Part shown: piece by piece, positions 1 to 64,000 of the stretch | Position numbering within the stretch: position 1 is the stretch's first letter | How the letters are laid out: every line of letters begins with the position of its first letter | Origin: Phycisphaera sp. | GTDB lineage: Bacteria; Planctomycetota; Phycisphaerae; Phycisphaerales; UBA1924 | Direction: 5' to 3' | Assembly: GCA_025916675.1 (NCBI GenBank) | Contig: CP098402.1 | Location: 2,227,205-2,291,204, forward strand | Length of the DNA stretch: 64,000 bases | Position numbers and translations under genes: made by a program | The notes under the pieces: generated by a model | The model's database searches: none | What the model was told of the DNA's origin: nothing | What the model saw: the letters and a program-made list of their open reading frames with translations, nothing else

Positions 1-1
1 C

Positions 2-154
2 TTCGACGTCTACGTCGATCGCGGTAGCTCGCTCAGCGAGAGCCGTCTGGCCGACATCCGCGAGGGCGCCGCCACGATCACCGTGGTTCCCGCCCCCGCC
101 AGCCTGGCCCTGCTGGGCCTCGGCGGCCTGGCCGCCGCCCGTCGCCGCCGCTAA
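2..154 (+). CDS. C-terminal end of a PEP-CTERM-like exported protein (5' truncated)
   Basis: Only the last 50 codons lie in the window. The tail begins with Val-Pro-Ala-Pro-Ala-Ser, continues with a short Leu/Gly/Ala hydrophobic stretch and ends in four arginines before TAA. This is the tripartite layout of PEP-CTERM sorting tails, which are trimmed by an exosortase at the inner membrane. The motif reads VPAPAS rather than VPEP, a common planctomycete variant. The upstream domain is outside the window, so the protein's function cannot be given. Confidence 0.75.
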   Translation, partial: FDVYVDRGSSLSESRLADIREGAATITVVPAPASLALLGLGGLAAARRRR

Positions 155-188
155 TACGGCCTGACGGACGCAGATTGATTTGATTGGC

Positions 189-221
189 ACGACCCCGATG
201 AGAATCGGGGTCGTGTTTTTT
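189..221 (+). terminator. Rho-independent terminator
   Basis: An 11-bp perfect stem (189-199 with 204-214) closes a GAGA tetraloop and is followed by a run of T at 216-221. It lies 35 bases after the stop of the PEP-CTERM-like gene and ends that transcript before the convergent apt gene. Confidence 0.9.
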
Positions 222-268
222 GTGTGCAGCGCAATCGCTTGCCACTCAACTACTTGTCGATCGTGGGC

Positions 269-790
269 TCAGAGCTTCAGGACCGCATGGAGCGGGTCAA
301 TAGAAGGTAGCTTGGCTCTGCCCGCCAAGGCGGCCAACTCGATGAGGACGGTCGCGCCGATAACCCGTGCCCCCGCCATCGCGGTCAACTCTGCCGACGC
401 ACGGAGCGTGCCGCCGGTCGCCAGGAGATCGTCGACAATCAGCACCCGGCTATCTGCGGGGACATCGCCCGCGTGGATCTCGAGACGATCAGATCCGTAC
501 TCGAGCTCGTATTCCACATGATGGACTGGGCGGGGCAGCTTGCCGGCCTTTCGGATCGGCACGAATCCAGCCGACAGGGCTTGCGCGATCGCGGTGCCAA
601 AGATGAAGCCGCGAGACTCCGCCCCCAGGACCAGGTCAACACCCTGGCCTCGGAAGGGGTTGACCATGAGCTCGACGGCGAGCGCGAGCGCGGCGGGATC
701 GGCCAGGAGCGGGGTGAAGTCCTTAAACACGATGCCGGGCTTTGGGAAGTCGGGCACGTCTCTGATGAAGGCCAGTAGTTGGTTGTGCAT
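269..790 (-). CDS. apt: Adenine phosphoribosyltransferase
   Basis: Converts adenine plus PRPP to AMP and pyrophosphate (cytosolic purine salvage). The 173-residue product has the usual family length. The PRPP-binding loop VLIVDDLLATGGT lies at about residues 116-128, and the family motifs DFPKPGIVFKD (about 14-24) and LGAESRGFIFG (about 55-65) are intact. It is a single gene, convergent with the truncated gene to its left and divergent from the GroES-like gene to its right. Nothing unusual was seen. Confidence 0.95.
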   Translation of the reverse strand: MHNQLLAFIRDVPDFPKPGIVFKDFTPLLADPAALALAVELMVNPFRGQGVDLVLGAESRGFIFGTAIAQALSAGFVPIRKAGKLPRPVHHVEYELEYGSDRLEIHAGDVPADSRVLIVDDLLATGGTLRASAELTAMAGARVIGATVLIELAALAGRAKLPSIDPLHAVLKL

Positions 791-919
791 GTGGTCGATC
801 TCTCGAGGGGCTGTCGGTGGGATGCACGGGCGGAGCTAGGATAGCGGTCGCAAGACTGGTCAACCTCACACGAACGTGCGGGCCGTAGGAGGCCTTGGTA
901 CTTGGAAGGAGCGGATTGG

Positions 920-1264
920 ATGGCGCAGGCTCGTTCGGCCAAACGGATCGAGACGGTCGAACCGATCGGCGCTCGCGTGCTCATCCGCAAGGACGAGGAC
1001 AAGAAGCAGACCAAGGCCGGCCTGCACCTGCCCGATAAGATGGAGATTCCCACGCTGACCGGTCGGGTCGTGGCGATCTCGAGCCAGGTGGCCGGCGACG
1101 AGGACTACCCGGTGCGGCAGTACCAACGGGTGCTGTTTCACCCCGGCAAGGCGATCCCGGTCGACTTCGAGGGCGATAACCGGCTGTTCGTGGTGCCGAT
1201 TACGGACGTCGTGGCCGTATTTCGTACGGCTGGTGACGACACGGATGCCGACGGCGGGGCGTAA
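920..1264 (+). CDS. GroES-like co-chaperonin (Cpn10 family), no adjacent groEL
   Basis: The product of 114 residues matches the Cpn10 barrel: an N-terminal I-G-A-R-V-L-I-R strand, a mobile-loop region with A-G-L-H-L-P (about 36-41), then G-R-V-V-A-I and a C-terminal V-V-P-I-T-D-V-V strand. The ATG at 920 has AAGGAG at 906-911; a TTG at 902 is possible but has no such site. No groEL lies next to it, and several positions differ from standard GroES, so it may be a secondary co-chaperonin. Its stop overlaps the aroA start by one base, implying translational coupling. Confidence 0.8.
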   Translation: MAQARSAKRIETVEPIGARVLIRKDEDKKQTKAGLHLPDKMEIPTLTGRVVAISSQVAGDEDYPVRQYQRVLFHPGKAIPVDFEGDNRLFVVPITDVVAVFRTAGDDTDADGGA

Positions 1265-2739
1265 TGCTCGCAGCGGAGACGAGGCGAGCCCACATGCCCG
1301 ATCATGCCCAACAGATCACCGCGGAGCAACTGGCCGGACAGTTGGCATCGCCGCTCGACGCACTCGTTGATCCGTTGCCGGTGCCGACGCTGCGTTCGAT
1401 CCGTGGCCAGAGCCCGTTCGATGTCACGCTCCGACCGCCGGGCAGCAAGAGCCTGACCAATCGGGCGTTGCTGCTGGCTTCCTTGGCGGGCGGGGGATGC
1501 GAACTGCGTGGCGCACTGACCGATGCGGTCGACACACGCGTGATGGCCGGGGCACTGGGCGCGCTCGGTGCCGGCGTTGAGGTGGATGGGACGACCATCC
1601 GCGTGCGCGGCGTCGGCGGTCGGTGGAAGCCCACGAGCGGTGGCGAGGTCACGCTCGATCTGGAGAACGCCGGGACGGCGGTACGGTTCCTTGCGGCGGC
1701 GTGCGTGTTGTCGCCCGTCCCGGTCGTCATCACTGGCAACGAGCGTATGTGCCAGCGGCCTATTGGCGAGCTTGCCAGCGCCCTGGGTGATCTCGGAGCC
1801 AAGATCGAGAGCCTTGGCGAGCCGGGCCGCCCGCCCATCCGTGTGACGCCGCCGGCCAGCTTGCCCGAGTGCGGCCAGGTGGTTTTTGATGAGTTGCCGT
1901 CGAGCCAGTTTGTGTCGGCGGTGCTGCTGCTTGGTGCCTTCCTGCCGGGCGGGCTGTCGGTCGAGATCTATGGCGAGGCGACGAGCGCATCGTATGTGCG
2001 CATGACGCTGGGGCTGCTGGACGTACTCGGCATCACCGTGCGGTCGTCGGCGGATTCGCGGGTGATGAGGGTGACCTCTCGGGGCGGGACGCTGTCGGCC
2101 GGTTTCGAGTTGGACATCGAGCCCGATGCGAGCGGGGCGTCGGTGTTCTGGGCGGCTGCGGCCTCGGTTCCTGGGGCGCGCGTGACAGTAGCTGGCGTTG
2201 ATGAGTCGGGATTGCAGGGCGACCTGCTGTTCCCGTCGGTGCTCGCGCGGATGGGAGCGGAAGCCAGGTCGGTGTCGGCCGATGATGGTCCGCACGGGCC
2301 GAGCCTGGCGGTGCGGGGGGCATCGGCGTTATCGCCAGTGATGGCCGACATGGGTGACATGCCCGACGCGGCGATGGCCTTGGTTGTGCTTGCCTGCATG
2401 GCGAACGGGCCCTCGATGCTCCGCGGGCTGCACACGCTGCGGGTCAAGGAGACCGATCGATTGCATGCGCTCAAGACCGAGTTGGCCAAGGTTGGCGTGG
2501 AGGTCGAACTCGACGTGCACGGCGAGGCCGGCGCGGTGCGGATCGAGCCGCCCGCGAACGGGCTCGACCAGTCGGCTTCGGCCCCTTCTGTCGTCTTCGA
2601 TACATACGACGATCACCGGATGGCGATGGCGTTGTCTTTGATCGCGCTGCATCGGCCCAATGTGAGTATCGCCGACCCTGGGTGTGTTCGGAAGACCTAT
2701 CCGGGGTTCTGGTCAGAGTTGGCGAAGCTGTACGAGTGA
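1264..2739 (+). CDS. aroA: 3-phosphoshikimate 1-carboxyvinyltransferase (EPSP synthase)
   Basis: Catalyses transfer of the enolpyruvyl group of PEP to shikimate-3-phosphate, the sixth step of the shikimate pathway. Family signatures are clear: PGSKSLTNRALLLASL (about 59-74), NAGTAVRFLAA (about 139-149), the catalytic D-M-P-D-A-A region, RVKETDRLHALK (about 398-409) and YDDHRMAMALS near the C-terminus. At 491 residues it is longer than typical enzymes (about 430-450) because some 55 residues precede the first family motif. A start at the ATG at 1294 would remove ten of these. It overlaps the preceding gene by one base (TAATG). Confidence 0.95.
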   Translation: MLAAETRRAHMPDHAQQITAEQLAGQLASPLDALVDPLPVPTLRSIRGQSPFDVTLRPPGSKSLTNRALLLASLAGGGCELRGALTDAVDTRVMAGALGALGAGVEVDGTTIRVRGVGGRWKPTSGGEVTLDLENAGTAVRFLAAACVLSPVPVVITGNERMCQRPIGELASALGDLGAKIESLGEPGRPPIRVTPPASLPECGQVVFDELPSSQFVSAVLLLGAFLPGGLSVEIYGEATSASYVRMTLGLLDVLGITVRSSADSRVMRVTSRGGTLSAGFELDIEPDASGASVFWAAAASVPGARVTVAGVDESGLQGDLLFPSVLARMGAEARSVSADDGPHGPSLAVRGASALSPVMADMGDMPDAAMALVVLACMANGPSMLRGLHTLRVKETDRLHALKTELAKVGVEVELDVHGEAGAVRIEPPANGLDQSASAPSVVFDTYDDHRMAMALSLIALHRPNVSIADPGCVRKTYPGFWSELAKLYE

Positions 2740-2808
2740 ACAAAACGGGTGTCGCGGGGTTCCTATGCTGGAGGATTCGACCGCCCTACAGACTCCGGAG
2801 ACACGCCG

Positions 2809-4047
2809 ATGCCCGCGACTGCCGAGCCCATCACGACCAGCGATGGTCGCTTGAATGTCCCGAACCACGTCATCATCCCGTTTATCGAGGGCGATGGCAC
2901 CGGGCCGGACATCTGGGCGGCTTCCGTGCGGGTGTTCGATGCCGCGGTTGAGAAGGCGTACGGCGGGGAGCGGAAGATCCACTGGCACGAGGTGCTTGCC
3001 GGTGGCAAGGCTCACGACAAGACGGGTGACTGGCTGCCCGACGCGACGCTGGATGCGTTTCGCGAGTACCTGGTGGGCATCAAGGGCCCGCTGACCACCC
3101 CCACAGGTGGGGGGATTCGTTCCATTAATGTTGCGCTCAGGCAGCAGCTTGATTTGTACACGTGCCTGCGCCCCGTGCGCTGGTTTACGGGCGTGCCCAG
3201 CCCGCTGAAGAACCCCGGCGCGACGGACATGGTGATCTTCCGTGAGAACACCGAGGACATTTATGCGGGCATCGAGTTCGAGGCGGGCAGCGACGATCTC
3301 GCGAAGTTCAAGGAAGGCTTTACGAAGACCTTTCCCGATCGCTGGAAGAAGGTACGCTTCCCCGACTCGGTGGGCATCGGGCTCAAGCCCGTGTCTCAGG
3401 AGGGCACCGAGCGCCTTGTGCGGGCGGCGATCCAGTACGCGATCGACAACGACCGGCCCTCGGTGACGCTGGTCCACAAGGGCAACATCATGAAGTTTAC
3501 CGAGGGCGCCTTCATGAAGTGGGGCTACGAAGTAGCGGCCGAGCACTTTGGGGCCAAGCCGCTGGATGGCGGGCCGTGGCACGAGTTCACCGCGCCCAAC
3601 GGCGAGAAGATTGTCATCAAGGACGTGATCGCCGACGCGTTTTTGCAGCAGATCCTGTTGCGGCCGGCCGACTACGAGGTGATCGCGACGATGAACCTGA
3701 ACGGCGATTACGTGAGCGACGCGCTGGCGGCGTGCGTGGGCGGCATCGGCATCGCGCCGGGGGCGAACATCAACTACGACACGGGGCACGCGATCTTCGA
3801 GGCCACGCACGGCACGGCCCCGAAGTACGCCGGCCAGGACAAGGTGAACCCGGGCAGCCTGATTCTGTCGGGCGAGCTGATGCTCCGCCACATGGGCTGG
3901 ACGGAGGCGGCCGACCTGGTCATCAAGGGCGTCGAGGGAGCCATCGGCGCGAAGACGGTGACGTACGACTTCGAGCGGTTGATGGATGGAGCGACGCTGC
4001 TGAAGTGCAGTGAGTTTGGTGAGGCGGTTGTCGAGAAGATGGGATGA
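2809..4047 (+). CDS. icd: Isocitrate dehydrogenase (NADP-dependent)
   Basis: Oxidative decarboxylation of isocitrate to 2-oxoglutarate in the TCA cycle. At 412 residues it matches bacterial homodimeric Icd. The substrate loop RSINVALRQ carries Ser105, equivalent to the regulatory phospho-serine of the E. coli enzyme. [17 protein letters not shown] is the cofactor loop with the Lys/Tyr pair typical of NADP preference. The ATG at 2809 is preceded by GGAG at 2797-2800; the reading frame extends upstream but without family similarity. Two copies of a short palindromic repeat follow the stop (4064-4090 and 4120-4144). Confidence 0.95.
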
Positions 4048-4063
4048 GAATGGGCCTCGCTCT

Positions 4064-4090
4064 GTCCGAGCCGCGTGCGTGAGCGCGTGG
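4064..4090 (+). repeat. Short dispersed palindromic repeat, copy A
   Basis: A 27-base element containing CCGAGCCGCG-N-GCGT-R-AGC followed by an imperfect complementary arm, able to fold as a small hairpin around a GTGA loop. It lies 17 bases after the icd stop. Copy B (4120-4144) is in inverted orientation and copy C lies at 23035-23061. Across the 25-base core, 21 positions are identical in all three copies. Confidence 0.6.
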
Positions 4091-4119
4091 CCTTCTGATG
4101 GGTTCGTTTCAATCTAAGG

Positions 4120-4144
4120 CCTCGAGCTTACGCTCGCGGCTCGG
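4120..4144 (-). repeat. Short dispersed palindromic repeat, copy B
   Basis: Reads on the minus strand as the same 25-base core as copies A and C. Here the arm positions that vary between copies (core positions 11 and 19) form an A-T pair, which supports conservation of the hairpin. It ends 12 bases before the ATG of the glycosyltransferase gene, so it sits in that gene's leader. Confidence 0.6.
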
Positions 4145-4156
4145 TTGGAGAGACTG

Positions 4157-5323
4157 ATGCGGCTGATGCTGTTCACCGACACGCTTGGCGATGTGAATGG
4201 CGTGAGCCGGTTCATTCGCAACATGGGGCACGAGTCGCTCAAGGCGGGATGCGAATTGCTGATCGCGACGTCGACACGGTTCGAGGTACCCGACGACCCA
4301 TGCTTCTACAACGTCGCGCCCAAGTTCGCAATGAAGATGCCCAAGTACGCCGAGCTGGACATGGTGATCCCGCCCAAGGGCGCGATGGTGAGGCGCGCAG
4401 AGGAGTTTGCGCCCGACGTGGTTCATGTCTCGACGCCGGGGTCGGTGGGCAAGGTGGGGCGTGACTTTGCCAAAAAGCGCGGCATCCCGATCGCGGGCGT
4501 GTACCACACCGATTTCCCGGCGTATATGGACCACCTGTTTAACGACGAGATGTATGGGGCGGTGACGGCCCAGTACATGAAGTTCTTCTACAAGCCGTTC
4601 AAGCTGATCCTCTCTCGCAGCGAGCAGTACATGGAGTCGCTCGAGAAGCTGGGCTTCTCGCGGGATCGCATGGCCAAGCTCGAGCCGGGCATCCAGCTCG
4701 ATGACTTCGATGCGAAGCACAAGGACGCGAGCGTGTGGGACGAGTATGGCCTGCCGCGAGATTCGGTGAAGGTGCTGTACGTGGGGCGGATCAGCACGGA
4801 GAAGAACCTGCCGATGCTGACGGGCATCTGGCCCCAGGTGCGCGAGCGTGCGAAGGCGGCGGGCGTGGATGCGCGGCTGGTGGTCGTGGGTGGCGGGCCA
4901 TACCTCGATGATATGAAATCGACGCTCCACGGGCACGGCGTTGTGTTCCCGGGCTTCAAGCATGCGACGGAACTGGCAACGCTGTACGCGTCGTCGGACA
5001 TGTTCGTGTTTCCATCGCTGACCGATACGCTGGGGCAGGTTGTGCTCGAGAGCCAGGCCAGCGGCATTCCGGTGATCGTGGCGGATCAGGGTGGGCCGAA
5101 GGAGGTCGTCGACGACGGCGTAACCGGCATGGTGCTGCCCGGCCACAAAACGCCTGCGTGGGTGGATGCGGTGGGCGACCTGGTGATCGACCACGACAAG
5201 CGCCAGGCGATGGGGGCGGCGGGAATCCCTTGGGCGCAGAAGTTCTCGATCTCGGCGAGCTTCGAGAAGTTCTGGGCGGCGCACGAGGCGCTCGTTCGTT
5301 CGCCCGCGGAGCAGCCCGCTTAG
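4157..5323 (+). CDS. GT4-family glycosyltransferase
   Basis: A 388-residue GT-B fold enzyme of the GT4 type. The N-terminal Rossmann half starts with a D-T-L-G-D-V-N-G-V-S-R loop typical of this family. The C-terminal half contains YVGRISTEKNL (nucleotide-sugar binding) and FPSLTDTLGQVVLESQASG, in which the conserved acidic E-x(7)-E region is partly substituted. It resembles mannosyl/sulfoquinovosyl-type transferases that act on glycolipids, but the sugar donor and acceptor cannot be read from the sequence. The start at 4157 follows GGAGAG at 4147-4152. It ends with a four-base overlap with the convergent panD gene. Confidence 0.85.
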   Translation: MRLMLFTDTLGDVNGVSRFIRNMGHESLKAGCELLIATSTRFEVPDDPCFYNVAPKFAMKMPKYAELDMVIPPKGAMVRRAEEFAPDVVHVSTPGSVGKVGRDFAKKRGIPIAGVYHTDFPAYMDHLFNDEMYGAVTAQYMKFFYKPFKLILSRSEQYMESLEKLGFSRDRMAKLEPGIQLDDFDAKHKDASVWDEYGLPRDSVKVLYVGRISTEKNLPMLTGIWPQVRERAKAAGVDARLVVVGGGPYLDDMKSTLHGHGVVFPGFKHATELATLYASSDMFVFPSLTDTLGQVVLESQASGIPVIVADQGGPKEVVDDGVTGMVLPGHKTPAWVDAVGDLVIDHDKRQAMGAAGIPWAQKFSISASFEKFWAAHEALVRSPAEQPA

Positions 5324-5688
5324 GGCCAGGGGTCGTAGGCGACGACGCGGTCGAGGGCGTTGCCTTCGCCCACAAGTGCCACCTGGGGGTGGTGGGCTTT
5401 GTACTCGGCCTCGTCCATGAAGGCGTAGTGCATGATGATCAGCTTGTCGCCGGGCTTGACCAGCAGGGCGGCGGCGCCGTTGACCTCGATGGCGCCGTCG
5501 TCGCCCAGGAAGACATAGGTCTCGAAGCGCTCGCCGTTGGTGGCGTTCGCGATCTCGACGGCGTCGCTGGCGCGGAGGCCGGTGGCCCGCAGCAGGCGGC
5601 GGTCGATGGTGATCGAGCCGACATAATCGGGCCGGGCAGCGGTGACGGCGGCCATATGGATCTTGCTGTGGAGGACTTTTCGGAGCAT
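5320..5688 (-). CDS. panD: Aspartate 1-decarboxylase proenzyme
   Basis: Makes beta-alanine for pantothenate and coenzyme A synthesis. The 122-residue proenzyme self-cleaves at Gly24-Ser25 (sequence Y-V-G-S-I-T), giving the pyruvoyl group on Ser25; this site and the N-terminal L-H-S-K-I-H-x-A-x-V-T motif are intact. The ALLVKPGDKLIIMHYAFM region is typical of the C-terminal part. It is convergent with the glycosyltransferase gene and shares its last four bases. No other pan genes are nearby. Confidence 0.95.
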   Translation of the reverse strand: MLRKVLHSKIHMAAVTAARPDYVGSITIDRRLLRATGLRASDAVEIANATNGERFETYVFLGDDGAIEVNGAAALLVKPGDKLIIMHYAFMDEAEYKAHHPQVALVGEGNALDRVVAYDPWP

Positions 5689-5820
5689 TGGAAGGGGATT
5701 GTACGAGGCGGGTTTGTCGGTTGCGAGCCGGCCGAACCTCGGCGGGCCAGCAATACTCTTATTGCCCCGTGCGTTAGGCCGCGAGGGCGCGGTGCGCCTG
5801 CACTACTGGAGATACCAACG

Positions 5821-7041
5821 ATGACGAGCCTCATGAGTAGGATTTTGATCGGGTGTGCGAGCGTGGCGTCGGCCCTTGCCGTGGTCCAGCCCGCGTTTGG
5901 CCAGTTTGGCGGTGGTGGCGGATTCGGCGGTGCCGATGGGCCGCAGGTTAACCGCGAGCAACTCGAGGACTACGCCGACATCCTGGGGTTGGACGCCGAC
6001 CAGCGCGAGATCGCCCAGATCATGCTTGAGGAGTACATCGACAGCGTGCAAACTTCGATGGACGAGGTCCGCGAGGCGATGCGGAACGCCAGGCAGGAAT
6101 TCGAGGAGACGCGTGATGGCTCGGCCTTCCAGAACGCTCGAGAGTTGAGCCAAGCCTCCAATGAGCGTGCCGCGACCCTCGAAAGCCAGCTCATGGGCGA
6201 CTTGCAGATGATGCTGACGCCCGAGCAGGCCGAGGCTTGGCCCAGGGTCGAGATGGCCCACCGCCGCGCGACGACGCTGCCCCGTGGGCTGATGAGCGGC
6301 GAGCGTGTGGACCTGTTCGAGATCGTGGACACGCTGGAACTCGACGGCGAGCCGGCTTCGGAAGCCTCGATGGTGCTGGCTGATTACGAGTTGGCTCTCG
6401 ATCGCGTGCTGATCGCACGGAATGAGATGTTTGAGGAGGGCCTGCAGATGTTCCGCGACCGGGACTTTGAGTCGCTGCAGGACCATTTCGAGAAGGCTCG
6501 CGACGCGAGTGTACGGGTGCGTGACACCCACCGCAACTTTGCGCGTCGCTTGCAAGCCGTGATTCCCGAAGAAAAGCTGCCCGCGATGCAGACCGCGGTG
6601 CGTCGGGCGAGCTTCCCCACCGTGTACCGCCAGAACCGGGCCGACCGGGCGATTGAGGCTGCGCGCGGGCTCGATGACCTGAGCGACGACCAGCGATCGC
6701 AGATCAACGGCATCGCCGAGTCGACCGCGCGCCGGATGGACCAGGTGAACCGCAAGCTGGCCGACACCATCGAGAGCAACGAGGTCAACATGAACCTGCG
6801 TGACATGATGCGCGGGGGGCGACGCGGCAACGAGGACGGCACGCGAGAGCTCTTCCGCGAGAAGCGGGATGCGGTCAACAAGACCGTGGAGCAGCTGAAG
6901 GCCGTGCTCACCGAGGAGCAGGCCGCCAAGCTCGACGCGGCCGTTGGTACCGATGAGGACGGCGAGGGCCGTGGAGATCGGGCCCGCGGGCAGCGTGGCG
7001 GCGACCGGCAGCCCCAGCGGACTCGACAGCGCGAGTTCTGA
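5821..7041 (+). CDS. Secreted helical protein with LTxxQ-type motifs, tandem paralog 1
   Basis: Function unknown. The 406-residue product has a Sec signal peptide (hydrophobic core about 8-25, likely cleavage after A-F-G), then a Gly-rich linker and long charged amphipathic helices. Short L-T-P-E-Q and L-T-E-E-Q motifs recall Spy/CpxP-type periplasmic proteins. A block FPTVYRQNRADRAIEAA near residues 263-279 recurs in the next two genes. The start at 5821 is supported by TGGAGA at 5807-5812 and by the signal peptide. The C-terminus is rich in Arg/Gly/Gln. A strong terminator follows. Confidence 0.7.
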   Translation: MTSLMSRILIGCASVASALAVVQPAFGQFGGGGGFGGADGPQVNREQLEDYADILGLDADQREIAQIMLEEYIDSVQTSMDEVREAMRNARQEFEETRDGSAFQNARELSQASNERAATLESQLMGDLQMMLTPEQAEAWPRVEMAHRRATTLPRGLMSGERVDLFEIVDTLELDGEPASEASMVLADYELALDRVLIARNEMFEEGLQMFRDRDFESLQDHFEKARDASVRVRDTHRNFARRLQAVIPEEKLPAMQTAVRRASFPTVYRQNRADRAIEAARGLDDLSDDQRSQINGIAESTARRMDQVNRKLADTIESNEVNMNLRDMMRGGRRGNEDGTRELFREKRDAVNKTVEQLKAVLTEEQAAKLDAAVGTDEDGEGRGDRARGQRGGDRQPQRTRQREF

Positions 7042-7082
7042 ATCGGGGGATTTCGGTAGACTGTGCGGGGTGACGGCATGGC

Positions 7083-7124
7083 CGGCGCGGCGCATCCGAA
7101 CGGATGGAACGCCGCGCCGTTTTT
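7083..7124 (+). terminator. Strong Rho-independent terminator
   Basis: A long hairpin with a 10-bp G+C stem (7083-7092 with 7110-7119), continued inward by a six-base complementary pair (93-98 with 101-106) after a three-base bulge, followed by five T. It separates tandem paralogs 1 and 2, so they need not be co-transcribed. Confidence 0.85.
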
Positions 7125-7178
7125 GTGATCCGGCTGTGTGGGCCGGTTCGCCCTTGGCGTTGTGCAGGAGGCCTCGCG

Positions 7179-8384
7179 ATGCGGACAACACTTGTTCTGG
7201 CGGCTGTTGGGCTGGGATTGTCGATGGGTGCCCCGGCTTTGGGGCAGCAGGTCGAGTCGGTCGTGGTCACCTCGTCAGCCTCGCCGGCCGGGCCGGGAAG
7301 CGGCCGTGCGTTGTCGCGAGATCGGGTGGAACGGATCGGCGAGGTTCTGGAACTCGACGAGCTCCAGCGCGAGGTCGCCATGGAACTCTTTAAGGAGGTC
7401 GCCGGCAAGCGGCAGGCGCTCGGTGACGCGATGCGGCAGAGCATCGAGAGCGCCCGCGAGCTGGCCGATGAGGGCGACTTCTCGGAGATGTTCACGCGCA
7501 TCAAAGAAGTCACCGGCTCGTACCAGGATTCGGTCGACGCGCTGGAGAGCACCTTCCTGCAAGACGTTCGGGCCATGCTTACGGGCGACCAGGAAGCGCT
7601 CTGGCCCAAGGCCGAACGGCTGCACCGGCGCGGGCAGCACATGGGCTCGCTCACCCGCTCGCAGGCGCGCGTGGATCTGGACGAGTTGGTGCGGGCACAG
7701 TTCGAGTCCGTGTATGCCCGGCAGGACGTGGCCGAGGTGCTGGACCGCTGGGCCGTGCAGGTGGACGGGCTGCTGGTGGAACGTGCGAGGAAGGCGGAGG
7801 ACATCGGCGGCGGTGCAGGATTCCAGGGCGGCATCGTCATGATCGGCGGCGGCGATGATCCGTACGAGGACCTTCGGGCCATCGACGCGCGGATCGTGTC
7901 GGCCAGCGAACAAGCCGTGCGCAACCTGAGCGGCGCGATCGAGGACAACTCGATCGAACAGGAGTGGATCCGCAAGTCGTTCGCGCGCGTGTACCGACAG
8001 ACCGATGGCGAGCGGCGGCTGGAAGCGGCGAACGCGCTTGAGAGCCTCACCACCGAGCAGAAGGAACAGCTCGACGCCGTGACCGAGCAGCACGGCCGCG
8101 ATGTCGGGACGGCCCGGGACCGGTGGGTGGCCGCCGAGAAGGAACGTGAGAAGGAAAACACGCTGCCGCCCGGGGTGATGGTGATGATCGACGGCCAGGA
8201 GCCCACGCCGAGCGACGAGGCCCGCAAGGCGGTCAAGGAACTCGACGAGCGGCTGGAAGCGAAGCTGGCCGCGATCCTGAGCGAGGACCAGTTGGCCGAG
8301 CTTCCTGCGGCCAGTGAGTCGTTCGACGAGGTGCGATTTAACCCAAGTGGGGGCACCCGTCGATCGATCCGGATCGGTGGATAG
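7179..8384 (+). CDS. Secreted helical protein with LTxxQ-type motifs, tandem paralog 2
   Basis: Function unknown; 401 residues. It has a signal peptide (cleavage probably after A-L-G), then alternating helices rich in Glu, Arg and Ala. L-T-T-E-Q, L-T-G-D-Q and L-S-E-D-Q motifs recur. The paralog block reads FARVYRQTDGERRLEAA. The most divergent of the three copies, it shares their order of elements. The ATG at 7179 follows CAGGAGG at 7165-7171. Confidence 0.7.
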   Translation: MRTTLVLAAVGLGLSMGAPALGQQVESVVVTSSASPAGPGSGRALSRDRVERIGEVLELDELQREVAMELFKEVAGKRQALGDAMRQSIESARELADEGDFSEMFTRIKEVTGSYQDSVDALESTFLQDVRAMLTGDQEALWPKAERLHRRGQHMGSLTRSQARVDLDELVRAQFESVYARQDVAEVLDRWAVQVDGLLVERARKAEDIGGGAGFQGGIVMIGGGDDPYEDLRAIDARIVSASEQAVRNLSGAIEDNSIEQEWIRKSFARVYRQTDGERRLEAANALESLTTEQKEQLDAVTEQHGRDVGTARDRWVAAEKEREKENTLPPGVMVMIDGQEPTPSDEARKAVKELDERLEAKLAAILSEDQLAELPAASESFDEVRFNPSGGTRRSIRIGG

Positions 8385-8541
8385 GCCGTAGAATGAACGA
8401 GAAGTGCGTCTGCTTCTGCCCGGGGGCGTGCAACTTCAGGGGCGAAGTCCCGAAATAAGTGCTAGTCTCGGAAGGGTTTCCGTGGGTTCCGATCACTCCA
8501 TTCGTGGGTGGCACCCGGCCGGGCAACAGGGGAAGAGCATC

Positions 8542-9780
8542 ATGCGAGCATTGGCGAGAAGCAGTCGCACGGGCGCGGGCTTTGTTTGGATTTTGATTTG
8601 TGCTTTATTGGGCACCCTGGCCTCTCCGGCGATGGCCCAGTTTGGCGGCATGGGGGGCATGGGTGACACCATGCAGTTCGCCATCAGCCGCGAATCAGTG
8701 GGCACGTACTCGGACATCCTGGGCTTCGACGAGTTGCAGCGTGAGACCGCCGAGATGCTGCATCGCGACTACATCGACAAGTTCAAGCGGGCCAGTGACA
8801 CCATCGAGGACGCGATGCGGTCGCTCCAGGAAGATGCGAGTAAGACCGGTGACTGGCAGAAGATGATGAAGCCCATGGGCAAGATCATGCTGGGGTTCAT
8901 CGATCGGTTGGAGGATCTGGAGGAGACGTTCTTTAACGATCTCGAGATGCTCGCGATCGAGCCCGCGCAGCAGGAGGCGTTTGTCCGGGTCGAGCGTGCC
9001 CGCCGTCGCGAGGAAGTGGAGATGGCCAGCCAGATGAGCGTGGTGAGCGGGGGGACGCTCGACCTGCACGAAATCGCCCGTGAGGTCGAGATTTCGGGCA
9101 ATGAGGCGGCTCGTGAGGCGTTGCTCGCCTATGAGGCGGAGATCGACCCTATCTACGCACGCTTGATCGACCGATCGACCGAGTTCTCACGTGGCTGGCT
9201 GGAGCGCATGCGGGACATGGACGAAGACAGCGAGAACATGGGCTTCGATGCGGAAGCCATGACGCAGATGCAGGAAGCGATGGCCGACCTGCGTGAGTTG
9301 GGCACCCAGGGCAAGGCCGTCAACGCCCGGTACGCTCGCCAGATCATGCAGATCCTGCCCGCCGAGAATCAGGCCAGGTGGGATCGCGAGGTCAAGCGTC
9401 GTTCGTGGCCGACCGTATACCGCCAGAGCAAGGCCGAGCGCCAGATCGAGGCCGCCGGCAAGCTCGATGACTTGTCGGCATCGCAAAGCGAGAGCTTGGA
9501 CGCCATCCGTTCGAGCTACCAGCGCGAGGTCGCGCCGGTGAACGAGCGGTGGGCCAAGGCGATCGACAGCCAGCAGGCCGAGGGCGAGCAGGGCTGGTGG
9601 GGCTTTGGGGGTGAAAACTCCGAGGCCGACGAAGCCGAGGAGGCCCGCAAGGAGATCGACGAGCGATTCATCGAGCGGGTGCGGTCGATCCTGACATCCG
9701 ATCAGATCGAACGCATGCCCGAGGTGGGCGACTCGGGATTTGATGCCGACGAGGTCTTGCGGCAGTTTGGTGGGGGCTGA
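8542..9780 (+). CDS. Secreted helical protein with LTxxQ-type motifs, tandem paralog 3
   Basis: Function unknown; 412 residues. A signal peptide (about 1-32, cleavage after A-M-A) leads to QFGG-M-G-G, almost the same mature N-terminus as paralog 1 (QFGGGGG). The paralog block is WPTVYRQSKAERQIEAAGKL, and a C-terminal L-T-S-D-Q motif is present. The reading frame extends further upstream, but the ATG at 8542 follows GGGGAAGAG and places the signal peptide at the N-terminus. Only six bases separate its stop from the TTG start of gspE, so it may be read with the secretion operon. That suggests, without proving, a link to the T2SS. Confidence 0.7.
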   Translation: MRALARSSRTGAGFVWILICALLGTLASPAMAQFGGMGGMGDTMQFAISRESVGTYSDILGFDELQRETAEMLHRDYIDKFKRASDTIEDAMRSLQEDASKTGDWQKMMKPMGKIMLGFIDRLEDLEETFFNDLEMLAIEPAQQEAFVRVERARRREEVEMASQMSVVSGGTLDLHEIAREVEISGNEAAREALLAYEAEIDPIYARLIDRSTEFSRGWLERMRDMDEDSENMGFDAEAMTQMQEAMADLRELGTQGKAVNARYARQIMQILPAENQARWDREVKRRSWPTVYRQSKAERQIEAAGKLDDLSASQSESLDAIRSSYQREVAPVNERWAKAIDSQQAEGEQGWWGFGGENSEADEAEEARKEIDERFIERVRSILTSDQIERMPEVGDSGFDADEVLRQFGGG

Positions 9781-9786
9781 TCCACA

Positions 9787-11415
9787 TTGGATAGTGCAGC
9801 AGCGACAGATCGATCGTCGGATGTGGGCTCCAGCAACGGCCATGTTGCCGGGGCCGCTTCCGATTCCGCGAAGGTTCCCGCACCGATGCTGACCGAGGCC
9901 CCGACCGTGGAGCGTGCGATCGCGCGGCTGATGGGCGGCGATGATGTCGCGCGTCTGCACTGCGCCCCCATCGGGGAGAGTGAAGATCGGGTTGTTCTGG
10001 CGATGCTCGACCCGCAAGACTGGGCCTCGGCCGACGAGGCATCGCTGATCGTGGACAGGCCGGTGACGCCGGTCGCTATCGCCGAACCCGCGTTCCGGGC
10101 GCTCGTGCAGCGCGAGTATGGCACGACGGCGGCAGCGATGGCGGCGAGCCTGGGCGAGGGCGACGACGAGGTGCTGGCCAACCTCGAGTCGATCGAGGCC
10201 GAAGACCTGCACCGGATGGCCGAGCAGCCCTCGCTGATCAACCTGGTGAACCTGCTGATCCTCGAAGCGATCCGGCTTGGCGGCAGCGACGTACATGTTG
10301 AACCGTTCGAGCGGGATCTGAAGGTGAAGTACCGCATCGACGGCGTGCTGGTCGAACAGCAGCCGCCTCCCAAGCGGTTGCAGCCGGCAATCACCAGCCG
10401 AATCAAGATCATGGCGGGGATGAACATCGCCGAGCGGTACGCGCCGCAAGACGGGCACATCACGCTGCGGTTCGATGGTCGCAAGATCGACATCCGCGTT
10501 TCGACGGCACCGACGATCTACGGCGAATCGATCGTGATGCGCGTGCTAGACAAGCAGTCGTTGCAACTCGATCTGAAGACGCTGGGCATGCGCGAGACCG
10601 ATCGCATCGAGATCGATCGGCTGATCGCCATCCCGCACGGCATGGTTCTGGTCACCGGGCCGACCGGCTCGGGTAAGACAACAACGTTGTATGCGGCGCT
10701 CAGCAAGCTGTACGACCCACGCAAGAAGATCATCACGATCGAAGACCCGGTGGAGTATGAGCTCGAGGGCGTGAACCAGATTCCGGTCAATCCCAAGCGT
10801 GGGCTGAGCTTCGCGTCGGGTTTGCGATCGATCTTGCGGCAGGACCCAGATGTGGTTATGGTCGGCGAGATCCGCGACGGCGAGACCGCCGAAATCTCGG
10901 TGCGCGCCGCCATGACGGGCCACTTGATCTTGTCGACGCTCCACACCAACGACGCGGCAAGCGCGGTGGGCCGCATGCTGGATATGGGCATCGAGCCCTT
11001 CCTGCTGGCCAGCGTGCTCGAAGCGGTCATCGCCCAGCGGCTTGGGCGGCGTTTGTCGAGCAAGTTCGCGTTCCCCCACCGGCCGACCGATGCCGAGATG
11101 CTGCGGCTAACCGCGCAGGAGCGGGCATTGTTCGCCGACGCACAGGGCGAGGCGATCGATTCGCACGACGCGGGCATGTCGTTCTTCAAGGGTCGCATCG
11201 GCTTCTACGAACTGATGACCGTGACCCGCGCGATGCGCACGGCCATCGGCGAGCGCGTGAACGCGCACAAGCTGCTCGAGACGGCCGGTCCCTCGCACCT
11301 GACCATGCGACGCGACGGCCTGCTCAAGGCCCAGCAAGGGCTGACCACCGTGGGCGAGGTGCTGCGGGCGACGCAGGATAGCGGCACCGACCTGCTGCTT
11401 GAGGATTCGGACTGA
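9787..11415 (+). CDS. gspE: Type II secretion ATPase GspE (lacks the zinc-binding cysteines)
   Basis: Cytoplasmic hexameric ATPase that powers pseudopilus assembly. The 542-residue product has an N1E/N2E-like N-terminus, SDVHVEPFERDLKVKYRIDG, Walker A GPTGSGKTT (291-299), Asp box ITIEDPVEYE, Walker B VVMVGEIRD (356-364) and the His box STLHTND. After RLGRRL the usual CxxC...CxxC zinc module is missing, replaced by SSKFAFPHRP and an extended segment. The start is uncertain: TTG 9787 follows a G-rich stretch, while ATG 9886 would remove 33 low-complexity residues. First gene of the operon. Confidence 0.9.
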   Translation: MDSAAATDRSSDVGSSNGHVAGAASDSAKVPAPMLTEAPTVERAIARLMGGDDVARLHCAPIGESEDRVVLAMLDPQDWASADEASLIVDRPVTPVAIAEPAFRALVQREYGTTAAAMAASLGEGDDEVLANLESIEAEDLHRMAEQPSLINLVNLLILEAIRLGGSDVHVEPFERDLKVKYRIDGVLVEQQPPPKRLQPAITSRIKIMAGMNIAERYAPQDGHITLRFDGRKIDIRVSTAPTIYGESIVMRVLDKQSLQLDLKTLGMRETDRIEIDRLIAIPHGMVLVTGPTGSGKTTTLYAALSKLYDPRKKIITIEDPVEYELEGVNQIPVNPKRGLSFASGLRSILRQDPDVVMVGEIRDGETAEISVRAAMTGHLILSTLHTNDAASAVGRMLDMGIEPFLLASVLEAVIAQRLGRRLSSKFAFPHRPTDAEMLRLTAQERALFADAQGEAIDSHDAGMSFFKGRIGFYELMTVTRAMRTAIGERVNAHKLLETAGPSHLTMRRDGLLKAQQGLTTVGEVLRATQDSGTDLLLEDSD

Positions 11416-12668
11416 TGCCGAGCTTTCGCGTGCAGTGCGCGGGCGGGGGCGACGCCCCGATCATCGACGCGCCGACGCGCGCGGCGGCGATCCGTGAGGT
11501 TTCGCGCCGTGGTATGACGCCGCTGCTGGTCGAGCCGATGGACGCGTTCACCGCGTCGAAGAGCGTGGCGGCGGAGCACAACGAGCAGGGTGCGACCGCT
11601 CGTGGCTTTTCGCTCAGCAGCGGCCGATACAGCGGCACGCAACGGGCCGCGGTGATGCGTGAGCTGGCAACGGGCCTGGACGCTGGCCTGCCGCTGGTGC
11701 AAGCGCTGCGGTTGATCGCGCGGCAGCGGGGCAGCAAGGCGCAGCGGGCGGTGATGGAGCGGGTGATCGAGAAGGTCGAGGCGGGCCGTGGGCTCGGTGA
11801 CGCGTTTGAGGCGTCGCCCGAGCTCGCCAGCGATCTGAGCGTGAGCATGGTGCGCGCGGGCGAGGCGTCGGGCAAGCTGGGCGAGGTGCTCGGGCAACTT
11901 GCCGACTTGCTCGAGCGCGACGTCCGGCTGCGGCGGGCTCTGGTTGGCGCGACGACCTATCCCGGGCTGCTGATGGTGCTGTGCCTGGCGTCGATCGTGC
12001 TGGTCTCGACCGTGATCGCGCCGAAGATCCTCGAAGAGGCGGCCGGCGCGATCGACAAGCTGCCCTGGCCCACGCTCGTGGTTCAGGCGTTCGCGAACCT
12101 GGTGCTCGGCTGGTGGTGGCTGCTGCTGGCGTTGTTCGGGCTGCTGATCGCGGGCTTCGTGGCGATGCGGCGAAGCGACGAGGGCCGGCTGAGCATGGAC
12201 AAGGCGCTACTGGCGACCCCGTTGATTGGACTGCTTGCACGCGACGTGGCCGTGAGCCGGTTCACGCGCACGCTGGGCACGCTGACGGGCTCGGGCATCA
12301 GCTTGTTGCAGGCGCTTCGCATCACGCGGGCGACGCTGAACAACCGGGCGCTCGAGAACGTGATCGACGATGTCGTGACTCAGGTATCGCATGGCAAAAC
12401 GCTGGCCACACCCATGGAACAGAGCGGGTACTTCCCGCCGATGCTCGTGCAAATCGTGGCGATGGGCGAGCGGTCCGGACGACTCGAAGAATTGCTGGGC
12501 CACGCGGCCCGGGCGATGGAAGAACGCACCGAGGCGACGCTGAAGATGGTGACCACGCTGCTGCCGCCATTGCTGGTGGTGATGATGGCGGGAGTGGTTG
12601 GGTTCATCGTGCTGGCGATCCTGCTGCCGATGCTCGAATTGCAGGACGTGGCCGGGAACGCGATGTGA
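11415..12668 (+). CDS. gspF: Type II secretion inner-membrane platform protein GspF
   Basis: Polytopic inner-membrane protein that couples the ATPase to pseudopilin assembly. The 417 residues contain two T2SF repeats, starting at RELATGLDAGLPLVQAL (about 78-94) and FTRTLGTLTGSGISLLQAL (about 281-299). Transmembrane segments lie near 180-200, 225-248 and at the C-terminus (395-410). The first 60 residues resemble the cytoplasmic N-terminal region of GspF. It overlaps the gspE stop by one base, so translation is probably coupled. Confidence 0.92.
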   Translation: MPSFRVQCAGGGDAPIIDAPTRAAAIREVSRRGMTPLLVEPMDAFTASKSVAAEHNEQGATARGFSLSSGRYSGTQRAAVMRELATGLDAGLPLVQALRLIARQRGSKAQRAVMERVIEKVEAGRGLGDAFEASPELASDLSVSMVRAGEASGKLGEVLGQLADLLERDVRLRRALVGATTYPGLLMVLCLASIVLVSTVIAPKILEEAAGAIDKLPWPTLVVQAFANLVLGWWWLLLALFGLLIAGFVAMRRSDEGRLSMDKALLATPLIGLLARDVAVSRFTRTLGTLTGSGISLLQALRITRATLNNRALENVIDDVVTQVSHGKTLATPMEQSGYFPPMLVQIVAMGERSGRLEELLGHAARAMEERTEATLKMVTTLLPPLLVVMMAGVVGFIVLAILLPMLELQDVAGNAM

Positions 12669-12697
12669 ACAGTGGAATTGGATATGGAGCGCAGAGC

Positions 12698-13138
12698 ATG
12701 AACCAGAACAAGCGTCGCCAGCGGCGTCGGGTCGGGCGAGCATTCACGATTATCGAGGTGCTGGTGATCATCACGATCATGGGCATCATCGCGGCCGTCG
12801 TCGTGCCGCGCCTGTTCAGCCGCATCGGGCAGAGCCGCCAGGCGACCGCGCAGAGCAACGCGTCGAGCATCGCGGGCCAGGTTCAGGTGTTCCTGATCGA
12901 CATGGGCAAGCTGCCCGATTCGGGCACGCTCGAGTTCCTGCGCGTCGAGCCCAGCGGCATGAGCGGCACCTGGAACGGGCCATATCTGAGCAACGATGAG
13001 GCGCTAAACGACCCGTGGGGCAACCCGTTCATCATTCTGGCGCCGGGTGAGAAGAACACCGACTTCGACATCATCAGCTTCGGTGCCGACGGGCAGCCGG
13101 GCGGCGAGGGCGAGGACGCGGACATCGTCGCGCCGTGA
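12698..13138 (+). CDS. gspG: Type II secretion major pseudopilin GspG
   Basis: 146-residue pseudopilin. After a basic leader comes the prepilin site A|FTIIE followed by the hydrophobic helix; the residue before the cut is Ala, not the standard Gly. The rest matches GspG: Y-L-S-N-D-E, D-P-W-G-N-P-F and D-I-I-S-F-G-A-D-G-Q-P-G-G-E-G-E-D-A-D-I in the calcium-binding C-terminal region. The ATG at 12698 follows GGAG at 12686-12689; an in-frame GTG at 12665 overlapping the gspF stop is a less likely start. Confidence 0.92.
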   Translation: MNQNKRRQRRRVGRAFTIIEVLVIITIMGIIAAVVVPRLFSRIGQSRQATAQSNASSIAGQVQVFLIDMGKLPDSGTLEFLRVEPSGMSGTWNGPYLSNDEALNDPWGNPFIILAPGEKNTDFDIISFGADGQPGGEGEDADIVAP

Positions 13139-13169
13139 TCGGCGCGGCGGGCATTCCTGATCTGGAGCG

Positions 13170-13709
13170 ATGATGGGCCGGGCGTTCACGCTGGTTGAGT
13201 TGATGGTGACGCTGGTGATCGTCGGGCTGATCCTGGGCCTGATGGTCCCGCGCGTGGCGACCATGGCCGGGCGCGGGGTGTCGGCCGAGGCGGACGCAGT
13301 GGCCGGCTTGCTCTCGAACGCGGCCGGGCGCGGGGCGATCGCGTCGGAACCGCTGCGTGTGCGGGCCGAGGCGAAGCGTGTGGAAGTCGAGCGGCGGGTC
13401 CTCGAGACATCGGGCCGCAACGAGGTGTGGGTTTGGCGGCGGGATCCGTTCATGCCGGCGGTGACGCTAAATCACGGGACGATCTCGGAGGTGTACCTGG
13501 ACGGGCAACCGGTCTCGGGCACGCCGTGGATCGTTGAGTTGGGCGGCGGCAGGAGCGTGGAACTCGGGCTGGCCGGGAGCGATGCGCGTGTGAGCGTCGC
13601 GTTGATGGCCGGCGCGTTGCGTGCGGTGGTGGTCGAGGGCGAACGGCTCATCGAGCCCCCGGGCCGCGTGGACCTGGACGCGACCGGGATGGAGAGCACG
13701 CCGTGGTGA
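13170..13709 (+). CDS. gspH: Type II secretion minor pseudopilin GspH-like
   Basis: 179 residues with a very short leader and the site A|FTLVELMVTLVIVGLI, again Ala at position -1. The soluble part is a beta-rich domain with little further similarity visible; identification as GspH rests on its place between gspG and gspI and on its size. Two adjacent ATG codons are available: 13173 has better spacing (5 bases) from GGAG at 13164-13167 than 13170. The end overlaps the start of the next gene. Confidence 0.8.
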   Translation: MMGRAFTLVELMVTLVIVGLILGLMVPRVATMAGRGVSAEADAVAGLLSNAAGRGAIASEPLRVRAEAKRVEVERRVLETSGRNEVWVWRRDPFMPAVTLNHGTISEVYLDGQPVSGTPWIVELGGGRSVELGLAGSDARVSVALMAGALRAVVVEGERLIEPPGRVDLDATGMESTPW

Positions 13710-14140
13710 GGCGCTCCGCACGTCAACGTGGTTTTCTGCTGGTCGATGTGATCGTTGGCACGGTGTTGCTTGGCGTTGCGCTGGGCGGCATCCTGGCGGT
13801 CTCGACGCGGGCGCTGTCGATGCAGCGTGAGGCCGCCGACCTGCGGCAGGCGGGCATGGTGGCCGACGAGGTGATGTCGACCATCCACGCGTATGGCACC
13901 GACGAGTACACGCAGGTGATGCGTTCTCGCGGGAGGGCGAGCGAGCCGTTCGAGCGGTTCGAGTACGAGGTGGACATCGACACCGGACGCGCGGGCGAGG
14001 CCGACGAGGTGAATATTCGCGTGCGGTGGCAATCGGCAACGGGTCAGTCGCGTTCTTTCGAGTTGGATGCCCTGATCGCCCCGAGGCTGGGCGACGATCC
14101 CGACCCGAACCGCCAGCCGCCGGAGCCGATCGACCGATGA
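13703..14140 (+). CDS. gspI: Type II secretion minor pseudopilin GspI-like
   Basis: 145 residues beginning at GTG 13703 (GGAGAG at 13691-13696) and overlapping gspH by seven bases. The prepilin site is G|FLLVDVIVGTVLLG: Gly at -1 is normal, but the fifth mature residue is Asp where almost all type IV pilin-like proteins have Glu. Further on, S-M-Q-R-E-A-A-D-L-R-Q-A follows the usual GspI helix pattern. It ends with a four-base ATGA overlap with gspJ. Confidence 0.8.
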   Translation: MVRRSARQRGFLLVDVIVGTVLLGVALGGILAVSTRALSMQREAADLRQAGMVADEVMSTIHAYGTDEYTQVMRSRGRASEPFERFEYEVDIDTGRAGEADEVNIRVRWQSATGQSRSFELDALIAPRLGDDPDPNRQPPEPIDR

Positions 14141-14838
14141 TCCACACGACGCGGCACCAACACGGGTTCACACTCGTCGAGACGCTGGTGGCGGCGGGGA
14201 TTGTCGTGATGATCTCGGCCTTGGTGGCCGGTTCGGTCGCGCGGCTTTCCTCGGCTCGGCAGGCCTCGCGCGCGCAGGCTCGCGCGTGGGCCAGCGCCGA
14301 TCGGGCGGCACAGATGGTGCAACGGGCCGTGCTCCAGACCGTCCGGCGTCAGGACCTGACGCAGACACGGCTGGTCATCCGCGATGGCGGCCGGGGTGAT
14401 TCGGCCCAGGATTCGATTTACATGCTGGCCCGCGGGTTGGAGCCGGTGCGGCCGGTGAGCAACGCCGCGCTCGAAAGCGAGGGCGGCGAGTTCGAGGTTG
14501 GGTTCAAGGTGCGCGGCGGTGCCGAGGGACCGGCGCTGTGGCGCCGGGCGGACATGGGCTTCGATGAGTACCAGGACGCGGGCGGCGTGGCGACCGAAGT
14601 GGCGCGTGACGTGGTCTCCTTTTCGGTGACGGCCGGTGATGCCGAGGGCGTGTGGGCCGCGTGGGATTCCGATCAGACCGGGTTGCCGCACATGGTCTTG
14701 ATCGAGGTGCGCACGCGCACGCCCGATGGGCGCGGATCGGCTGTGGCTCGGCGGGTAGCGTCGATCCCGCGGGTGTTCGGGCAACCCACGCTTGCCGAGG
14801 TCGAAGCCGCCAGCGAGGCCGTTGGGGGTGGCGGATGA
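14137..14838 (+). CDS. gspJ: Type II secretion minor pseudopilin GspJ-like
   Basis: 233 residues; canonical prepilin site G|FTLVETLVAAGIVVM, followed by a helix with S-R-A-Q-A-R-A-W and a beta-rich domain of the size usual for GspJ. The frame is open well upstream, but ATG 14137 overlaps the gspI stop and places the leader correctly. Probably part of the pseudopilus tip complex with GspI and GspK. It shares four bases with gspK. Confidence 0.85.
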   Translation: MIHTTRHQHGFTLVETLVAAGIVVMISALVAGSVARLSSARQASRAQARAWASADRAAQMVQRAVLQTVRRQDLTQTRLVIRDGGRGDSAQDSIYMLARGLEPVRPVSNAALESEGGEFEVGFKVRGGAEGPALWRRADMGFDEYQDAGGVATEVARDVVSFSVTAGDAEGVWAAWDSDQTGLPHMVLIEVRTRTPDGRGSAVARRVASIPRVFGQPTLAEVEAASEAVGGGG

Positions 14839-16157
14839 GGCACGCCCGGCGGAGCTTCGCGACGGTGCTGGCGCTGTGGGTCATCGGCCTGACGGCGGTG
14901 CTCGTGCTGGGCGTGCAGTCGGCGGGCATCGGGCAGGCGTTCGGCGCTCGTGACAGCCTAGCCGAGGTTCGCGCCCGCTGGGCGGCGATCTCGGGCATGG
15001 AGCGGATGATCGCCATCCTTGCCGACGACACCGAGGACCCGCACCCGACCGACGCGTACGACGTGTACGACCGGATGTCGGATGCGGCCCGTGGCACTGT
15101 CGGCGGCGGGTCGTACTCGATCGAGCACTGGGAGGGCGGCGAGCGGTTCGATGGGCCGGCCGATGCCGGCGCTCGCATCAACATCGCGCGCATGTCGAGC
15201 GAGGACTTGTTCTGGCTGCCCAACATGACCGAGGACCTGATCTCGCGGATCATCGATTGGACGGACCCCGATGACGAGGTGAGCCCGCTTGGGGCCGAGA
15301 TCGGGTCGTACCTCTCTCAGGAACATTCGTACGAGCCGCGGAACGGGCCATTGCAAACCATCGAGGAGTTGGAACTGCTCCTGGGCATCCTGCCCATGGA
15401 CGTGCGCGAGGAGGACTGGAACCTCAACGGCGTGCTCGACCCCAACGAGAACGATGGCGACGACGTCTGGCCGCGTGATAACGCCGACGGCGTGCTGGAA
15501 GCGGGCTGGTCGGGCATCCTGACGGTGGTGAGCGCCGAGAGCACATTCGGATTGTCGGGGCAGCCGCGTGTGCGGCTGGGGCTTGGCCTGGGCGGTGCGG
15601 AGCTTGTCGGCCGCGTGGGCATTACGGCCGAGCAGGCCGACGTGATCGCGCAGTATGCCGGCACGAACGCCGCTTCGCTCGAGGCGCTGATCAACACGCC
15701 GCTGCGGTCGCTGCCGGGGCTGACCGGACAAGCGATCGATCCGCGGGCCCAACCGCTGACCGATGAGCAGATCGGTCTCTTGCTCGAAGAAGCGGCCCTC
15801 GATTCGCCCTGGCTAGACGACACCGGGCCGACCTTGCCCGGGCGGATCAACCTGAACACGATCTCCGAGGACGCCCTGGCGTATGCGCCCGGCGTCACCA
15901 GTTCGGTCGCGGAGATCCTGATCCGCGAGCGAGCCGGGCGGGCGTTGGGGTTCAGGACCGTGGCGGACATGCTCGACGTGCCGGGCTTGACGCGAGGGCG
16001 CGTGCAGGAGCTGATCCAGGTGTTCGGGTTTCGAAGCTCTGTGTTCGTGATTCGCAGCGTGGGCGTGGACGAGGCGTCTGGCATGCGCGTAGAACTGATC
16101 GCAACGGTGGATCGGTCTCGGCTGCCCGTGGTCATCCGTGACGTGGTTATCCGATAG
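14835..16157 (+). CDS. gspK: Type II secretion minor pseudopilin GspK-like
   Basis: 440 residues, the large tip pseudopilin. The N-terminal hydrophobic helix follows R-R-S-F-A-T-V-L-A-L-W-V-I-G; as usual for GspK, position 5 is not Glu. A region with RINIARMSSEDLFWLPNM, RIIDWTDPDDE and G-P-L-Q-T-I-E-E-L matches the GspK SAM-like domain, and a second helix-hairpin-helix-like part near 330-400 (GRINLNTISEDALAYAPGV) follows. It is 100 residues or so longer than typical GspK because of added Asp/Asn-rich loops. Confidence 0.85.
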   Translation: MRHARRSFATVLALWVIGLTAVLVLGVQSAGIGQAFGARDSLAEVRARWAAISGMERMIAILADDTEDPHPTDAYDVYDRMSDAARGTVGGGSYSIEHWEGGERFDGPADAGARINIARMSSEDLFWLPNMTEDLISRIIDWTDPDDEVSPLGAEIGSYLSQEHSYEPRNGPLQTIEELELLLGILPMDVREEDWNLNGVLDPNENDGDDVWPRDNADGVLEAGWSGILTVVSAESTFGLSGQPRVRLGLGLGGAELVGRVGITAEQADVIAQYAGTNAASLEALINTPLRSLPGLTGQAIDPRAQPLTDEQIGLLLEEAALDSPWLDDTGPTLPGRINLNTISEDALAYAPGVTSSVAEILIRERAGRALGFRTVADMLDVPGLTRGRVQELIQVFGFRSSVFVIRSVGVDEASGMRVELIATVDRSRLPVVIRDVVIR

Positions 16158-16180
16158 GCAAGGCTGGGTAAGGGGAGCAT

Positions 16181-17956
16181 TTGGCCAAGAAACGCGAACA
16201 GACGGAATCCCGCGGGGTGGTCGCGTTCGATCGCGCGGGCGATCGTGGTGCCGAGGTTGTGCTCCAGGGCTCGGGCCAGCGCTTCCGGCTGTCGACTCGT
16301 GCGAGCTCGGTGTCCGGTTCGAGCGAGATGCCCCGTGTGGGCGTGACGCCCTGGGCGCGCACGCTGGTGCGCTGCCGGGGTGTGGACGCCCTGCCGAGCG
16401 ATGAGATGGTTCGCGTGCTGGACGTGCTGGGCGACGGCGAGCTGCCCGAGCGCGTGCCGCCGTGGCGCCGCGCTTGCGGTGCGCTGCCGACCGAGGGGCA
16501 GGGCCATACGGCGCTGCTCACGGCCTGGATGGCCGGCGATGGGGACCCGGCGGACGAAGCGCACACCACCTATGCGACAGCGCCGGCGGCCCTTGGCCTA
16601 GCGGTCTCGCTGGCCCAGGGGTGTGCGTACGCCAGCGACGACGCCCAGGGCGTGCTGATCGTGGCGGCCAGCGGGCCCGAGGGGCTCTTGGTGCGGGCGC
16701 TGCGCGAGGTGCCAGGCGTGGTTGGCAGCGACGAGCACGTCGAACGCCGGCTGCGCGAGGCGGCCGGGGCGGTTGGGCTCCATGACGACGAGGTGAAGTC
16801 GGCGCTGGCAGGGTCGGCCTCGCCCTGGGATGGCCGGCGTGTGGGCTGGTCGCGGGGCGTGGGCGACGCGATCGCCAGTCGGGTGCAGGGGTGGCCTCAG
16901 GATGCCGGCGAGGCCGCGGGCGTGCTCTTGCCCACGTGTGCGGCGATGCTGGCGCTCTCCGATGACGCGGCGGTTCGGGCGCTCGCCGGGCTGCGCGCCG
17001 GCCAGCCCACGACGCGGGCAACGCTCGGCCAGCGTGTGGACGCATGGCTGGTTTCGCCCCGGCACGTGGCGCTGGCGTGCGCGGTGTTCGTGCTGGTGCT
17101 GCTGTTCTCGCCGTTGCTGGCCGCGAAGGTGCGCGAGGCGATGCTGGTGTCGAAGGAGCGGCGAGCCGAGGCCCTGCGAGAGCGGTATCAGGCCGACGCT
17201 CGCAAGGCGTCGATCTATGGGCAGCTCAACGAGCGCGTGTGGCCCATGACTAAGATGCTGGCCGAGGTGAGCGCGGCGGCTCCGGTCCACGTCGTGGTGC
17301 AGAGCGTGCGGATGGACAGCACCGCGCAGATCGATATCGAGGGCTTTGTCCAGGTCGCGCCGAGCGGGCCGACGCTCGAGGGGCCGCCCGAGACGCTGCT
17401 GACCCAGTTCGAGTCGGCACTGAACGACCTGGGGACGCTCGGAGCGGTCACGGTCGTGCGGCGCGAGGTAGTCGAAGACTCGGTCGAGTTCCAGATCAGT
17501 GCCCGGGTTCGAAACGCGGTGTCGCGGGGCAGCGTGCCGATGGACTATGCCGAGATGCCGCTGGCCGAGGTGCTGTATGGCGAGGGCGCGACCAACGACA
17601 CGACGCCGATCATCGCGGCCGCGAGTTCGTCGGGTGGTCGGGCGAGGCCGTCCGCCGCCGCACGAGACGGTTCGAGCGATCGATCGGAGCGCGATGGCGC
17701 GATCGAATCTGGCCGGAGCGCGTCGGGCGATCGGCGGCCCTCGGGCGAGAGTGGGCCGGCATCGGTCGACGGCGTGCCGACGCCGATCACCGACGAGCAG
17801 ATCGCCGGCATGGACCGGGCACAACTGATGAGCGAGTGGCGGGTGCGGCTGAGCGCATCGCGCGATACCAACAACGATGAGGGCACACGGGCAAGGCTGT
17901 CGGAAGAGGCGACCAAGCTCATCGAACGCTATCGTGAAGTGGGGAGCGGCGGATGA
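16181..17956 (+). CDS. T2SS assembly protein, GspL/PilN-like
   Basis: 591 residues. An N-terminal cytoplasmic part of about 285 residues with little recognisable sequence is followed by one transmembrane helix (about 290-315) and a periplasmic segment whose A-A-P-V-H-V-V-V-Q-S-V-R pattern resembles the PilN/GspL ferredoxin-like domain. The C-terminal 120 residues are low-complexity Ser/Arg/Gly. By position (after gspK, before a GspM-like gene) it should recruit GspE at the inner membrane. The start is TTG 16181, chosen because GGGGAG lies just upstream (16171-16176). Confidence 0.65.
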   Translation: MAKKREQTESRGVVAFDRAGDRGAEVVLQGSGQRFRLSTRASSVSGSSEMPRVGVTPWARTLVRCRGVDALPSDEMVRVLDVLGDGELPERVPPWRRACGALPTEGQGHTALLTAWMAGDGDPADEAHTTYATAPAALGLAVSLAQGCAYASDDAQGVLIVAASGPEGLLVRALREVPGVVGSDEHVERRLREAAGAVGLHDDEVKSALAGSASPWDGRRVGWSRGVGDAIASRVQGWPQDAGEAAGVLLPTCAAMLALSDDAAVRALAGLRAGQPTTRATLGQRVDAWLVSPRHVALACAVFVLVLLFSPLLAAKVREAMLVSKERRAEALRERYQADARKASIYGQLNERVWPMTKMLAEVSAAAPVHVVVQSVRMDSTAQIDIEGFVQVAPSGPTLEGPPETLLTQFESALNDLGTLGAVTVVRREVVEDSVEFQISARVRNAVSRGSVPMDYAEMPLAEVLYGEGATNDTTPIIAAASSSGGRARPSAAARDGSSDRSERDGAIESGRSASGDRRPSGESGPASVDGVPTPITDEQIAGMDRAQLMSEWRVRLSASRDTNNDEGTRARLSEEATKLIERYREVGSGG

Positions 17957-18588
17957 CCGTACCAGCAAGCACAACGCGCTCGGGGCCGCTGGCCTGGTAC
18001 GGCGGGCTGCCCAGGTCCGTCCGCTGGCTGGTGCTGGCCGGGCTTGGCATCGGGGCGTACTTCTTGGTGGTCGAGCCGGTGATCGACGCCACCGTCAAGG
18101 CGAACGGGAACGCCGACGCGATGGCGGCCCGCATCCGAGCGGTTAACGCGATGGGCCAGCGGGCGCAGGGCCACCAGCAGTTGATCGCCCTTGGCTCGCG
18201 CTTGCATGGCGAGGTTGAGCTGCCCGGACCGCGGAGCGAGCGGGCGACGGCGCTCAACCGGGCGGTCGACCGGGCGCTGCGCGACGCGGGTGTCTCCGGG
18301 GCCCGCACGCAAACCAGCGAGCAGAACCTGGCCGACGGCCCGGCAACGCAGTACTTCGGTGGGCGCGGCTCGCTGGTGAAGCTCGTGAGCACGCTGAGCT
18401 TCGACGCCTCGCCCGAGGCCTTCAGCACCGTGCTTGGGGCCCTTGAAGCGAGCCCGGACGTGGCGGCCGTAACACGTGTGATCGTGCTACGGGCGGATGA
18501 TGGTTCGCGGCAGGTATCCGCCACGCTGACGGTCGAGGCCTGGGCGCTCGGGAGCAAGGCGCGTGAGACGGCGGGAGGCGCGTCATGA
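17953..18588 (+). CDS. T2SS assembly protein, GspM/PilO-like
   Basis: 211 residues: a short cytoplasmic N-terminus, a single transmembrane helix (about 24-44), a coiled segment and a small alpha/beta periplasmic domain ending in V-S-A-T-L-T-V-E-A. This is the GspM/PilO layout, and its position between the GspL-like and GspC-like genes fits. Primary-sequence similarity is weak. It overlaps its neighbours by four bases on both sides. Confidence 0.65.
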   Translation: MTVPASTTRSGPLAWYGGLPRSVRWLVLAGLGIGAYFLVVEPVIDATVKANGNADAMAARIRAVNAMGQRAQGHQQLIALGSRLHGEVELPGPRSERATALNRAVDRALRDAGVSGARTQTSEQNLADGPATQYFGGRGSLVKLVSTLSFDASPEAFSTVLGALEASPDVAAVTRVIVLRADDGSRQVSATLTVEAWALGSKARETAGGAS

Positions 18589-19115
18589 TCGCTCCGAGAT
18601 CGGCTTGGATTCTCGTTGGCGCTGCCGGCACGGCGGCGGGCGTGGCTCTGGTCGTCGGGCTGGGTGGCGTGGCGCAGTCGGCGATGTTGTCCCTGCCATC
18701 GGATGACCCGATCGCCAACGAGGCCACCGAACTCGGCGACGTGACGGCCGCGTATCGCGCACAATTGGACGGGCGTTCGCCGTTCTTTGTCCCCGGTGCG
18801 CCCCCCCCACCGCCGCCGCCGCCACCACCTCCCGCGTCGCCCCCACCGCCGCCGCCACCGCCTTCCCCGCCTCCCGCACCGAGTTCGTACGGCGGGCCGG
18901 ATGTCGTGGCCGTGGTGAACGGCAGCGTGCTGTTCGACGACAAGCGCATGCTGTCGGTTGGCGATGGCGAGGACGATGGATTGCAGGTGCTCGAGGCATC
19001 GGCGCCGTGGTCGATCAAGGTATTGTGGAAAGGCATCGAGTTCGACGTGCCCTTGATGGATCGGGATCGGATTGTCATTCCCCGGGACGAGCGGGACTCG
19101 TCGTCGGCGGGCTAA
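18585..19115 (+). CDS. GspC-like T2SS component with polyproline linker
   Basis: 176 residues: N-terminal membrane helix (about 8-30), a short segment with S-P-F-F-V-P (a GspC-like approach to the HR domain), then about 30 residues that are nearly all proline, and an 80-residue beta-rich C-terminal domain. Placement just before gspD suggests the protein bridges inner membrane and secretin. The linker should span periplasm and peptidoglycan, and consecutive prolines would need EF-P for translation. The DNA includes a run of eight C at 18801-18808. It could alternatively be called PilP-like. Confidence 0.6.
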   Translation: MIAPRSAWILVGAAGTAAGVALVVGLGGVAQSAMLSLPSDDPIANEATELGDVTAAYRAQLDGRSPFFVPGAPPPPPPPPPPPASPPPPPPPPSPPPAPSSYGGPDVVAVVNGSVLFDDKRMLSVGDGEDDGLQVLEASAPWSIKVLWKGIEFDVPLMDRDRIVIPRDERDSSSAG

Positions 19116-19126
19116 GCGAGGTTTCC

Positions 19127-21622
19127 ATGAAGTCTGACGTTCGATCCAGCCTCCTCACGCGATCTTCGGTGCTCGCGATGCTGTGCGCGGCCGGGCTCGC
19201 GGCCTCGGCCTCTCTTGCCCAGGATGAGCAGGAAGGCACGCCGCCCGAGCGCGGCCAGAACGGCCGCCGCGTGCTCGAAGGCCCGCCGACCACCTTGACG
19301 TTCCGGGAAGCCACGGTCGAGGATCTGGTGCCGTTCATCGTTGAGGCGACCGGCAAGGTCGTGATCGCCCCCGCGTTCAAGCTCACCGCGAAGGTCACCG
19401 TGATCAGCGACAATCCGGTGCCGAGGGAGAAGGCGCTCGACCTGGTCATCCTCGCGCTCCAGCAGAACGGTGTCGCGGTGGTTGAGACCCAGGACATCAT
19501 CCTCATCCGCGATATCGCCGAGGTGATCCGCCAGGACGTTCCGGTGATCGGCCCGAGCGAGAGCGTGCTGGACCGGACCGACCTTGGCTCCATGGCCGAG
19601 AAGATCTATCGCATCAACAACTCCGAGGCTTCCGACCTCGCCGAAGCGCTGGGCGATGTCGTGCCCGACTACGCGAAGATCACGGTCGACGAGGCGAGCA
19701 ACCACATCGCGGTGCTTGGCAACATCGGCCTGCTGCGGCGGATCGAGGGGCTCATCAACGGCATGGACCAGCCGGGCTCGCGGGCACTGGTGACCAAGAC
19801 ATTCCGGCTGCGCTACGCCGACGCGGAGCTGATCGCCGAGAACATCACCGAGCTCTTCGGCGAGAGCGGTGCGAGCACGCAGGGCCAGCAGAACCGCGGC
19901 CAGAACTTCAACCGCTTCTTCGGTCGCGGCGGCGGCGAAGACGAGGGGTCGGGTGGCGCGTCGACGGCCGAGCTGCGCGTGACGGCCAACACCCAGCAGA
20001 ATGCCGTCACCGTGGCCGCCGAGCAGGGCGTGCTCGATCAGATCGGCGAGCTGATCGACCAGGAGTGGGACCAGCCGCTGCCCGAGGAGACGGTCACGCC
20101 GCGCATCTACACGCTGGAGAACAGCGACCCGATCGCCGTGCGCGACCTGCTGGTCGGGCTGTTCGGCGAGGCCGATGCCTCGGCCGGTGGCGGCGGCGGG
20201 CAGGGCAACCAGGGTGGCCAGGCCAACCAGGGCACCAGCGGCTCGTCGCAGGGCGTCGGCCGGCTGGCCGGGCAGTTCGCGTTCGAGGCGATCCCTTCGG
20301 CCGGGCAGATCGCGGTGATCGCCAAGAGCCCGGACAATCTGTCGGTGATCGATGACATCATCCGCGAGATCGACAAGCCCAAGAGCGTTGGCCTGCCGGC
20401 GATCGTGTCGCTCAAGCACGTGTCGGCCGAAGAGGTCGCCGAGCAGCTCAACGCGCTGCTGGCGCTCGACGGCACGCTGGCGAGTATTCCCCGGAGTGAG
20501 AGCGGGCTCTCGACCGGCTCGGGTGCGGGCGATAGCCCGTTCGCGGATGACGCGACCACCGATGCCGCGGCGGATACCGAGAACGACCCGGGCAGTATCA
20601 CCTTCTGGTGGCAGACCGCCCGCGAGCAGACCGACAACGCGGGGCCGAGCAACCTGATCGGCAAGCTGCGCATCGTGCCGGTGTGGCGGCAGAACGCCAT
20701 CATGGTGCTCAGCCCACCCGAGTATCGCGCGGCGATCATCGATCTGATCGAGCAGCTCGACCAGCCGGGCCGGCAGGTGCTCATCCAGGCCGTGATCGCC
20801 GAGGTCAGCCGCGACGATGCCGAGGCGCTGGGGCTGCGGTGGTCGAGTTCGAGCATCAATCCCAGCCGCACGGACAACTCGATCGGCTTCGTGTCGAGCA
20901 CGACCGCGTCCGAGGGCGGCGTCTTCGGCAACCTCTTCGACACCAGCGTGCTGAACGTGGGCATCGACCTCAACGCCGTGCTGCAGGCGCTCGACGAGCG
21001 GACGAACGTGAGCATCCTGAGCCGGCCGATCATCTTTACCAGCGATAACCAGGAGGCCGAGTTCTTCGACGGCCAGGACATCCCGTTTATCACCAACGCG
21101 CAGACCACCGACACCGGCGGCACGACGCAGGGCTTCGAGTATCGCGCGGTGGGCATCCAGCTCCGCGTGCGGCCGCGCTTGACTCCGAACAAGGACGTCG
21201 ACCTGCGCGTGAATATCGAGCTGAGCTCGGTCGCGCCCGGCCAGCAAAACGCCAGCGGGCAGGTCGTGGTCGACCGCCGCGAGACGACCACGCAGCTCAT
21301 CGTTCGCAGCGGGCAGACGCTGGTGATCTCGGGCATCATGCGCAACGAGGACACCGAGGTCGTCCGCAAGATCCCGCTGCTGGGCGACATCCCGCTGCTG
21401 GGCTGGCTGTTCCGCTCGCGCGAGCAGAGCGCGAGCACGACCGAGCAGCTGATCTTCATCACGCCGGTGATCGTCGAGAACGGCGACGAGGCCGACCTCA
21501 TGAACGAGGCCTACCGCCTGCGTCTGCGGATGCAGCGCGAGAACATGGGCATCGAGGAGCCGCTCGAGGGCGAGCTTCCGATCGGCTCTGTTGAGGGTGA
21601 TGGTGCGCCGGACCAGGGCTAA
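19127..21622 (+). CDS. gspD: Type II secretion outer-membrane secretin GspD
   Basis: 831 residues. Signal peptide (about 1-36), N0 domain (L-T-F-R-E-A-T-V-E-D-L-V-P-F), several N1-type repeats interrupted by Gly/Gln/Asn-rich inserts (about 245-275, 360-385) and an acidic insert near 460-490, then the secretin core with VLIQAVIAEVSRDDAEALG and VPLLGDIPLLGWLFRS-type ending (here K-I-P-L-L-G-D-I-P-L-L-G-W-L-F). It forms the outer-membrane channel. ATG 19127 is supported by the signal peptide and an AAGCGAGG site. The last 20 bases overlap the next gene. Confidence 0.93.
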   Translation: MKSDVRSSLLTRSSVLAMLCAAGLAASASLAQDEQEGTPPERGQNGRRVLEGPPTTLTFREATVEDLVPFIVEATGKVVIAPAFKLTAKVTVISDNPVPREKALDLVILALQQNGVAVVETQDIILIRDIAEVIRQDVPVIGPSESVLDRTDLGSMAEKIYRINNSEASDLAEALGDVVPDYAKITVDEASNHIAVLGNIGLLRRIEGLINGMDQPGSRALVTKTFRLRYADAELIAENITELFGESGASTQGQQNRGQNFNRFFGRGGGEDEGSGGASTAELRVTANTQQNAVTVAAEQGVLDQIGELIDQEWDQPLPEETVTPRIYTLENSDPIAVRDLLVGLFGEADASAGGGGGQGNQGGQANQGTSGSSQGVGRLAGQFAFEAIPSAGQIAVIAKSPDNLSVIDDIIREIDKPKSVGLPAIVSLKHVSAEEVAEQLNALLALDGTLASIPRSESGLSTGSGAGDSPFADDATTDAAADTENDPGSITFWWQTAREQTDNAGPSNLIGKLRIVPVWRQNAIMVLSPPEYRAAIIDLIEQLDQPGRQVLIQAVIAEVSRDDAEALGLRWSSSSINPSRTDNSIGFVSSTTASEGGVFGNLFDTSVLNVGIDLNAVLQALDERTNVSILSRPIIFTSDNQEAEFFDGQDIPFITNAQTTDTGGTTQGFEYRAVGIQLRVRPRLTPNKDVDLRVNIELSSVAPGQQNASGQVVVDRRETTTQLIVRSGQTLVISGIMRNEDTEVVRKIPLLGDIPLLGWLFRSREQSASTTEQLIFITPVIVENGDEADLMNEAYRLRLRMQRENMGIEEPLEGELPIGSVEGDGAPDQG

Positions 21623-22931
21623 CCAGTGGGCCGCCGTGCTCGTGCTCGCGCTCGCCGCGGGCGGATGTGTGGTCGATGAGGGCCGCACGCAGGAGCTGCG
21701 TGACCAGCGAGACGAGCGGTCGCGCGCCGTGCCGGAGCTGCCCGAGGACCCGCTCGCGCGGCCGGTGCTCGGTGGCACCTCGGGCTCGCGCGTCACGGTC
21801 GCGGTCGACGCGATGGGCTCGGTGGCCTACGACGGCCTGAGCGTGCCGATGGTGAGCCCCGACGGCCGGTTCATCGCCGCCCAGGACAGCCCCGCCCCGC
21901 CGCGCGAGCAGCGGCTGGCGATCGACGTGCCCCGTCCCACGCCGACCGGTTCGTACGCCACGGTGTCGATCTCGCCATTGACCAGCGGCATCGGCGGCGT
22001 GCAGCCGCGCGTCGAGGTGTTCGACCTCAACGCCCCCATCCTGCTGGGCCGCGACGCCAGCCCCGAGGGGGTTTTGGTTGAGTCGCCGCGGCCCGACGGC
22101 TCGCGGTGGATCGGCATCGCGGGGTGGTCCGATGGCCGGAGCGAAGGAGCCGCGCAAATCCGCTGGCTCGTGCGGAGCGACGCCGTCGCCGCCCACGCCG
22201 TGTTCGCCGACGCGGGCGCGATCCTGTACGCCAAGCGCGTTCGTCTGGATTCGGGCCCGGGCTCACGCTCCACGCTCGTGCACCGCGAGCGCGATGGCAC
22301 CGAACGCACCCTGGTGCTGCCCGACGCCGACCTGGTGTTCCCGCTGGTCGGCCCCGATCGCCGGCACGCGACGTGCCTGGCCGTCGGCGACGGCGGCGCG
22401 ATCACGCTGCTGCTCATCGACCTGACCACTGGCGGCGGTACCACGCCCGGCAACGAGATCGGCGCCATCGTCCGCCGCTTCGACCTGGCGTCGAGCGGCG
22501 GCATCGACGGCGCCGCCCAGATCGTCGCGGCCTCGCAGTCGGCGGTGCACGGGCTGTCGGCGAGCGACGCGCTCGCCGGCGCCACAAACCCCCCGACGGA
22601 GTCGGCGCTCGGCCCGATCTTCTTCCACCCCGGCATGGACCGCTGCGCCGCCATCGACGCTTCGCGCCGCACGCTGGTCGCCCTCGCGCCCAAGAGCGTG
22701 GCGGCGGTCGACGCCGGCGATGGCCGCGCCCTGTGCTCGACGCCCGATGGCCTGGTCCTGTGGACGCCGGGGCCCCAGGCCGGCCGCGGCACCGAAACGC
22801 GCGTGCTGAGCGAGGATTACCTGCCCCGCCGCACGGCCAGCATCGACCGCCCCTTCATCCTGCTCGCCCCGATGCGCCGCACGGCGACGAGCCTGATGGT
22901 CTTCGGCATGGCGCCGACATCGACGCCGTGA
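21600..22931 (+). CDS. Probable lipoprotein with beta-propeller-like sequence, last gene of the T2SS operon
   Basis: About 443 residues, function unknown. The N-terminus has a basic start, a hydrophobic stretch and A-A-G-G-C, a slightly unusual lipobox, so it is probably a lipoprotein. Repeated short segments with S-P-D-G-R-F-I and R-P-D-G-S-R-W resemble blades of TolB/WD40-like propellers. Start codons at 21591 (TTG), 21600 (ATG) and 21603 (GTG) are all possible; GAGGG at 21593-21597 favours 21603. It overlaps gspD, so it is expected to be co-expressed with the secretion system. A pilotin or substrate-related role is only a guess. Confidence 0.6.
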   Translation: MVRRTRANQWAAVLVLALAAGGCVVDEGRTQELRDQRDERSRAVPELPEDPLARPVLGGTSGSRVTVAVDAMGSVAYDGLSVPMVSPDGRFIAAQDSPAPPREQRLAIDVPRPTPTGSYATVSISPLTSGIGGVQPRVEVFDLNAPILLGRDASPEGVLVESPRPDGSRWIGIAGWSDGRSEGAAQIRWLVRSDAVAAHAVFADAGAILYAKRVRLDSGPGSRSTLVHRERDGTERTLVLPDADLVFPLVGPDRRHATCLAVGDGGAITLLLIDLTTGGGTTPGNEIGAIVRRFDLASSGGIDGAAQIVAASQSAVHGLSASDALAGATNPPTESALGPIFFHPGMDRCAAIDASRRTLVALAPKSVAAVDAGDGRALCSTPDGLVLWTPGPQAGRGTETRVLSEDYLPRRTASIDRPFILLAPMRRTATSLMVFGMAPTSTP

Positions 22932-22944
22932 ACACTCCGGATCA

Positions 22945-23008
22945 ATTGCCAACTGCCAAATCCCAATTGCCAGTGATGGCCTTGCACGGTGTATTGGCAA
23001 TAGGCAAT
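22945..23008. repeat. Inverted repeat of TTGCCA-type motifs
   Basis: Arms 22945-22959 and 22994-23008 are complementary at 12 of 15 positions. A further TTGCCA lies between them near 22966. The segment has noticeably more A+T than its surroundings and starts 14 bases after the lipoprotein gene. It could act as a transcript 3' end or be a repeat element. Confidence 0.4.
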
Positions 23009-23034
23009 GGGGCCGGAGCGGAGGCACGTCCTCC

Positions 23035-23061
23035 GTCCGAGCCGCGGGCGTGAGCACGCGG
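23035..23061 (+). repeat. Short dispersed palindromic repeat, copy C
   Basis: Third copy of the element also found after icd. The core CCGAGCCGCG-G-GCGTGAGC is followed by ACGCGG, giving an eight-base stem with one mismatch around GTGA. It lies about 100 bases beyond the T2SS operon. Confidence 0.6.
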
Positions 23062-23134
23062 ACCAACGCCCGAGCGTCCGTTGATGGGGTGAACGCGAAG
23101 GCCGCGAAGGGCTCGAACACCAAGATCCGACGAG

Positions 23135-23154
23135 CCCCTTTCGTGAGAAAGGGG
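23135..23154. terminator. Hairpin between convergent genes, possible terminator
   Basis: Perfect 8-bp stem (23135-23142 with 23147-23154) around a GTGA loop, with no T-run on either side. The location between convergent transcripts is right for a terminator, but without a T-run this is uncertain. Confidence 0.3.
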
Positions 23155-23271
23155 GCACCAACGCGCCGAAGCGCGATCGTCGCGCTCGACGCTCGGACCG
23201 GGCCCCAAACGGGGCGATCCGCCAGACGGCCGGGCCCGATCACCCGCCGCGTGGACCCACCCGCCGGACAC

Positions 23272-23418
23272 ATCGGCGGCGACGCGGAACGGATGGCCGC
23301 CGGGGCTCGACCCTTGGCCGGCCTCGCCCGACGACGTGCCGGCCGCGCGTGGCAAACGGGCGGCCGCGCTCGACGAATGGCCGGCCTCGTCCAGCGCGGC
23401 CGCCCGTTATCCGGGCGT
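23272..23418. repeat. Degenerate 21-bp tandem repeat
   Basis: About six to seven consecutive 21-base units can be laid out from 23272, with the core NNGGCCGGCCNCGC best conserved in units at 23314-23334, 23356-23376 and 23377-23397. On the minus strand one frame reads as Arg-rich heptads (R-G-R-P-F-x-x). Either this is decayed coding sequence for a heptad-repeat protein or a non-coding tandem repeat. Confidence 0.45.
23355..23408. repeat. Near-perfect 54-base inverted repeat
   Basis: Arms 23355-23370 and 23393-23408 are perfectly complementary over 16 bases. After one C-C mismatch the pairing continues for five more bases (23372-23376 with 23387-23391), leaving a 10-base loop that contains GGCCGGCC. 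No T-run follows. It is embedded in the 21-bp repeat array. Confidence 0.6.
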
Positions 23419-23566
23419 CGGGCGGGCTGTGAGCGGCTAGGCCGGGGCGAAAAACCGTGGTCGGAGGCCGGGAATCGGCGATTGGTGGACGCCCACGGGT
23501 GCGCACGGTCCGGGCCACCGGGGAGCCCGCTCGATGATGCCCGCGCTGCTGGCACTGGCTCGTGGG

Positions 23567-24994
23567 CTACTCGTCCTTCTCGGCCTCGGTCTCGGGCTTG
23601 GTCTTGGTTTCGACCTGGATCATCCTGACGAGCACCTCGTGGGCCTCCTGGCCGGCCCGGATGCCGATGGGCACCGAGGCGATCGCCGAGACGCACAGCA
23701 CCGAGGTCTCGAGGTGGTCCGCCAGGCGGCGGACGCGCAGGGCCAGCAGCATCTCGCTGTAGGTCTCCACCTCGCCCCGCTGGTGGGTCTGGATGGCGTA
23801 CTCGACGAGCGAGCCGATGTCCTTGGGGTAGAGGTTGGTTTTCAGCTTGAGGTCGGGCGCCTTGCACGTGACCACGATGAGCCGCTTGCGGACCGGGCCC
23901 CGGGCGGCATGCTCGTGCAACTCGGCGATGCGCACAGGCCCGCCCCCCAGGTGGATGACGCGATCGGTGGGGCTCGCCCCGTGGGGCAGGGTCGAGTGGC
24001 CGGCGATGATGACCAGGTCGCCCGGGCTCGCGCTGTCGATCAGGTCGAACGCCGCCTGCGTGGCGTTGTCAGCCTGGAGTAGGTCCTGGCACTCCGCTGT
24101 GCTGGACTCGCGCAGGGCCCCGTGGATGCGGCGCTTGGCGGCCAGGGTCGCCCTGAGGTCGGCTCGCCCCGGCGTCGGCCCGTTCGCGGTTTCGCTTGCG
24201 GCTTCGCTCGCGCCGGGATCGGGTTGGTCGTAGACCTTGGACCACTGCGACTCGTCGGGAAGGCTCAGCCCGATGTGGATGCGTTCGATCGGGCCGTCGT
24301 ACGCCCACGTGGAGAACGGCGGCTCGACGGACGTGGCCACCCGGACGCCCGGACGGACCTCCTTCATGCTCTCGTCCCATCGATGCCGCAGGGCCTTGTC
24401 GGCTGGGCTGTTGCCGCGGAACATCGGTGTGTCGTGGGCTCCCGGCGTGTACGCGAACATCTCTCCGGACTCGTGCACCCAGACCGTGCCGCGATGGAGG
24501 GTCCAGTCACCCAACCCGTCTAAGATGCGGCGCAGATCCGGCCGGACCGCCGGTGGGCGATCTCGCTCGAGCTGGTAAAAATCGTGCCTCTTCTGATTGG
24601 CCAACTCGTCGCGGAGTTGGGACACGGACATCATTCGGAGCCGGTCCTGAAGAGTGTACAACCGTTTGTAGTCGTTGCGGTCCCACTGTTCAATAGGTTT
24701 GTTGCCCACAGCGTCCTCGATCAGGCCCGGGACGACTTGCTTAAGCAGATCATCGCGTTGCTCACGGTCCATCTTCTCAGCCAAGTCGAGCCCCGGCCCT
24801 CTGCCGCCCCCAACGACTACCTCGATCGCGTCGTCGAGCCGCCCGTCGGCGACCGAGCCGGCCGCCTCTGCAACCCGATCCGTTTGCCGGACGCACGACT
24901 TCACAACGATCGTGCTCACGGCGGTGGCAGCGAGCCCAGCCCCGATCAGGAAGGCCACACCCGCTCCATCCAGCACCTTGTTCAGATCCGGCAT
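23567..24994 (-). CDS. Membrane-anchored protein with a caspase/CHAT-like His/Cys region
   Basis: 475 residues, no family recognised by name. One N-terminal transmembrane helix (about 11-33) is followed by a charged region and a Trp/Arg-rich middle part (about 100-260). The segment 326-381 shows a hydrophobic strand then A-G-H333-S, and 44 residues later a second strand R-L-I-V-V-T-C377-K. This is the His-Cys dyad spacing of clan CD peptidases (caspase/CHAT). The C-terminus is Lys/Glu-rich. ATG 24994 follows GGAGG. It lies 27 bases after the small membrane protein gene on the same strand. The peptidase assignment is inference. Confidence 0.55.
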   Translation of the reverse strand: MPDLNKVLDGAGVAFLIGAGLAATAVSTIVVKSCVRQTDRVAEAAGSVADGRLDDAIEVVVGGGRGPGLDLAEKMDREQRDDLLKQVVPGLIEDAVGNKPIEQWDRNDYKRLYTLQDRLRMMSVSQLRDELANQKRHDFYQLERDRPPAVRPDLRRILDGLGDWTLHRGTVWVHESGEMFAYTPGAHDTPMFRGNSPADKALRHRWDESMKEVRPGVRVATSVEPPFSTWAYDGPIERIHIGLSLPDESQWSKVYDQPDPGASEAASETANGPTPGRADLRATLAAKRRIHGALRESSTAECQDLLQADNATQAAFDLIDSASPGDLVIIAGHSTLPHGASPTDRVIHLGGGPVRIAELHEHAARGPVRKRLIVVTCKAPDLKLKTNLYPKDIGSLVEYAIQTHQRGEVETYSEMLLALRVRRLADHLETSVLCVSAIASVPIGIRAGQEAHEVLVRMIQVETKTKPETEAEKDE

Positions 24995-25021
24995 CCCAAC
25001 CTCCGATCGCAATGGAATGGA

Positions 25022-25351
25022 TCAGTCCACGATCCGGCGGAGCGAGAGCCCGTCGCCCTGGGGCGGGCCCAAGCGATAGGCAGCGTACTTCTGTAATTCC
25101 TGCATGATCGTGCGGGCCGAGACGCCCGAGGCGAACGCGAACACGCGATCGTCGCCGATCTTCTGTTGCAACGCGGCCGCCACGATCGCCGCGACGGCGA
25201 TGTTGAGCGCGGTCAGGAACCAGTACACCCGGCTCCGCAGCAGCCGGCGGAAGTCCGCCTCACTCTCTTTGGAGTGCTTGATCGACAACCTCATGGCTTC
25301 GAGACAGAAGCCACCGAGCGCCCCCCAGATCGCGACTTCGGCAAGAGTCAT
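25022..25351 (-). CDS. Small multi-helix membrane protein, partner of the CHAT-like gene
   Basis: 109 residues, family not recognised. Hydrophobic segments lie at about 4-22 and 42-62, with a third weaker one at about 70-86 ending in an F-A-S-G-V-S-A-R pattern. A charged stretch (H-S-K-E-S-E-A-D-F-R-R) separates the first two. The start is supported by AGGAAAGGA seven bases upstream. It is the first gene of a two-gene unit with the membrane-anchored His/Cys protein. The pair resembles conflict-system modules that join a small membrane protein to a peptidase-like partner, but this is a guess from architecture. Confidence 0.6.
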   Translation of the reverse strand: MTLAEVAIWGALGGFCLEAMRLSIKHSKESEADFRRLLRSRVYWFLTALNIAVAAIVAAALQQKIGDDRVFAFASGVSARTIMQELQKYAAYRLGPPQGDGLSLRRIVD

Positions 25352-25760
25352 CAGCCAATCCTTTCCTGTGCGAGAGCGATACGACAGACCACGTCATCAA
25401 GTTCCGACGCACCTTTACGACAATACTCGCTTCCCCACGCCTCTATCTCCACACAGACAAGAATTATGGTACAGAGGCGATCAGGCACGAAACCAAGAAC
25501 TAATTGCGCTAGTCGGGTGCCGTCCCGAAGATCTGATTTGAGATCGCCATATCATGTGCATTGGTGCCCGACAACGCGACCTGGACCCCGGCAGGATGCG
25601 TGGGTATTGCTGCAATGCAATCTTCGTGATATCTTGCCACTCCAACTCAAGCCGCCCTCACAACCCGCCGATCCCCTCCAAACGGGCCGCATGGTCGCGG
25701 CCCTCCGAACGCATCGCCGCCACGGCCCCCACGGACGGTGGACGGCTTAGGAGCATTGTT
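25352..25760. other. A+T-richer gene-free spacer between divergent genes
   Basis: About 400 bases with clearly lower G+C than the flanks, especially 25400-25560. It should hold promoters for the divergent small membrane protein gene (left) and the secreted-type gene at 25761 (right). No convincing reading frame, tRNA or mobile-element end was found. The composition change beside an accessory gene pair is consistent with an insertion boundary. Confidence 0.6.
25607..25635 (+). promoter_or_regulatory. Candidate sigma-70-type promoter for the 25761 gene
   Basis: TTGCTG at 25607-25612 and TATCTT at 25630-25635 are spaced by 17 bases, pointing to transcription start near 25642 and a leader of about 120 bases. 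Matches to consensus are only partial. Confidence 0.3.
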
Positions 25761-26426
25761 ATGAGCAATGGCATCGTGCCGCAAAGCAAGAACGACAGCA
25801 TCTCTTTCTTCGAGCAGCGCGCGCCCGTGTGGGTGACCAACGCGGCGCCGCTGGGGATCGATCCCATCGTTGCCGGGAATTTTCTGGCGCTCACCGACTC
25901 GGCCCGCACCGCGTACGACGCGGCCCAGATCGCCCAGCAGAACTCGCGTGGCGCCGTCTCGGGCCAGGACGCGGCCATCGCCGACATGAAGGGCCTGGGC
26001 GGCGACCTCATCAAGGGCATCCGCCTGAAGGCCGAGATGGACGGCGACCCCGAGCTGCTCGACCTGGCCCTGCTGCCCCAGCCCAAGACCCCCGAGCCCA
26101 TCCCCGCCCAGCCGGCCAGCAACCTGAGCTGGAGCCTGCAGACCAGCGGCGACCTGGAACTGAAGTGGGACGGCAGCCTCTCGAGCGGCACGACCTACGC
26201 CGTCGAGCGTTCGATCGTGCCCGTCGACGGCCCGCCCAGCGCGTTCGAGGCCATCGGCTTCGTGGGTGCGCTCGCCTTCACCGACAGCACCGTGCCCGCG
26301 GGCACCGCCATGGCGATCTACCAGGTCAAGGGCCAGAAGGGCGGGGTGTACACCCAGCCCAGCGCGCCCGCGCTCGTGCGCTTCGCGGCCGGTGGGAACT
26401 TCCAGTCGGCCCAGGCCGCGGCTTGA
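25761..26426 (+). CDS. Hypothetical protein with a fibronectin III-like C-terminal domain
   Basis: 221 residues, no function recognised. The N-terminal 100 residues are helical and Ala-rich, lack a signal peptide and include A-P-L-G-I-D-P-I-V-A-G-N-F. A Pro-rich hinge near 105-115 leads to a beta-rich domain (about 118-210) with S-W-S-L-Q-T-S-G-D-L-E-L-K-W and T-T-Y-A-V-E-R-S, resembling an FnIII fold. ATG 25761 follows TTAGGAG by seven bases; the upstream open frame has no such site. It is a single gene with convergent neighbours to the right. Confidence 0.6.
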   Translation: MSNGIVPQSKNDSISFFEQRAPVWVTNAAPLGIDPIVAGNFLALTDSARTAYDAAQIAQQNSRGAVSGQDAAIADMKGLGGDLIKGIRLKAEMDGDPELLDLALLPQPKTPEPIPAQPASNLSWSLQTSGDLELKWDGSLSSGTTYAVERSIVPVDGPPSAFEAIGFVGALAFTDSTVPAGTAMAIYQVKGQKGGVYTQPSAPALVRFAAGGNFQSAQAAA

Positions 26427-26455
26427 GAAGATCGCCCCCGCGCCTTCCACAACAA

Positions 26456-27508
26456 CTACGACAGCACCAACGCCTCGCCGGTCAGCCCCGGCCCGAACGC
26501 CAGCGCCATCGCTGGTGTTCTTATGTTTCCTTGGGATAACTTCTCGAGGATGAACAGGACCGTCGCGCTCGACATATTGCCGTGCTCGCGGAGGATGGTG
26601 GCGGAGGCCTCGGTGGCGCCCTCGGGCAGGCCGAGCGACCCGGCGACCGACTCGAGCACGCGGGGGCCGCCGGGGTGGATGGCCCATGACTTTACATCGT
26701 TGATCGTAAGATCCTCTTCGGCGAGCACGCCCCCGACCCAGGGCTTGACGTAGCGTGACAGGATGTCGGGGACGGCCGGGGAGAGGACCATCGAGAACCC
26801 CGCGGGGCCGATGGTCCAGCCCATGGCGCCCAGGCTATCGGGCAGCAGGATCGACGCGCTGCGGCGGAGCGTTGGGCCGTTCGCGCCTTCCTGATTGCCA
26901 ATGACGCACGCGGCCGCGCCGTCGGCGAAGAGGGCGTCGGCGACCGGGCAGCCATTGTCTTGCGAGGCCTGGATGTGCAGCGAGCAGAGTTCGACGCAGC
27001 ACACGAGCACGCGGGCGTCGGGCTCGGCGAGCGCGATCGCGCGTGCCGTGCGCAGGGCGTTGAGCGCGGCGTGGCACCCCATGAAGCCGATGTTGACGCG
27101 CTGTGTGGTCGTAGAAAGACCCAATGACCCGATGAGCGCGATGTCGACGCCGGGCGAGGCCAGGCCGGTGCAACTGGCGGTGACCAGGTGCGTGATGGCG
27201 GTGGCATCGGTGTTGGCATCGTGCAACGCGCTCTCGCACGCGCGATGGGCAAGCGGGGGCGCGAGCCTGTGGAACGTGCGCATGCGTTCGGCAGTATCAG
27301 GCACGGTGCCGTTGTAGAAGGCCTGCCGGGTGCCCTCGAAGATGGCCATCGATCGGTGCTCGATGCCGGTGTGCTCGTAGAGGTGGGCCATCGCGCGGGC
27401 CCGAGATGGCCGGACGCCGCCGATGGCCGCGACCATCTGGGCGGTGGCAGCCTGATCGAGCCGGCCCGTGGGCGTCGCGGTGCCGATGCCGAGCAGGCGG
27501 GCGCTCAC
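26456..27508 (-). CDS. Type III polyketide synthase (chalcone/stilbene synthase family)
   Basis: 350 residues. Condenses an acyl-CoA starter with malonyl-CoA units on a single active site. The catalytic triad is visible as Cys113 (V-T-A-S-C-T-G), His278 (W-A-I-H-P-G-G-P) and Asn311 (H-G-N-M-S-S-A-T), and the family loop A-F-G-P-G-L-T-G-E is near the C-terminus. The start is GTG 27508, overlapping the stop of the FAD oxidoreductase gene by four bases; an open frame extending upstream belongs to that gene's complement of frames. Product chemistry is probably an alkylresorcinol, alkylpyrone or similar lipid, judged from the operon. Confidence 0.88.
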   Translation of the reverse strand: MSARLLGIGTATPTGRLDQAATAQMVAAIGGVRPSRARAMAHLYEHTGIEHRSMAIFEGTRQAFYNGTVPDTAERMRTFHRLAPPLAHRACESALHDANTDATAITHLVTASCTGLASPGVDIALIGSLGLSTTTQRVNIGFMGCHAALNALRTARAIALAEPDARVLVCCVELCSLHIQASQDNGCPVADALFADGAAACVIGNQEGANGPTLRRSASILLPDSLGAMGWTIGPAGFSMVLSPAVPDILSRYVKPWVGGVLAEEDLTINDVKSWAIHPGGPRVLESVAGSLGLPEGATEASATILREHGNMSSATVLFILEKLSQGNIRTPAMALAFGPGLTGEALVLS

Positions 27509-28596
27509 GCGGGGCTCCGCGCGGCACCGCTCAGGGTGCCGCTGGCAAGGGAGCCCAGGCGCGGTGCCACGTTCGACATTCGGATCGCCATCGAGACGAG
27601 CCATGGCGACCGGACGGCTCTCGACACGGCACGGCATCGAGCGTGGCGTCTGGAAAGGAGGCGATGCAGCGTTCCCTCCCACGCCGACGCATCGGGACCA
27701 TGCTCGATGCAGGCGATCGCGTCATCGGCGATGCGTGATGCGGCCAGCAGCGCCCACGACATGCCCTCGCCGGTGAACGGCTCGACGTAGCCGGCGGCGT
27801 CGCCCACTCTGAGGATGCGCCCCTCCTGCGCGTGGCGGCGCCGCGACAGGGCGGGCGTGCCTCGCCAGGCACCATCGGGGACGTCGGCAGGATCGAGCCC
27901 AGCGCTGTGCCAGATGGTTCGTAGCGCGTTGATGGGTGATCCACTGCCGCGCACGAACCCCGGCGTCACGGCGGCGGCGAAGTCAACACGGCCGTCGGGC
28001 AACGCCACGCGCCCAAGATACCCACCGCACCCCACGGCCATGGTGAGTTCACCCGGTTCGCAACGGGAGCCTGCCGTGGTTAGGCCAAGGCCGATCCGGG
28101 TCGCCCGAGCGACCCGCGTTGGCGTTGCGCGTTGGCCTTGCAACCCGCTGGCGTCGATGATGACACCCGCGCGGATCTCGGTGCCGTCGTTCAGCGCCGC
28201 CGTGCCGTCGGATGATGCGCTGGCGCTCGTGCTCCAGCGCGTCTCGACACCCGCAACTTCTGCTGCCTCGGCGAGCGATCGGTCGAGCGACTCCCGAGAG
28301 ATGGAAGCAAAGCCGGGCAATCGGAGCGTCGTCCGTGTTTCCCTTGCCGCCAGCGTGAACGAATCGAGCGGCGATGAAGCGCCGAGGACGCGACCGAGAC
28401 CGGCGTCGTGCAGCGCGTCGATTCCCGTCGCACCAAGGCAGCAGCCGCAGACCTTCCAGCGGCCCTTGTGTGCCTTATCAACCATGAGCGTGCGGACGCC
28501 GCGTCGGGCGAGCGACAGCGCGGCCATCGAGCCGGCCGGGCCGGCCCCGATCACGACCGCGTCGTACCGTCCTTCGAGCCGTCGTCCCGTGACCAT
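27505..28596 (-). CDS. FAD-dependent oxidoreductase (hydroxylase / geranylgeranyl-reductase-like)
   Basis: 363 residues. The N-terminal dinucleotide fold has V-V-I-G-A-G-P-A-G-S (about 14-23), and the second FAD motif is V-G-D-A-A-G-Y-V-E-P-F-T-G-E-G. This matches the group-A flavin monooxygenase and reductase family. A K-V-C-G-C-C-L-G segment near 48-55 gives it a cysteine cluster like geranylgeranyl-reductase-type members. Between the methyltransferase and the polyketide synthase, it probably oxidises or reduces the polyketide. Start ATG 28596; it overlaps the methyltransferase by 46 bases. Confidence 0.82.
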   Translation of the reverse strand: MVTGRRLEGRYDAVVIGAGPAGSMAALSLARRGVRTLMVDKAHKGRWKVCGCCLGATGIDALHDAGLGRVLGASSPLDSFTLAARETRTTLRLPGFASISRESLDRSLAEAAEVAGVETRWSTSASASSDGTAALNDGTEIRAGVIIDASGLQGQRATPTRVARATRIGLGLTTAGSRCEPGELTMAVGCGGYLGRVALPDGRVDFAAAVTPGFVRGSGSPINALRTIWHSAGLDPADVPDGAWRGTPALSRRRHAQEGRILRVGDAAGYVEPFTGEGMSWALLAASRIADDAIACIEHGPDASAWEGTLHRLLSRRHARCRAVSRAVRSPWLVSMAIRMSNVAPRLGSLASGTLSGAARSPA

Positions 28597-29273
28597 CGGA
28601 TGAGCATACGCGCGGGGAACGCCCTGGCGACGGTCCAGCCCTTGCCCTCAGCAATTCCCCGTGCCATGGCCCGGGCTTCACCGATGCTCAGGGCGGCACG
28701 AGCGGATCGCAGGCCGTCGACGTGAACGACATGAGAACGCGTGACGAGCCTCGGAATGACAGCGGCCAGCGTGGTGCCCCACGGGCCACGCCGCAGGTCG
28801 CTGATGAGCACCATGCGGTGGGCGGCCGCGGCCATCTTGCCGAGCACGAGGCGGACCTGCTCGTCGGTCAGGTGGTGCAGGAACAGCGAGCACACCAGCA
28901 CGTCGGCTTGCGGAGCGTCTTCGTTCAAGATGTCGAGCTGATGGGCGGCCAGCGTGACGTTGGCCGAGCGTGCCCGATCGCGAGCGTGCTCGAGCGCGAC
29001 CCGGCTGATATCGCAGGCGGTGATATCGAATCGGACACCATCGCGACTCGCACGCTCAAGGAGCGCGACCGGCACGTCGGCGCTGCCGGTCGCGATGTCG
29101 ACGATGGTGAGCGGGCGGTCGAGCCGTGCCGCTTCACGCCGCAAGATCGGATACAGCACGCTTGGTGCGCGGCTCATGGCGTTCAGGCGTGCCAGGCCGC
29201 GCAGGGCGTGGGCGTGCTCGGCGGGGTCGAGCGTTGGGTCGTCCATCAATTCGCCGACGAGCACGCGGGGCAT
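28551..29273 (-). CDS. SAM-dependent methyltransferase
   Basis: 240 residues with the class I fold: motif I as V-D-I-A-T-G-S-A-D-V-P (about 58-68), an acidic residue after strand 2 in T-A-C-D-I-S, and V-L-V-C-S-L-F-L-H-H-L motif-IV region (about 125-135). The sequence resembles methyltransferases found beside type III polyketide synthases. The start at 29273 is the first ATG consistent with the family length; no strong ribosome site is visible, and ATG 29246 is an alternative. Likely substrate is the polyketide or phenolic product. Confidence 0.78.
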   Translation of the reverse strand: MPRVLVGELMDDPTLDPAEHAHALRGLARLNAMSRAPSVLYPILRREAARLDRPLTIVDIATGSADVPVALLERASRDGVRFDITACDISRVALEHARDRARSANVTLAAHQLDILNEDAPQADVLVCSLFLHHLTDEQVRLVLGKMAAAAHRMVLISDLRRGPWGTTLAAVIPRLVTRSHVVHVDGLRSARAALSIGEARAMARGIAEGKGWTVARAFPARMLIRWSRDDGSKDGTTRS

Positions 29274-29281
29274 GCCAGAGC

Positions 29282-30151
29282 CTAGCCCGGAACGCCCCCA
29301 TCCACACCCAGGATCCAGCCCTCGGTCGCAGCCCGCTCGTGTGCGGGTTGTTCGAGGCTCGCCATCTCCGCCAGCGCGTTTCGGGAATCCACCACCTGCC
29401 GAGCATCCTTGTACCAGTGCTTGGGCGCGTTCTGCGGGAACAGGCTGGGGTAAATCTCGGCGATCGTGATCGCGCTGGGGTGCTCCGGTGCGGGCTCGAA
29501 TGGCCACAGGTGTGTGCGCGGCGCGAACGCCGGATCGGTCAGTAATCGATGAACAGTCGGCAGGCCCATGAGGCTTTGCGAGCCCACGCTGCCGATGCCC
29601 GCGAGCTTCCAGGGGGATTGCGGCCTGCCGCCCCCACCGCCTCGGGCCGCGTCCTCGGCCGCCCGGAACTGCGGCACCCCTGTCGGCTTCTCGCGGCCCA
29701 TCGGCAGGCCGGTGAGGTGCTTCATTTCTTTTGGTCTGCCCCAGAACGGCCCGTGCGGCGCGCCCGTGGTCTCGCGGATCTTTGCGTTGAGGTCTTGCGC
29801 GACTTCGTATCTGTTGTTGACACCGGAGGGATCGTCGGTGATGCGCTGCGCGTAGAGCGCGCACAAGTCGCGGCCGATGGGCAGCACTGGCTGGCCGTTC
29901 TCGGCCAGCGGATAGCCGATGGCGAAATCGAAGCCAACGAGCGTGCGGGCACTCCGGTGCTGGTCGAGGAGTTCGCGGATGCGGGCCTCGGCCTCGAGCC
30001 TGGTGGGCATGTACTCGGGATCGGGATTAAGCGTCTCGCGCGTACGCCACGCCAGCCAGCAACGATCCTCGCCGGGCTCGGGCTTGCGGCCCTTGGCGGC
30101 CGACCAATCGCAGGCGATGACGAGATCGAAGAGGTGTGGGGGTGGGGGCAT
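29282..30151 (-). CDS. RNase H-fold (DUF429-like) hypothetical protein
   Basis: 289 residues. The N-terminus I-A-C-D-W-S-A-A-K-G and the later V-G-F-D-F-A-I-G-Y-P resemble the two Asp-bearing strands of RNase H-like, DUF429-type proteins. Function unknown. It ends eight bases before the methyltransferase start, so the two are probably in one transcript. ATG 30151 fits the first conserved strand; the frame is open a little further up. Confidence 0.6.
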   Translation of the reverse strand: MPPPPHLFDLVIACDWSAAKGRKPEPGEDRCWLAWRTRETLNPDPEYMPTRLEAEARIRELLDQHRSARTLVGFDFAIGYPLAENGQPVLPIGRDLCALYAQRITDDPSGVNNRYEVAQDLNAKIRETTGAPHGPFWGRPKEMKHLTGLPMGREKPTGVPQFRAAEDAARGGGGGRPQSPWKLAGIGSVGSQSLMGLPTVHRLLTDPAFAPRTHLWPFEPAPEHPSAITIAEIYPSLFPQNAPKHWYKDARQVVDSRNALAEMASLEQPAHERAATEGWILGVDGGVPG

Positions 30152-30177
30152 CGGGCATTGTTCACCCGACGCACCGT

Positions 30178-30672
30178 TTAGCAACCGCAGCTTGGCCCGC
30201 AGCCGTCATCTTTCTTGTTGGCCATGCGTCGAGACATCTCGCCGATGGGACGCGGCCCGCCACAGCTCACCGGCTTGGCGTTGTCGTCCATGGCCGCGCG
30301 TCCGGTTGGCTGCTTCGGCGCGGCCGTGACGACCGCCGACGCGATGATGGCCGCGAACGCGATCATCGCCCCCATGGGGGAGAGCACGGCGACGATGTCG
30401 GGCAGGAACACAACCGTGACGGTGGTCAGGATGAAGATGAGCACACCCGCGATGAGCAGGCGGCGGGCGGGAATGGGCCGGCCCTCGTCCTCTTCCTCAT
30501 GCGTCTGGCCCACGGGCAGGCTCGCGTCGTCGGGCGACCACCAGTTCTCGGCATCGACGACTTGGAGGGGCCTGTCGGGCATGGCATCGGGAGAACCACC
30601 GCCGGCGGGCGTCTGTTCCCCGGGTCCCTCCGGGGGCGGGCCGGGCTTGGGATATCGGCGGCGCGAGGCCAT
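30178..30672 (-). CDS. Small membrane protein with a cysteine-rich tail
   Basis: 164 residues, not recognised. A Pro/Gly-rich N-terminus (about 1-65) is followed by two transmembrane helices (about 71-93 and 97-118) and a tail ending in D-D-G-C-G-P-S-C-G-C. A further Cys (S-C-G-G-P) lies about 30 residues before the end. The C-x(3)-C-x-C ending might bind a metal. It is the first gene of the minus-strand run that ends with the polyketide synthase, and divergent from 30789. Confidence 0.6.
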   Translation of the reverse strand: MASRRRYPKPGPPPEGPGEQTPAGGGSPDAMPDRPLQVVDAENWWSPDDASLPVGQTHEEEDEGRPIPARRLLIAGVLIFILTTVTVVFLPDIVAVLSPMGAMIAFAAIIASAVVTAAPKQPTGRAAMDDNAKPVSCGGPRPIGEMSRRMANKKDDGCGPSCGC

Positions 30673-30788
30673 GGGGGATGGTAGGGCGGTGGCACCGTTG
30701 GACGCCCAACCGCAACCCTACAGCCCGAAGCCCATATGCTGCAAGCGAATGGCGGCCGATCGGCACCACGAAGCGGGGCGTTCCCATC

Positions 30789-31598
30789 ATGCTCATCAGC
30801 ATTGATCGATCGATCAAGGCCCGACGGCTGGGTTACACCGCCCTGGCGTGCCCGCTACGCCGGCGGGTGATGGAATTCGAGGTTTGGGCCTACCGCCGCC
30901 GCGTGCGGTTGTACCTCATCCCGGTCGAACAGGGCGAAACGGTGATGCTCGAGCTGCGCGATCCGCCCGGGACCAACGGCACCCGCCGGTCCACGCCGCG
31001 CTACCGCATCCCCGGTGACGTGCCCGCCCACATCCACAAGCGCATCCCGCTGGCCGAACTGATCAACCTCATGGAGTTCGATGCCCGCGCCGACGCGGCC
31101 GAACTCCGGGCCGAGGACGCCTACGTCCGTGCCCTGGCCGAGGGCGATCCCGAGCGGTTGCGTGCCATCACCGCTCGGGTGTCTTGGTGCGAGCACGCCA
31201 CGAGCCTCGCCCGGGCCGCGGGGCCTAGCGAATCGGTCACGGCGGTGCTGGCCTTCACCCTAATCGTGGCGATGGTCGCCACAGCGCTAGGCTGGTCGAT
31301 GGGCCAGGGCTGGTGGCGCTTCGCGGCGGTGTTCACCGTGGTCATGCTGGCCATCGTGCTCTGGCGTGTGGTGGCCTCGCCCCGCCGCGCGGCGCGGCGG
31401 CTGGTGCTGCCGGTGATGGCCGAGTCGCTGACGATGCTCGCGCCCACGCTCACCGAGCTCGAAATCGCCTTCGAGCACGCCAGGGACGCGAAGCTCGCCG
31501 CCGCGAAACTGCCCACCGACGCAGACCTGCGCGACATCGTGGAGCGATGCGTCCACGCACCGCACGACGCGCCGCCCCCACCCGTGCCCGCCGCGTGA
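30789..31598 (+). CDS. Hypothetical membrane protein
   Basis: 269 residues, not recognised. Two central hydrophobic helices (about 155-178 and 184-205) are flanked by charged, Arg/Glu-rich soluble parts, and the C-terminus is rich in Pro. ATG 30789 is taken as the start because the upstream open frame has no ribosome site; weak support only. It sits alone between the polyketide operon (divergent) and a probable decayed gene. Confidence 0.55.
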   Translation: MLISIDRSIKARRLGYTALACPLRRRVMEFEVWAYRRRVRLYLIPVEQGETVMLELRDPPGTNGTRRSTPRYRIPGDVPAHIHKRIPLAELINLMEFDARADAAELRAEDAYVRALAEGDPERLRAITARVSWCEHATSLARAAGPSESVTAVLAFTLIVAMVATALGWSMGQGWWRFAAVFTVVMLAIVLWRVVASPRRAARRLVLPVMAESLTMLAPTLTELEIAFEHARDAKLAAAKLPTDADLRDIVERCVHAPHDAPPPPVPAA

Positions 31599-31647
31599 GG
31601 GGCTCGCGAGGCCCGTCCCTGGCACTCCGGCGTGCCCGCCTCCCAGC

Positions 31648-32002
31648 ATGCTCCGGGGTGCGCTGCTCGGGTCGGGCATGATCCGCATCGAACGACACAC
31701 CGCAAACTGGGAGCGCCAGCGCACGATTGGCCAGTTCCGTCTTTTTGGCGTCTCCTACTTCGCTGTCATCGCCATCACCGGCTACACGCTGCTGCCCCGC
31801 TGGCACAACACGCGGGTGGTCTCGAGCGTTTGTATCGCGGCGGAGCGAGCCCGGCAAACTGGGGAGGACGACATGGGGGCCACGTTCCTGGGCTCGCTAC
31901 CCGTGCCTGATGTGCTTCCTAGCTGGGGGGCTGTATACGCTCCACTACCTACTTGGCCGTGCTTGCCACGCGCTGGCGTACCTCTTCAGTAGTTTCGTCT
32001 AG
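31648..32002 (+). pseudogene. Possible frameshifted small membrane protein gene
   Basis: One frame from 31648 (or ATG 31678) encodes a plausible start and a hydrophobic helix containing F-A-V-I-A-I-T-G-Y-T-L-L-P. A second frame, shifted by one, encodes C-L-M-C-F-L-A-G-G-L-Y-T-L-H-Y-L-L-G up to the stop at 32002, which looks like another helix. The switch would be somewhere in 31860-31905. Together they would give a two-helix membrane protein of about 110 residues. The evidence is pattern only. Confidence 0.3.
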
Positions 32003-32052
32003 CGAACGCCATGATGTAGACACAAGCAGCGATAGAAAACGCGCGTTATCAA

Positions 32053-34605
32053 CTACTCGCACCTTGCGAGCAGCTCGTCGACCGCAGCCAGCGAGAGCGT
32101 CGAGCGCGTGGGCGTCACGCCGCGCGCGGTCATATCTTCGAGTGAAGCCCGAGCCTCGGTCAGCCAACGCCGGGCGAGGTCCTTGTTCGCGTCTGGCGCG
32201 TCGAGGTACGATTGGCCCATGCCCTTCTGCGAGATGCCTAGCACCGTCCACAATCGCACATCATTCGGATCATCGGCCAAGCCATCAAGGGCGATGTCTA
32301 TCGCTTGGAGATAGCCCGCACGCGTCAGTTCGTGCTCTCCTAACAGACGTGAACAATGCGACACGCGCTCGATGGCGATGGCCGAAGCCATGCGATAGAG
32401 CTGGTTCGTCGGGTTGGCGTCGGCCAGAGCGGTGCGCAAGTCCCGTGCTGCTGCATAGCCGTCGCGCGAATCGGCAATGCGATCGACCTCCAGCAACGCG
32501 TTGGCCAGCTTTTCTTCGGCCACCGACCAGTCGAAGTGGGCACGGGCGTCGTTCGTGTCGGCTTTCGCGATGGCCGCGAGCGTATTGCGGGCCTTCGCGT
32601 AAATCTCAACGGCGGCGCCCTTCTCGCCCAAGTCGCCCTTGATGTCGCCCAGGCGATGCCGGACCAGCGCGAGATCCCGTTGGGCGCGCACGCTCTGGGG
32701 GTCTCTTTCCACCGCTGCCGTGCGTAACTCGAGCGAGCGTTCGAGGTGGGGCAGGGCGTCCTCCGCGCGATCGAGCCGGGCGAGCGTGAGGCCCATGCCA
32801 TTCAGGCCGATGGTCAGGCGGCGGACCAGCACCGGATCGCCATCGGCCGCCAGCCGCTCGGACGCATCGAGCGCACGCTGGAAGTGATCGATCGCTTCGT
32901 CGGCTCGGCCCATGTTGAGCATCGCCGTGCCGAGGCGTTGCTCGGCCATGACACGCACATGGTCGGCATCCGGCGAGTCGAGTCGTTCGAGCGTGTCGAG
33001 GCAACGCCGGGTGTGTGTCACTACCTCACCCGCACGCGGCGTGCTGGTGAGCGTCTCACCGATCGCGAGTTGGGTCCGAGCCAGGGCGATCGTGGACGTC
33101 TCGGACGGATGCGCTCGCGCGAGCCGCTCGCGCAGCTCGATACTGCGCTGGTAGCTGTCAATCGCCGCCTCGGGATCGCCCAGGTTCGCCCGGTTGGGAT
33201 TGCCCTGGATGTCACCAATTCGAAAATATGCCTCGGCCAATTCTTCCAGCAGTTCAACGTTGTCACCGGCGTCCTGGGCCAAGCGGTCGAGATACTCCAG
33301 GCCCGTCCGCACGAGCTGGCGGCGGGCCTCGATCGCGCCGGGCAGCGGTTCGATCAGGTCGTGCAGGTCGAAGAGCATCGTGTTGGCCAGCGCCCGTACG
33401 TCGGTCAAGCGTTGTTCGGCCAGGACGCGTTGGCGCTGGGCATTGAGCGCGAAGGCCACGCTGACGACGCTCGCGACCACGAGCGCCATGGCAACGATGC
33501 CCGCGGCAATCACCGGCCCCTTGCGCCGCCGCGCAAACTTGCGGAGTTGGTACAGCGTCGTCGCCGGACGCGCCATAATCGGCTCATCGCGTAGAGCACG
33601 TCGCAAGTCCCCGGCCAGCGCGGCCGCTGAGGGATAGCGGCGCGCGGGGTCCTTCTCCAGAGCCGCGGCCAGCACGGTCTCCAGATCACCGCGCAGCCGG
33701 CGGTTGAGCGTGCCAAGGGCGCGTGGCTCGTCGTGCTGGATCAACCGCAGCGCCTCAACTAATGGCTTGTCGCGTACGGCCAGCGGCAACTCGCCCGAGA
33801 GCAGCTCGTAGCCGAGGGCTCCCAGTGCGTAGATGTCCGCCCTGGCGTCGACGGCAGCCGGATCGCCCGCTGCTTGCTCGGGGCTCATGTACGCCAGGGT
33901 GCCGACGACCTGGCCGGGCAGCGTACGCATCGTGGCATCGTGATCGCCGTCGGTACTCAGCCTCGCTATACCGAAGTCGAGCACGCGGGGGCGGTCTTGC
34001 TCATCAACAAGGATGTTGCCCGGCTTCAGGTCGCGGTGGATCACGCCCCGCTGGTGCGCGTGCTGCACGGCGTCGGCTATGCAGGCAAGCATTTCCACAC
34101 GAGCGTCGATCGACAGATCATGCTCGTTGGCGTATGCCGTCAGCGGACGCCCATCGACCAGTTCCATCGCGAAGTATGGAGCGCCGGTGTCGCGATCGAT
34201 CCCGGCTTCGTACACGCTCGCAATCCCGGGATGCTGCAGACGGGCAAGAGCGGCCGACTCGTGCTCGAGCCGGCGGCGCAAAGAGGGCGAGGCGGCCCCA
34301 CCCCTGACGACCTTGAGCGCCACCGCCCGATCGGGCGTCCGCTGGCGAGCCTCGTAGACCACGCCCATCGCGCCAGCACCAAGCTCACGCACGATCTCGA
34401 ACCCGCCAACCTCGGTGCCCGGTGGCAGGCCGTCGCCAAAGGCGTCGTCTTCGATGTCGTGGCTCAGGAGGCTGAGGACCTCGCTCTTAAGATCCTCGTC
34501 GCCCTCGCACAGCGTCTCGACGAGCGCGGCGCGCTCGCCCGCCGGAGCGTCACAGATCCGGAGGAACATCGCCTTGGCGCGCTGGTAGAGGTCGTCAACT
34601 GGCAT
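32053..34605 (-). CDS. Transmembrane serine/threonine protein kinase with TPR region
   Basis: 850 residues. A short helical N-terminus is followed by a Hanks-type kinase domain (about 69-340): G-A-G-A-M-G-V-V-Y-E-A, Lys98, H-R-D-L-K-P-G-N with catalytic Asp192, D-F-G at 210-212 and S-P-E-Q-A. One transmembrane helix (about 364-387) leads to an extracytoplasmic part of some 460 residues with TPR-like helical pairs. It overlaps the ECF sigma factor gene upstream by 11 bases. This pairing is well known in planctomycetes and suggests that the kinase controls, or is controlled with, the sigma factor. Confidence 0.92.
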   Translation of the reverse strand: MPVDDLYQRAKAMFLRICDAPAGERAALVETLCEGDEDLKSEVLSLLSHDIEDDAFGDGLPPGTEVGGFEIVRELGAGAMGVVYEARQRTPDRAVALKVVRGGAASPSLRRRLEHESAALARLQHPGIASVYEAGIDRDTGAPYFAMELVDGRPLTAYANEHDLSIDARVEMLACIADAVQHAHQRGVIHRDLKPGNILVDEQDRPRVLDFGIARLSTDGDHDATMRTLPGQVVGTLAYMSPEQAAGDPAAVDARADIYALGALGYELLSGELPLAVRDKPLVEALRLIQHDEPRALGTLNRRLRGDLETVLAAALEKDPARRYPSAAALAGDLRRALRDEPIMARPATTLYQLRKFARRRKGPVIAAGIVAMALVVASVVSVAFALNAQRQRVLAEQRLTDVRALANTMLFDLHDLIEPLPGAIEARRQLVRTGLEYLDRLAQDAGDNVELLEELAEAYFRIGDIQGNPNRANLGDPEAAIDSYQRSIELRERLARAHPSETSTIALARTQLAIGETLTSTPRAGEVVTHTRRCLDTLERLDSPDADHVRVMAEQRLGTAMLNMGRADEAIDHFQRALDASERLAADGDPVLVRRLTIGLNGMGLTLARLDRAEDALPHLERSLELRTAAVERDPQSVRAQRDLALVRHRLGDIKGDLGEKGAAVEIYAKARNTLAAIAKADTNDARAHFDWSVAEEKLANALLEVDRIADSRDGYAAARDLRTALADANPTNQLYRMASAIAIERVSHCSRLLGEHELTRAGYLQAIDIALDGLADDPNDVRLWTVLGISQKGMGQSYLDAPDANKDLARRWLTEARASLEDMTARGVTPTRSTLSLAAVDELLARCE

Positions 34606-35158
34606 CTTCGGTCTCGGCCTGGGCCAACTCTCGGCGCAGGAACGCCTTCGCGCTGCGCCAATCGCCGCGCACCGTGCGCTCGCTGACTCCCAACACCGCG
34701 GCGGCCTCGGGCTCGGTCAGGCCACCGAAGAACCGAAGCGAGACGATCCGAGCGGCACGCTCATCAACGGAGGCCAGTTTCGTGAGCGCTTCGTCGAGGT
34801 CGAGCGGGTCAATCGGCAACGACCCCGCTTCCAGCGCCGCGCCGTCGAGCGTGACGCGCCCCCACCCACCGCCACGCTTCTGTCGGCCGCGCCGTTTTGC
34901 TTCGTCGGCGATGACCCGGCGCACCATTTCCGCGCCGATCGCAAAGAAGTGGGTGCGGCCCTGCCAGTCGACCTTGTCCTGGTCGGCCAGGCGCAGGTAC
35001 GCCTCGTGCACGATAGCCGTGGGCTGGCAGGTCCAGTCGGCTTGCCCACCACCACCGCCAAGGCGCGCCGACGCGAGGCGACGCAGGTTGTCGTAGACCA
35101 TCGGGGCCAACCGCTCGGCGGCACCAGCATCACCCGCCGCCGCGGCCAGCAGCAGCAT
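34595..35158 (-). CDS. ECF-type RNA polymerase sigma factor
   Basis: 187 residues, about the length of the planctomycete-enriched ECF group. Region 2 includes M-V-Y-D-N-L-R-R-L-A and T-A-I-V-H-E-A-Y-L-R-L; region 4 is A-R-I-V-S-L-R-F-F-G-G-L-T-E-P-E-A-A followed by V-S-E-R-T-V-R-G-D-W as the helix-turn-helix. ATG 35158 is used; the family often has a few more residues, so an upstream non-ATG start is possible. No anti-sigma gene is adjacent; the kinase downstream probably takes that role. Confidence 0.88.
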   Translation of the reverse strand: MLLLAAAAGDAGAAERLAPMVYDNLRRLASARLGGGGGQADWTCQPTAIVHEAYLRLADQDKVDWQGRTHFFAIGAEMVRRVIADEAKRRGRQKRGGGWGRVTLDGAALEAGSLPIDPLDLDEALTKLASVDERAARIVSLRFFGGLTEPEAAAVLGVSERTVRGDWRSAKAFLRRELAQAETEDAS

Positions 35159-35315
35159 GGTCGGCTCGCGTTGGTCGGCGTTGGGCTCGATTTCGAGATT
35201 CCTCAGATTTCCGTTGCCGGGCCTGCAGCCATTGTCGCGTTTCGGGCGGGGCGGTGCAAGGGCAATTGCCCGCCAACCGATCGAATCTCGAACATCGTAC
35301 CCCAGGAGCACGACC

Positions 35316-37016
35316 ATGAGCCCGAAGATCAAGACTTCCCGGACCGTCGCCTGCACGCTGGCTGCCCTCGCGGCAACCAACGCGCTGGCCCAGGCGCCCG
35401 TGTACGTGTCGGCCGACCTCGGCGACGACGCCAACCCCGGCACCAAGGAACTGCCCGTGGCCACGCTAGCCGCAGCGCGGGCACTGCCGTCGGGCGATTT
35501 GCGACGGATCTACCTCGACCAGGGCGTCTACCAAGGCGGCACGGTCCTGAACGCCGAGAAACTCATCGGCGGATTCAACGCAGCCGACGGCTGGGCCCGC
35601 GACCCAGCCCTGTTTATCACGACGATCGAAGAGACCGCGCCGATCGTCTCCAAGAACGACGTGCTGCTCGCAGGTATCCGGTTCTCCGGATCGACCCAGT
35701 CGCTCTTCGTGCGAAGCAGCCAGCGCGTGGTCATCATCGACAGCACGCTGGAGTGCCTGGCCGGCGCGGACGGCAACGCCGGCGCGACTGGTGCTCAAGG
35801 GGTTGCCGGGAACCCAGGCCAGGCCGGCCAGGGTGGGCGCGAGAACGGCGGCTTTGGTTGCGCGTCGGGCAGTCGTCCTTGGGGTGGCAACGGCGGCTGG
35901 CGTAGCGGTGCCGGCGGTTCGGGGGGAACCGGTGGCTCTGGTGGTCTTGGGAGTGCTCGTGGGATCGCTGGTTCGAGCGGGTCGGGAATCCGGCGGGGCT
36001 TGGGTGGTTCCGGCACGCTGGCTGGCCTCGGGAACTGGTGCCCCTTCGATTTTCCTGGCCTTCCATCGATCTTCGGCCAGGACGGCGGAGCGGGTGACGC
36101 CGGTGCGAACGCGATGGACGCTGGTCAGGCCCCGTTCCTTGCATCGGATGGATACAGGCGAGGCATGGGTGCCACAGGTGGATTCGGCACTTCCGGCTCG
36201 GGTGGTGGCGGCGGGGGCGGCGGCGGAGGCGGGACCGACTCGTGCGACAGCTATGGCGGCGGGGGTGGCGGAGGCGGCCAGGGCGGTGGCGCCGGCCGGG
36301 GCGGATTGGGGGGCGAAGGTGGCGAGCCCTCCATCGGTCTGATCAGTTATCAGTCGACGATCGATGTCTTGGATACCGACATCATCACCGCCGGTGGTGG
36401 GAACGGCGGAAACGGTGGTGCAGGGGGAGCCGGCGGCGCGGGTGGCGCGGGCGGTGGAGCCGATTGCACGAAAGGCAACGTCTACGGCGGGAGCAGCGAG
36501 CAGGACGACGGCTCGAACGACGCCCGCGGTGGACGAGGCGGTAACGGTGGACGCGGCGGCAACGGCGGCGGTGGGCCCGGCGGCTACTCGGTAGGCATCT
36601 GGACCGTGGGCACCGCCGTGGGCGCGCAGGGCATCACCTATGACATCGGGCCGGCTGGCCAGCCCGGCACGGGTGGCAGCGCACGACCCGGCGTGCGAGA
36701 GAACTCGCTTGGCACCGACGTGCGTGGCCTGAATCCGAGCCGCATACCCGACTGCAACGAGAACGGCACGCACGACCTCCTGGACATCGCCAACGGCGAC
36801 AGCGCCGACGTCAACCTCAACGGCATCCCCGATGAGTGCGAGGTGCCCCCGTGCTACGCCGACCTGGACGGCGACGGCGAGCTGACGCTGTTCGACTTCC
36901 TGGCCTTCCAGAACGCTTTCGACACGGGCGATCCGGCGGCCGACTGCGACGCCGACGGCTCGCTCACGCTGTTCGACTTCTTGTGCTTCCAGAACGCGTT
37001 CGATACGGGCTGCTGA
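35316..37016 (+). CDS. Secreted glycine-rich beta-helix-like protein with C-terminal dockerin-like module (paralog 1)
   Basis: 566 residues. Signal peptide (cleavage after A-L-A), then D-D-A-N-P-G-T-x-x-L-P-V-A-T-L, an N-terminal motif of parallel beta-helix surface proteins. A long Gly-rich part (about 155-450) recalls collagen-like or PGRS sequences and carries a few Cys. Near the end is D-C-N-E-N-G-T-H-D-L-L-D-I-A-N-G-D, then two dockerin-like calcium loops (L-T-L-F-D-F-L-x-F-Q-N-A-F-D) ending in T-G-C. AGGAG precedes the ATG. Probably a surface or matrix protein; a paralog follows. Confidence 0.8.
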   Translation: MSPKIKTSRTVACTLAALAATNALAQAPVYVSADLGDDANPGTKELPVATLAAARALPSGDLRRIYLDQGVYQGGTVLNAEKLIGGFNAADGWARDPALFITTIEETAPIVSKNDVLLAGIRFSGSTQSLFVRSSQRVVIIDSTLECLAGADGNAGATGAQGVAGNPGQAGQGGRENGGFGCASGSRPWGGNGGWRSGAGGSGGTGGSGGLGSARGIAGSSGSGIRRGLGGSGTLAGLGNWCPFDFPGLPSIFGQDGGAGDAGANAMDAGQAPFLASDGYRRGMGATGGFGTSGSGGGGGGGGGGGTDSCDSYGGGGGGGGQGGGAGRGGLGGEGGEPSIGLISYQSTIDVLDTDIITAGGGNGGNGGAGGAGGAGGAGGGADCTKGNVYGGSSEQDDGSNDARGGRGGNGGRGGNGGGGPGGYSVGIWTVGTAVGAQGITYDIGPAGQPGTGGSARPGVRENSLGTDVRGLNPSRIPDCNENGTHDLLDIANGDSADVNLNGIPDECEVPPCYADLDGDGELTLFDFLAFQNAFDTGDPAADCDADGSLTLFDFLCFQNAFDTGC

Positions 37017-37053
37017 GACCACGCACGAACACGATCCGACTCCCCATTTTTTT

Positions 37054-37087
37054 CGACAACCGCTGCCGGTTCCGGCGGCGGTTGTCG
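37054..37087. terminator. Hairpin between the two glycine-rich paralogs
   Basis: A 10-bp perfect stem (37054-37063 with 37078-37087) with an inner five-base stem. Seven T precede it at 37047-37053 and no T-run follows, so on the plus strand it is not a textbook terminator. It may still end the upstream transcript or structure the leader of the next gene. Confidence 0.4.
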
Positions 37088-37154
37088 CGTTCCGGCTGGA
37101 GCGGCGTGCGATCTCGCCAGCTCGCAAGGAACATCCACGAACCGGAGCCCAGAC

Positions 37155-38857
37155 ATGCAACGTAACTTCACACGCACCGCCACCGTCCTTCTGGCCGCCC
37201 TGGCCACCACCAATGCGCTCGCCCAACAGGGGCCGGTCTACGTCTCGGCATCGCTGGGCGATGACGCCAACCCCGGCACGCGGGACCTGCCCGTAGCCAC
37301 GCTCGCCCGGGCATCTGCGTTGTACACCGCCGATCGCCCCATCTACGTGGATCAGGGCACCTACGACGCGGGCTCGGTCTTCAGCCAGCAGCAGATCCTC
37401 GGCGGCTTCGATGCGTCCGACGACTGGTCGCGCGATCCCGACGCCAATCGCACCGAGATCCGGCTGTCGAATCCGCTCGTGCAGGGCCGCTTCGGCATCC
37501 TGCTGGACGGCGTCGGCGTCACGGCGACCGGTGTCGTCGGCAACAGCGCGTATGGCCTCTCGTTCTTCGATTGCGCCGACGTGTTCATCAGCAACAGCGA
37601 GTTCATCGCGCGCCAGGCCGCGAACGGCCAGGCCGGCGGCACCGCGGGCAACGGCTCGCGCGGCGAGAACGGCCGGCTCGGTGGCGGCGGTGTCGAGGAC
37701 GACGGCGACCTGTTCTGCTCGACGGGCATACGCCCCAGCGGTGGACGCGGCGGCGCGGGCCCAGGCTTCGCCGGTGGCAAGGGCGGCGATCCGGGGCGTG
37801 ACGATCGGCGGGGCGTGGGCGGAAGCTGGGGGCAGGGCCCCAACCCCGGCGTGGGCGGCTCGGGCGTTCTGGCGGGCTTTGGCAACTGGTGCCCCTTCGA
37901 CCTTCCTGGCCTGCCGTCCTTCCTCGGCGGCGACGGCGGCAACGGCGCCAATGGCCGCGCCGGGTTCCCGGGCGTCGAGGGCAGCCTCTCGGCGGGCCTC
38001 TACACCGGCGGCAACGGCACCGCCGGCGCCCGCGGCGAGCACGGCTCGGGCGGTGGTGGTGGCGGCGGCGGCGGTGGCGGTACCAGCAGCTGCAACAGCT
38101 GGGGCGGCGGTGGCGGAGGCGGCGGCGCCGGTGGCAGCGGCGGCTTTGGCGGATCGGGCGGCCGCGGCGGTGGCGCATCCATCGGCCTTGTCATCCACGA
38201 CTCGACCGGCGTCATCGTGACGGGCTCGACCTTCACGACCGAGGGCGGGGGCAACGGCGGCAACCGTGGCATCGGCGGTCAGGGCGGCATGGGCGGCTCC
38301 GGCGGCGTGTGGGTGTGCACGGCCGGCAACCAGTACGGCGGCTCCAGCGAGCAAGACGACGGCTCCAACGGTGCCCGCGGTGGCAACGGCGGACGCGGCG
38401 GCAACGGCGGCAACGGCGGCGGGGTGCCGGCGGTCCGAGCATCGGCCTGTGGGTCGCCGGAGGCGGTGCGGTCGATCTCACCGACGTGACCTACGACGTC
38501 GGCCCCGCCGGACAAGGCGGCCCCGGCGCGGCGAACGGCAGCCAGGAAGATGCCCGAGGCCCGACCTTCCCTGGCGGCGTCATCCCCCTCGACTGCAACG
38601 AGAACGGCGTCCACGACATCGTCGACATCGCCAACGGCGACAGCCTCGACCTGAACCTCGACAACATCCCCGACGAGTGCCAGGCCCCGGTCTGCCCGGC
38701 CGATCTCGACGGCGACGGCACCCTGAGCATCTTCGACTTCCTGGCGTTCCAGAACGCCTTCGACGCGGGCGATCCCATCGCCGACTTCGACGGCGATGGC
38801 AGCCTGACCATCTTCGATTTCCTGGCGTTCCAGAACGCGTTCGACGCGGGCTGCTGA
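37155..38857 (+). pseudogene. Secreted glycine-rich protein with dockerin-like tail (paralog 2), frameshifted
   Basis: Same architecture as the upstream paralog: signal peptide (cleavage after A-L-A), D-D-A-N-P-G-T, shared N-W-C-P-F-D-x-P-G-L-P-S, Gly-rich middle, shared G-G-S-S-E-Q-D-D-G-S-N. The frame opening at 37155 stops at 38489, but from about 38426 the next frame continues with G-P-S-I-G-L-W-V-A-G-G-G, the D-C-N-E-N-G motif and two dockerin-like loops ending in A-G-C at 38857. Adding one G to the run at 38421-38424 restores a single frame matching the paralog. It may be a real frameshift or a sequencing error. Confidence 0.8.
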
Positions 38858-38872
38858 ACCAAACTGTGGGAG

Positions 38873-39274
38873 CTATCGGGGCGCGATCGCCGTCGCCTCG
38901 ATCTCCACAAGCATCCGCCCATCCACCAGCCCGGCCACCACGAGCAGCGTGGCGGCCGGGCGGATGTCCTTGAACACCTCGCCGTGGGCCTGCCCCACCG
39001 CTTCGGCGTGCGCGGCGTCGGCCACGTACATCCGCGTCGAGACCACGTGCTCCAGCCCGGCACCATGCTCGGCAAGCACCGCGCCGATGCGTTCGAGGAT
39101 CGCCCGCGTCTGCCCACCCGCGTCGCCCTCGCACTCGATCGAGCCATCGGGGTTCATGGCCGTGGTGCCGGCGAAGAAGAAGTCGGTATGAGTTTCGTGG
39201 TCAATCTTGACGCAGCGGCTGTAGCCGTTGGTAGCTTCGTAGGGGCCGTTGGTGGAGATGTTGGTGCGGGTCAT
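38873..39274 (-). CDS. RidA-family enamine/imine deaminase
   Basis: 133 residues. Trimeric Rid proteins hydrolyse reactive 2-aminoacrylate-type enamines released by PLP enzymes. Family features: F-F-A-G-T-T-A-M-N (about 32-40), T-R-M-Y-V-A-D (about 80-86) and the C-terminal M-L-V-E-I-E-A-T-A-I with the conserved Glu. The canonical Arg105-type residue is not in its usual place, so it may be a divergent Rid subgroup. AAGGGG lies upstream of the ATG. It follows kbl and the broken membrane gene on the same strand. Confidence 0.82.
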   Translation of the reverse strand: MTRTNISTNGPYEATNGYSRCVKIDHETHTDFFFAGTTAMNPDGSIECEGDAGGQTRAILERIGAVLAEHGAGLEHVVSTRMYVADAAHAEAVGQAHGEVFKDIRPAATLLVVAGLVDGRMLVEIEATAIAPR

Positions 39275-39283
39275 ACATTCCCC

Positions 39284-39702
39284 TTACGCAACCACTGTCA
39301 CAACCCACAACAGGAGCACCTCGATCGAACCCAGGATTAGGATCTCGAGGAAGGCATCCACGGGGTTCTTGAATCGGAATCGTTGGCGACGGCGTACACA
39401 CAGCACGATGGCAATCAAGTGCATCCCAAGCAACACAGAACAGAACAGAACACCATCAATCCGTCCCAACCCGGATCCGTGAATCCCCGTTGGTAGTATC
39501 TCGCGAGTGGGTTCGCAAGCAAGAGAGCCCAGAACATTGCCATGAGGCTCAGTCCTGTCACCCAGTAGAACTGGCTGGTTGCGGCCCAATGCGCCGGTGG
39601 GGTGCCCGGTGAGGCATCACCCCCACACTCCGGACAGGTCGTTTGCTTGAGACCAGTGAGCTCATAGCCGCAGTGCGGGCAGGTTGGCGGCTTGCGTTTC
39701 AT
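39284..39702 (-). pseudogene. Zinc-ribbon membrane protein interrupted at a TTCTG pentanucleotide repeat
   Basis: As written, ATG 39702 gives 95 residues: a zinc ribbon with C-P-H-C-G-Y-E-L-T-G-L and C-P-E-C-G-G, one hydrophobic helix, then a premature stop at 39415. At 39436-39450 the DNA has three copies of CAGAA (TTCTG on the coding strand). Taking out one five-base copy gives an uninterrupted 137-residue protein with two further transmembrane segments, ending at 39284 just before the ridA ribosome site. It starts five bases after kbl. Planctomycetes have many such zinc-ribbon membrane proteins; function unknown. Confidence 0.7.
39436..39450. repeat. Pentanucleotide repeat (CAGAA)x3 inside a coding region
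   Basis: Three exact tandem copies of CAGAA, extended by CA on the right and A on the left. Copy number decides the reading frame of the zinc-ribbon membrane gene. Confidence 0.85.
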
Positions 39703-39707
39703 GCAGG

Positions 39708-40958
39708 TTACAGCTTCTTCAACGCATCGACAACCCGATCCACATGCTCCTTCGTGTGCACCGCCGACAACTGCAACCGCAGCCGCGCCTCGCCCTCGGG
39801 CACGACGGGGTAGCCAAAGCCAATCACGAACACGCCCAGTTCCAGCAGCCGCTTGCTCATCGCGATGGCCTTGCTCGTCTCGCCAACGATGATCGGGCAG
39901 ATGGCCGTGGGCGAATCGATGACCTCGAAGCCGGCGTTCTTGATCTCGGTGCGCGCGTAGGTGGAAATGTCGCGCAGCGTTTGCACGCGCTCGGGCTCGC
40001 GCATCACGATCTCGATCGCTTTGTTGGCGCTGCACGCGACCGTGCAGGGCAGGGCGTTACTAAACAGCGTCGGCCGGCCGCGCTGGACGATGAGCTCCGT
40101 ACCACGACGACTCCCGGCGATGAACCCGCCCGCGCCGCCGCCCAGGCCCTTGCCCAGCGTGCCGGTGAAGAAGTCAACCTCGCCCAGGCTCGCGTCGTGG
40201 CCATCGGCGCCGGGGCACATGTTGTAATGCTCATGAGTGCCCCGGCCGGAGGCCCCCATCACGCCGTGGGCGTGGCTGTCGTCGACCACAAGCATCGCGT
40301 CGAACTCGTCGCAGAGCTTCCGAAGCGCGGGCAGGTCGGCGATGTCGCCCTCCATGCTGAAGACGCCGTCGGTAACGACCCAGACCTGGCCGGTCACGTC
40401 TGGATTCGCACGCGCCGCTTCGAGCTTCTCGCGCAGGCTGCCCAGGTCGTTGTGCTTGTAGACGCCCTTGATCACACCCTTCTTAATGACGGCCGCCAGG
40501 CGGATGCCGTCGATGATGCAGGCGTGGTTCAGCTCGTCGGACAGCAGCATATCGCCCGGCTCGGCGAACGTGGGGTAGAGCGCCTCGTTCGCCGTCCAGC
40601 AGCTCACGAACGTGTAGCAGCTCTCGGTCCCCATGTACTTGGCGATGGTCTTCTCGATCACCTCGTGGCAATCGAACGTGCCGCAGATGAACCGTACGCT
40701 GGCCGTGCCCGCGCCGTACTTTCGCAGCCCCTCGATGCCTGCCTCGACCACCTCGGGGTGGTTGGCCAGGCCCAGGTAGTTGTTTGAGCACATGCAGATG
40801 ACTTCGCGGTAGCTCCCGTTGGCGTCGCGGAGCCTCACCGTCGGCCCCATCGGGCCGGCCAGCATCTGGAGGTGCTTGTACTGCCCGCCCTCTTCGAGTT
40901 GGGCGAGGATGTCGTCGGTGCGGGCGTTAAAGGGGCGGGTGGCGGTCGTGGCGGTCAT
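39708..40958 (-). CDS. kbl: Glycine C-acetyltransferase (2-amino-3-ketobutyrate CoA ligase)
   Basis: 416 residues, PLP-dependent alpha-oxoamine synthase that cleaves 2-amino-3-ketobutyrate with CoA to glycine and acetyl-CoA in threonine breakdown. The PLP lysine is Lys270 in F-T-G-T-L-G-K-G-L-G-G, the ring-contact Asp is in V-V-D-D-S-H-A-H-G, and C-S-N-N-Y-L-G-L (57-64) is family-typical. Close to Kbl rather than to KAS/BioF on the full-length pattern, but the oxoamine synthases are similar, so some doubt remains. No tdh is adjacent. Followed by the broken membrane gene and ridA. Confidence 0.88.
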   Translation of the reverse strand: MTATTATRPFNARTDDILAQLEEGGQYKHLQMLAGPMGPTVRLRDANGSYREVICMCSNNYLGLANHPEVVEAGIEGLRKYGAGTASVRFICGTFDCHEVIEKTIAKYMGTESCYTFVSCWTANEALYPTFAEPGDMLLSDELNHACIIDGIRLAAVIKKGVIKGVYKHNDLGSLREKLEAARANPDVTGQVWVVTDGVFSMEGDIADLPALRKLCDEFDAMLVVDDSHAHGVMGASGRGTHEHYNMCPGADGHDASLGEVDFFTGTLGKGLGGGAGGFIAGSRRGTELIVQRGRPTLFSNALPCTVACSANKAIEIVMREPERVQTLRDISTYARTEIKNAGFEVIDSPTAICPIIVGETSKAIAMSKRLLELGVFVIGFGYPVVPEGEARLRLQLSAVHTKEHVDRVVDALKKL

Positions 40959-41006
40959 TTGCGGCTCTCCTGCTCAAGGTCTCGGGCAGGATAGGGGCCC
41001 AGTCGT

Positions 41007-42806
41007 CTAGAGCCCCGCCACCGAGACCCCGTGCTTGGCCGCGTACGCCTCGGCCATGGCCCGGATGGCGTTGTAGTTGCTGCTGGCCGAGAAAACCGCA
41101 GCATGGGTGGGCCGGTCGACACGCTTGAGCACGTCGCCCAGCAATTGGGCCGCCTCGCGGTGCTTGCCCGATTCTTCGAGCATCTTCACCGCCCCAGCCA
41201 CGGCGTACCGCGACATGCGGGTGTCATTGAGCGAGGTATCGATCACGTCCTGCATTGCGAGGTAGGCCCCGTGCTTGTCGCCCCGCTCGATGGCATCGCC
41301 GGCCTGCAGCATGCGGATGCGGGCCCGCAGGTCCTTCTTCGTGCGCACGTGGTCGAGCACGCGCTCCCACGTCGAGATGCGGTCGTCGGAATCGTCCATC
41401 GACGCCACCATCGGCTCGAGTACGCTCACCATAAAGTGCTCAGCACCTGCGTCCTCGCACAACCGGATGATGATCTTCGACCAACGCACCCGGTCGGCCA
41501 TCGCCATGCCCGGGTCGTCCACCGCCTCACGCACGATCGCCCAGCCTCGGCGATCGGCGGGGTTCTCGCGCAGCGCCATCTCGGCGAGTTCCAGCACGCC
41601 CGATCGGCCGTTTCGCTCGGGTGAGCCGCGCCGCTTCTCGCCGATGTCGAGAGGCTTGATGCCGGCCTTGAGTGCCTCGGCCGCGTCGAGCCATGCCGTT
41701 GCGGTGAAGCGTTGGGTCTGGCTTACCGTGGTCAATCGTGCGAGCAAGCCAAGCTCGTCGTCGCCGATCATCACGCGAGCCTGCGGGTCGAGCAGGGTGC
41801 CCCGCACGCCCTGGTACTCCTGGTACCGCCCGACGTTGAAATTCCAATCGGCCCGGCGGCCTTTGGCTTCCAGGTACCCAACCCAGGCGTGGCCGACCTC
41901 GCCGCCACGCCCGGTGACGTAGGCCGTCGGCACGCCGATGGCCTTGCCCACCGTCACCGCGAAGTGGCACTGGTCGGCGCACACGCCGCCGAGCCTGGCG
42001 ATGTTGGGCAGCGTGAAACCCTGCTCGCTGACAGCCTTCGGCCTGCCGGTGTTGGCGTGCTCGTAGTCGTACTTGATGTCGAAGAATCGCTCCCCCACCG
42101 CCCGATCGCCGCGATGCTTGCCCAGGGCCCACTCCATCTCGTCGATGCTGGCAGCGGCATCGACCACGAACACCAGCAATTCCGGCGGCACCTCACGCAC
42201 GCCGAACTGCATCTGCCGCTCGTTCGACGTGTAGTAGCCAAACAGGGCGACTGGCCCGGCGGACGTCGCAGTATTCTCGTTCACGCGCCGCGCGAATGGC
42301 CCGGATCCGTCATGTACCACGCACAACGCCGCTACGAGCGATGGGTACCGATCAACAACATCATCACCACACTTCTCACGCAACGCCGCGAGCGTGCGCA
42401 GCACACCCTGGGCGTTGTCGCGTGGTGATACCAGAAAGACGAGCGCGCGGCCGGTCCCCTTGTCGGCGGCCAGGTACTCGTACAACCCCGCCCGATCGCC
42501 CCGAGTTGCCGCACCCGCGAGCGCCATGGTGCGACGGGTGGCGGCTACGTCAACCAGCAGCCTCGCGTCTCGCTGGGTTCCGCCATAGGCCACCGACGCC
42601 AGCAACACGTCCAGTTCGCCCAGCAACTCGTCCCTGGATTTGTCCTGCACGATCTCCTGCGGCCCCCGCTCCTGGATGTCGGACAGCCGCTGCTGCACCT
42701 CGCCATGGAGCGTCGCCGCCGGCTGGGCAACCGCCCGGGCACCGAGCACGGCACCCACGCAGGCCAACAGGCCCCAAACCAGCATGCCGCGTCCTATATC
42801 GAACAT
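41007..42806 (-). CDS. Secreted transglutaminase-like domain protein
   Basis: 599 residues; signal-anchor or signal peptide at 1-26. Around residues 265-325 lie G-G-V-C-A-D-Q-C-H-F-A (Cys), G-H-A-W-V-G-Y (His) and R-A-D-W-N-F (Asp), the triad arrangement of bacterial transglutaminase-like (papain-fold) domains. The C-terminal 250 residues are helical. The first part contains a helical region with L-L-V-D-V-A-A-T-R-R. ATG 42806 was chosen for the hydrophobic N-terminus. Possible role in cross-linking or cleaving extracytoplasmic protein; not certain. Confidence 0.68.
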   Translation of the reverse strand: MFDIGRGMLVWGLLACVGAVLGARAVAQPAATLHGEVQQRLSDIQERGPQEIVQDKSRDELLGELDVLLASVAYGGTQRDARLLVDVAATRRTMALAGAATRGDRAGLYEYLAADKGTGRALVFLVSPRDNAQGVLRTLAALREKCGDDVVDRYPSLVAALCVVHDGSGPFARRVNENTATSAGPVALFGYYTSNERQMQFGVREVPPELLVFVVDAAASIDEMEWALGKHRGDRAVGERFFDIKYDYEHANTGRPKAVSEQGFTLPNIARLGGVCADQCHFAVTVGKAIGVPTAYVTGRGGEVGHAWVGYLEAKGRRADWNFNVGRYQEYQGVRGTLLDPQARVMIGDDELGLLARLTTVSQTQRFTATAWLDAAEALKAGIKPLDIGEKRRGSPERNGRSGVLELAEMALRENPADRRGWAIVREAVDDPGMAMADRVRWSKIIIRLCEDAGAEHFMVSVLEPMVASMDDSDDRISTWERVLDHVRTKKDLRARIRMLQAGDAIERGDKHGAYLAMQDVIDTSLNDTRMSRYAVAGAVKMLEESGKHREAAQLLGDVLKRVDRPTHAAVFSASSNYNAIRAMAEAYAAKHGVSVAGL

Positions 42807-42908
42807 AGCAGGAACCCCGGGGTGTTCGGACGGCCCGTCACGCCCCTCGGCGGCGCGACGTAACCGCCTTATAACAGTATTGGAGTTGCCCCCTAGAGAG
42901 GATGCACC

Positions 42909-43682
42909 ATGCACGCCAAGTTTGCCACCGTTTTTGCTGCCTCCCTCGTCCTAGCCGCACCGGCCATCGGCCTGGCACAGGAAGAGACCCGCCCCGTCGT
43001 CGCCGACACGTATGTCGAGAGCACCATGCCCGGCACCAACTTCGGTTCGGCTGATGAACTAGCAGCAGGCAAGGGCAGTTTCTGGGGCCTGGGTTTCGGT
43101 CGCATTTACCTGATGTTCGACCTCAGCGACCTGACCAACCCCGACCAGATCGAGACCGCCACGCTGCGCATCTTCCAGCACCGCACCGAGCCGGCGGCCG
43201 GCGGGTTGGGCGACGACGTGTTCGCCCTGCTCAGCGACTGGGACGAGTCGACGGTCACCTGGGATACCAAGCCCGCCAATGGCGACCGCGCGGGCAACGA
43301 CAGCCGACGCGTGGGGGCCAGCGGCTCGGTCGGCTGGCTCGACTACGACGTGTCCGCCCTGGTGCGCGACATCGTGGGCGGGGCGCCCAATAACGGCTTC
43401 GCGGTTGCCCAACTGCGGGAGAGCACCGCCGGCGCCTCACGGTATGGCTACTTCCGCAGCAGCGAATTCTCCGATGCCACGCTCCACCCCGAGCTCGTGC
43501 TCGTGCTGCGGGACACCTGCCGCGTGGATCTGGATGGCGATGGCGACCTCACCATCTTCGACTTCCTGGCCTTCCAGAACGCCTTCGACGCGGGCGACCT
43601 GGCCGCCGACTTCGACGGCGACGGCAGCCTGACGATCTTCGACTTCCTGGCATTCCAGAACGAGTTCGACGCGGGCTGCTAA
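42909..43682 (+). CDS. Secreted DNRLRE/CBM96-like protein with C-terminal dockerin-like module
   Basis: 257 residues. Signal peptide (cleavage after G-L-A), then a DNRLRE-type beta-sandwich: A-D-T-Y-V-E-S-T-M-P-G-T-N-F-G, R-I-Y-L-M-F-D-L-S, W-D-E-S-T-V-T-W-D-T-K-P and L-V-R-D-I-V-G-G. The last 50 residues hold two loops D-x-D-G-D-G-x-L-T-I-F-D-F-L-A-F-Q-N ending in A-G-C. AGAGAGGA precedes the ATG. Likely cell-surface or carbohydrate-associated. Divergent from the transglutaminase-like gene. Confidence 0.8.
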   Translation: MHAKFATVFAASLVLAAPAIGLAQEETRPVVADTYVESTMPGTNFGSADELAAGKGSFWGLGFGRIYLMFDLSDLTNPDQIETATLRIFQHRTEPAAGGLGDDVFALLSDWDESTVTWDTKPANGDRAGNDSRRVGASGSVGWLDYDVSALVRDIVGGAPNNGFAVAQLRESTAGASRYGYFRSSEFSDATLHPELVLVLRDTCRVDLDGDGDLTIFDFLAFQNAFDAGDLAADFDGDGSLTIFDFLAFQNEFDAGC

Positions 43683-43692
43683 TTTGTATAAT
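43665..43692 (+). promoter_or_regulatory. Candidate promoter with perfect TATAAT
   Basis: TATAAT at 43687-43692 lies 16 bases after TTCGAC at 43665-43670, which sits in the end of the preceding gene. In this G+C-rich sequence an exact -10 box just before a gene is notable. Transcription would start near 43699, giving a leader of about 35 bases. Confidence 0.45.
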
Positions 43693-43705
43693 GTAGTAGA
43701 GTGAC

Positions 43706-43727
43706 GATAGATAGAGATAGAGAGAGA
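43706..43727. repeat. GATA/GAGA purine microsatellite in the leader of the 43733 gene
   Basis: A 22-base tract of GATA and GAGA units with no pyrimidine other than T, ending five bases before the ATG. It contains or adjoins the ribosome site (GAGAGAGACGAG), so unit number would alter spacing to the start codon. Confidence 0.6.
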
Positions 43728-43732
43728 CGAGC

Positions 43733-45124
43733 ATGAGAATTCACCGTGGAAGCTGGCCGTTCGCGATATCCGTTGTTCTCGGAGCCCTTGCGTTTGCGAG
43801 CCCTGCCGCCCTCGCCCAATTCGTGCGGGTAGACCAGGTCATGCCACCCGATCCTGGCATTTTCGATCAGTTCGGCTCTGATGCTGCAGTGTTCGGCGAT
43901 CGCCTGCTCGTCACTGCTCCGGCCGACGACGACGCCGCCGCCGACGCCGGAGTGGCATTCCTTTTTGATATGAGAACCGGCTCGCTCGTCCGTACGCTCG
44001 ACGGCTTCGATCTGGTCGGTACCGACTGGTACGGATATGCCACCAGCCTGGGGCCGACAGCGGCCGTCGTCTCGGCGTGGGGGCTCAATGTCGGCGCGGG
44101 TCCGACGGGCGCGATCCTGCTGTACGACCCCGCCACGGGCGAGTTCCTCGACACGTACGCGCCAAGCGGCCTTGGCATTGGCTCCCGTTTCGGATTCTCG
44201 CTCGACATCGAGGAAGATCTGGCTATCGCCGGTGCGCCCAACGCGATGGGCCTTCGATTGGCAGCGGGGGCGGCGTTCCTGCTCGACCTAAGCATCCCCG
44301 ACGCGGTTGCCCAACTCGGCCGACTGGAAGCGAGCGATGGCAACCAGGGTGCGGGCTTTGGCTCCGCGGTTGCGATCCAGGGTTCGCATGCCATTGTCGG
44401 CGCGCCGAGGGACAGTGAGATCGGGCCGTCGTCCGGCGCGGCGTATCTGTTCGACATCTCAGATCCGCTGCGACCCGTGGAACTCGCCAAGCTGACGGCC
44501 AGCGACGGAGAGGACTTTGACATGTTCGGCAAGTCCGTTGCACTGCACGGTTCGGTCGCCGTGGTCGGAGCGCCCGACGCAGACGTGCCGGGCGTGAGTG
44601 GCGCTGGCGCAGCCTACGTGTACGACCTGACCGACCCGCGTAACCCACGAGAGGTCACCATGCTCGCCGAGGCGGATGCCGGGGTGCTCGGCAATTTCGG
44701 ACTGTTCGTTGCCACCGACGGTGACACGGTGCTCGTTGGCGCACCGCAATTCGATGGTGACGTTGCAAATTCGGGGATCGTGTACGTGTACGATGCGGCG
44801 ACGGGAGCGCCGATGGAACCCATCCGGGCCGGCTCACCAAGCTTCGGGGCACGGTTCGGAACGGGGTTAGATCTTTCTGGCCGACACCTGGCGGTCGGAG
44901 CTCCCCTGGACGACGCGTCTGGCGTACAAGCCGGAGCAGCATACCTCTTTGTAGCACTCTGCAAGGCCGACTTCGACGGCGACGGCGAACTCACCATCTT
45001 CGATTTCCTCGCATTCCAGAACGCCTTCGATGTGGGCGACCTGGCAGCAGATTTCGACGAGGACGGCTCGCTGACTATCTTCGACTTCCTCGCATTCCAG
45101 AACGAGTTCGACGCGGGCTGCTGA
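43733..45124 (+). CDS. Secreted FG-GAP beta-propeller-like protein with C-terminal dockerin-like module
   Basis: 463 residues. Signal peptide (cleavage after A-L-A), then six or seven repeats of about 55 residues with F-G-x-x-V-A-x-x-G and A-I-V-G-A-P-x-D-x-x-x-x-x-G-A-A-Y-L-F, the integrin alpha-like FG-GAP pattern. The C-terminal 50 residues carry two dockerin-like loops ending in A-G-C, here with D-F-D-E-D-G in the second. A TATAAT box and a purine-rich leader precede it. Probably extracellular adhesion or matrix protein. Ends one base before the convergent gene. Confidence 0.8.
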   Translation: MRIHRGSWPFAISVVLGALAFASPAALAQFVRVDQVMPPDPGIFDQFGSDAAVFGDRLLVTAPADDDAAADAGVAFLFDMRTGSLVRTLDGFDLVGTDWYGYATSLGPTAAVVSAWGLNVGAGPTGAILLYDPATGEFLDTYAPSGLGIGSRFGFSLDIEEDLAIAGAPNAMGLRLAAGAAFLLDLSIPDAVAQLGRLEASDGNQGAGFGSAVAIQGSHAIVGAPRDSEIGPSSGAAYLFDISDPLRPVELAKLTASDGEDFDMFGKSVALHGSVAVVGAPDADVPGVSGAGAAYVYDLTDPRNPREVTMLAEADAGVLGNFGLFVATDGDTVLVGAPQFDGDVANSGIVYVYDAATGAPMEPIRAGSPSFGARFGTGLDLSGRHLAVGAPLDDASGVQAGAAYLFVALCKADFDGDGELTIFDFLAFQNAFDVGDLAADFDEDGSLTIFDFLAFQNEFDAGC

Positions 45125-45125
45125 C

Positions 45126-46220
45126 TCAGGGTGCCTCGATCCGCAGCATCCGCCGGATCTCGTCGGTCTTGAAGCCAAGCAACATCGGCCGCCGCACGTT
45201 GGGCAGCGCGATCACGTCGTAGAGCTCGCGCACGATGCCCTCCAGGCGCAGCCAGTGGTCGGTGGTGCCGGTCTCCAGGTTGACCATGTGCAGGGCGCAC
45301 CGAGCCTCGGCGTCCTTGGCCTTGAGATTGTCCTGCAAGGGCAGGCCCTCGAACGTGCGGTTCTCTCGCGCGGCCGAGAGGCCGACGACGGCGTGGTTGC
45401 CGATGAACGTCATGCCACGTGCAAAGCCCGGGCAGAACGCGACCTCCTCGAAGGTGCCGCTCGCCAGATCAACGAAGCCCAGGAAGCCCGTGCCCGCGTT
45501 CACCAGCCAGACCTTGCCCGGGTGATCTGGATGCACCCGCGGCGAGTGCGGCATGCTCAGCCCCTCGGCCACGACCTCGCTCGTGCGCACGTCGATCAGC
45601 ACCCCACCACCATCACGCCGATCGCGCCAGCCGTCGGCCACGTCGCTCTTGCTGACTGCCGTGATATACAGAGGCTCGCCGGTGACCGGATCTGAGGCCA
45701 ACCCGTTCAGGTGGCAGCGATCCTCGCCCACAGGCGCGTCGAGCGGCGCGCTGATGAACGGCGGTGTCCACACGGGCTTGAAGCTGTGGGTCTCGCTGAC
45801 CGTCCCCAGGCAATTGAACGCCGTCACGCAGAACACCGGCGGCTTGCCCTGGGGCACGACGATGTCATGGACGTCCACATCGCCGGTCGTGTACCCCATT
45901 GTGGGCACGTACAGCGCGTCGTAGCCATCGGGCGTGGCCTGGCCCTTGGGCACGTAGTTCTCCAGCCGCCAGAGCTGGTAGAGCGAGGCCATCCACAGCG
46001 TCTGCCCATCCGCCGAGGCGTGCAGGCCCATGCATCGGTTGAAGGTGCGCTCGTACACGCTCAGGCGGCCGTTGGGCTGCACACCCACCAGGAAGAGCTT
46101 GCCCGCCTGGTACGTGCTCAGGCCCAGGCTGACCCCCTGGCCGGCCATCCACTCGATCAGGTGCCTCGAGGCGGTGATGGCGAGTTCGGGCTTCTCGGGC
46201 GATTGGCTGCTGGTGTCCAT
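45126..46220 (-). CDS. TIGR03032-like beta-propeller protein
   Basis: 364 residues without signal peptide. Segments such as S-T-Y-Q-A-G-K-L-F-L-V-G (about 34-45), F-N-R-C-M-G-L-H-A-S-A-D-G (about 61-73) and D-V-D-V-H-D-I-V are typical of the TIGR03032 family, often found near tetratricopeptide and surface-protein genes in various bacteria. A six-bladed propeller is likely; biochemical role unknown. Other members have been annotated only as conserved hypothetical. ATG 46220 has a GGGG stretch upstream. Confidence 0.7.
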   Translation of the reverse strand: MDTSSQSPEKPELAITASRHLIEWMAGQGVSLGLSTYQAGKLFLVGVQPNGRLSVYERTFNRCMGLHASADGQTLWMASLYQLWRLENYVPKGQATPDGYDALYVPTMGYTTGDVDVHDIVVPQGKPPVFCVTAFNCLGTVSETHSFKPVWTPPFISAPLDAPVGEDRCHLNGLASDPVTGEPLYITAVSKSDVADGWRDRRDGGGVLIDVRTSEVVAEGLSMPHSPRVHPDHPGKVWLVNAGTGFLGFVDLASGTFEEVAFCPGFARGMTFIGNHAVVGLSAARENRTFEGLPLQDNLKAKDAEARCALHMVNLETGTTDHWLRLEGIVRELYDVIALPNVRRPMLLGFKTDEIRRMLRIEAP

Positions 46221-46342
46221 AGCCCCAGGATATCGCCCTGACAACGAGAATCCCGATCCCAACCAGAGAAGCCATCAAGGCGACGTCAGGATCGACCGAT
46301 GGCATGTACGGACCTACATGTCTCGGCCCATGGGTAGATACC

Positions 46343-48070
46343 ATGCCACCAGCACCGATTCCAACGAATGAAAATGATCGTTTGGCAGCGTTGATTTCGT
46401 GCAACGTGCTTGACACACCGCCAGAAGCGTGCTTTGACGACCTCACTCGCTTGGCCGCCATGCTGTGCGATACGCCGATCGCCCTCGTCTCGCTACTGGA
46501 TGACACCCGCCAGTGGTTCAAGAGTCGTGTAGGCCTCGATGCACCCCAGACCCCCAGAGGGTCTGCATTTTGCGGTTATGCGATTCTTCGCGATCGACCG
46601 CTGATCATTCCAGATGCCTTGCTCGATGAACGAACCAGAGACAATCCTCTCGTTTTGGGTCCTCCAAACATCCGCTTCTATGCCGGCGTTCCTCTGATTC
46701 TTGATGGCGGCCTGCCCGCAGGCACACTTTGTGTCATCGATCAAAAGCCCCGCAAGGCCACCAGCAAAATGATCGGCTACCTCGAAGCTCTGGCACTCCA
46801 AGCTGCCAGCCAACTGACACTTCGTCGAACCGCATCAAACCTCGAGGTCGCACGCCGTAGTGCCAACGATGCCAACCAAGCAAAAAGTGCCTTCTTGGCT
46901 CACATGAGTCACGAAGTCCGAACACCACTGACATCGATCGTGGGTTACGCCGATCTGCTGCGCAGGCGGGGGGAGGGGGTTATCGACACGGCGCCTGCGA
47001 TTGACGCCATCGCACGCAATGCACAACACCTGCTCGAAGTAGTCAACGACGTGCTCGACATCTCCAAGATCGAAGCTGGCATGATGACCATAGATTGCTG
47101 CGCCGTCGATCCTACCGATGTGCTTGCCGACGTTATTTCTCTGGCCGAGCCCAGAGCAAAGGAGAAGTCCCTCCCCTTGAAGGTCTCATTCATCTCGCCG
47201 ACACCAACGTCTATCGAGATCGATCCAGTTCGGATCCGCCAGGTGTTGCTCAACCTGATCTACAACGCCATCAAGTTCACCGACAGTGGCCAGATTGGCG
47301 TCGATGTCTCAGCATGTCCTAAAGACCGGTCCCTTACGGTTGTCGTGCGCGACACAGGCCCGGGTATGACTCCAGAGCAGATCGTGAAGATTTCCAAGTT
47401 CGAGGCCTTCTGTCAGGCCGACAACAGCACAACACGCCGCTTCGGTGGCACCGGCCTGGGTCTGAGCATCGCCCACACACTCGTGAACATGCTCGATGGC
47501 GAACTCTCCGTCGAATCGGCAATCGGAAAAGGATCGTCCTTCACTATCACTCTCCATACTTCACACACTTCGAAGGTTGCTACCTGGCGATCAGCCGCCA
47601 AGGCGCGCTCGGTACTCATGTCTTCCGTGCAGCACCGCCATGCCACGACAACCAACTCGGACGATGCTCTGGTCACCGAACTCTCAGAGTGCCGTATACT
47701 ACTAGCAGAGGATAGCCCTGACAGCCAACGCCTCATCGCACTGCACCTTCACCGCGCTGGCGCCGAAGTCGACCTCGCAAGCGACGGTAACGAGGTATTC
47801 TCGCTGGCTCTGGATTCTACTAATGCAGATGTGTCGCCGTATAGTGTTGTGCTTATGGACGTAGACATGCCTGGCATTGACGGCTATGAAGCCACTAAAC
47901 GCCTGCGCGATCACGGCTATGACCGCCCGATCATCATCCTGTCTGCCCACGCCCTGAGCGACAGCCGGAGCCGGGGCTATCAGGCTGGTGCCGACGACTA
48001 TCTCACCAAGCCCATCGATCCCACGCGCCTTATCGACGCATGCAGCCGCTGGGCCACGGTTGAGCGATAA
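46343..48070 (+). CDS. Hybrid sensor histidine kinase: GAF, HisKA, HATPase, receiver
   Basis: 575 residues, cytoplasmic. An N-terminal GAF domain (about 10-160; D-T-P-P-E-A-C-F-D-D-L, R-Q-W-F-K-S) leads by a coiled segment to HisKA with phospho-acceptor His190 (F-L-A-H-M-S-H-E-V-R-T-P), an HATPase with Asn308, D-T-G-P-G and G-G-T-G-L-G-L, and a C-terminal receiver with Asp506 (V-V-L-M-D-V-D-M-P-G). Residues 405-445 form a linker. G+C and codon use are clearly lower than in neighbouring genes, suggesting transfer. The start could also be ATG 46304. Two photolyase genes follow. Confidence 0.88.
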   Translation: MPPAPIPTNENDRLAALISCNVLDTPPEACFDDLTRLAAMLCDTPIALVSLLDDTRQWFKSRVGLDAPQTPRGSAFCGYAILRDRPLIIPDALLDERTRDNPLVLGPPNIRFYAGVPLILDGGLPAGTLCVIDQKPRKATSKMIGYLEALALQAASQLTLRRTASNLEVARRSANDANQAKSAFLAHMSHEVRTPLTSIVGYADLLRRRGEGVIDTAPAIDAIARNAQHLLEVVNDVLDISKIEAGMMTIDCCAVDPTDVLADVISLAEPRAKEKSLPLKVSFISPTPTSIEIDPVRIRQVLLNLIYNAIKFTDSGQIGVDVSACPKDRSLTVVVRDTGPGMTPEQIVKISKFEAFCQADNSTTRRFGGTGLGLSIAHTLVNMLDGELSVESAIGKGSSFTITLHTSHTSKVATWRSAAKARSVLMSSVQHRHATTTNSDDALVTELSECRILLAEDSPDSQRLIALHLHRAGAEVDLASDGNEVFSLALDSTNADVSPYSVVLMDVDMPGIDGYEATKRLRDHGYDRPIIILSAHALSDSRSRGYQAGADDYLTKPIDPTRLIDACSRWATVER

Positions 48071-48181
48071 CCAATCTCTCACAGATAGTCTATATTTAGG
48101 GATGGCCCGGAGCCATTGGTCACTTGCCCCACCCTTGCTGGCATGAGGGCTCGACCCAAGCCATCCCCGATATGGTCACTG

Positions 48182-49804
48182 ATGGCTTCAGGTATCTTCA
48201 GATTGCAACCAAGCGACGTACGGGGCTCCGTGCGCACGCTGGCTGTGGTGCTGGGCGATCAACTCGACAGCCACAGCCCCGCCCTGCGGCGCCTGGACAA
48301 AGACGCCGACGCGGTGCTCATGATGGAAGTCGACGAAGAGGCCGCGCTCGGGCCGAGCCACCGGCAGCGGACTGCCCTGTTCTTCTCGGCCATGCGACAC
48401 TTCGCTCTCGATCTCGACCAGAAGGGCTACCGCGTCCGCTACACGCCAGTTGATCAACGCGGCAACACCCAAACGCTCACCGGCGAGGTCGAGCGTGCGG
48501 CCAAGTTCCTCAACCCCGAAAGAATCGTCGTGGTCCATCCGGGCGACTGGAGGATTCTCAAGGAAGCGGAGAACTGGGAAGACGCCACGGGCATCAAGAC
48601 CGAGATCCTCGACGACGAGCACTTCACCTGCTCGCTCGAAGAGTTCAACGAGTGGGCAGACGGTCGGAAAGAACTCACGATGGAGTACTTCTATCGCGAG
48701 CGCCGCAAGGCCCTTGGCATCCTCGTCGACGGCGATGGCAAGCCCGAAGGCGGCCAGTGGAATTACGACCACGACAACCGCGAGACGTTCGGTAAGCACG
48801 GTCCCAATGCCCCACCGCCGCTGCGATTCAATCCGGATGGCATTACTAATGAGGTCATCGAACTCGTCAAGAACCGTTACCCCGATGCCCCGGGAAGCCT
48901 CGATGAATTCGGCTGGCCGGTGACCGCGAAGCAGGCAAAGAAGGCCCTGAAGGCATTCATCGAGAGCGGCCTGCGAGACTTCGGCCCCTACGAAGACGCG
49001 ATGTGGACCGGCCAGCCCTGGCTCTTCCACAGCCAACTCAGCGTACCGCTCAATCTCAAGCTCCTCGATCCCCAGGACTGCATCGACGCCGCCCTGGACG
49101 CGTACAAGAACAACAAGGCTCCGATCAACTCGGTCGAGGGCTTCATCCGCCAGATCATCGGCTGGCGCGAATATGTCCGCGGTGTCTACTGGAGAGAAGG
49201 CCCAAGCTATCGCGACCGCAACTACCTCGACCAGCACGGCGACCTGCCCGAGTTCTACTGGTCGGGCGATACCGACATGCGCTGCCTCAAGGAGTGCATC
49301 CAGCCCGTGCTTGACCACGCGTGGATGCACCACATCCCCCGCCTCATGGTCACGGGCAACTTCGCGCTCATCGCAGGAATCCACCCACGACAGATCGGCG
49401 ATTGGTACTTCGGCATGTACGCCGATAGCGTCGACTGGGTCACCACGCCCAACACCATCGGCATGTCGATGTACGCCGATGGCACCGACGACTTCGGTCC
49501 GGTGGTGGCCACCAAGCCCTACGCCGCGAGCGCCAACTACATCGGGAAGATGAGCAACTTCTGCAAGCACTGCCCATACGATGCCAAGGCCCGTACGGGC
49601 GAGACCAGCAAGGGCAAGGCCTGCCCGTTCAACACGTTCTATTGGGACTTCTTGATCCGCAACGAGGATCGCTTCAAGGGCAACAACCGCATGTCGCTGA
49701 TCATGAAGAATGTCAAGAAGATGCCCCGAGATGAGAAGATCTCCATCCGCGTGAGCGCCACGTCTCTGCGGAAGAGGCTCGGCATCGGCGAAATCAAGAG
49801 ATAA
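48182..49804 (+). CDS. Iron-sulfur bacterial photolyase/cryptochrome (FeS-BCP, (6-4)-type)
   Basis: 540 residues. Repairs (6-4) photoproducts or acts as a light sensor, using FAD, a second chromophore and a [4Fe-4S] cluster. The N-terminal DUF523-like Rossmann part opens with L-A-V-V-L-G-D-Q-L. The cluster ligands are visible as Cys368, Cys461, Cys464 and Cys481 (F-C-K-H-C-P-Y and A-C-P-F-N), and H-H-I-P-R-L-M-V and N-T-I-G-M-S are family-specific. Start uncertain: GTG 48230 (V-R-T-L-A-V) fits family N-termini best; ATG 48182 has no clear ribosome site. Ten bases separate it from the CPD photolyase. Confidence 0.88.
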   Translation: MASGIFRLQPSDVRGSVRTLAVVLGDQLDSHSPALRRLDKDADAVLMMEVDEEAALGPSHRQRTALFFSAMRHFALDLDQKGYRVRYTPVDQRGNTQTLTGEVERAAKFLNPERIVVVHPGDWRILKEAENWEDATGIKTEILDDEHFTCSLEEFNEWADGRKELTMEYFYRERRKALGILVDGDGKPEGGQWNYDHDNRETFGKHGPNAPPPLRFNPDGITNEVIELVKNRYPDAPGSLDEFGWPVTAKQAKKALKAFIESGLRDFGPYEDAMWTGQPWLFHSQLSVPLNLKLLDPQDCIDAALDAYKNNKAPINSVEGFIRQIIGWREYVRGVYWREGPSYRDRNYLDQHGDLPEFYWSGDTDMRCLKECIQPVLDHAWMHHIPRLMVTGNFALIAGIHPRQIGDWYFGMYADSVDWVTTPNTIGMSMYADGTDDFGPVVATKPYAASANYIGKMSNFCKHCPYDAKARTGETSKGKACPFNTFYWDFLIRNEDRFKGNNRMSLIMKNVKKMPRDEKISIRVSATSLRKRLGIGEIKR

Positions 49805-49814
49805 GGACCAAGCC

Positions 49815-51245
49815 ATGCGCGCCCTGATGTGGTTCCGAGCCGACCTCCGCACCCGCGACAACACCGCGCTCTGTGCCGCCTGCGCGGCGGCCTCCAAGGG
49901 CGTGCTGGCCGTCTTCACCGTCTGCCCCAAGCAATGGCGCGAGCACGACTGGGGCGACCCACGCGTCGGCTTCCTCCGCCGGAATCTCATCGAACTCCGG
50001 GCGGGCCTCGAAGACCGAAACATCGCCCTGAAGATCATCGAGCGTGATGCGTTCAAGGGCATCGAGAACGACCTGATCGATCTGGCAAGCGAGCACCACT
50101 GCAACGCCCTGTTCTTCAACGAGGAATACGAGGTCAACGAGCGCGCCCGCGATGCCAGGGTCGCCGCCGCGTTTACTAAGGCCGGCCACTCGGTCCGCAC
50201 CTTCCACGATCAGACCGTGGTAGCCCCCGGCGAGCTGCGCACCCAGGAAGACAAGCCCTACACCGTCTACTCGCCGTTCAAGCGGAAGTGGTACGCCTAC
50301 TACAACGACGGCAACGCCCCTAAGGCCCAGGGGCTCGCCAAGAAGCAGCCCGAGATGGTCTCCACGCCCGATGCCATCCCCGACGCGCTCGGTGACTTCG
50401 ACTCTGACGCCGGCCGCCCCGACCTCTGGAAGGCCGGCGAAGACCATGCCCGCGCGCGGCTCCGGAGCTTCATCGAAGGCCGCCTGGATGCCTACAAAGA
50501 GGACCGCGACTACCCATCAATCAACGGCACGAGCACGCTCAGCCCGTACCTGGCCGTGGGTGCCATCTCGCCGCGCCAGTGCATCGAGGCCGCGCTCGAA
50601 TCCAACAAAGGCCAGCTCGATAAGGGCGGCAAGGGCCCCGTCCACTGGATGAGCGAGGTCGTCTGGCGCGAGTTCTACCGCCAGATCCTCGTTGCCTTCC
50701 CACGCGTCAGCCGGCACCGGGCGTTCAACGCGAAGTACGACATCGAGTGGCGCACCGATGACCAGGCCAAGGGCCAGTTCGCCGCCTGGTGCCAGGGCAA
50801 GACCGGCTACCCGATCATCGACGCCGGGATGCGGCAGCTCAACCAGACGGGCTGGATGCATAATCGCGTGCGCATGGCCGTGGCGATGTTCCTCACCAAG
50901 GACCTGCTCATCGACTGGCGCTGGGGCGAGCGGTACTTCATGCAGAACCTCGTCGACGCAGACCTGGCCAACAACAACGGCGGCTGGCAGTGGTCGGCCG
51001 CCACCGGCACCGACGCGGCCCCCTACTTCCGCATCTTCAACCCCACGAGCCAGAGCAAGAAGTTCGATTCGGACGGCTCATACATTCGCAAATTCGTCGA
51101 TGAGTTGTCCGGCGTGGACGACGACAGCATCCACGCCCCGTGGGAGCACGAGTCCCTCTTCGACGACGTGGACTATCCCAAACCGATCGTCGATCACGCC
51201 GATGCGCGCGACCGTGCGCTCAAGGCGTTCAAGGTCAGCAGTTGA
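49815..51245 (+). CDS. phrB: Deoxyribodipyrimidine photolyase (class I CPD)
   Basis: 476 residues. Uses light and FAD to split cyclobutane pyrimidine dimers. N-terminal M-W-F-R-A-D-L-R-T-R-D-N-T-A-L is the antenna domain signature; the FAD domain has S-T-L-S-P-Y-L-A-V-G, W-R-E-F-Y-R, G-Y-P-I-I-D-A-G-M-R-Q-L, T-G-W-M-H-N-R and W-Q-W-S-A-A-T-G-T-D-A, all as in the E. coli enzyme. Length is normal. Probably in one operon with the iron-sulfur photolyase. Confidence 0.94.
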   Translation: MRALMWFRADLRTRDNTALCAACAAASKGVLAVFTVCPKQWREHDWGDPRVGFLRRNLIELRAGLEDRNIALKIIERDAFKGIENDLIDLASEHHCNALFFNEEYEVNERARDARVAAAFTKAGHSVRTFHDQTVVAPGELRTQEDKPYTVYSPFKRKWYAYYNDGNAPKAQGLAKKQPEMVSTPDAIPDALGDFDSDAGRPDLWKAGEDHARARLRSFIEGRLDAYKEDRDYPSINGTSTLSPYLAVGAISPRQCIEAALESNKGQLDKGGKGPVHWMSEVVWREFYRQILVAFPRVSRHRAFNAKYDIEWRTDDQAKGQFAAWCQGKTGYPIIDAGMRQLNQTGWMHNRVRMAVAMFLTKDLLIDWRWGERYFMQNLVDADLANNNGGWQWSAATGTDAAPYFRIFNPTSQSKKFDSDGSYIRKFVDELSGVDDDSIHAPWEHESLFDDVDYPKPIVDHADARDRALKAFKVSS

Positions 51246-51248
51246 GAG

Positions 51249-52190
51249 TCAATCCCAGAATGGATCGACGATGAACGCCGAGCCCTCACGCCGCACGTTC
51301 TTGTAGCTCCGGAGCAAGGCGTTCGCGCCAGTGCCGGGCCTCTGATCGGGCTGCGCCGGACTCCCGCGCCGGTCGTCTTCGTTCACGAACAGGTTGTCCG
51401 CCTGCGTGGGCTTGTCGTACTCACGGAAGACATACGTCAGCGTCGCCGGGTCCGGCTGGGTCTCGTACACCACGCGAAGGTCGTTGTACGCGATGTTGCC
51501 CGACCACTCGGTCGACCGCCCGTGGATCTTCAGCGTCTTGCTCTTGCGACCGAACAATCCGGGCGCCAGATACCACTCGCCTGGGTCGCCGCCGTAGACC
51601 GGGCCGCGATTGCCGATCAGGGCCTGGCCTGGCTCGTTGGTGGCGGCCCAGATCTTCTCACGATCCCCGAACGGCGCGCTATGCGCGTATGACGTGAATC
51701 CGATACCGCCCTCGAGCCGCCGCACCGGCCCACCCGCGCTGCCCGTACGCTCGATCGGAACCCCGGCAAAACCGGGGTCGAACACCGCCGAAGAAGGGTC
51801 GAGCGCGGCCGATGGGAACGCGTCCTCGTACCCGCGGTCGACTTCGATGAGATTGCTCACCTCGGCCGGGCTCACCAGCAGGTCGGTCGGCACGATGCCG
51901 TTGAAGATCATCAGCGACAGGATGTTGCCCGTGTTGTCCTTGATCTCCGGCTCGCTGGCCATCACCGTCGCGTCGCTGCGGTCGACCTCGCTGGGCCTCG
52001 GGTAGACCTCGTTGTTGGACTGGGCCCAGATGGCCATGCCCTGAGCCACGCCGCGGATCTGCGTCGCGTCCTTCACCTGCCGGGCCACCAGCCGGGCCTG
52101 CCCGAGGGCTGGCAGCAGGATGCCGATCAGCAACGCGATGACCGCGATGACCACGAGCAACTCGATCAGAGTGAATGCACGCCGTCGCAT
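51249..52190 (-). CDS. Prepilin-type N-terminal cleavage/methylation protein (paralog a)
   Basis: 313 residues. After M-R-R-R comes A|FTLIELLVVIAVIALLIGILLPAL, the planctomycete-type prepilin signal with Ala at -1. The mature part has a long helix with A-R-Q-V-K-D-A-T-Q-I-R-G and a beta-rich, Pro/Gly-rich head. It is a pseudopilin-like protein of a group numerous in planctomycetes. The second gene of this kind (52361-53401) has the same layout and shares N-L-F-V-x-E-x-D. GGGAGG lies seven bases before ATG 52190. Convergent with phrB. Confidence 0.82.
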   Translation of the reverse strand: MRRRAFTLIELLVVIAVIALLIGILLPALGQARLVARQVKDATQIRGVAQGMAIWAQSNNEVYPRPSEVDRSDATVMASEPEIKDNTGNILSLMIFNGIVPTDLLVSPAEVSNLIEVDRGYEDAFPSAALDPSSAVFDPGFAGVPIERTGSAGGPVRRLEGGIGFTSYAHSAPFGDREKIWAATNEPGQALIGNRGPVYGGDPGEWYLAPGLFGRKSKTLKIHGRSTEWSGNIAYNDLRVVYETQPDPATLTYVFREYDKPTQADNLFVNEDDRRGSPAQPDQRPGTGANALLRSYKNVRREGSAFIVDPFWD

Positions 52191-52271
52191 AACTTCGCCT
52201 CCCACAAGGAGTAGTCCCCCGTCATTCTACGGCCCAGCTTCACATCAGGTTCCGCCCAATCGGGCTCCCGC

Positions 52272-52306
52272 AAAAAACGCCACGGGCCCTCGCAAGCCCG
52301 TGGCGT
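52272..52306 (-). terminator. Rho-independent terminator for the upstream prepilin gene
   Basis: An 11-bp perfect stem (52277-52287 with 52296-52306) and six A at 52272-52277 on the plus strand, which are a T-run on the minus strand. It lies about 50 bases after the stop of 52361-53401, so the two prepilin-like genes are not a simple operon. Confidence 0.88.
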
Positions 52307-52360
52307 CAATAATCAAGGGCTCAGGCCGAAAATCCGGCCCAAGTGTCCGCCAAAGCAGAC

Positions 52361-53401
52361 TCAGTCGATCCAGCCTTCGACCGTGTAGGTGATGCCCGAG
52401 CGCTGCACGGTACCGATCGGACGCAGGTACGCGTTGGTCATGTCCAGCGCCTGGCTGGTGCCCGTGCTGGTCGAGGTCATGCGGACCTTCGCCGGGATGG
52501 CGCCGGTGCCACCCGAGATGGACTCGCTGACAGGAGTGCCGTTCGCGTCGTTCTCGGAAACGAACAGGTTGTCCGGGCGGCTGAAGGCGTCACCTGTACC
52601 GGGGAACGTAAACGTCAGGGTCTCGGGATCCGGACGGGTGTGGAACTCGACGTGCTGGTCGTTGTAGCCGATGTTGCCGGCCCAGTTGGTCTTCGAGCCG
52701 TGGATGAGCAGCGTCTTGGACTGATCACCATAGGGCTCGTCCTCGAGCAGACGCCAGGTCAGGGTTTCTTCGGAACCGCTACCGACCTCGTACGCCGGAC
52801 CGCGGTTGCCCAGGATGGCATCGGTCGAGCTGAACGTGTTGCTCCAGGTGCGGTTGCGAGCGCCGAAGTAGGCGATCTGCGCGTAGGAGTTGTTGCTGAT
52901 GTTGGTGTACTCGGTCGGGTAACGCACGCCACTGTTGGCGTCGAAGGGTGTGCCCTTGAAGGTCGGGTCCCAGAGCGCCGAAGCGGGCTCAGCGGCCTCT
53001 TCGGGGTTGGCGCTCTGGTAGTTGTCCTTACGCTCGGCTGCACCGGCTTCGGCCGGGCTGATGGAAAGCTCAACGGGGAAGAAGCCGTTGAAGATCAGCA
53101 GCGACATCGCGTTTCCGGTCGTGTCCTTGCTGAAGTCCGGGCCCGTACCGGTGCTCGACGCGACGGTGTCGCCATTCCGGTCGACGCGGCTGGGGATCGG
53201 GTAATCTTCCTGGTTGTTCTGGGCCCAGATGGCCATCGCCTGAACGATGCCGCGGACCTGGGTCGAATCCTTCAGTTGGCGGGCGGTGGCGCGAGCCTTG
53301 CCCAGGGCTGGCAGCAGGATGCCGATCAGCAGGGCGATGATCGCAATCACCACCAGCAACTCGATCAGCGTAAACGCCTTGCGGTTCTTGATCGTCTTCA
53401 T
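52361..53401 (-). CDS. Prepilin-type N-terminal cleavage/methylation protein (paralog b)
   Basis: 346 residues; leader M-K-T-I-K-N-R-K followed by A|FTLIELLVVIAIIALLIGILLPAL. Downstream A-R-Q-L-K-D-S-T-Q-V-R-G-I-V-Q-A-M-A-I-W-A-Q matches paralog a closely, and both end with an N-L-F-V-x-E-N-D-type segment. The head has many Ser/Thr/Asn. The site TTGGAGAA precedes the ATG, and a stem-loop lies just upstream at 53421-53459. It may form or decorate a type IV-like filament, though function is unproven. Confidence 0.82.
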   Translation of the reverse strand: MKTIKNRKAFTLIELLVVIAIIALLIGILLPALGKARATARQLKDSTQVRGIVQAMAIWAQNNQEDYPIPSRVDRNGDTVASSTGTGPDFSKDTTGNAMSLLIFNGFFPVELSISPAEAGAAERKDNYQSANPEEAAEPASALWDPTFKGTPFDANSGVRYPTEYTNISNNSYAQIAYFGARNRTWSNTFSSTDAILGNRGPAYEVGSGSEETLTWRLLEDEPYGDQSKTLLIHGSKTNWAGNIGYNDQHVEFHTRPDPETLTFTFPGTGDAFSRPDNLFVSENDANGTPVSESISGGTGAIPAKVRMTSTSTGTSQALDMTNAYLRPIGTVQRSGITYTVEGWID

Positions 53402-53869
53402 GGAACGGTTCTCCAAACGTCCGATCGCAACGCGGCACGAACGTGCCCGGGGCGATCGGTCATCATCAGCGATCCGCAAAACCGTGCGGACCAAGCGGAG
53501 CCGAAAGCAAACCATGCACCCGCCGACCTGTTCTCGGCTATTCCAGAAGCATCGCCATAGACGATGCCCGGGCGGGGCTGACCACCAGCGGCCTGATGTG
53601 GGCACCAGTGGTGCCGGCCGGGGCGGTCGTCGAGTTGTCGGAAGAGCGTCTCAAGTGGGTGCTGATGACGTTGGGCGAGCGAAGTCGTCCCATCAGAACG
53701 GTGTTGCGAATACCCGCTTGCGATCCCTTCCCGCTGCGCACAGCGCGTACAGATTACTGGAATCGATTCGTGATTTCAAGGCCATCGGTTGCGTTCTGCG
53801 TCCGAAACCATGAAATCGATACAGTTCATACCCATCCAAAATACTATCAAATCGAACGAGAGATTATAA
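53402..53869. other. Gene-free interval with a leader hairpin
   Basis: 468 bases between prepilin paralog b (minus) and the RidA-family gene (plus). It should contain both promoters. The part near 53421-53459 forms a hairpin; the right-hand third (from about 53780) is A+T-rich. Open frames here have no ribosome site or family similarity. Confidence 0.6.
53421..53459 (-). promoter_or_regulatory. Stem-loop in the leader of prepilin paralog b
   Basis: Outer arms CCGATCGC (53421-53428) and GCGATCGG (53452-53459) are perfect complements; inside them GGCAC (53434-53438) and GTGCC (53443-53447) form a second stem around GAAC. On the minus strand it ends about ten bases before the ribosome site, so it could influence translation or mRNA stability. 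Confidence 0.5.
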
Positions 53870-54340
53870 ATGCCAAACACAATACAAACTCTTGCCGATC
53901 TTGACATCGAACTCCCCAAACCCCCGCCTGCCGTCGCGTCATACATCCCGGTCCGTCTCGATGGCGCGACGGCCTACGTCAGCGGCCAGCTCCCCTTCAT
54001 CGACGGCAAGCTGCCCCAGACCGGGCTCGTGGGCGTGGACATCAACCTCGAACAGGCCCAGAGCATGGCTCGGACGTGCGCGATCAACGCCCTGGCCGCC
54101 CTGCACGAGTACGCGGGCGGCCTGGACAACATCGCCGACATCATCAAGGTGGGCGTGTTCGTGGCTTGCGGGCCGGGCTTTACCGACCATCCCAAGGTTG
54201 CCAACGGAGCGAGCGAGCTGTTCCAGCAGGTGTTCGGCGACGCCGGCCGCCACGCGCGCGCCGCGGTGGGCTGCTCATCGCTCCCACTGGCGTCGCCGGT
54301 CGAAGTCGACGTAATCGCAAGATTGCGAAACGAGATTTAG
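53870..54340 (+). CDS. RidA-family protein (YjgF/UK114)
   Basis: 156 residues. It belongs to the subgroup with N-terminal A-Y-V-S-G-Q-L-P (about 35-42), G-L-V-G-V-D-I and C-terminal H-A-R-A-A-V-G-C-S-S-L-P-L-A-S-P-V-E-V-D. It carries the Arg and Glu positions linked to deaminase activity in canonical RidA. The preceding A+T-rich sequence has GAGAGA before the ATG. It is unrelated in position to the first RidA-like gene at 38873. Its end overlaps the convergent transaldolase gene by four bases. Confidence 0.85.
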   Translation: MPNTIQTLADLDIELPKPPPAVASYIPVRLDGATAYVSGQLPFIDGKLPQTGLVGVDINLEQAQSMARTCAINALAALHEYAGGLDNIADIIKVGVFVACGPGFTDHPKVANGASELFQQVFGDAGRHARAAVGCSSLPLASPVEVDVIARLRNEI

Positions 54341-54981
54341 CCGAACGCCTTCTTGTAATCCGCCAGGAAGCGCTCCAAGCCCGAGTCGGTCAGCGGGTGG
54401 TTCATCACCTTGCCGATGACGTCGAACGGCACGGTCGCCACATCCGCCCCCACCATCGCGCACTGCAGCAGGTGGTTGGGATGGCGGATCGACGCGGCCA
54501 GGATCTTCGTGGGCAGCCCGTAATTGTCGTAGATCTGTCGGATCTTCACGATCAGTTCCATGCCATCCTCACCGATGTCGTCGATGCGCCCGATGAACGG
54601 GCTGACCAGGAACGCCCCGGCCTTCGCGACCATCAGCGCCTGGAGCGACTGGAAGCACAGGGTCATGTTCGTGCGGATGCCCTCGTGGCTCAGCGCCTTG
54701 CACGCGCGCAAGCCATCGACCGTGCTGGGCAGCTTCACCACGATGTTCTCGGCGATCGTCGCGCGATCCTTGCCCTCGGCCAGCATCTCGTCGAACTCCG
54801 TCGCGATCACCTCGGCCGACACCGGCCCGCTCACGACCCCACAGATCTCCGCCAGCCGCTTGCCATAGTCGACGCCCTCCTTGGCGATGAGCGTCGGATT
54901 GGTAGTCACGCCATCCAGCACGCCCATGTCGTGGGCCTGGTGGATCTGGTCGAGGTTGGCCGTGTCGATGTACAGTTCCAC
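54337..54981 (-). CDS. tal: Transaldolase (TalC/Fsa family)
   Basis: 214 residues, short TIM-barrel aldolase of the pentose phosphate pathway. V-T-T-N-P-T-L (25-31), the Schiff-base Lys83 (I-V-V-K-L-P) and A-A-S-I-R-H-P are all present. At residue 129 (S-P-F-I-G-R-I-D-D) it has Phe where fructose-6-phosphate aldolases have Tyr, so transaldolase activity is the better reading. Length is typical of the family. Adjacent genes are unrelated. Confidence 0.9.
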   Translation of the reverse strand: MELYIDTANLDQIHQAHDMGVLDGVTTNPTLIAKEGVDYGKRLAEICGVVSGPVSAEVIATEFDEMLAEGKDRATIAENIVVKLPSTVDGLRACKALSHEGIRTNMTLCFQSLQALMVAKAGAFLVSPFIGRIDDIGEDGMELIVKIRQIYDNYGLPTKILAASIRHPNHLLQCAMVGADVATVPFDVIGKVMNHPLTDSGLERFLADYKKAFG

Positions 54982-55012
54982 GCGGGCGGTTCCTTACGTT
55001 GGTCGAATGAGC

Positions 55013-55045
55013 GAAAAAACGAGCCCCGGGCGCGGGCCCGGGGTC
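55013..55045 (-). terminator. Rho-independent terminator for the acyl-CoA ligase gene
   Basis: Stem 55023-55031 with 55036-55044 (G+C-rich, one G-T pair at the base) and six A on the plus strand (55013-55018), a T-run in the minus direction. It starts ten bases after the stop of the ligase gene. Confidence 0.85.
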
Positions 55046-55054
55046 TCAACCGAT

Positions 55055-56551
55055 TCAGGGCGTCACGGTAGCCTCTTCATCGCACTCCAGCAGCACCTTG
55101 AGCTCCCGCCGCATGATCTTGCCCGTTGGGTTCCTCGGCAGCGCCTCCATCACCCGCACCTCGCGCGGCACCTTGTACCCAGCCAGCCGCTGGCGGCACC
55201 AGCCCTTCAGGGCCGCCGGATCGGGCGAGGCCCCCTCCTCGGGCTCGACGAAGGCCACGATCTCCTCGCCCCTCATCGGGCACATGCGGCTGGTGACCCC
55301 CGAGGCGGCCACCTCGGGATGGAAGTTGAGCACTTCTTCGATCTCCCGCGGGAACACGTTCTCGCCGCCGACGATCATCATCTCCTTGAGCCGCCCGGTG
55401 ATGAGCAGCCGCCCGACCTCGTCGACGTGGCCGATGTCGCCCGTGCGGAAGAAGCCCTCGGCGTCGAACACCCGAGCCGTCTCCTGGTCTTGGTTGAAGT
55501 AGCCCTTCATCACGTTGGGCCCGCGCACGCGGATCTCGCCGTCCTGGCCATCGGCCAATTCGTGCCCGTCGGCCGTGCAGGTGATGCGCTGCTCGACGCC
55601 CGGCAGCGGCAACCCCACGCAATGCACGCGGAACTCCGAGGGCCGGCACCAGTGCGACACCGGGCTGGTCTCGGTGAGCCCGTAGCCCTCATGGATCGCG
55701 ATGCCGAACCGCTCCTGGAACCGCCGGAAGATGTCCTCGGGCAGCGGCTCGCCGCCCGACACCGCGTAGCGGATCTTCGCAAAATCTTCGGCCTTGGCCG
55801 ACTTGACCGACAGCAGCGCCCCGTACATCGACGGGATGGCCACGAACACCGTGGGGTGGTGCTGGCGGAACAACCGCACGACCATCTGCGGCACGAACCG
55901 GGCTGTGTACACCACCTTCTGCCCAAGCAACAGGGGCATCAGCGTCATCACCGTGAGCCCGAAGCTATGAAACTGCGGCAGCACGCTCAGGAACGTGTGG
56001 TCGTCGCGCGTGAACTCCACGAACCGGTCGATCTGCGACACGTTACTCAGCAGGTTGCTGTGGGTCAGCATGACACCCTTGGGCCGGCCGCTGGTGCCAG
56101 ACGTGTAGAGCAGCACCGCCAGATCGTCGGGTGCCGACCGCGCGGGCCAGCGCAGCTCGGGCACGCCCTTAAAGTTCACGTCTTCGAGCTTAATGAGGTT
56201 CTTGCACTTGGGCTCGCAGCCCAGGTGTTCGAGCAGGGCACCGGCGGTCACGATGGTGTCGGTGCCGCAGTGCTCGACGACGTACTGGAGCTCCTCGGGC
56301 TTGAGCAGGTAGTTCAGCGGCACGACGGTCTTGCCAAGCATCCAGCCCGCAAGAGCCGCGATTGGGAAGCCCCCGCCGGTGGGCAGCAGCACGCCCACCG
56401 TGTCGGTCGTGCACCGGCGTTCGATCTCCGACGCCACGAACAGGCTGGCGGCCAGGATCTGCATGCCCGTGTAGCTCTTGCGATCGTCGATGACCAGCGT
56501 CTTGCGCCCATGACGGATCAGGCTCCGAAGCAGTGCCCATTGGATGCTCAA
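55055..56551 (-). CDS. AMP-dependent acyl-CoA/acyl-ACP ligase
   Basis: 498 residues of the ANL superfamily. Adenylation motif Y-T-S-G-T-S-G-R-P-K-G (149-159), Y-G-L-T-E-T-S-P, the hinge with R-T-G-D-I-G and G-R-L-K-E-M-M, and the catalytic lysine near the C-terminus in P-T-G-K-I-M are all clear. It probably activates a long-chain fatty acid or other carboxylate; the substrate cannot be told. Divergent from the SPOR lipoprotein gene. Confidence 0.87.
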   Translation of the reverse strand: MSIQWALLRSLIRHGRKTLVIDDRKSYTGMQILAASLFVASEIERRCTTDTVGVLLPTGGGFPIAALAGWMLGKTVVPLNYLLKPEELQYVVEHCGTDTIVTAGALLEHLGCEPKCKNLIKLEDVNFKGVPELRWPARSAPDDLAVLLYTSGTSGRPKGVMLTHSNLLSNVSQIDRFVEFTRDDHTFLSVLPQFHSFGLTVMTLMPLLLGQKVVYTARFVPQMVVRLFRQHHPTVFVAIPSMYGALLSVKSAKAEDFAKIRYAVSGGEPLPEDIFRRFQERFGIAIHEGYGLTETSPVSHWCRPSEFRVHCVGLPLPGVEQRITCTADGHELADGQDGEIRVRGPNVMKGYFNQDQETARVFDAEGFFRTGDIGHVDEVGRLLITGRLKEMMIVGGENVFPREIEEVLNFHPEVAASGVTSRMCPMRGEEIVAFVEPEEGASPDPAALKGWCRQRLAGYKVPREVRVMEALPRNPTGKIMRRELKVLLECDEEATVTP

Positions 56552-56627
56552 GGCTCAGTCCCCCATTTGCGTCCAGTTTCGCCGGTATCCATCCCGGCGA
56601 GCGCGAGACGCGAAGGATCTCCGCAAC

Positions 56628-57401
56628 ATGGTAGACCAACCACTAACTATGTCGTCTCCCGCTCGCCCGGGTATCTGGCCGCTCCTGATCCTCGCGGCCA
56701 CCATGCTGGCCGGGTGCACGGGCGGGGGTGGCCAGCCCACGTACCGCGAACACTACGAGGCCGGCCGCTACTCGCTCGCCCTGGTGAGCGCCCGAGCCGC
56801 CGCCGGCCGCCCCGGGGGCGCGAGCGACGCCTCGCTCGTGGCCGGGCTCGCCGCCGAGGCCATGCGCGACGACCCGACCGCCCGCCAGTGGCTCGAACCG
56901 ATCGCCCGCGGCTCGGGCGACACCGCCGCCCGGGCCCGCGCCGGGCTTGCGCTCATCGAGCTGCGCACCGGCGACCCGCTCACCGCCGCTCGCGCGCTCG
57001 AGGCCGCCAGCGTCCAGCTCACGGGCCAGGACAGCCGCGAAGCCGCGCGTGTGGCCGCCGACGCCTACGACCGAGCCGGCCGATCCACCGATGCCGAGCG
57101 CCTGCGCCGGCGGGCCATGGGCATGTTCGACGCCACCAGCCCCGACGACCCCGGCTTCGTCGCCGGCGGCTACACGCTCCAACTCGGCGCCTACAGCACG
57201 CGCAGCCGCGCCTCGCAGCGCGTCACCGAGGTCAGTTCGGCCACACGCAGCGCGGGCCTCGGCGAACCCAGCGTCGAGATCGCGACCCGCAACGGCCGCG
57301 TGCTCTACCTCATCCACGCCGGCCGCTTCCGCACCCAGGCCGATGCCGAACGCGCCCGCCGCACGCTGGGCGTCTCGTCGATCGTGGCCGAATCGATCTG
57401 A
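56628..57401 (+). CDS. SPOR-domain lipoprotein
   Basis: 257 residues. Signal sequence ending in M-L-A-G-C (lipobox), then a helical, TPR-like part (about 40-165) rich in Ala/Arg, and a C-terminal SPOR domain (about 185-257) beginning Y-T-L-Q-L-G-A-Y-S and containing I-H-A-G-R-F-R. SPOR domains bind denuded septal peptidoglycan, so a role in division or cell-envelope maintenance is likely. AGGA precedes ATG 56628; ATG 56649 is possible. Confidence 0.82.
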   Translation: MVDQPLTMSSPARPGIWPLLILAATMLAGCTGGGGQPTYREHYEAGRYSLALVSARAAAGRPGGASDASLVAGLAAEAMRDDPTARQWLEPIARGSGDTAARARAGLALIELRTGDPLTAARALEAASVQLTGQDSREAARVAADAYDRAGRSTDAERLRRRAMGMFDATSPDDPGFVAGGYTLQLGAYSTRSRASQRVTEVSSATRSAGLGEPSVEIATRNGRVLYLIHAGRFRTQADAERARRTLGVSSIVAESI

Positions 57402-57413
57402 AATCCACGCACG

Positions 57414-57448
57414 AAAAAGCGGGGCCCGCGTTGTGCGCGGGCCCCGCT
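57414..57448 (-). terminator. Rho-independent terminator between convergent genes
   Basis: A 13-bp perfect G+C stem (57418-57430 with 57436-57448) around TTGTG, with five A on the plus strand at 57414-57418, which form the T-run in the minus direction. It ends the large hydrolase transcript (stop at 57473) and may also stop the SPOR gene from the other side. Confidence 0.88.
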
Positions 57449-57472
57449 CGATTAAACCTCGAATTGTCGTGA

Positions 57473-60400
57473 CTACGGGCAGCTGACCGTGAAGATCTGG
57501 AACGCGTCCAGGCCGGCCTCGGTCACCGAGTCGTTGGGATTGTCGGTGGCCAGGAAGCGGAACCGCATCTCGCTGGTCACCGGCACGAAGTCGCCGATGG
57601 TCCAGGTCATCTTGTTCCAGCCCTGGGCGTCCCCGGTGCTCTCGATGAGCGTCCACGACACGCCGCCGTTGTTCGACACCTCGACGTCGAGGGAATCGAC
57701 GTCCAGATCGTCGTTGGTAAACCAGCGGGCGTAGCTGAGCCGCGCGTCGGGCGCCGCGCTCAGGTCGTACACGGGCGAGGTCAGGATGGTCGGCCCGCCG
57801 TCCACGTCGCTGTTGCCCGCCACGTTGTCGGTCACCCAGCACTGACCCGAGCCGTCAAAGTCGGCGAACGGATCGCCACGGCCGCCAGCGGCGGGCACGC
57901 CCCGGTCCCACTGGCCATCGGTCAGCTCGATGTTCTCGACCGTCCAGCCCACGGCCGTTTCGAAGTCGAGATCGACGATGAAAGTCTGGTTGGCAACCTC
58001 GTAGCTAAACACGTCGGTCGGCGCAGTCGGCGGGAAGATCACCTCGCCGCTCACCGTGCCCTCGGCCGCCAGGAAGAACTCGGGGTTGTCGCCGCACGCC
58101 GCCGCGGGGATTGTGCCCTCGTACAGGTCGCCGCCAAGGCTGGTCAGGGCCACGTCGATGAACGAACCGCCATCAAAGCGGTACCGCAGCACCTCGGAGC
58201 CGCCGACGATGGCCTCGCCGTCCTTGGCCTGGATCTCGACCTGGAAGGTCACCTCTTGGCCCGGCGCGACGATGTCGGGCAACAGGGTCTCGAGATCGAA
58301 GTCGATGCCCAGCGGGGCGCGGTTGTTGTTCACGTAGATGTCATCGATGCCAAGACGCCCGACGGCCGAACCGAAGCTGGGGCCGAAGTCGAAGCGGACG
58401 GCCTCGATGTCGCCCAGGTCGAGCCCGCTGCCGTTGGTCAGGAAGTCGTTCAGGCGGATGCGGATGGTCTCGTACTCGTTCTGCCAGCCCGCGCCCGAGC
58501 CCGCACCGGTGCGCTGGTAGGGCTCCTCGACCCCGCCGCCGTACACGCCGGTGTTGATCGAGCTGCTGGTACCCGAGCCGTCCCGCAGCGAGACGGTGAA
58601 GTTCAGGTCGCCCAGCTCGGCGATCGTCTGTGGGTGCCGCGTGCCCTGGGCCGCGCGGAAGCTCAGGAAGAAGTCGTCGGTCCAATCGCGCTCGCCGGGG
58701 ATCACCGCGAACTCGATGAAGCTGTCGCTGGTCCAGTCGAACACCATGCCCCGCGAGTCGTCGCCGCCGCTGGAACGGGTCATGCCGTTGCTCGGCTGGC
58801 TGCCCGTCCAGCTATACGACCCGTCGGAATCGGCTTGCAGGATCTCCGCCGCGTTGCTCACGGTGAACATGACAGAGCCACCCGAGCTGCTCTGGTCAAC
58901 GGCCGGGTTGGTCTGGAAGTCGTCGATGTAGAAGTCGTCGCCATCGGTGGTCTCGCGGTACTCACGCACCACGATCGTGCTCTGGCTCACGCTCAGGCTC
59001 TCCAGGCTCTCGGCCTGGCGCCACAGGTACTCGGTGGCCATCTGCCCGCCCAGGCTCTCCTCGGCGTGCAGCTTGGCCAGCACCAAGTACACGGCCTCCT
59101 GCACACGCTGGGCCTCGGGGCGGCCGATCTCAGTGCCCGCCGGCCCGCTGAAGTCGTTAAAGCCGCAGCAGTTGAAGTCGTTGTGGTCGGCACCCTGCAG
59201 GTACGTCGAGTAGCGGTTGCCCTCGGCGCGATCATGGATGGCAAAGGAGCTTACGCCCGCCGAAGGCGCGCCCGAGATGTCACCATCGGCCGAACCCCAC
59301 AACAGGTGGAAGTTCACCAGTCCGGGCTCGGTGCTCCCCGAACCCAGCGAGTTGTTCGGTGCGATACTCGACACCAGCGTGATGTCGTCCGAGTCGTAGT
59401 TCTCGGTGGTCACCAGGCCGTCACGCACGCGGGTGAAGGCACGCGCCACGCCCTCGCCACCGCGGCTGTGGCCGATCCACATGATGCGGCTGGTGTCGAC
59501 CTGCCCCTGCAGCACGCCGCCACCGATGGTGTCGAGCGAGCCCAGGAACGCGTCGGTGTGCAGGTAGGTGCTGGTCGAGGCGGTCTCGATGCCCGGCTGC
59601 GTGTCGTTCTGGTTGCACATCACGATGAAGCCGTGCGATGCCAGGTGTTGCTGAAGGAAGTCGTACCAGCGGTAGTCGTGGCCGTTCCCGTGGCTGACGA
59701 TGATCAGCGGCAGCGGCGGCAGGTCGGCGATGTTGTCGGGATACACCGTGATCTGGCGGTTCCGCGTCGAGATGATACCCGGCCACGAAACCGCGTAATC
59801 GAGCGCCGGAGCGGTCGAGTACGGGCCGAGCTGGGTCAGGTCCTTGAAGATCGCAAAGCCGCCCAGGTCGCCCCGGCCGTCGATGAAGTCACCGGCACCC
59901 AGCATGCCGTCGCCATCGACGTCGACCACCAGGTCATAGACCCCGGCAATGTCCTGCCCGTCGGGCCCGGCCAGCGTCGTCGAGCCATCGATCGCGAACG
60001 TGTTGTCCTGGATCGTGCCCGCAACAAAATCGACCGACTGCGCGCCACCGCCGCGCACGTCTGTCAGGCTCGGGTCGGCGTCCCACTGGGCGGCGGTCTT
60101 GTTGGCCACCACGTACACGTCGGCGGTCACGCCCTCGATGCTAGGGAACTGGCTCGGGTCGATCGCCACGTTCACCGTCGAGCCCGTGTTGTACGCGTCA
60201 ACGAAGCTCGAGAAGGGGTACCCGCCCACGGTGGTCGCGGCCAATTCGGTCTCGGTCACGCCGCCCACCGGGCAGCCGGCATCGAACTGGTTCTGGAACT
60301 CCAGGAAGTCGAAGATCGTCAGGGCACCATCACCGTCGAAGTCAGCCGCGAGATCGCCCGCGTCGAACAGGTTCTGGAAGCCCAGGAAGTCGAAGATCGT

Positions 60401-60538
60401 CAGGGCGCCATCGCCATCGATGTCCGCCGGGCACTCGGGTGTCGCCAGGGCCGCGCCACCGGCCAGGCCAAGGGCCAGGCCGGCCGTCAGGAACATCTTC
60501 CACGGGCGCGCGTTCCGCGCGGTCGTCGGGGTCGCCAT
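57473..60538 (-). CDS. Large secreted alpha/beta hydrolase with N-terminal dockerin-like module
   Basis: 1021 residues. Signal peptide (about 1-33), then at once two dockerin-like loops (D-I-D-G-D-G-A-L-T-I-F-D-F-L and D-F-D-G-D-G-A-L-T-I-F-D-F-L) ending in F-D-A-G-C. An alpha/beta hydrolase domain follows with S-H-G-N-G-H-D-Y-R and the nucleophile motif G-H-S-R-G-G at about residue 357. The last 450 residues are beta-rich, with a P-V-Y-D-L-S sandwich-type domain near the end. It resembles secreted esterases or PHB/cutinase-type enzymes, but the substrate is not known. GAGGAG precedes the start. Confidence 0.75.
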   Translation of the reverse strand: MATPTTARNARPWKMFLTAGLALGLAGGAALATPECPADIDGDGALTIFDFLGFQNLFDAGDLAADFDGDGALTIFDFLEFQNQFDAGCPVGGVTETELAATTVGGYPFSSFVDAYNTGSTVNVAIDPSQFPSIEGVTADVYVVANKTAAQWDADPSLTDVRGGGAQSVDFVAGTIQDNTFAIDGSTTLAGPDGQDIAGVYDLVVDVDGDGMLGAGDFIDGRGDLGGFAIFKDLTQLGPYSTAPALDYAVSWPGIISTRNRQITVYPDNIADLPPLPLIIVSHGNGHDYRWYDFLQQHLASHGFIVMCNQNDTQPGIETASTSTYLHTDAFLGSLDTIGGGVLQGQVDTSRIMWIGHSRGGEGVARAFTRVRDGLVTTENYDSDDITLVSSIAPNNSLGSGSTEPGLVNFHLLWGSADGDISGAPSAGVSSFAIHDRAEGNRYSTYLQGADHNDFNCCGFNDFSGPAGTEIGRPEAQRVQEAVYLVLAKLHAEESLGGQMATEYLWRQAESLESLSVSQSTIVVREYRETTDGDDFYIDDFQTNPAVDQSSSGGSVMFTVSNAAEILQADSDGSYSWTGSQPSNGMTRSSGGDDSRGMVFDWTSDSFIEFAVIPGERDWTDDFFLSFRAAQGTRHPQTIAELGDLNFTVSLRDGSGTSSSINTGVYGGGVEEPYQRTGAGSGAGWQNEYETIRIRLNDFLTNGSGLDLGDIEAVRFDFGPSFGSAVGRLGIDDIYVNNNRAPLGIDFDLETLLPDIVAPGQEVTFQVEIQAKDGEAIVGGSEVLRYRFDGGSFIDVALTSLGGDLYEGTIPAAACGDNPEFFLAAEGTVSGEVIFPPTAPTDVFSYEVANQTFIVDLDFETAVGWTVENIELTDGQWDRGVPAAGGRGDPFADFDGSGQCWVTDNVAGNSDVDGGPTILTSPVYDLSAAPDARLSYARWFTNDDLDVDSLDVEVSNNGGVSWTLIESTGDAQGWNKMTWTIGDFVPVTSEMRFRFLATDNPNDSVTEAGLDAFQIFTVSCP

Positions 60539-60713
60539 CAGCTCATCTCCTCTGCTCTCGTCAGAATTCGGGAAGGTCATAGTGGCGGCGCAGGAATCCC
60601 CACGCCGCTTCACCCAGCATACAGCCCAAAGAGCCAGAGCGCAACACCCAACGGCACGCTTTCGCGCCGTTATCACACGCTCGCGTCAAGTTAGGGGCGG
60701 TTCTCGGCGGATA

Positions 60714-62225
60714 TCAGGGGCTTGGCAGGGTACTCGCATCAGCCAGCGGGCTCAGGTCAAGGTCCCGACCCACCGCCTCGATCTCGTCGAGGATGAACGC
60801 AAGCTCCGCCGTCGTCGCCTGGTCGTTAGCCGAAACGTGCCGGAAGGCCCGCACGCCAAAGACCGGCGCGTAGTTGGTCAGCACGCGCCCGCGCAGCCTG
60901 ACCCGCTCGCGCAGCACATGGGTGCTGGCGTCGAGGGCCCGCAGCTTCCGCTCGGGCGAGAGCCCATCGAGCGACGGCGCGTGGTACACAAAGCAGGTGT
61001 TGCACCCACCACCCACCTCGTCGGGGTCGCTCAGCAGCTCGAATCGCGCTCGCTCCTTCACCAGCCGCCGCATCTCGCTGGCCAGCTCGAACTTGCGGTC
61101 GACAATCTCAGCCATCCCCGCATCGCCGCGCGCCTTCCACGCCAGCCAGACCTTGAGCGCGTCGACCCGCCGCCCGCACTGGATGCTCATCTCGCCGGTA
61201 TCAAGATCCGGCGCGTCGTTGTCGGCGTGGTACAGGTACTCGGCGTGCACGGCGTTGCACTGGTGCAGCAACCCCGGCTCGCGCACGATGATCACCGATG
61301 CGCTCAGCGGCACGTTGAGCATCTTGTGCGCACACCATGTCAACGAATCGGCGCGTTCAACACCCTTCAGCAGCCCACGCCGCTGCTCGCTGAGCAACGC
61401 GCTCGCCCCATACGCCCCATCGACGTGCAGCCACAGGCCCTCACGCTCGGTGGTGTCCGCGATCTCGGCGATCGGGTCGAACCCGCTGAGCACGGTCGAT
61501 CCAGCCGTGGCCACCACCATCATCGGCTGGCGGCCCTCGGCCCGGACCTTCTTGACCGCGTGTTCGAGCGCGTCCGCTCGCATCCGCCCGTGCTTGTCCT
61601 GGCCGACCTGCACCACGCCATCGGTGCCCAGCCCAAGAATGACCGCCCCTCGCTCGATCGAATAATGCGACTCGGCCGACGTGAACACGACCGGTTTCGC
61701 ATCGCCCAGCCCGCGGCTCTTGACCTTTGGCAGCGCCCGCTGGCGCGCCATCAGCATCGCCATCAGGTTCGAGAGGCTTCCCCCGGGCGTGAACAGCCCC
61801 TCGCAGCCTTCCCAACCAACGGCACGCCCCATGCGTGCGATCACCTCGCGCTCCACCAGCGTCATCGCCGGCGCCACCTCGTAGGTGTACATCGAGGCGT
61901 TGAGCACCGCCGTCAGCCACTCGCCCACGACTGCCACCGGATCGAAACCACTGAAGAGCTGGTTCGAGAAGTTCGCGCTGCCCGTGCGAACCGAAAGTTC
62001 CATCAGGTCGCGTGCCTGTTCCATGAGTTCGTCGACCGGCACAGCCGGCCCGTCGAGCGTCAGCGGCACACGCTGGTGGATCGCGCTGGGCGGCGGGTTC
62101 AGCGTCACCGGCTGCCGGGGGTCGTCGCTGCGACTCAGGTACTCGGCCGCCAGATCCGCGGCGGCATGGAAAATCTCGGTCACCCGATCGTCGTTCTGGG
62201 CGACGGGCTGGCCTTCGGTGGACAT
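60714..62225 (-). CDS. PLP-dependent group II decarboxylase
   Basis: 503 residues. PLP lysine is Lys301 in W-C-A-H-K-M-L; Asp269 (H-V-D-G-A-Y-G) pairs with the ring nitrogen and His187 (E-S-H-Y-S) stacks on it. P-G-G-S-L-S-N-L is the phosphate-binding region. This is the glutamate/aromatic-L-amino-acid/diaminobutyrate/cysteine-sulfinate decarboxylase family; the substrate cannot be assigned. The frame stays open far upstream, antisense to abgT, but ATG 62225 follows GGAG by seven bases and begins the family region. Confidence 0.85.
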   Translation of the reverse strand: MSTEGQPVAQNDDRVTEIFHAAADLAAEYLSRSDDPRQPVTLNPPPSAIHQRVPLTLDGPAVPVDELMEQARDLMELSVRTGSANFSNQLFSGFDPVAVVGEWLTAVLNASMYTYEVAPAMTLVEREVIARMGRAVGWEGCEGLFTPGGSLSNLMAMLMARQRALPKVKSRGLGDAKPVVFTSAESHYSIERGAVILGLGTDGVVQVGQDKHGRMRADALEHAVKKVRAEGRQPMMVVATAGSTVLSGFDPIAEIADTTEREGLWLHVDGAYGASALLSEQRRGLLKGVERADSLTWCAHKMLNVPLSASVIIVREPGLLHQCNAVHAEYLYHADNDAPDLDTGEMSIQCGRRVDALKVWLAWKARGDAGMAEIVDRKFELASEMRRLVKERARFELLSDPDEVGGGCNTCFVYHAPSLDGLSPERKLRALDASTHVLRERVRLRGRVLTNYAPVFGVRAFRHVSANDQATTAELAFILDEIEAVGRDLDLSPLADASTLPSP

Positions 62226-62312
62226 ACACGGCTCCGGGGTTTGCGAACAGAAACCAATCTCGGATGGCAGTAGCTTATTCGCCCAACCCACGCCGGGGCG
62301 TATCCTGCGGGC

Positions 62313-64000
62313 ATGCCCGAACCCAAAGCACCCCCAAAGACGCTGCTGGCCGCCCCGGGCCGGGCCTTCGCCACCTTCCTGCGCATCGTGGAATGGCTGG
62401 GCAACTGCCTGCCCCACCCGGTCACCCTCTTCGCCCTGCTCGCCCTGGCCGTCGCCATCGTGAGTGGCATCGCCTCGTGGCTCCAGTGGGAGGTCGTCTT
62501 CCAGAAGATGGAGCCCGGCGGCGGATTCGTCGAGGAGCGGTACGTCGCCACCAACATCATGAGCGGCGAGGGCTTCCGCTGGCTCGTGCAGAACCTGGTC
62601 ACCAACTTCACCAGCTTCGCGCCCCTGGGCACCGTGCTCGTCGCGCTGCTGGGCGTGGCCGTCGCCGAACGCAGCGGCCTGCTGAGCGCCGTCATCCGCA
62701 GCATGGTGCTGGCCGCCCCGCCCAAGCTCGTCACCCTGGTCGTCGTCTTCGCCGGCGTGCAGAGCAACATCGCCAGCGAGATGGGCTACGTCGTGCTCAT
62801 CCCCCTGGCGATGGTCGTCTTCCACGCGCTGGGCCGCCACCCCTACGCCGGCCTGGCCGCCGCCTTCGCGGGTGTCAGCGGCGGCTACAGCGCCAACCTG
62901 CTCATCGGCACTATCGACCCGCTGCTGGCCGGCATCACGCAAGAGGCAGCCCAGATCGTGGCACCGGGCTACGAGGTCCACGCCGCGGTCAATTGGTACT
63001 TCATGATCGTCAGCGTGTTCATGATCACGATCGTCGGATGGGCCGTCACGACCTTTATCGTCGAGCCCCGCCTGGGCAAGTACGACCCCGCCAATGCCGA
63101 GGAGTCCGTCGAGAAGGACCCGTCGCTCAGCAAGCTGACGAAAGAAGAGAAGCGCGGCTTGAAGCGCGCGGGCATCGCCGCACTGCTCACCGCCCTGGCG
63201 TTCGCGTATGTCGCCGGGCCGCAGATTACCAAAGCGGTCTACGTCGGCGAGGACGTCGCCCTCAGCGAGTACCTCAGCGCGAGCCCCGAAGACCGCGAGC
63301 AACTCGAAGCGGAGGTCATGGGTCCGCCAGTCGAAGCCACGATCGATTCGCCCCCAACCACCGGACCACGGGTCGAATCGGCACCAGACGCTGAGGCGGA
63401 CGAGGCCGGAGAACAACCCGTCCTGGCCGCGAAAAAGCGGAAACTCGTCATCACCCGCGATCTCGCGATCAATCGCGTCCTGAACACCCTCCCTGGCTAC
63501 GGCGTCCTGCGAAACCAGGACACCGGCGGGCTCATGCCCAGCCCCTTCCTCCGCGGCGTCGTCGCCATGATCTTCGTCTTCTTCATCATCCCCGGCTTCG
63601 TCTACGGCCGGGCGGTGGGCACCATGAAGAACGACCGCGACATCATCGACGCCATGGCCCACGGCATGAGCACGCTGGGGCTCTACATCGTCCTGGTCTT
63701 CTTCGCCGCCCAGTTCGTGGCGATGTTCAAGTACTCGGGCCTGGGCAGCATGCTCGCGGTGGTCGGGGCCGACGGCATCCGGGCCCTGGGCATCGACTCG
63801 CCGATCGTGTTCATCCCCTTCATCCTGATGTGCTGCTTCATCAACCTGATGCTGGGCAGCGCGAGCGCTCAGTGGGCCGCCACCGCACCAATCTTCGTGC
63901 CCATGCTCATGGGCGTCGGATACTCACCCGAAGTCATCCAGGCCGCCTACCGCATCGGCGACAGCACCACCAACATCATCACACCCATGATGAGCTACTT
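62313..64000 (+). CDS. AbgT-family transporter (3' end outside window)
   Basis: 562 codons present, then cut by the window. AbgT proteins import p-aminobenzoyl-glutamate or export antifolates by ion coupling. Signatures: P-H-P-V-T-L-F-A-L-L, G-V-A-V-A-E-R-S-G-L, G-V-S-G-G-Y-S-A-N-L, and near the end S-A-S-A-Q-W-A-A-T-A-P-I-F-V-P-M-L and D-S-T-T-N-I-I-T-P-M-M. A hydrophilic stretch of about 65-70 residues (about 308-376) rich in Glu/Pro/Ala lies between membrane segments and is longer than in typical members. It is divergent from the decarboxylase gene; ATG 62313 is the first in frame. Confidence 0.9.
   Translation, partial: MPEPKAPPKTLLAAPGRAFATFLRIVEWLGNCLPHPVTLFALLALAVAIVSGIASWLQWEVVFQKMEPGGGFVEERYVATNIMSGEGFRWLVQNLVTNFTSFAPLGTVLVALLGVAVAERSGLLSAVIRSMVLAAPPKLVTLVVVFAGVQSNIASEMGYVVLIPLAMVVFHALGRHPYAGLAAAFAGVSGGYSANLLIGTIDPLLAGITQEAAQIVAPGYEVHAAVNWYFMIVSVFMITIVGWAVTTFIVEPRLGKYDPANAEESVEKDPSLSKLTKEEKRGLKRAGIAALLTALAFAYVAGPQITKAVYVGEDVALSEYLSASPEDREQLEAEVMGPPVEATIDSPPTTGPRVESAPDAEADEAGEQPVLAAKKRKLVITRDLAINRVLNTLPGYGVLRNQDTGGLMPSPFLRGVVAMIFVFFIIPGFVYGRAVGTMKNDRDIIDAMAHGMSTLGLYIVLVFFAAQFVAMFKYSGLGSMLAVVGADGIRALGIDSPIVFIPFILMCCFINLMLGSASAQWAATAPIFVPMLMGVGYSPEVIQAAYRIGDSTTNIITPMMSY

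What the first reader, a model, noticed from the sequence alone, without database searches (positions are those of the whole stretch)
23567..25351. Two-gene membrane unit: small membrane protein plus anchored protein with a caspase/CHAT-like His/Cys dyad
The larger product (475 residues) has one N-terminal membrane helix and, at 326-381, a hydrophobic strand ending in G-H333, then 44 residues later a second strand ending in T-C377. This is the order and spacing seen in clan CD peptidases (caspases, CHAT). The upstream gene encodes a 109-residue multi-helix membrane protein, 27 bases away. An A+T-richer spacer adjoins it on one side and a repeat-rich gene-free stretch on the other. A small membrane effector with a peptidase-like partner is an arrangement seen in bacterial conflict and cell-death systems, and I do not recognise this pair. 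The protease and defence reading is inference.
Basis: partly seen in the sequence, partly recalled or inferred. Interest (0 to 1): 0.68.

Follow-up and report, generated by a model that had tools for sequence, protein, structure and literature searches.

The report
Orphan caspase-like membrane protein gene pair
A planctomycete-type bacterium carries, in a variable spot of its chromosome, a two-gene unit found in no other sequence searched: a small membrane protein and a membrane-anchored protein whose tail looks like a very distant caspase-type protease, possibly a defence or cell-death device, but none of that function is shown.

Summary
On the minus strand, 25022-25351 encodes 109 aa and 23567-24994 encodes 475 aa, 27 bp apart. 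The larger protein has one N-terminal membrane helix, H333 and C377. Codon scores support both genes. Both are orphans: no curated family, PDB sequence, plasmid or phage match, and no relative in about 1,000 genomes. The unit is recent cargo. Three same-genus relatives join the flanking genes directly; a fourth holds a KAP-NTPase/LRR gene (matching candidate-defence models) and a PilZ membrane protein there.

The clan CD reading survives but is not proven. The [strand]-GH[G/S]-x30-60-[strand]-C pattern occurs nowhere else in 210,172 background residues. A C14 profile scores above all 92 natural decoys, placing H333 on the catalytic His and C377 one column before the Cys. Two low-confidence single-sequence AlphaFold models retrieve mostly caspases, MALT1, metacaspases and TPR-CHAT (Z 4-5.5), with C377 at the catalytic Cys. 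Against it: no PF00656 or PF12770 match, Ser instead of the usual Gly after His, pLDDT about 40. Membership of C14 or CHAT is not claimed; 'a divergent caspase-like, membrane-tethered protein, perhaps acting on its small membrane partner' is. Protease activity, partnership and defence role remain inference.

The parts
25022..25351 (-). upstream gene: 109-aa small membrane protein (P0002), one clear (42-61) and one weak (6-24) hydrophobic helix; no homologue found
   Evidence: family searches; genome searches
23567..24994 (-). downstream gene: 475-aa protein (P0001), N-terminal membrane helix, middle region of unknown kind, C-terminal caspase-like domain
   Evidence: no homologue
24896..24964 (-). 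predicted N-terminal membrane helix, residues 11-33, followed by K/R residues (C-terminal part predicted cytoplasmic by the positive-inside rule)
   Evidence: hydropathy; sequence
23591..24301 (-). proposed clan-CD-like domain, residues 232-468
   Evidence: profile; models; structure searches
23996..23998 (-). candidate catalytic His333 (LVIIAGH-S)
   Evidence: sequence; aligned with the catalytic His of C14 and CHAT profiles
23864..23866 (-). candidate catalytic Cys377 (RLIVVTC)
   Evidence: sequence; in register with caspase-3 Cys163-type and TPR-CHAT Cys627 positions by the ends of the aligned ranges; one column off in the profile alignment
22932..26455 (.). variable insert between two conserved convergent genes; absent from G003, G004 and G005, replaced by other cargo in G001

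Best explanation
An accessory two-gene unit, gained recently at a variable chromosomal slot. The 475-aa product is tethered to the inner membrane by one N-terminal helix and carries in the cytoplasm a highly divergent caspase-like (clan CD type) cysteine-protease domain with a His333/Cys377 dyad. A middle region (about 70-230) probably senses or transmits a trigger. When triggered, the domain acts on a membrane-proximal substrate. The co-transcribed 109-aa membrane protein is the likeliest substrate or partner, and its activation would perturb the membrane, as in a conflict or abortive-infection module. Shown: the genes, their order, the insertion slot and their orphan status. Supported but not proven: the caspase-like fold and the dyad. 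Inferred: proteolysis, cytoplasmic orientation, partnership and the defence role.
For: Both ORFs carry coding signal. The dyad pattern is unique in 210,172 background residues; elsewhere in the fetched data it hits only the deliberately fetched C14/CHAT loci. hhalign to C14 proteins of relatives scores 22.5 against a natural-decoy maximum of 21.5 (0 of 92) and 1 of 300 shuffles; H333 falls on the catalytic His of C14 and also of CHAT. Foldseek with both single-sequence models ranks caspases and metacaspases at the top. VIA lists are mostly caspases, MALT1, metacaspases and TPR-CHAT, with C377 in register with the catalytic Cys, e.g. model 146 (=C377) with Cys627 of TPR-CHAT (dyad H585/C627 in PMC9729208). 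The spacing of 44 compares with 42 in TPR-CHAT. The unit is a gain at a slot that is empty in three relatives and holds a KAP-NTPase/LRR gene resembling QatA, PifA and PDC-S20 in a fourth. Single N-terminal membrane helix plus caspase domain is a known bacterial layout (46 sequences in PMC3501461).
Against: No supporting Pfam, NCBIfam, PADLOC or PHROGs match. The models are low-confidence (pLDDT 40-42) and Z never exceeds 5.5, a range the tool warns may mean only a common arrangement. The CHAT profile score is within reach of decoys (3 of 92). Ser replaces the Gly that follows the catalytic His in the C14/CHAT relatives fetched, and there is no Cys-x-Ser-Gly-like motif. No homologues exist to test conservation of the dyad or of the gene pair. 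The variable slot and the G001 cargo do not themselves prove a defence role.
Confidence: 0.4

Rival explanations
1. The C-terminal domain is an unrelated alpha/beta (Rossmann-like) domain; the GH...TC pattern is coincidental and single-sequence AlphaFold filled in a familiar fold. The protein would be an orphan membrane protein of another function, for example a sensor or an assembly factor.
For: No curated family matches at any usable level. Models have pLDDT about 40 and Z of 4-5.5, close to the level of unrelated rows such as 1tq8 and MutS. Ser follows the His, and C377 falls one column short in the profile alignment.
Against: Motif uniqueness, the profile score above natural decoys, and two models of different extent both retrieving caspase-type folds with the Cys in register. 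No alpha/beta-hydrolase appeared among the top rows although GHS superficially resembles a nucleophile elbow.
Confidence: 0.28
2. The fold is caspase-like but the domain is not an active protease: a pseudo-enzyme used as a scaffold or ligand-binding switch for the small membrane protein.
For: The active-site surroundings are atypical (H-S instead of H-G; VTCKAP instead of the usual xAC/xSC-x-SG). Planctomycete caspase homologues keep an intact dyad in only 64% of cases (PMC3501461).
Against: Both dyad residues themselves are present at the right spacing, which a decaying pseudo-enzyme would not need to keep.
Confidence: 0.2
3. An active membrane-tethered caspase-like protease with a housekeeping-type accessory role (processing or quality control of envelope proteins), unrelated to conflict.
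For: Operons of prokaryotic caspase homologues include many functions (PMC3501461), and neither protein matches a known defence model.
Against: The unit is strain-specific, has no detectable relatives, and sits in a slot with swapped cargo, unlike a housekeeping gene.
Confidence: 0.12

Closest known systems
Bacterial caspase homologues (metacaspases/orthocaspases, Pfam PF00656 Peptidase_C14), including single N-terminal-helix forms
   Same: Order and spacing of the His and Cys strands, predicted alternating helices and strands, N-terminal membrane helix before the domain (46 such sequences in PMC3501461)
   Different: No match to PF00656; Ser instead of Gly after the His; no CHSG-like motif; paired with a small membrane protein
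CHAT proteases (PF12770), e.g. TPR-CHAT/Csx29 of Craspase
   Same: H...C dyad with spacing 44 against 42 (H585/C627); model aligns C377 to C627
   Different: No PF12770 match; no TPR repeats recognised; no CRISPR neighbour recognised; membrane anchored
Bacterial gasdermin-protease operons
   Same: Two adjacent genes, a caspase-like protease and a membrane-acting partner (as reviewed in PMC9612521)
   Different: The partner is a 109-aa helical membrane protein, not a gasdermin; no cleavage shown
MALT1 paracaspase (structure only)
   Same: Best VIA matches of both models (Z 4.9 and 5.5)
   Different: Low-confidence models; 5-8% identity; no Ig or death domains recognised

Membership tests
Peptidase C14 (PF00656) | Match to the curated profile above its cut-off | tested here: not met
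   No PF00656 hit even at E 10; none in the whole own genome
Peptidase C14 (PF00656) | Catalytic His at the end of one core strand and Cys at the end of the next, about 40-50 residues apart | tested here: met
   H333 and C377 at the ends of predicted strands 327-334 and 371-378; H333 on the profile's His, C377 one column before its Cys; C377 in structural register
Peptidase C14 (PF00656) | His-Gly dipeptide | tested here: not met
   AGHS here; the motif reads GHG in the C14 relatives fetched that show it
Peptidase C14 (PF00656) | Caspase alpha/beta fold | tested here: inconclusive
   Caspases lead the lists but pLDDT is about 40 and Z at most 5.5
Peptidase C14 (PF00656) | Cys-dependent proteolysis | not testable with these tools
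   Needs biochemistry
CHAT (PF12770) | Match to the curated profile | tested here: not met
   No hit; own genome has none, although 5 of 6 same-genus relatives do
CHAT (PF12770) | Alignment with CHAT sequences of relatives above background | tested here: inconclusive
   Score 19.5; 3 of 92 natural decoys do as well; His aligned, alignment stops before the Cys
Bacterial gasdermin-protease system | A gasdermin gene next to the protease | tested here: not met
   Neighbour is 109 aa with one strong and one weak hydrophobic helix and no family match
Known anti-phage defence system (PADLOC) | Match to a PADLOC protein model | tested here: not met
   No hit for either protein

The most novel reading that the evidence does not exclude
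A previously undescribed two-component membrane device: a membrane-tethered, highly divergent caspase-like protease that activates a co-encoded small helical pore- or channel-like protein by cleavage (a gasdermin-like logic with an unrelated, tiny partner), used for abortive defence and swapped in and out of a dedicated slot.
Probability: 0.12. Interest if true: 0.75.

Novelty: new variant of a known kind. Interest (0 to 1): 0.38.

Why it matters
If the fold and activity are right, caspase-like domains extend beyond what curated models detect in bacteria, and the membrane-tethered pair offers a new protease plus small-membrane-protein logic to compare with gasdermin activation. The variable slot also gives a defined place to look for conflict genes in this planctomycete-type genus. 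If only the fold is right, it is one more divergent bacterial caspase homologue.

Tried and rejected
Homologue hunting failed everywhere: 60 relatives, 392 phylum genomes, 400 order genomes and 397 class genomes; genome contigs twice; viral contigs; plasmids and phages. The marginal hits were inspected and are chance: G292 is a HAMP-type histidine kinase (my reading); the repeated 267-336 match looks like an aminotransferase by its motif (my reading); the top-ranked class-level hits for the small protein look like vWA proteins (my reading); the P0004 hits read like an ABC transporter, a triosephosphate-isomerase-like protein, or the reverse frame of an acetyl-CoA synthetase (my reading). PDB sequence search gave only a nanobody at E about 0.4-1.

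An alpha/beta-hydrolase nucleophile elbow (GHS) was considered and rejected: the GxSxG spacing is broken (GHSTL) and no hydrolase of that fold appeared among the top structure-search rows. Rfam gave only sub-threshold miRNA/sRNA matches. The promoter scan found none and the terminator scan was at background. No target-site duplication or flanking inverted repeat clearly marks the insert ends. A test for small membrane neighbours beside C14/CHAT genes of relatives was inconclusive because most CHAT loci are cut. The 40-copy gene next door was tested as a carrier of such units and rejected: its 16 sampled copies have no recurring neighbour of this kind.

Full report
What is there. The window lies at 2,227,205-2,291,204 of a single 3.6-Mb contig. 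On the minus strand, a 109-aa gene (25022-25351) is followed after 27 bp by a 475-aa gene (23567-24994). Both have codon usage of real genes in this genome and score best in the annotated frame. The large protein has one hydrophobic helix at 11-33 followed by basic residues. The small one has a strong helix at 42-61 and a weak one at 6-24.

Surroundings. The gene on the left (ends 22931) and the type III polyketide synthase on the right (stop at 26456) are convergent and nearly abut in G003, G004 and G005. In this genome 3.5 kb lies between them, and in the closest relative, G001, there is about 6 kb of mostly different content in the same place. The G001 cargo is a PilZ-domain membrane protein and an 854-aa KAP-family NTPase with leucine-rich repeats. 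The latter matches the candidate-defence models PDC-S20 (7.7e-27), QatA (5.6e-18) and PifA (9.1e-17). The unit is therefore recent cargo in a variable slot. None of the six same-genus genomes has it.

Orphan status. Neither protein has a significant match in Pfam, NCBIfam, PADLOC or PHROGs. The large protein has none in PDB sequences or phages; neither has one in plasmids, viral contigs or genomes. All marginal hits checked look like chance.

Is the C-terminal part caspase-like? Four lines were used. First, a pattern of hydrophobic triplet, GH[G/S], 30-60 residues, hydrophobic triplet, Cys. In 494 open segments (210,172 residues) from the window and unselected loci only this protein has it. 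In the whole data set the other eight hits are all loci fetched on purpose as C14 or CHAT.

Second, profile comparison. C14 and CHAT proteins of relatives were collected, trimmed and compared with hhalign. Against C14, residues 232-468 score 22.5. None of 92 natural 237-aa pieces and 1 of 300 shuffles reach that. H333 falls on the catalytic His in both profiles. C377 falls one column before the catalytic Cys in C14, and the CHAT alignment stops before the Cys. Against CHAT the score is not distinctive (3 of 92 decoys).

Third, structure. Single-sequence AlphaFold of the whole protein and of residues 232-468 gave poor models (pLDDT 40 and 42). Both nevertheless have strands ending near H333 and C377 with a hairpin and a helix between. 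VIA-align gives MALT1, caspases, metacaspases and TPR-CHAT at Z 4-5.5. The ends of the aligned ranges put C377 on caspase-3 Cys163, caspase-7 Cys186 and TPR-CHAT Cys627, assuming no gap near the end. The caspase numbering is from my knowledge; TPR-CHAT H585/C627 is from PMC9729208. One yeast metacaspase row is off by two. Such Z values can arise from a common arrangement, so the fold stays 'likely', not shown.

Fourth, departures. The Gly after the catalytic His, present in the relatives fetched, is Ser here, and the residues after the Cys do not match C-x-S-G. This keeps an inactive or altered enzyme possible.

Mechanism. I favour a membrane-tethered caspase-like protease that responds to a signal and acts on a membrane-proximal substrate, most simply the co-transcribed small membrane protein. 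That logic is known from gasdermin-protease operons (PMC9612521), but the partner here is not a gasdermin. Single N-terminal-helix caspase homologues are known in bacteria, and planctomycetes keep the dyad in only 64% of homologues (PMC3501461). Estimated odds: caspase-like fold about 0.7; active protease about 0.45; conflict or defence role about 0.35; cleavage of the small protein about 0.15.

Verdict. Observation confirmed; interpretation partly supported. Not a member of C14 or CHAT by the tests run, but it probably works like one. A new variant of a known kind, of moderate interest.

Noticed in passing
window 25761-26426: A 221-aa gene (C-terminal half looks FN3-like by eye) with no Pfam match belongs to a family with 40 matches in this genome, 63 in G001, 44 in G004 and only 2 in G002. 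The 16 sampled copies are scattered single genes with no recurring close partner. A large unexplained lineage-specific expansion.
   Followed up: partly
window 23030-23080 and 23346-23417: The gene-free left spacer contains a short dispersed repeat; the spacer gives 47 matches in this genome and matches in all six same-genus relatives, some as close inverted pairs (REP/BIME-like), plus a 31-nt inverted repeat of which a form occurs in the same slot in G001.
   Followed up: partly
L060 (G001:C101), 3485-8326: Same slot in the closest relative carries a KAP-family NTPase with leucine-rich repeats (resembles QatA/PifA/PDC-S20) and a PilZ-domain membrane protein: a candidate conflict module in its own right.
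   Followed up: partly
window 26456-29273: Type III polyketide synthase, FAD-dependent oxidoreductase and methyltransferase form a compact cluster conserved in several genus members but largely deleted at the synthase in G001.
   Followed up: no
whole genome G000: This genome has no CHAT-domain match although five of its six same-genus relatives do, and no Peptidase_C14 match either.
   Followed up: no
window 5863-9780: Three consecutive genes of 352-392 aa look like tandem paralogues by eye.
   Followed up: no

Follow-up and report, generated by a model that had tools for sequence, protein, structure and literature searches.

Bacterial tandem arrays of three units can be strong hot spots of insertion and deletion. 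In the portion of PMC3485313 drawn on here, (CTGG)x3 in lacI is reported as the main insertion/deletion hot spot of that gene in P. putida; the paper also cites earlier work that found this hot spot in E. coli lacI. Phase-variable genes offer a second point of comparison. The excerpt of PMC3711429 used here cites Haemophilus influenzae mod, in which AGTC is repeated more than 30 times. Its rule for ascribing a frame break to phase variation asks for repeats close to the break and for an earlier link between phase variation and members of the gene cluster.

Here we describe a TTCTG array in a small zinc-ribbon gene of a planctomycete; the window, in what follows, is the whole 64-kb stretch of DNA that was analysed. 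Like the lacI array as described in that portion of PMC3485313, it is a three-unit coding repeat in which gain or loss of a unit shifts the reading frame. Unlike lacI, in which three units are in frame, the three-unit state here is the broken one; and whereas the mutation spectra of lacI have been measured, the window gene is known from sequence alone. We take the lacI hot spot as a precedent, not as proof, for what may have happened at the TTCTG array. With slipped-strand phase-variable genes such as mod, the window gene has in common a tandem repeat inside the coding frame, built of units not divisible by three. We think it probable that a single slippage event added one TTCTG unit to a dispensable, lineage-specific gene copy, which is now frameshifted.

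The features of the locus, in window coordinates and in the order in which the minus strand is read, are as follows.

39708..40958, minus strand: kbl-like gene (aminotransferase class I/II; PF00155, 7.8e-45), the upstream flank
39415..39702, minus strand: 95-residue open reading frame as assembled, with a CxxC...CxxC zinc ribbon, one hydrophobic segment and an out-of-frame tail
39435..39452, minus strand: period-5 run with TTCTG on the coding strand, 18 nt or 3.6 units; the site of the frame break
39284..39450, minus strand: remainder of the gene downstream, in another frame, with two hydrophobic segments; matched by a two-homologue profile (E=1.9e-7, six-frame translation of the window)
39422..39424, minus strand: ATG of the downstream frame, overlapping the end of the 95-residue frame; a possible re-initiation point, absent from homologues
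38873..39274, minus strand: ridA (Ribonuc_L-PSP; PF01042, 1.9e-21), the downstream flank

The kbl-like gene presumably encodes a glycine C-acetyltransferase. Within the array, three complete units read CAGAA on the plus strand (39436-39440, 39441-39445 and 39446-39450; n = 3) and TTCTG on the coding strand, and the three-unit open reading frame runs on the minus strand from an ATG at 39702 to a stop at 39415, giving 95 residues; the earlier note had placed both the three copies and the stop exactly. Its statement that removal of one copy opens a 137-residue frame was also borne out: with one unit deleted in silico, the frame continues to 39284, nine bases short of the start of the ridA frame at 39274. 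The frame depends on the unit number. Among the forms computed, from one to six units, the five-unit form keeps the homologous frame at 142 aa, and one, four and six units give 163, 168 and 100 aa, respectively. By the Kyte-Doolittle scale, the 95-aa form has one hydrophobic segment (residues 45-66). The 137-aa form has further segments at 79-103, spanning the repeat site, and at 112-137, so that the 'two more hydrophobic segments' of the earlier note were roughly right.

Pfam zinc-ribbon models gave only sub-cut-off matches to the 95-aa form (the highest, to PF13248, scored 19.5 bits where the cut-off is 27), and the two full-length homologues described below likewise had no Pfam zinc-ribbon match above the curated cut-off (2/2). 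As all of these matches fall below the cut-offs, the proteins form a family without a name. Our guess is that the window gene specifies a small membrane-anchored zinc-ribbon protein with an accessory role.

Several lines of evidence identify the frame with two units as the original one, the direction of change being read from two homologues at 39-45% identity. First, both homologues are uninterrupted, and the repeat is absent from the corresponding site in each (2/2). One is a paralogue of 147 aa in the same genome (G000:C1:3082869-3083309) and the other a protein of 145 aa in a sister species (G003, CALCCF010000032.1). The two-unit protein aligns to both with no gap at the repeat, with 54/137 residues identical to the paralogue (39%) and 61/137 to the G003 homologue (45%); across the repeat it reads VFCSVLLGMHLIAI, where the homologues read VFSTAMVGLHAIAL and VILTGVVGLHAIGL.

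Second, BLOSUM62 alignment scores against the paralogue and the G003 homologue rise from 154 and 166 for the three-unit protein to 243 and 286 for the two-unit protein.

Third, a profile built from the paralogue and the G003 homologue alone, with the window gene excluded, matches both halves of the gene in the six-frame translation of the window, the upstream half at 2.5e-26 (profile positions 9-97) and the downstream half at 1.9e-7 (positions 87-141). The two matches lie in different frames, so the three-unit form derives from a longer gene by a frameshift. Downstream of the repeat, no further lesion was seen in the window gene.

The two homologues resemble the window gene in carrying, in the same order, a zinc ribbon, a PPAHWA motif, hydrophobic segments and an RRR stretch; they differ from it in having no repeat, in their intact 147- and 145-aa frames and in their genomic neighbourhood. 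Beside both lies the same type of neighbour gene, which we take to be asparaginase-like. They are 52% identical to each other, above the identity of either to the window gene (39% and 45%), and as they are mutually closest, the window gene did not arise by recent duplication of the paralogue.

Two other descriptions of the locus were set aside. A conserved 95-residue protein, the outcome that the earlier note had set against its own reading, is ruled out, as the close homologues, once aligned, are full length in 2/2. A chance repeat with no frame lesion is ruled out by the homology of the downstream frame to its relatives.

The three-unit form might nevertheless be a working arrangement, a split gene encoding coupled 95- and 46-residue proteins through re-initiation at ATG 39424. 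This ATG starts 7 bases ahead of the stop codon, as in translational coupling, and the downstream frame is open to 39284. Against this, no Shine-Dalgarno-like stretch is evident by eye just upstream of the ATG, the homologues have other codons in its place, and the division would fall inside a hydrophobic segment; we give the split gene very little credence. Programmed ribosomal frameshifting could in principle join the two frames and let the three-unit gene still yield the full-length protein, and by frame arithmetic a -1 shift does give the downstream frame. The whole gene, however, has no XXXYYYZ slippery heptamer (Y = A or T), and the homologues require no shift, which makes this explanation scarcely credible.

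The third unit could also be an error of assembly or consensus, in which case the cell itself would have a normal gene of 137 residues with two units. Such an error would look identical to a real three-unit allele, and a second frame-broken gene lies close by, two breaks in about 1.1 kb being suspicious. The usual assembly error is of the single-base homopolymer type, and an error of a whole five-base unit would be atypical. The genome, moreover, is one 3.6-Mb contig that is 99.97% complete. A test for frame breaks across 36 conserved stretches (54,980 bases) also speaks against an error: a codon-composition filter left six candidates, five of which were judged gene borders or antisense frames and only one, that of the neighbouring gene, a clear break. 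Stop-to-stop frames taken with no filter gave 29 candidate breaks, many of them antisense. We consider an assembly error unlikely.

The neighbouring broken gene encodes a glycine-rich protein (37155-38489, plus strand, in a region extending to 38857). Its frame breaks near 38360-38423, in a G+C-rich stretch adjoined by 2.8 units of CGGCGGCAA (38396-38420), and the tail of the gene, presumably EF-hand/dockerin-like, resumes in another frame; the relative in G005 is one frame of 613 aa.

We compared the array with other short tandem repeats of the genome, in a 464-kb sample made up of the window and 20 stretches of 20 kb (400 kb sampled, or 11%). In the window, the 39435-39452 array is the only pentamer run of at least 15 nt (n = 1), where a first-order Markov model expects on average 0.24 runs of this kind in 64 kb, and 0.02 of at least 18 nt. 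The full 464 kb likewise contains no second such run (n = 1); for a sequence of that length a second-order model gives 1.35 runs of at least 15 nt and, in 20 simulations, 0.0 of at least 18 nt. Three consecutive TTCTG units occur once genome-wide. The other tracts of the sample comprise one trinucleotide run of at least 15 nt, two hexamer runs of at least 18 nt, 12 tetramer runs with three or slightly more units, and three homopolymers that are nine or ten bases long. At 3.6 units and 18 nt the array exceeds chance, and it is short beside the example of more than 30 units in the PMC3711429 excerpt.

These figures bear on whether the gene is a contingency locus in which phase variation of the array alternates the protein between its 95- and 137-residue forms. 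A single unit gained or lost moves the frame, and the loss of one brings back exactly the homologous frame; the array stands alone among pentamer runs of its length in the sample; and repeats lie near the frame break, the first half of the rule given in the excerpt of PMC3711429. Yet the array has just 3.6 units, far fewer than mod as cited there, a single allele is seen, the repeat is neither present nor conserved in the homologues (missing in 2/2), and a comparable repertoire of repeats is absent from the 464-kb sample. Nor is there any sign of a surface-antigen or modification-type function. We judge phase variation at this array to be distinctly unlikely. It is likewise very improbable that the planctomycete has here a minimal contingency locus, a very short pentanucleotide array by which a zinc-ribbon membrane protein, encoded in the same direction as kbl and ridA, would be toggled from truncated to full length and back.

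On the first four of these points, the word 'switches' in the title of the earlier note goes beyond the evidence. Its text had suggested slipped-strand phase variation or a very recent change rather than random decay. A slippage-type gain of exactly one unit is well supported by the homologues, and the single allele counts against switching. Of the two readings, recent change is probably correct and the switch unproven.

The number of units was read from one assembly of the species. A search of the genus for a second allele (7 genomes, the window genome included) found no other copy of the locus, and viral contigs scanned with a query of two units and the 5′ flank gave 0 stretches. A scan of genome contigs returned 12 loci, one of which (L065) is the G003 homologue; the other 11, at E values of 5e-10 or worse and mostly short zinc-ribbon matches, were left out. 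The 95-aa query matched in 61/61 genomes at E up to 1, nearly always through weak zinc-ribbon similarity, and from these matches only two strong ones were used besides the window gene. The DNA query matched in 15/41 genomes, mostly at the flanking ends of kbl and ridA.

The simplest reading is that the frameshift at the TTCTG array is an ordinary mutation, for which one slippage event is enough. For the slippage gain that we favour, the ancestral gene between kbl and ridA would have had about 137 codons and about 2.6 TTCTG units, which may have been a chance product of ordinary codons. The array minus one unit is a 13-nt run, and period-5 runs of at least 13 nt are common in the 464-kb sample (13 in all, the present array counted in), so this inferred parent state is an ordinary one. 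Replication slippage would then have added one unit and shifted the frame, and the shifted frame would truncate the protein at 95 residues, within the second membrane segment. Loss of one unit could revert the gene, as for any short tandem array. The zinc-ribbon gene is likely to be inactive in the cell that was sequenced. The repeat, its two frames and the homology of both to full-length relatives are shown by the sequences; the slippage mechanism, the recency of the event and the loss of function are what we infer.

The surroundings of the gene are variable. In six other genomes of the genus, the slot between kbl and ridA is empty in two (G002 and G005, in which the genes abut or almost do so), holds other sequence in three (G003, G006 and G001, with inserts that have no match to the profile of the zinc-ribbon family at 1e-6), and in one, G004, ridA is absent beside kbl in the stretch fetched. 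Close members of the subfamily were found in 2/163 genomes of the family, the window genome and G003, at the E-value applied. The variable slot and this narrow distribution make the zinc-ribbon gene look dispensable. At 58%, its G+C content is below the 67% of the window. At third positions G+C is about 0.70, where the flanking genes have 0.88-0.90, and this low value could reflect acquired DNA as well as relaxed selection. These features are consistent with a weakly constrained accessory gene or with a recent acquisition.

Compared directly with the corresponding loci (L054-L059), the junction at 39275-39707 of the window has different sequence or none opposite it in all six other species. 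In G001 the insert codes for another protein, one that also has a CxxC...CxxC pair.

The locus provides a clear worked example of a one-unit slippage frameshift in which the original frame could be identified through homologues, and has little wider import. Should a single culture prove to contain both alleles, the locus would count as phase-variable, and among the literature considered no paper on this lineage names the subject in its title. Weak zinc-ribbon matches are abundant in each genome, with 48 in the window genome (G000) at E up to 1, which suggests that the order holds a large and varied set of small zinc-ribbon proteins. Within the genus, the kbl-ridA junction is a slot where small genes change.
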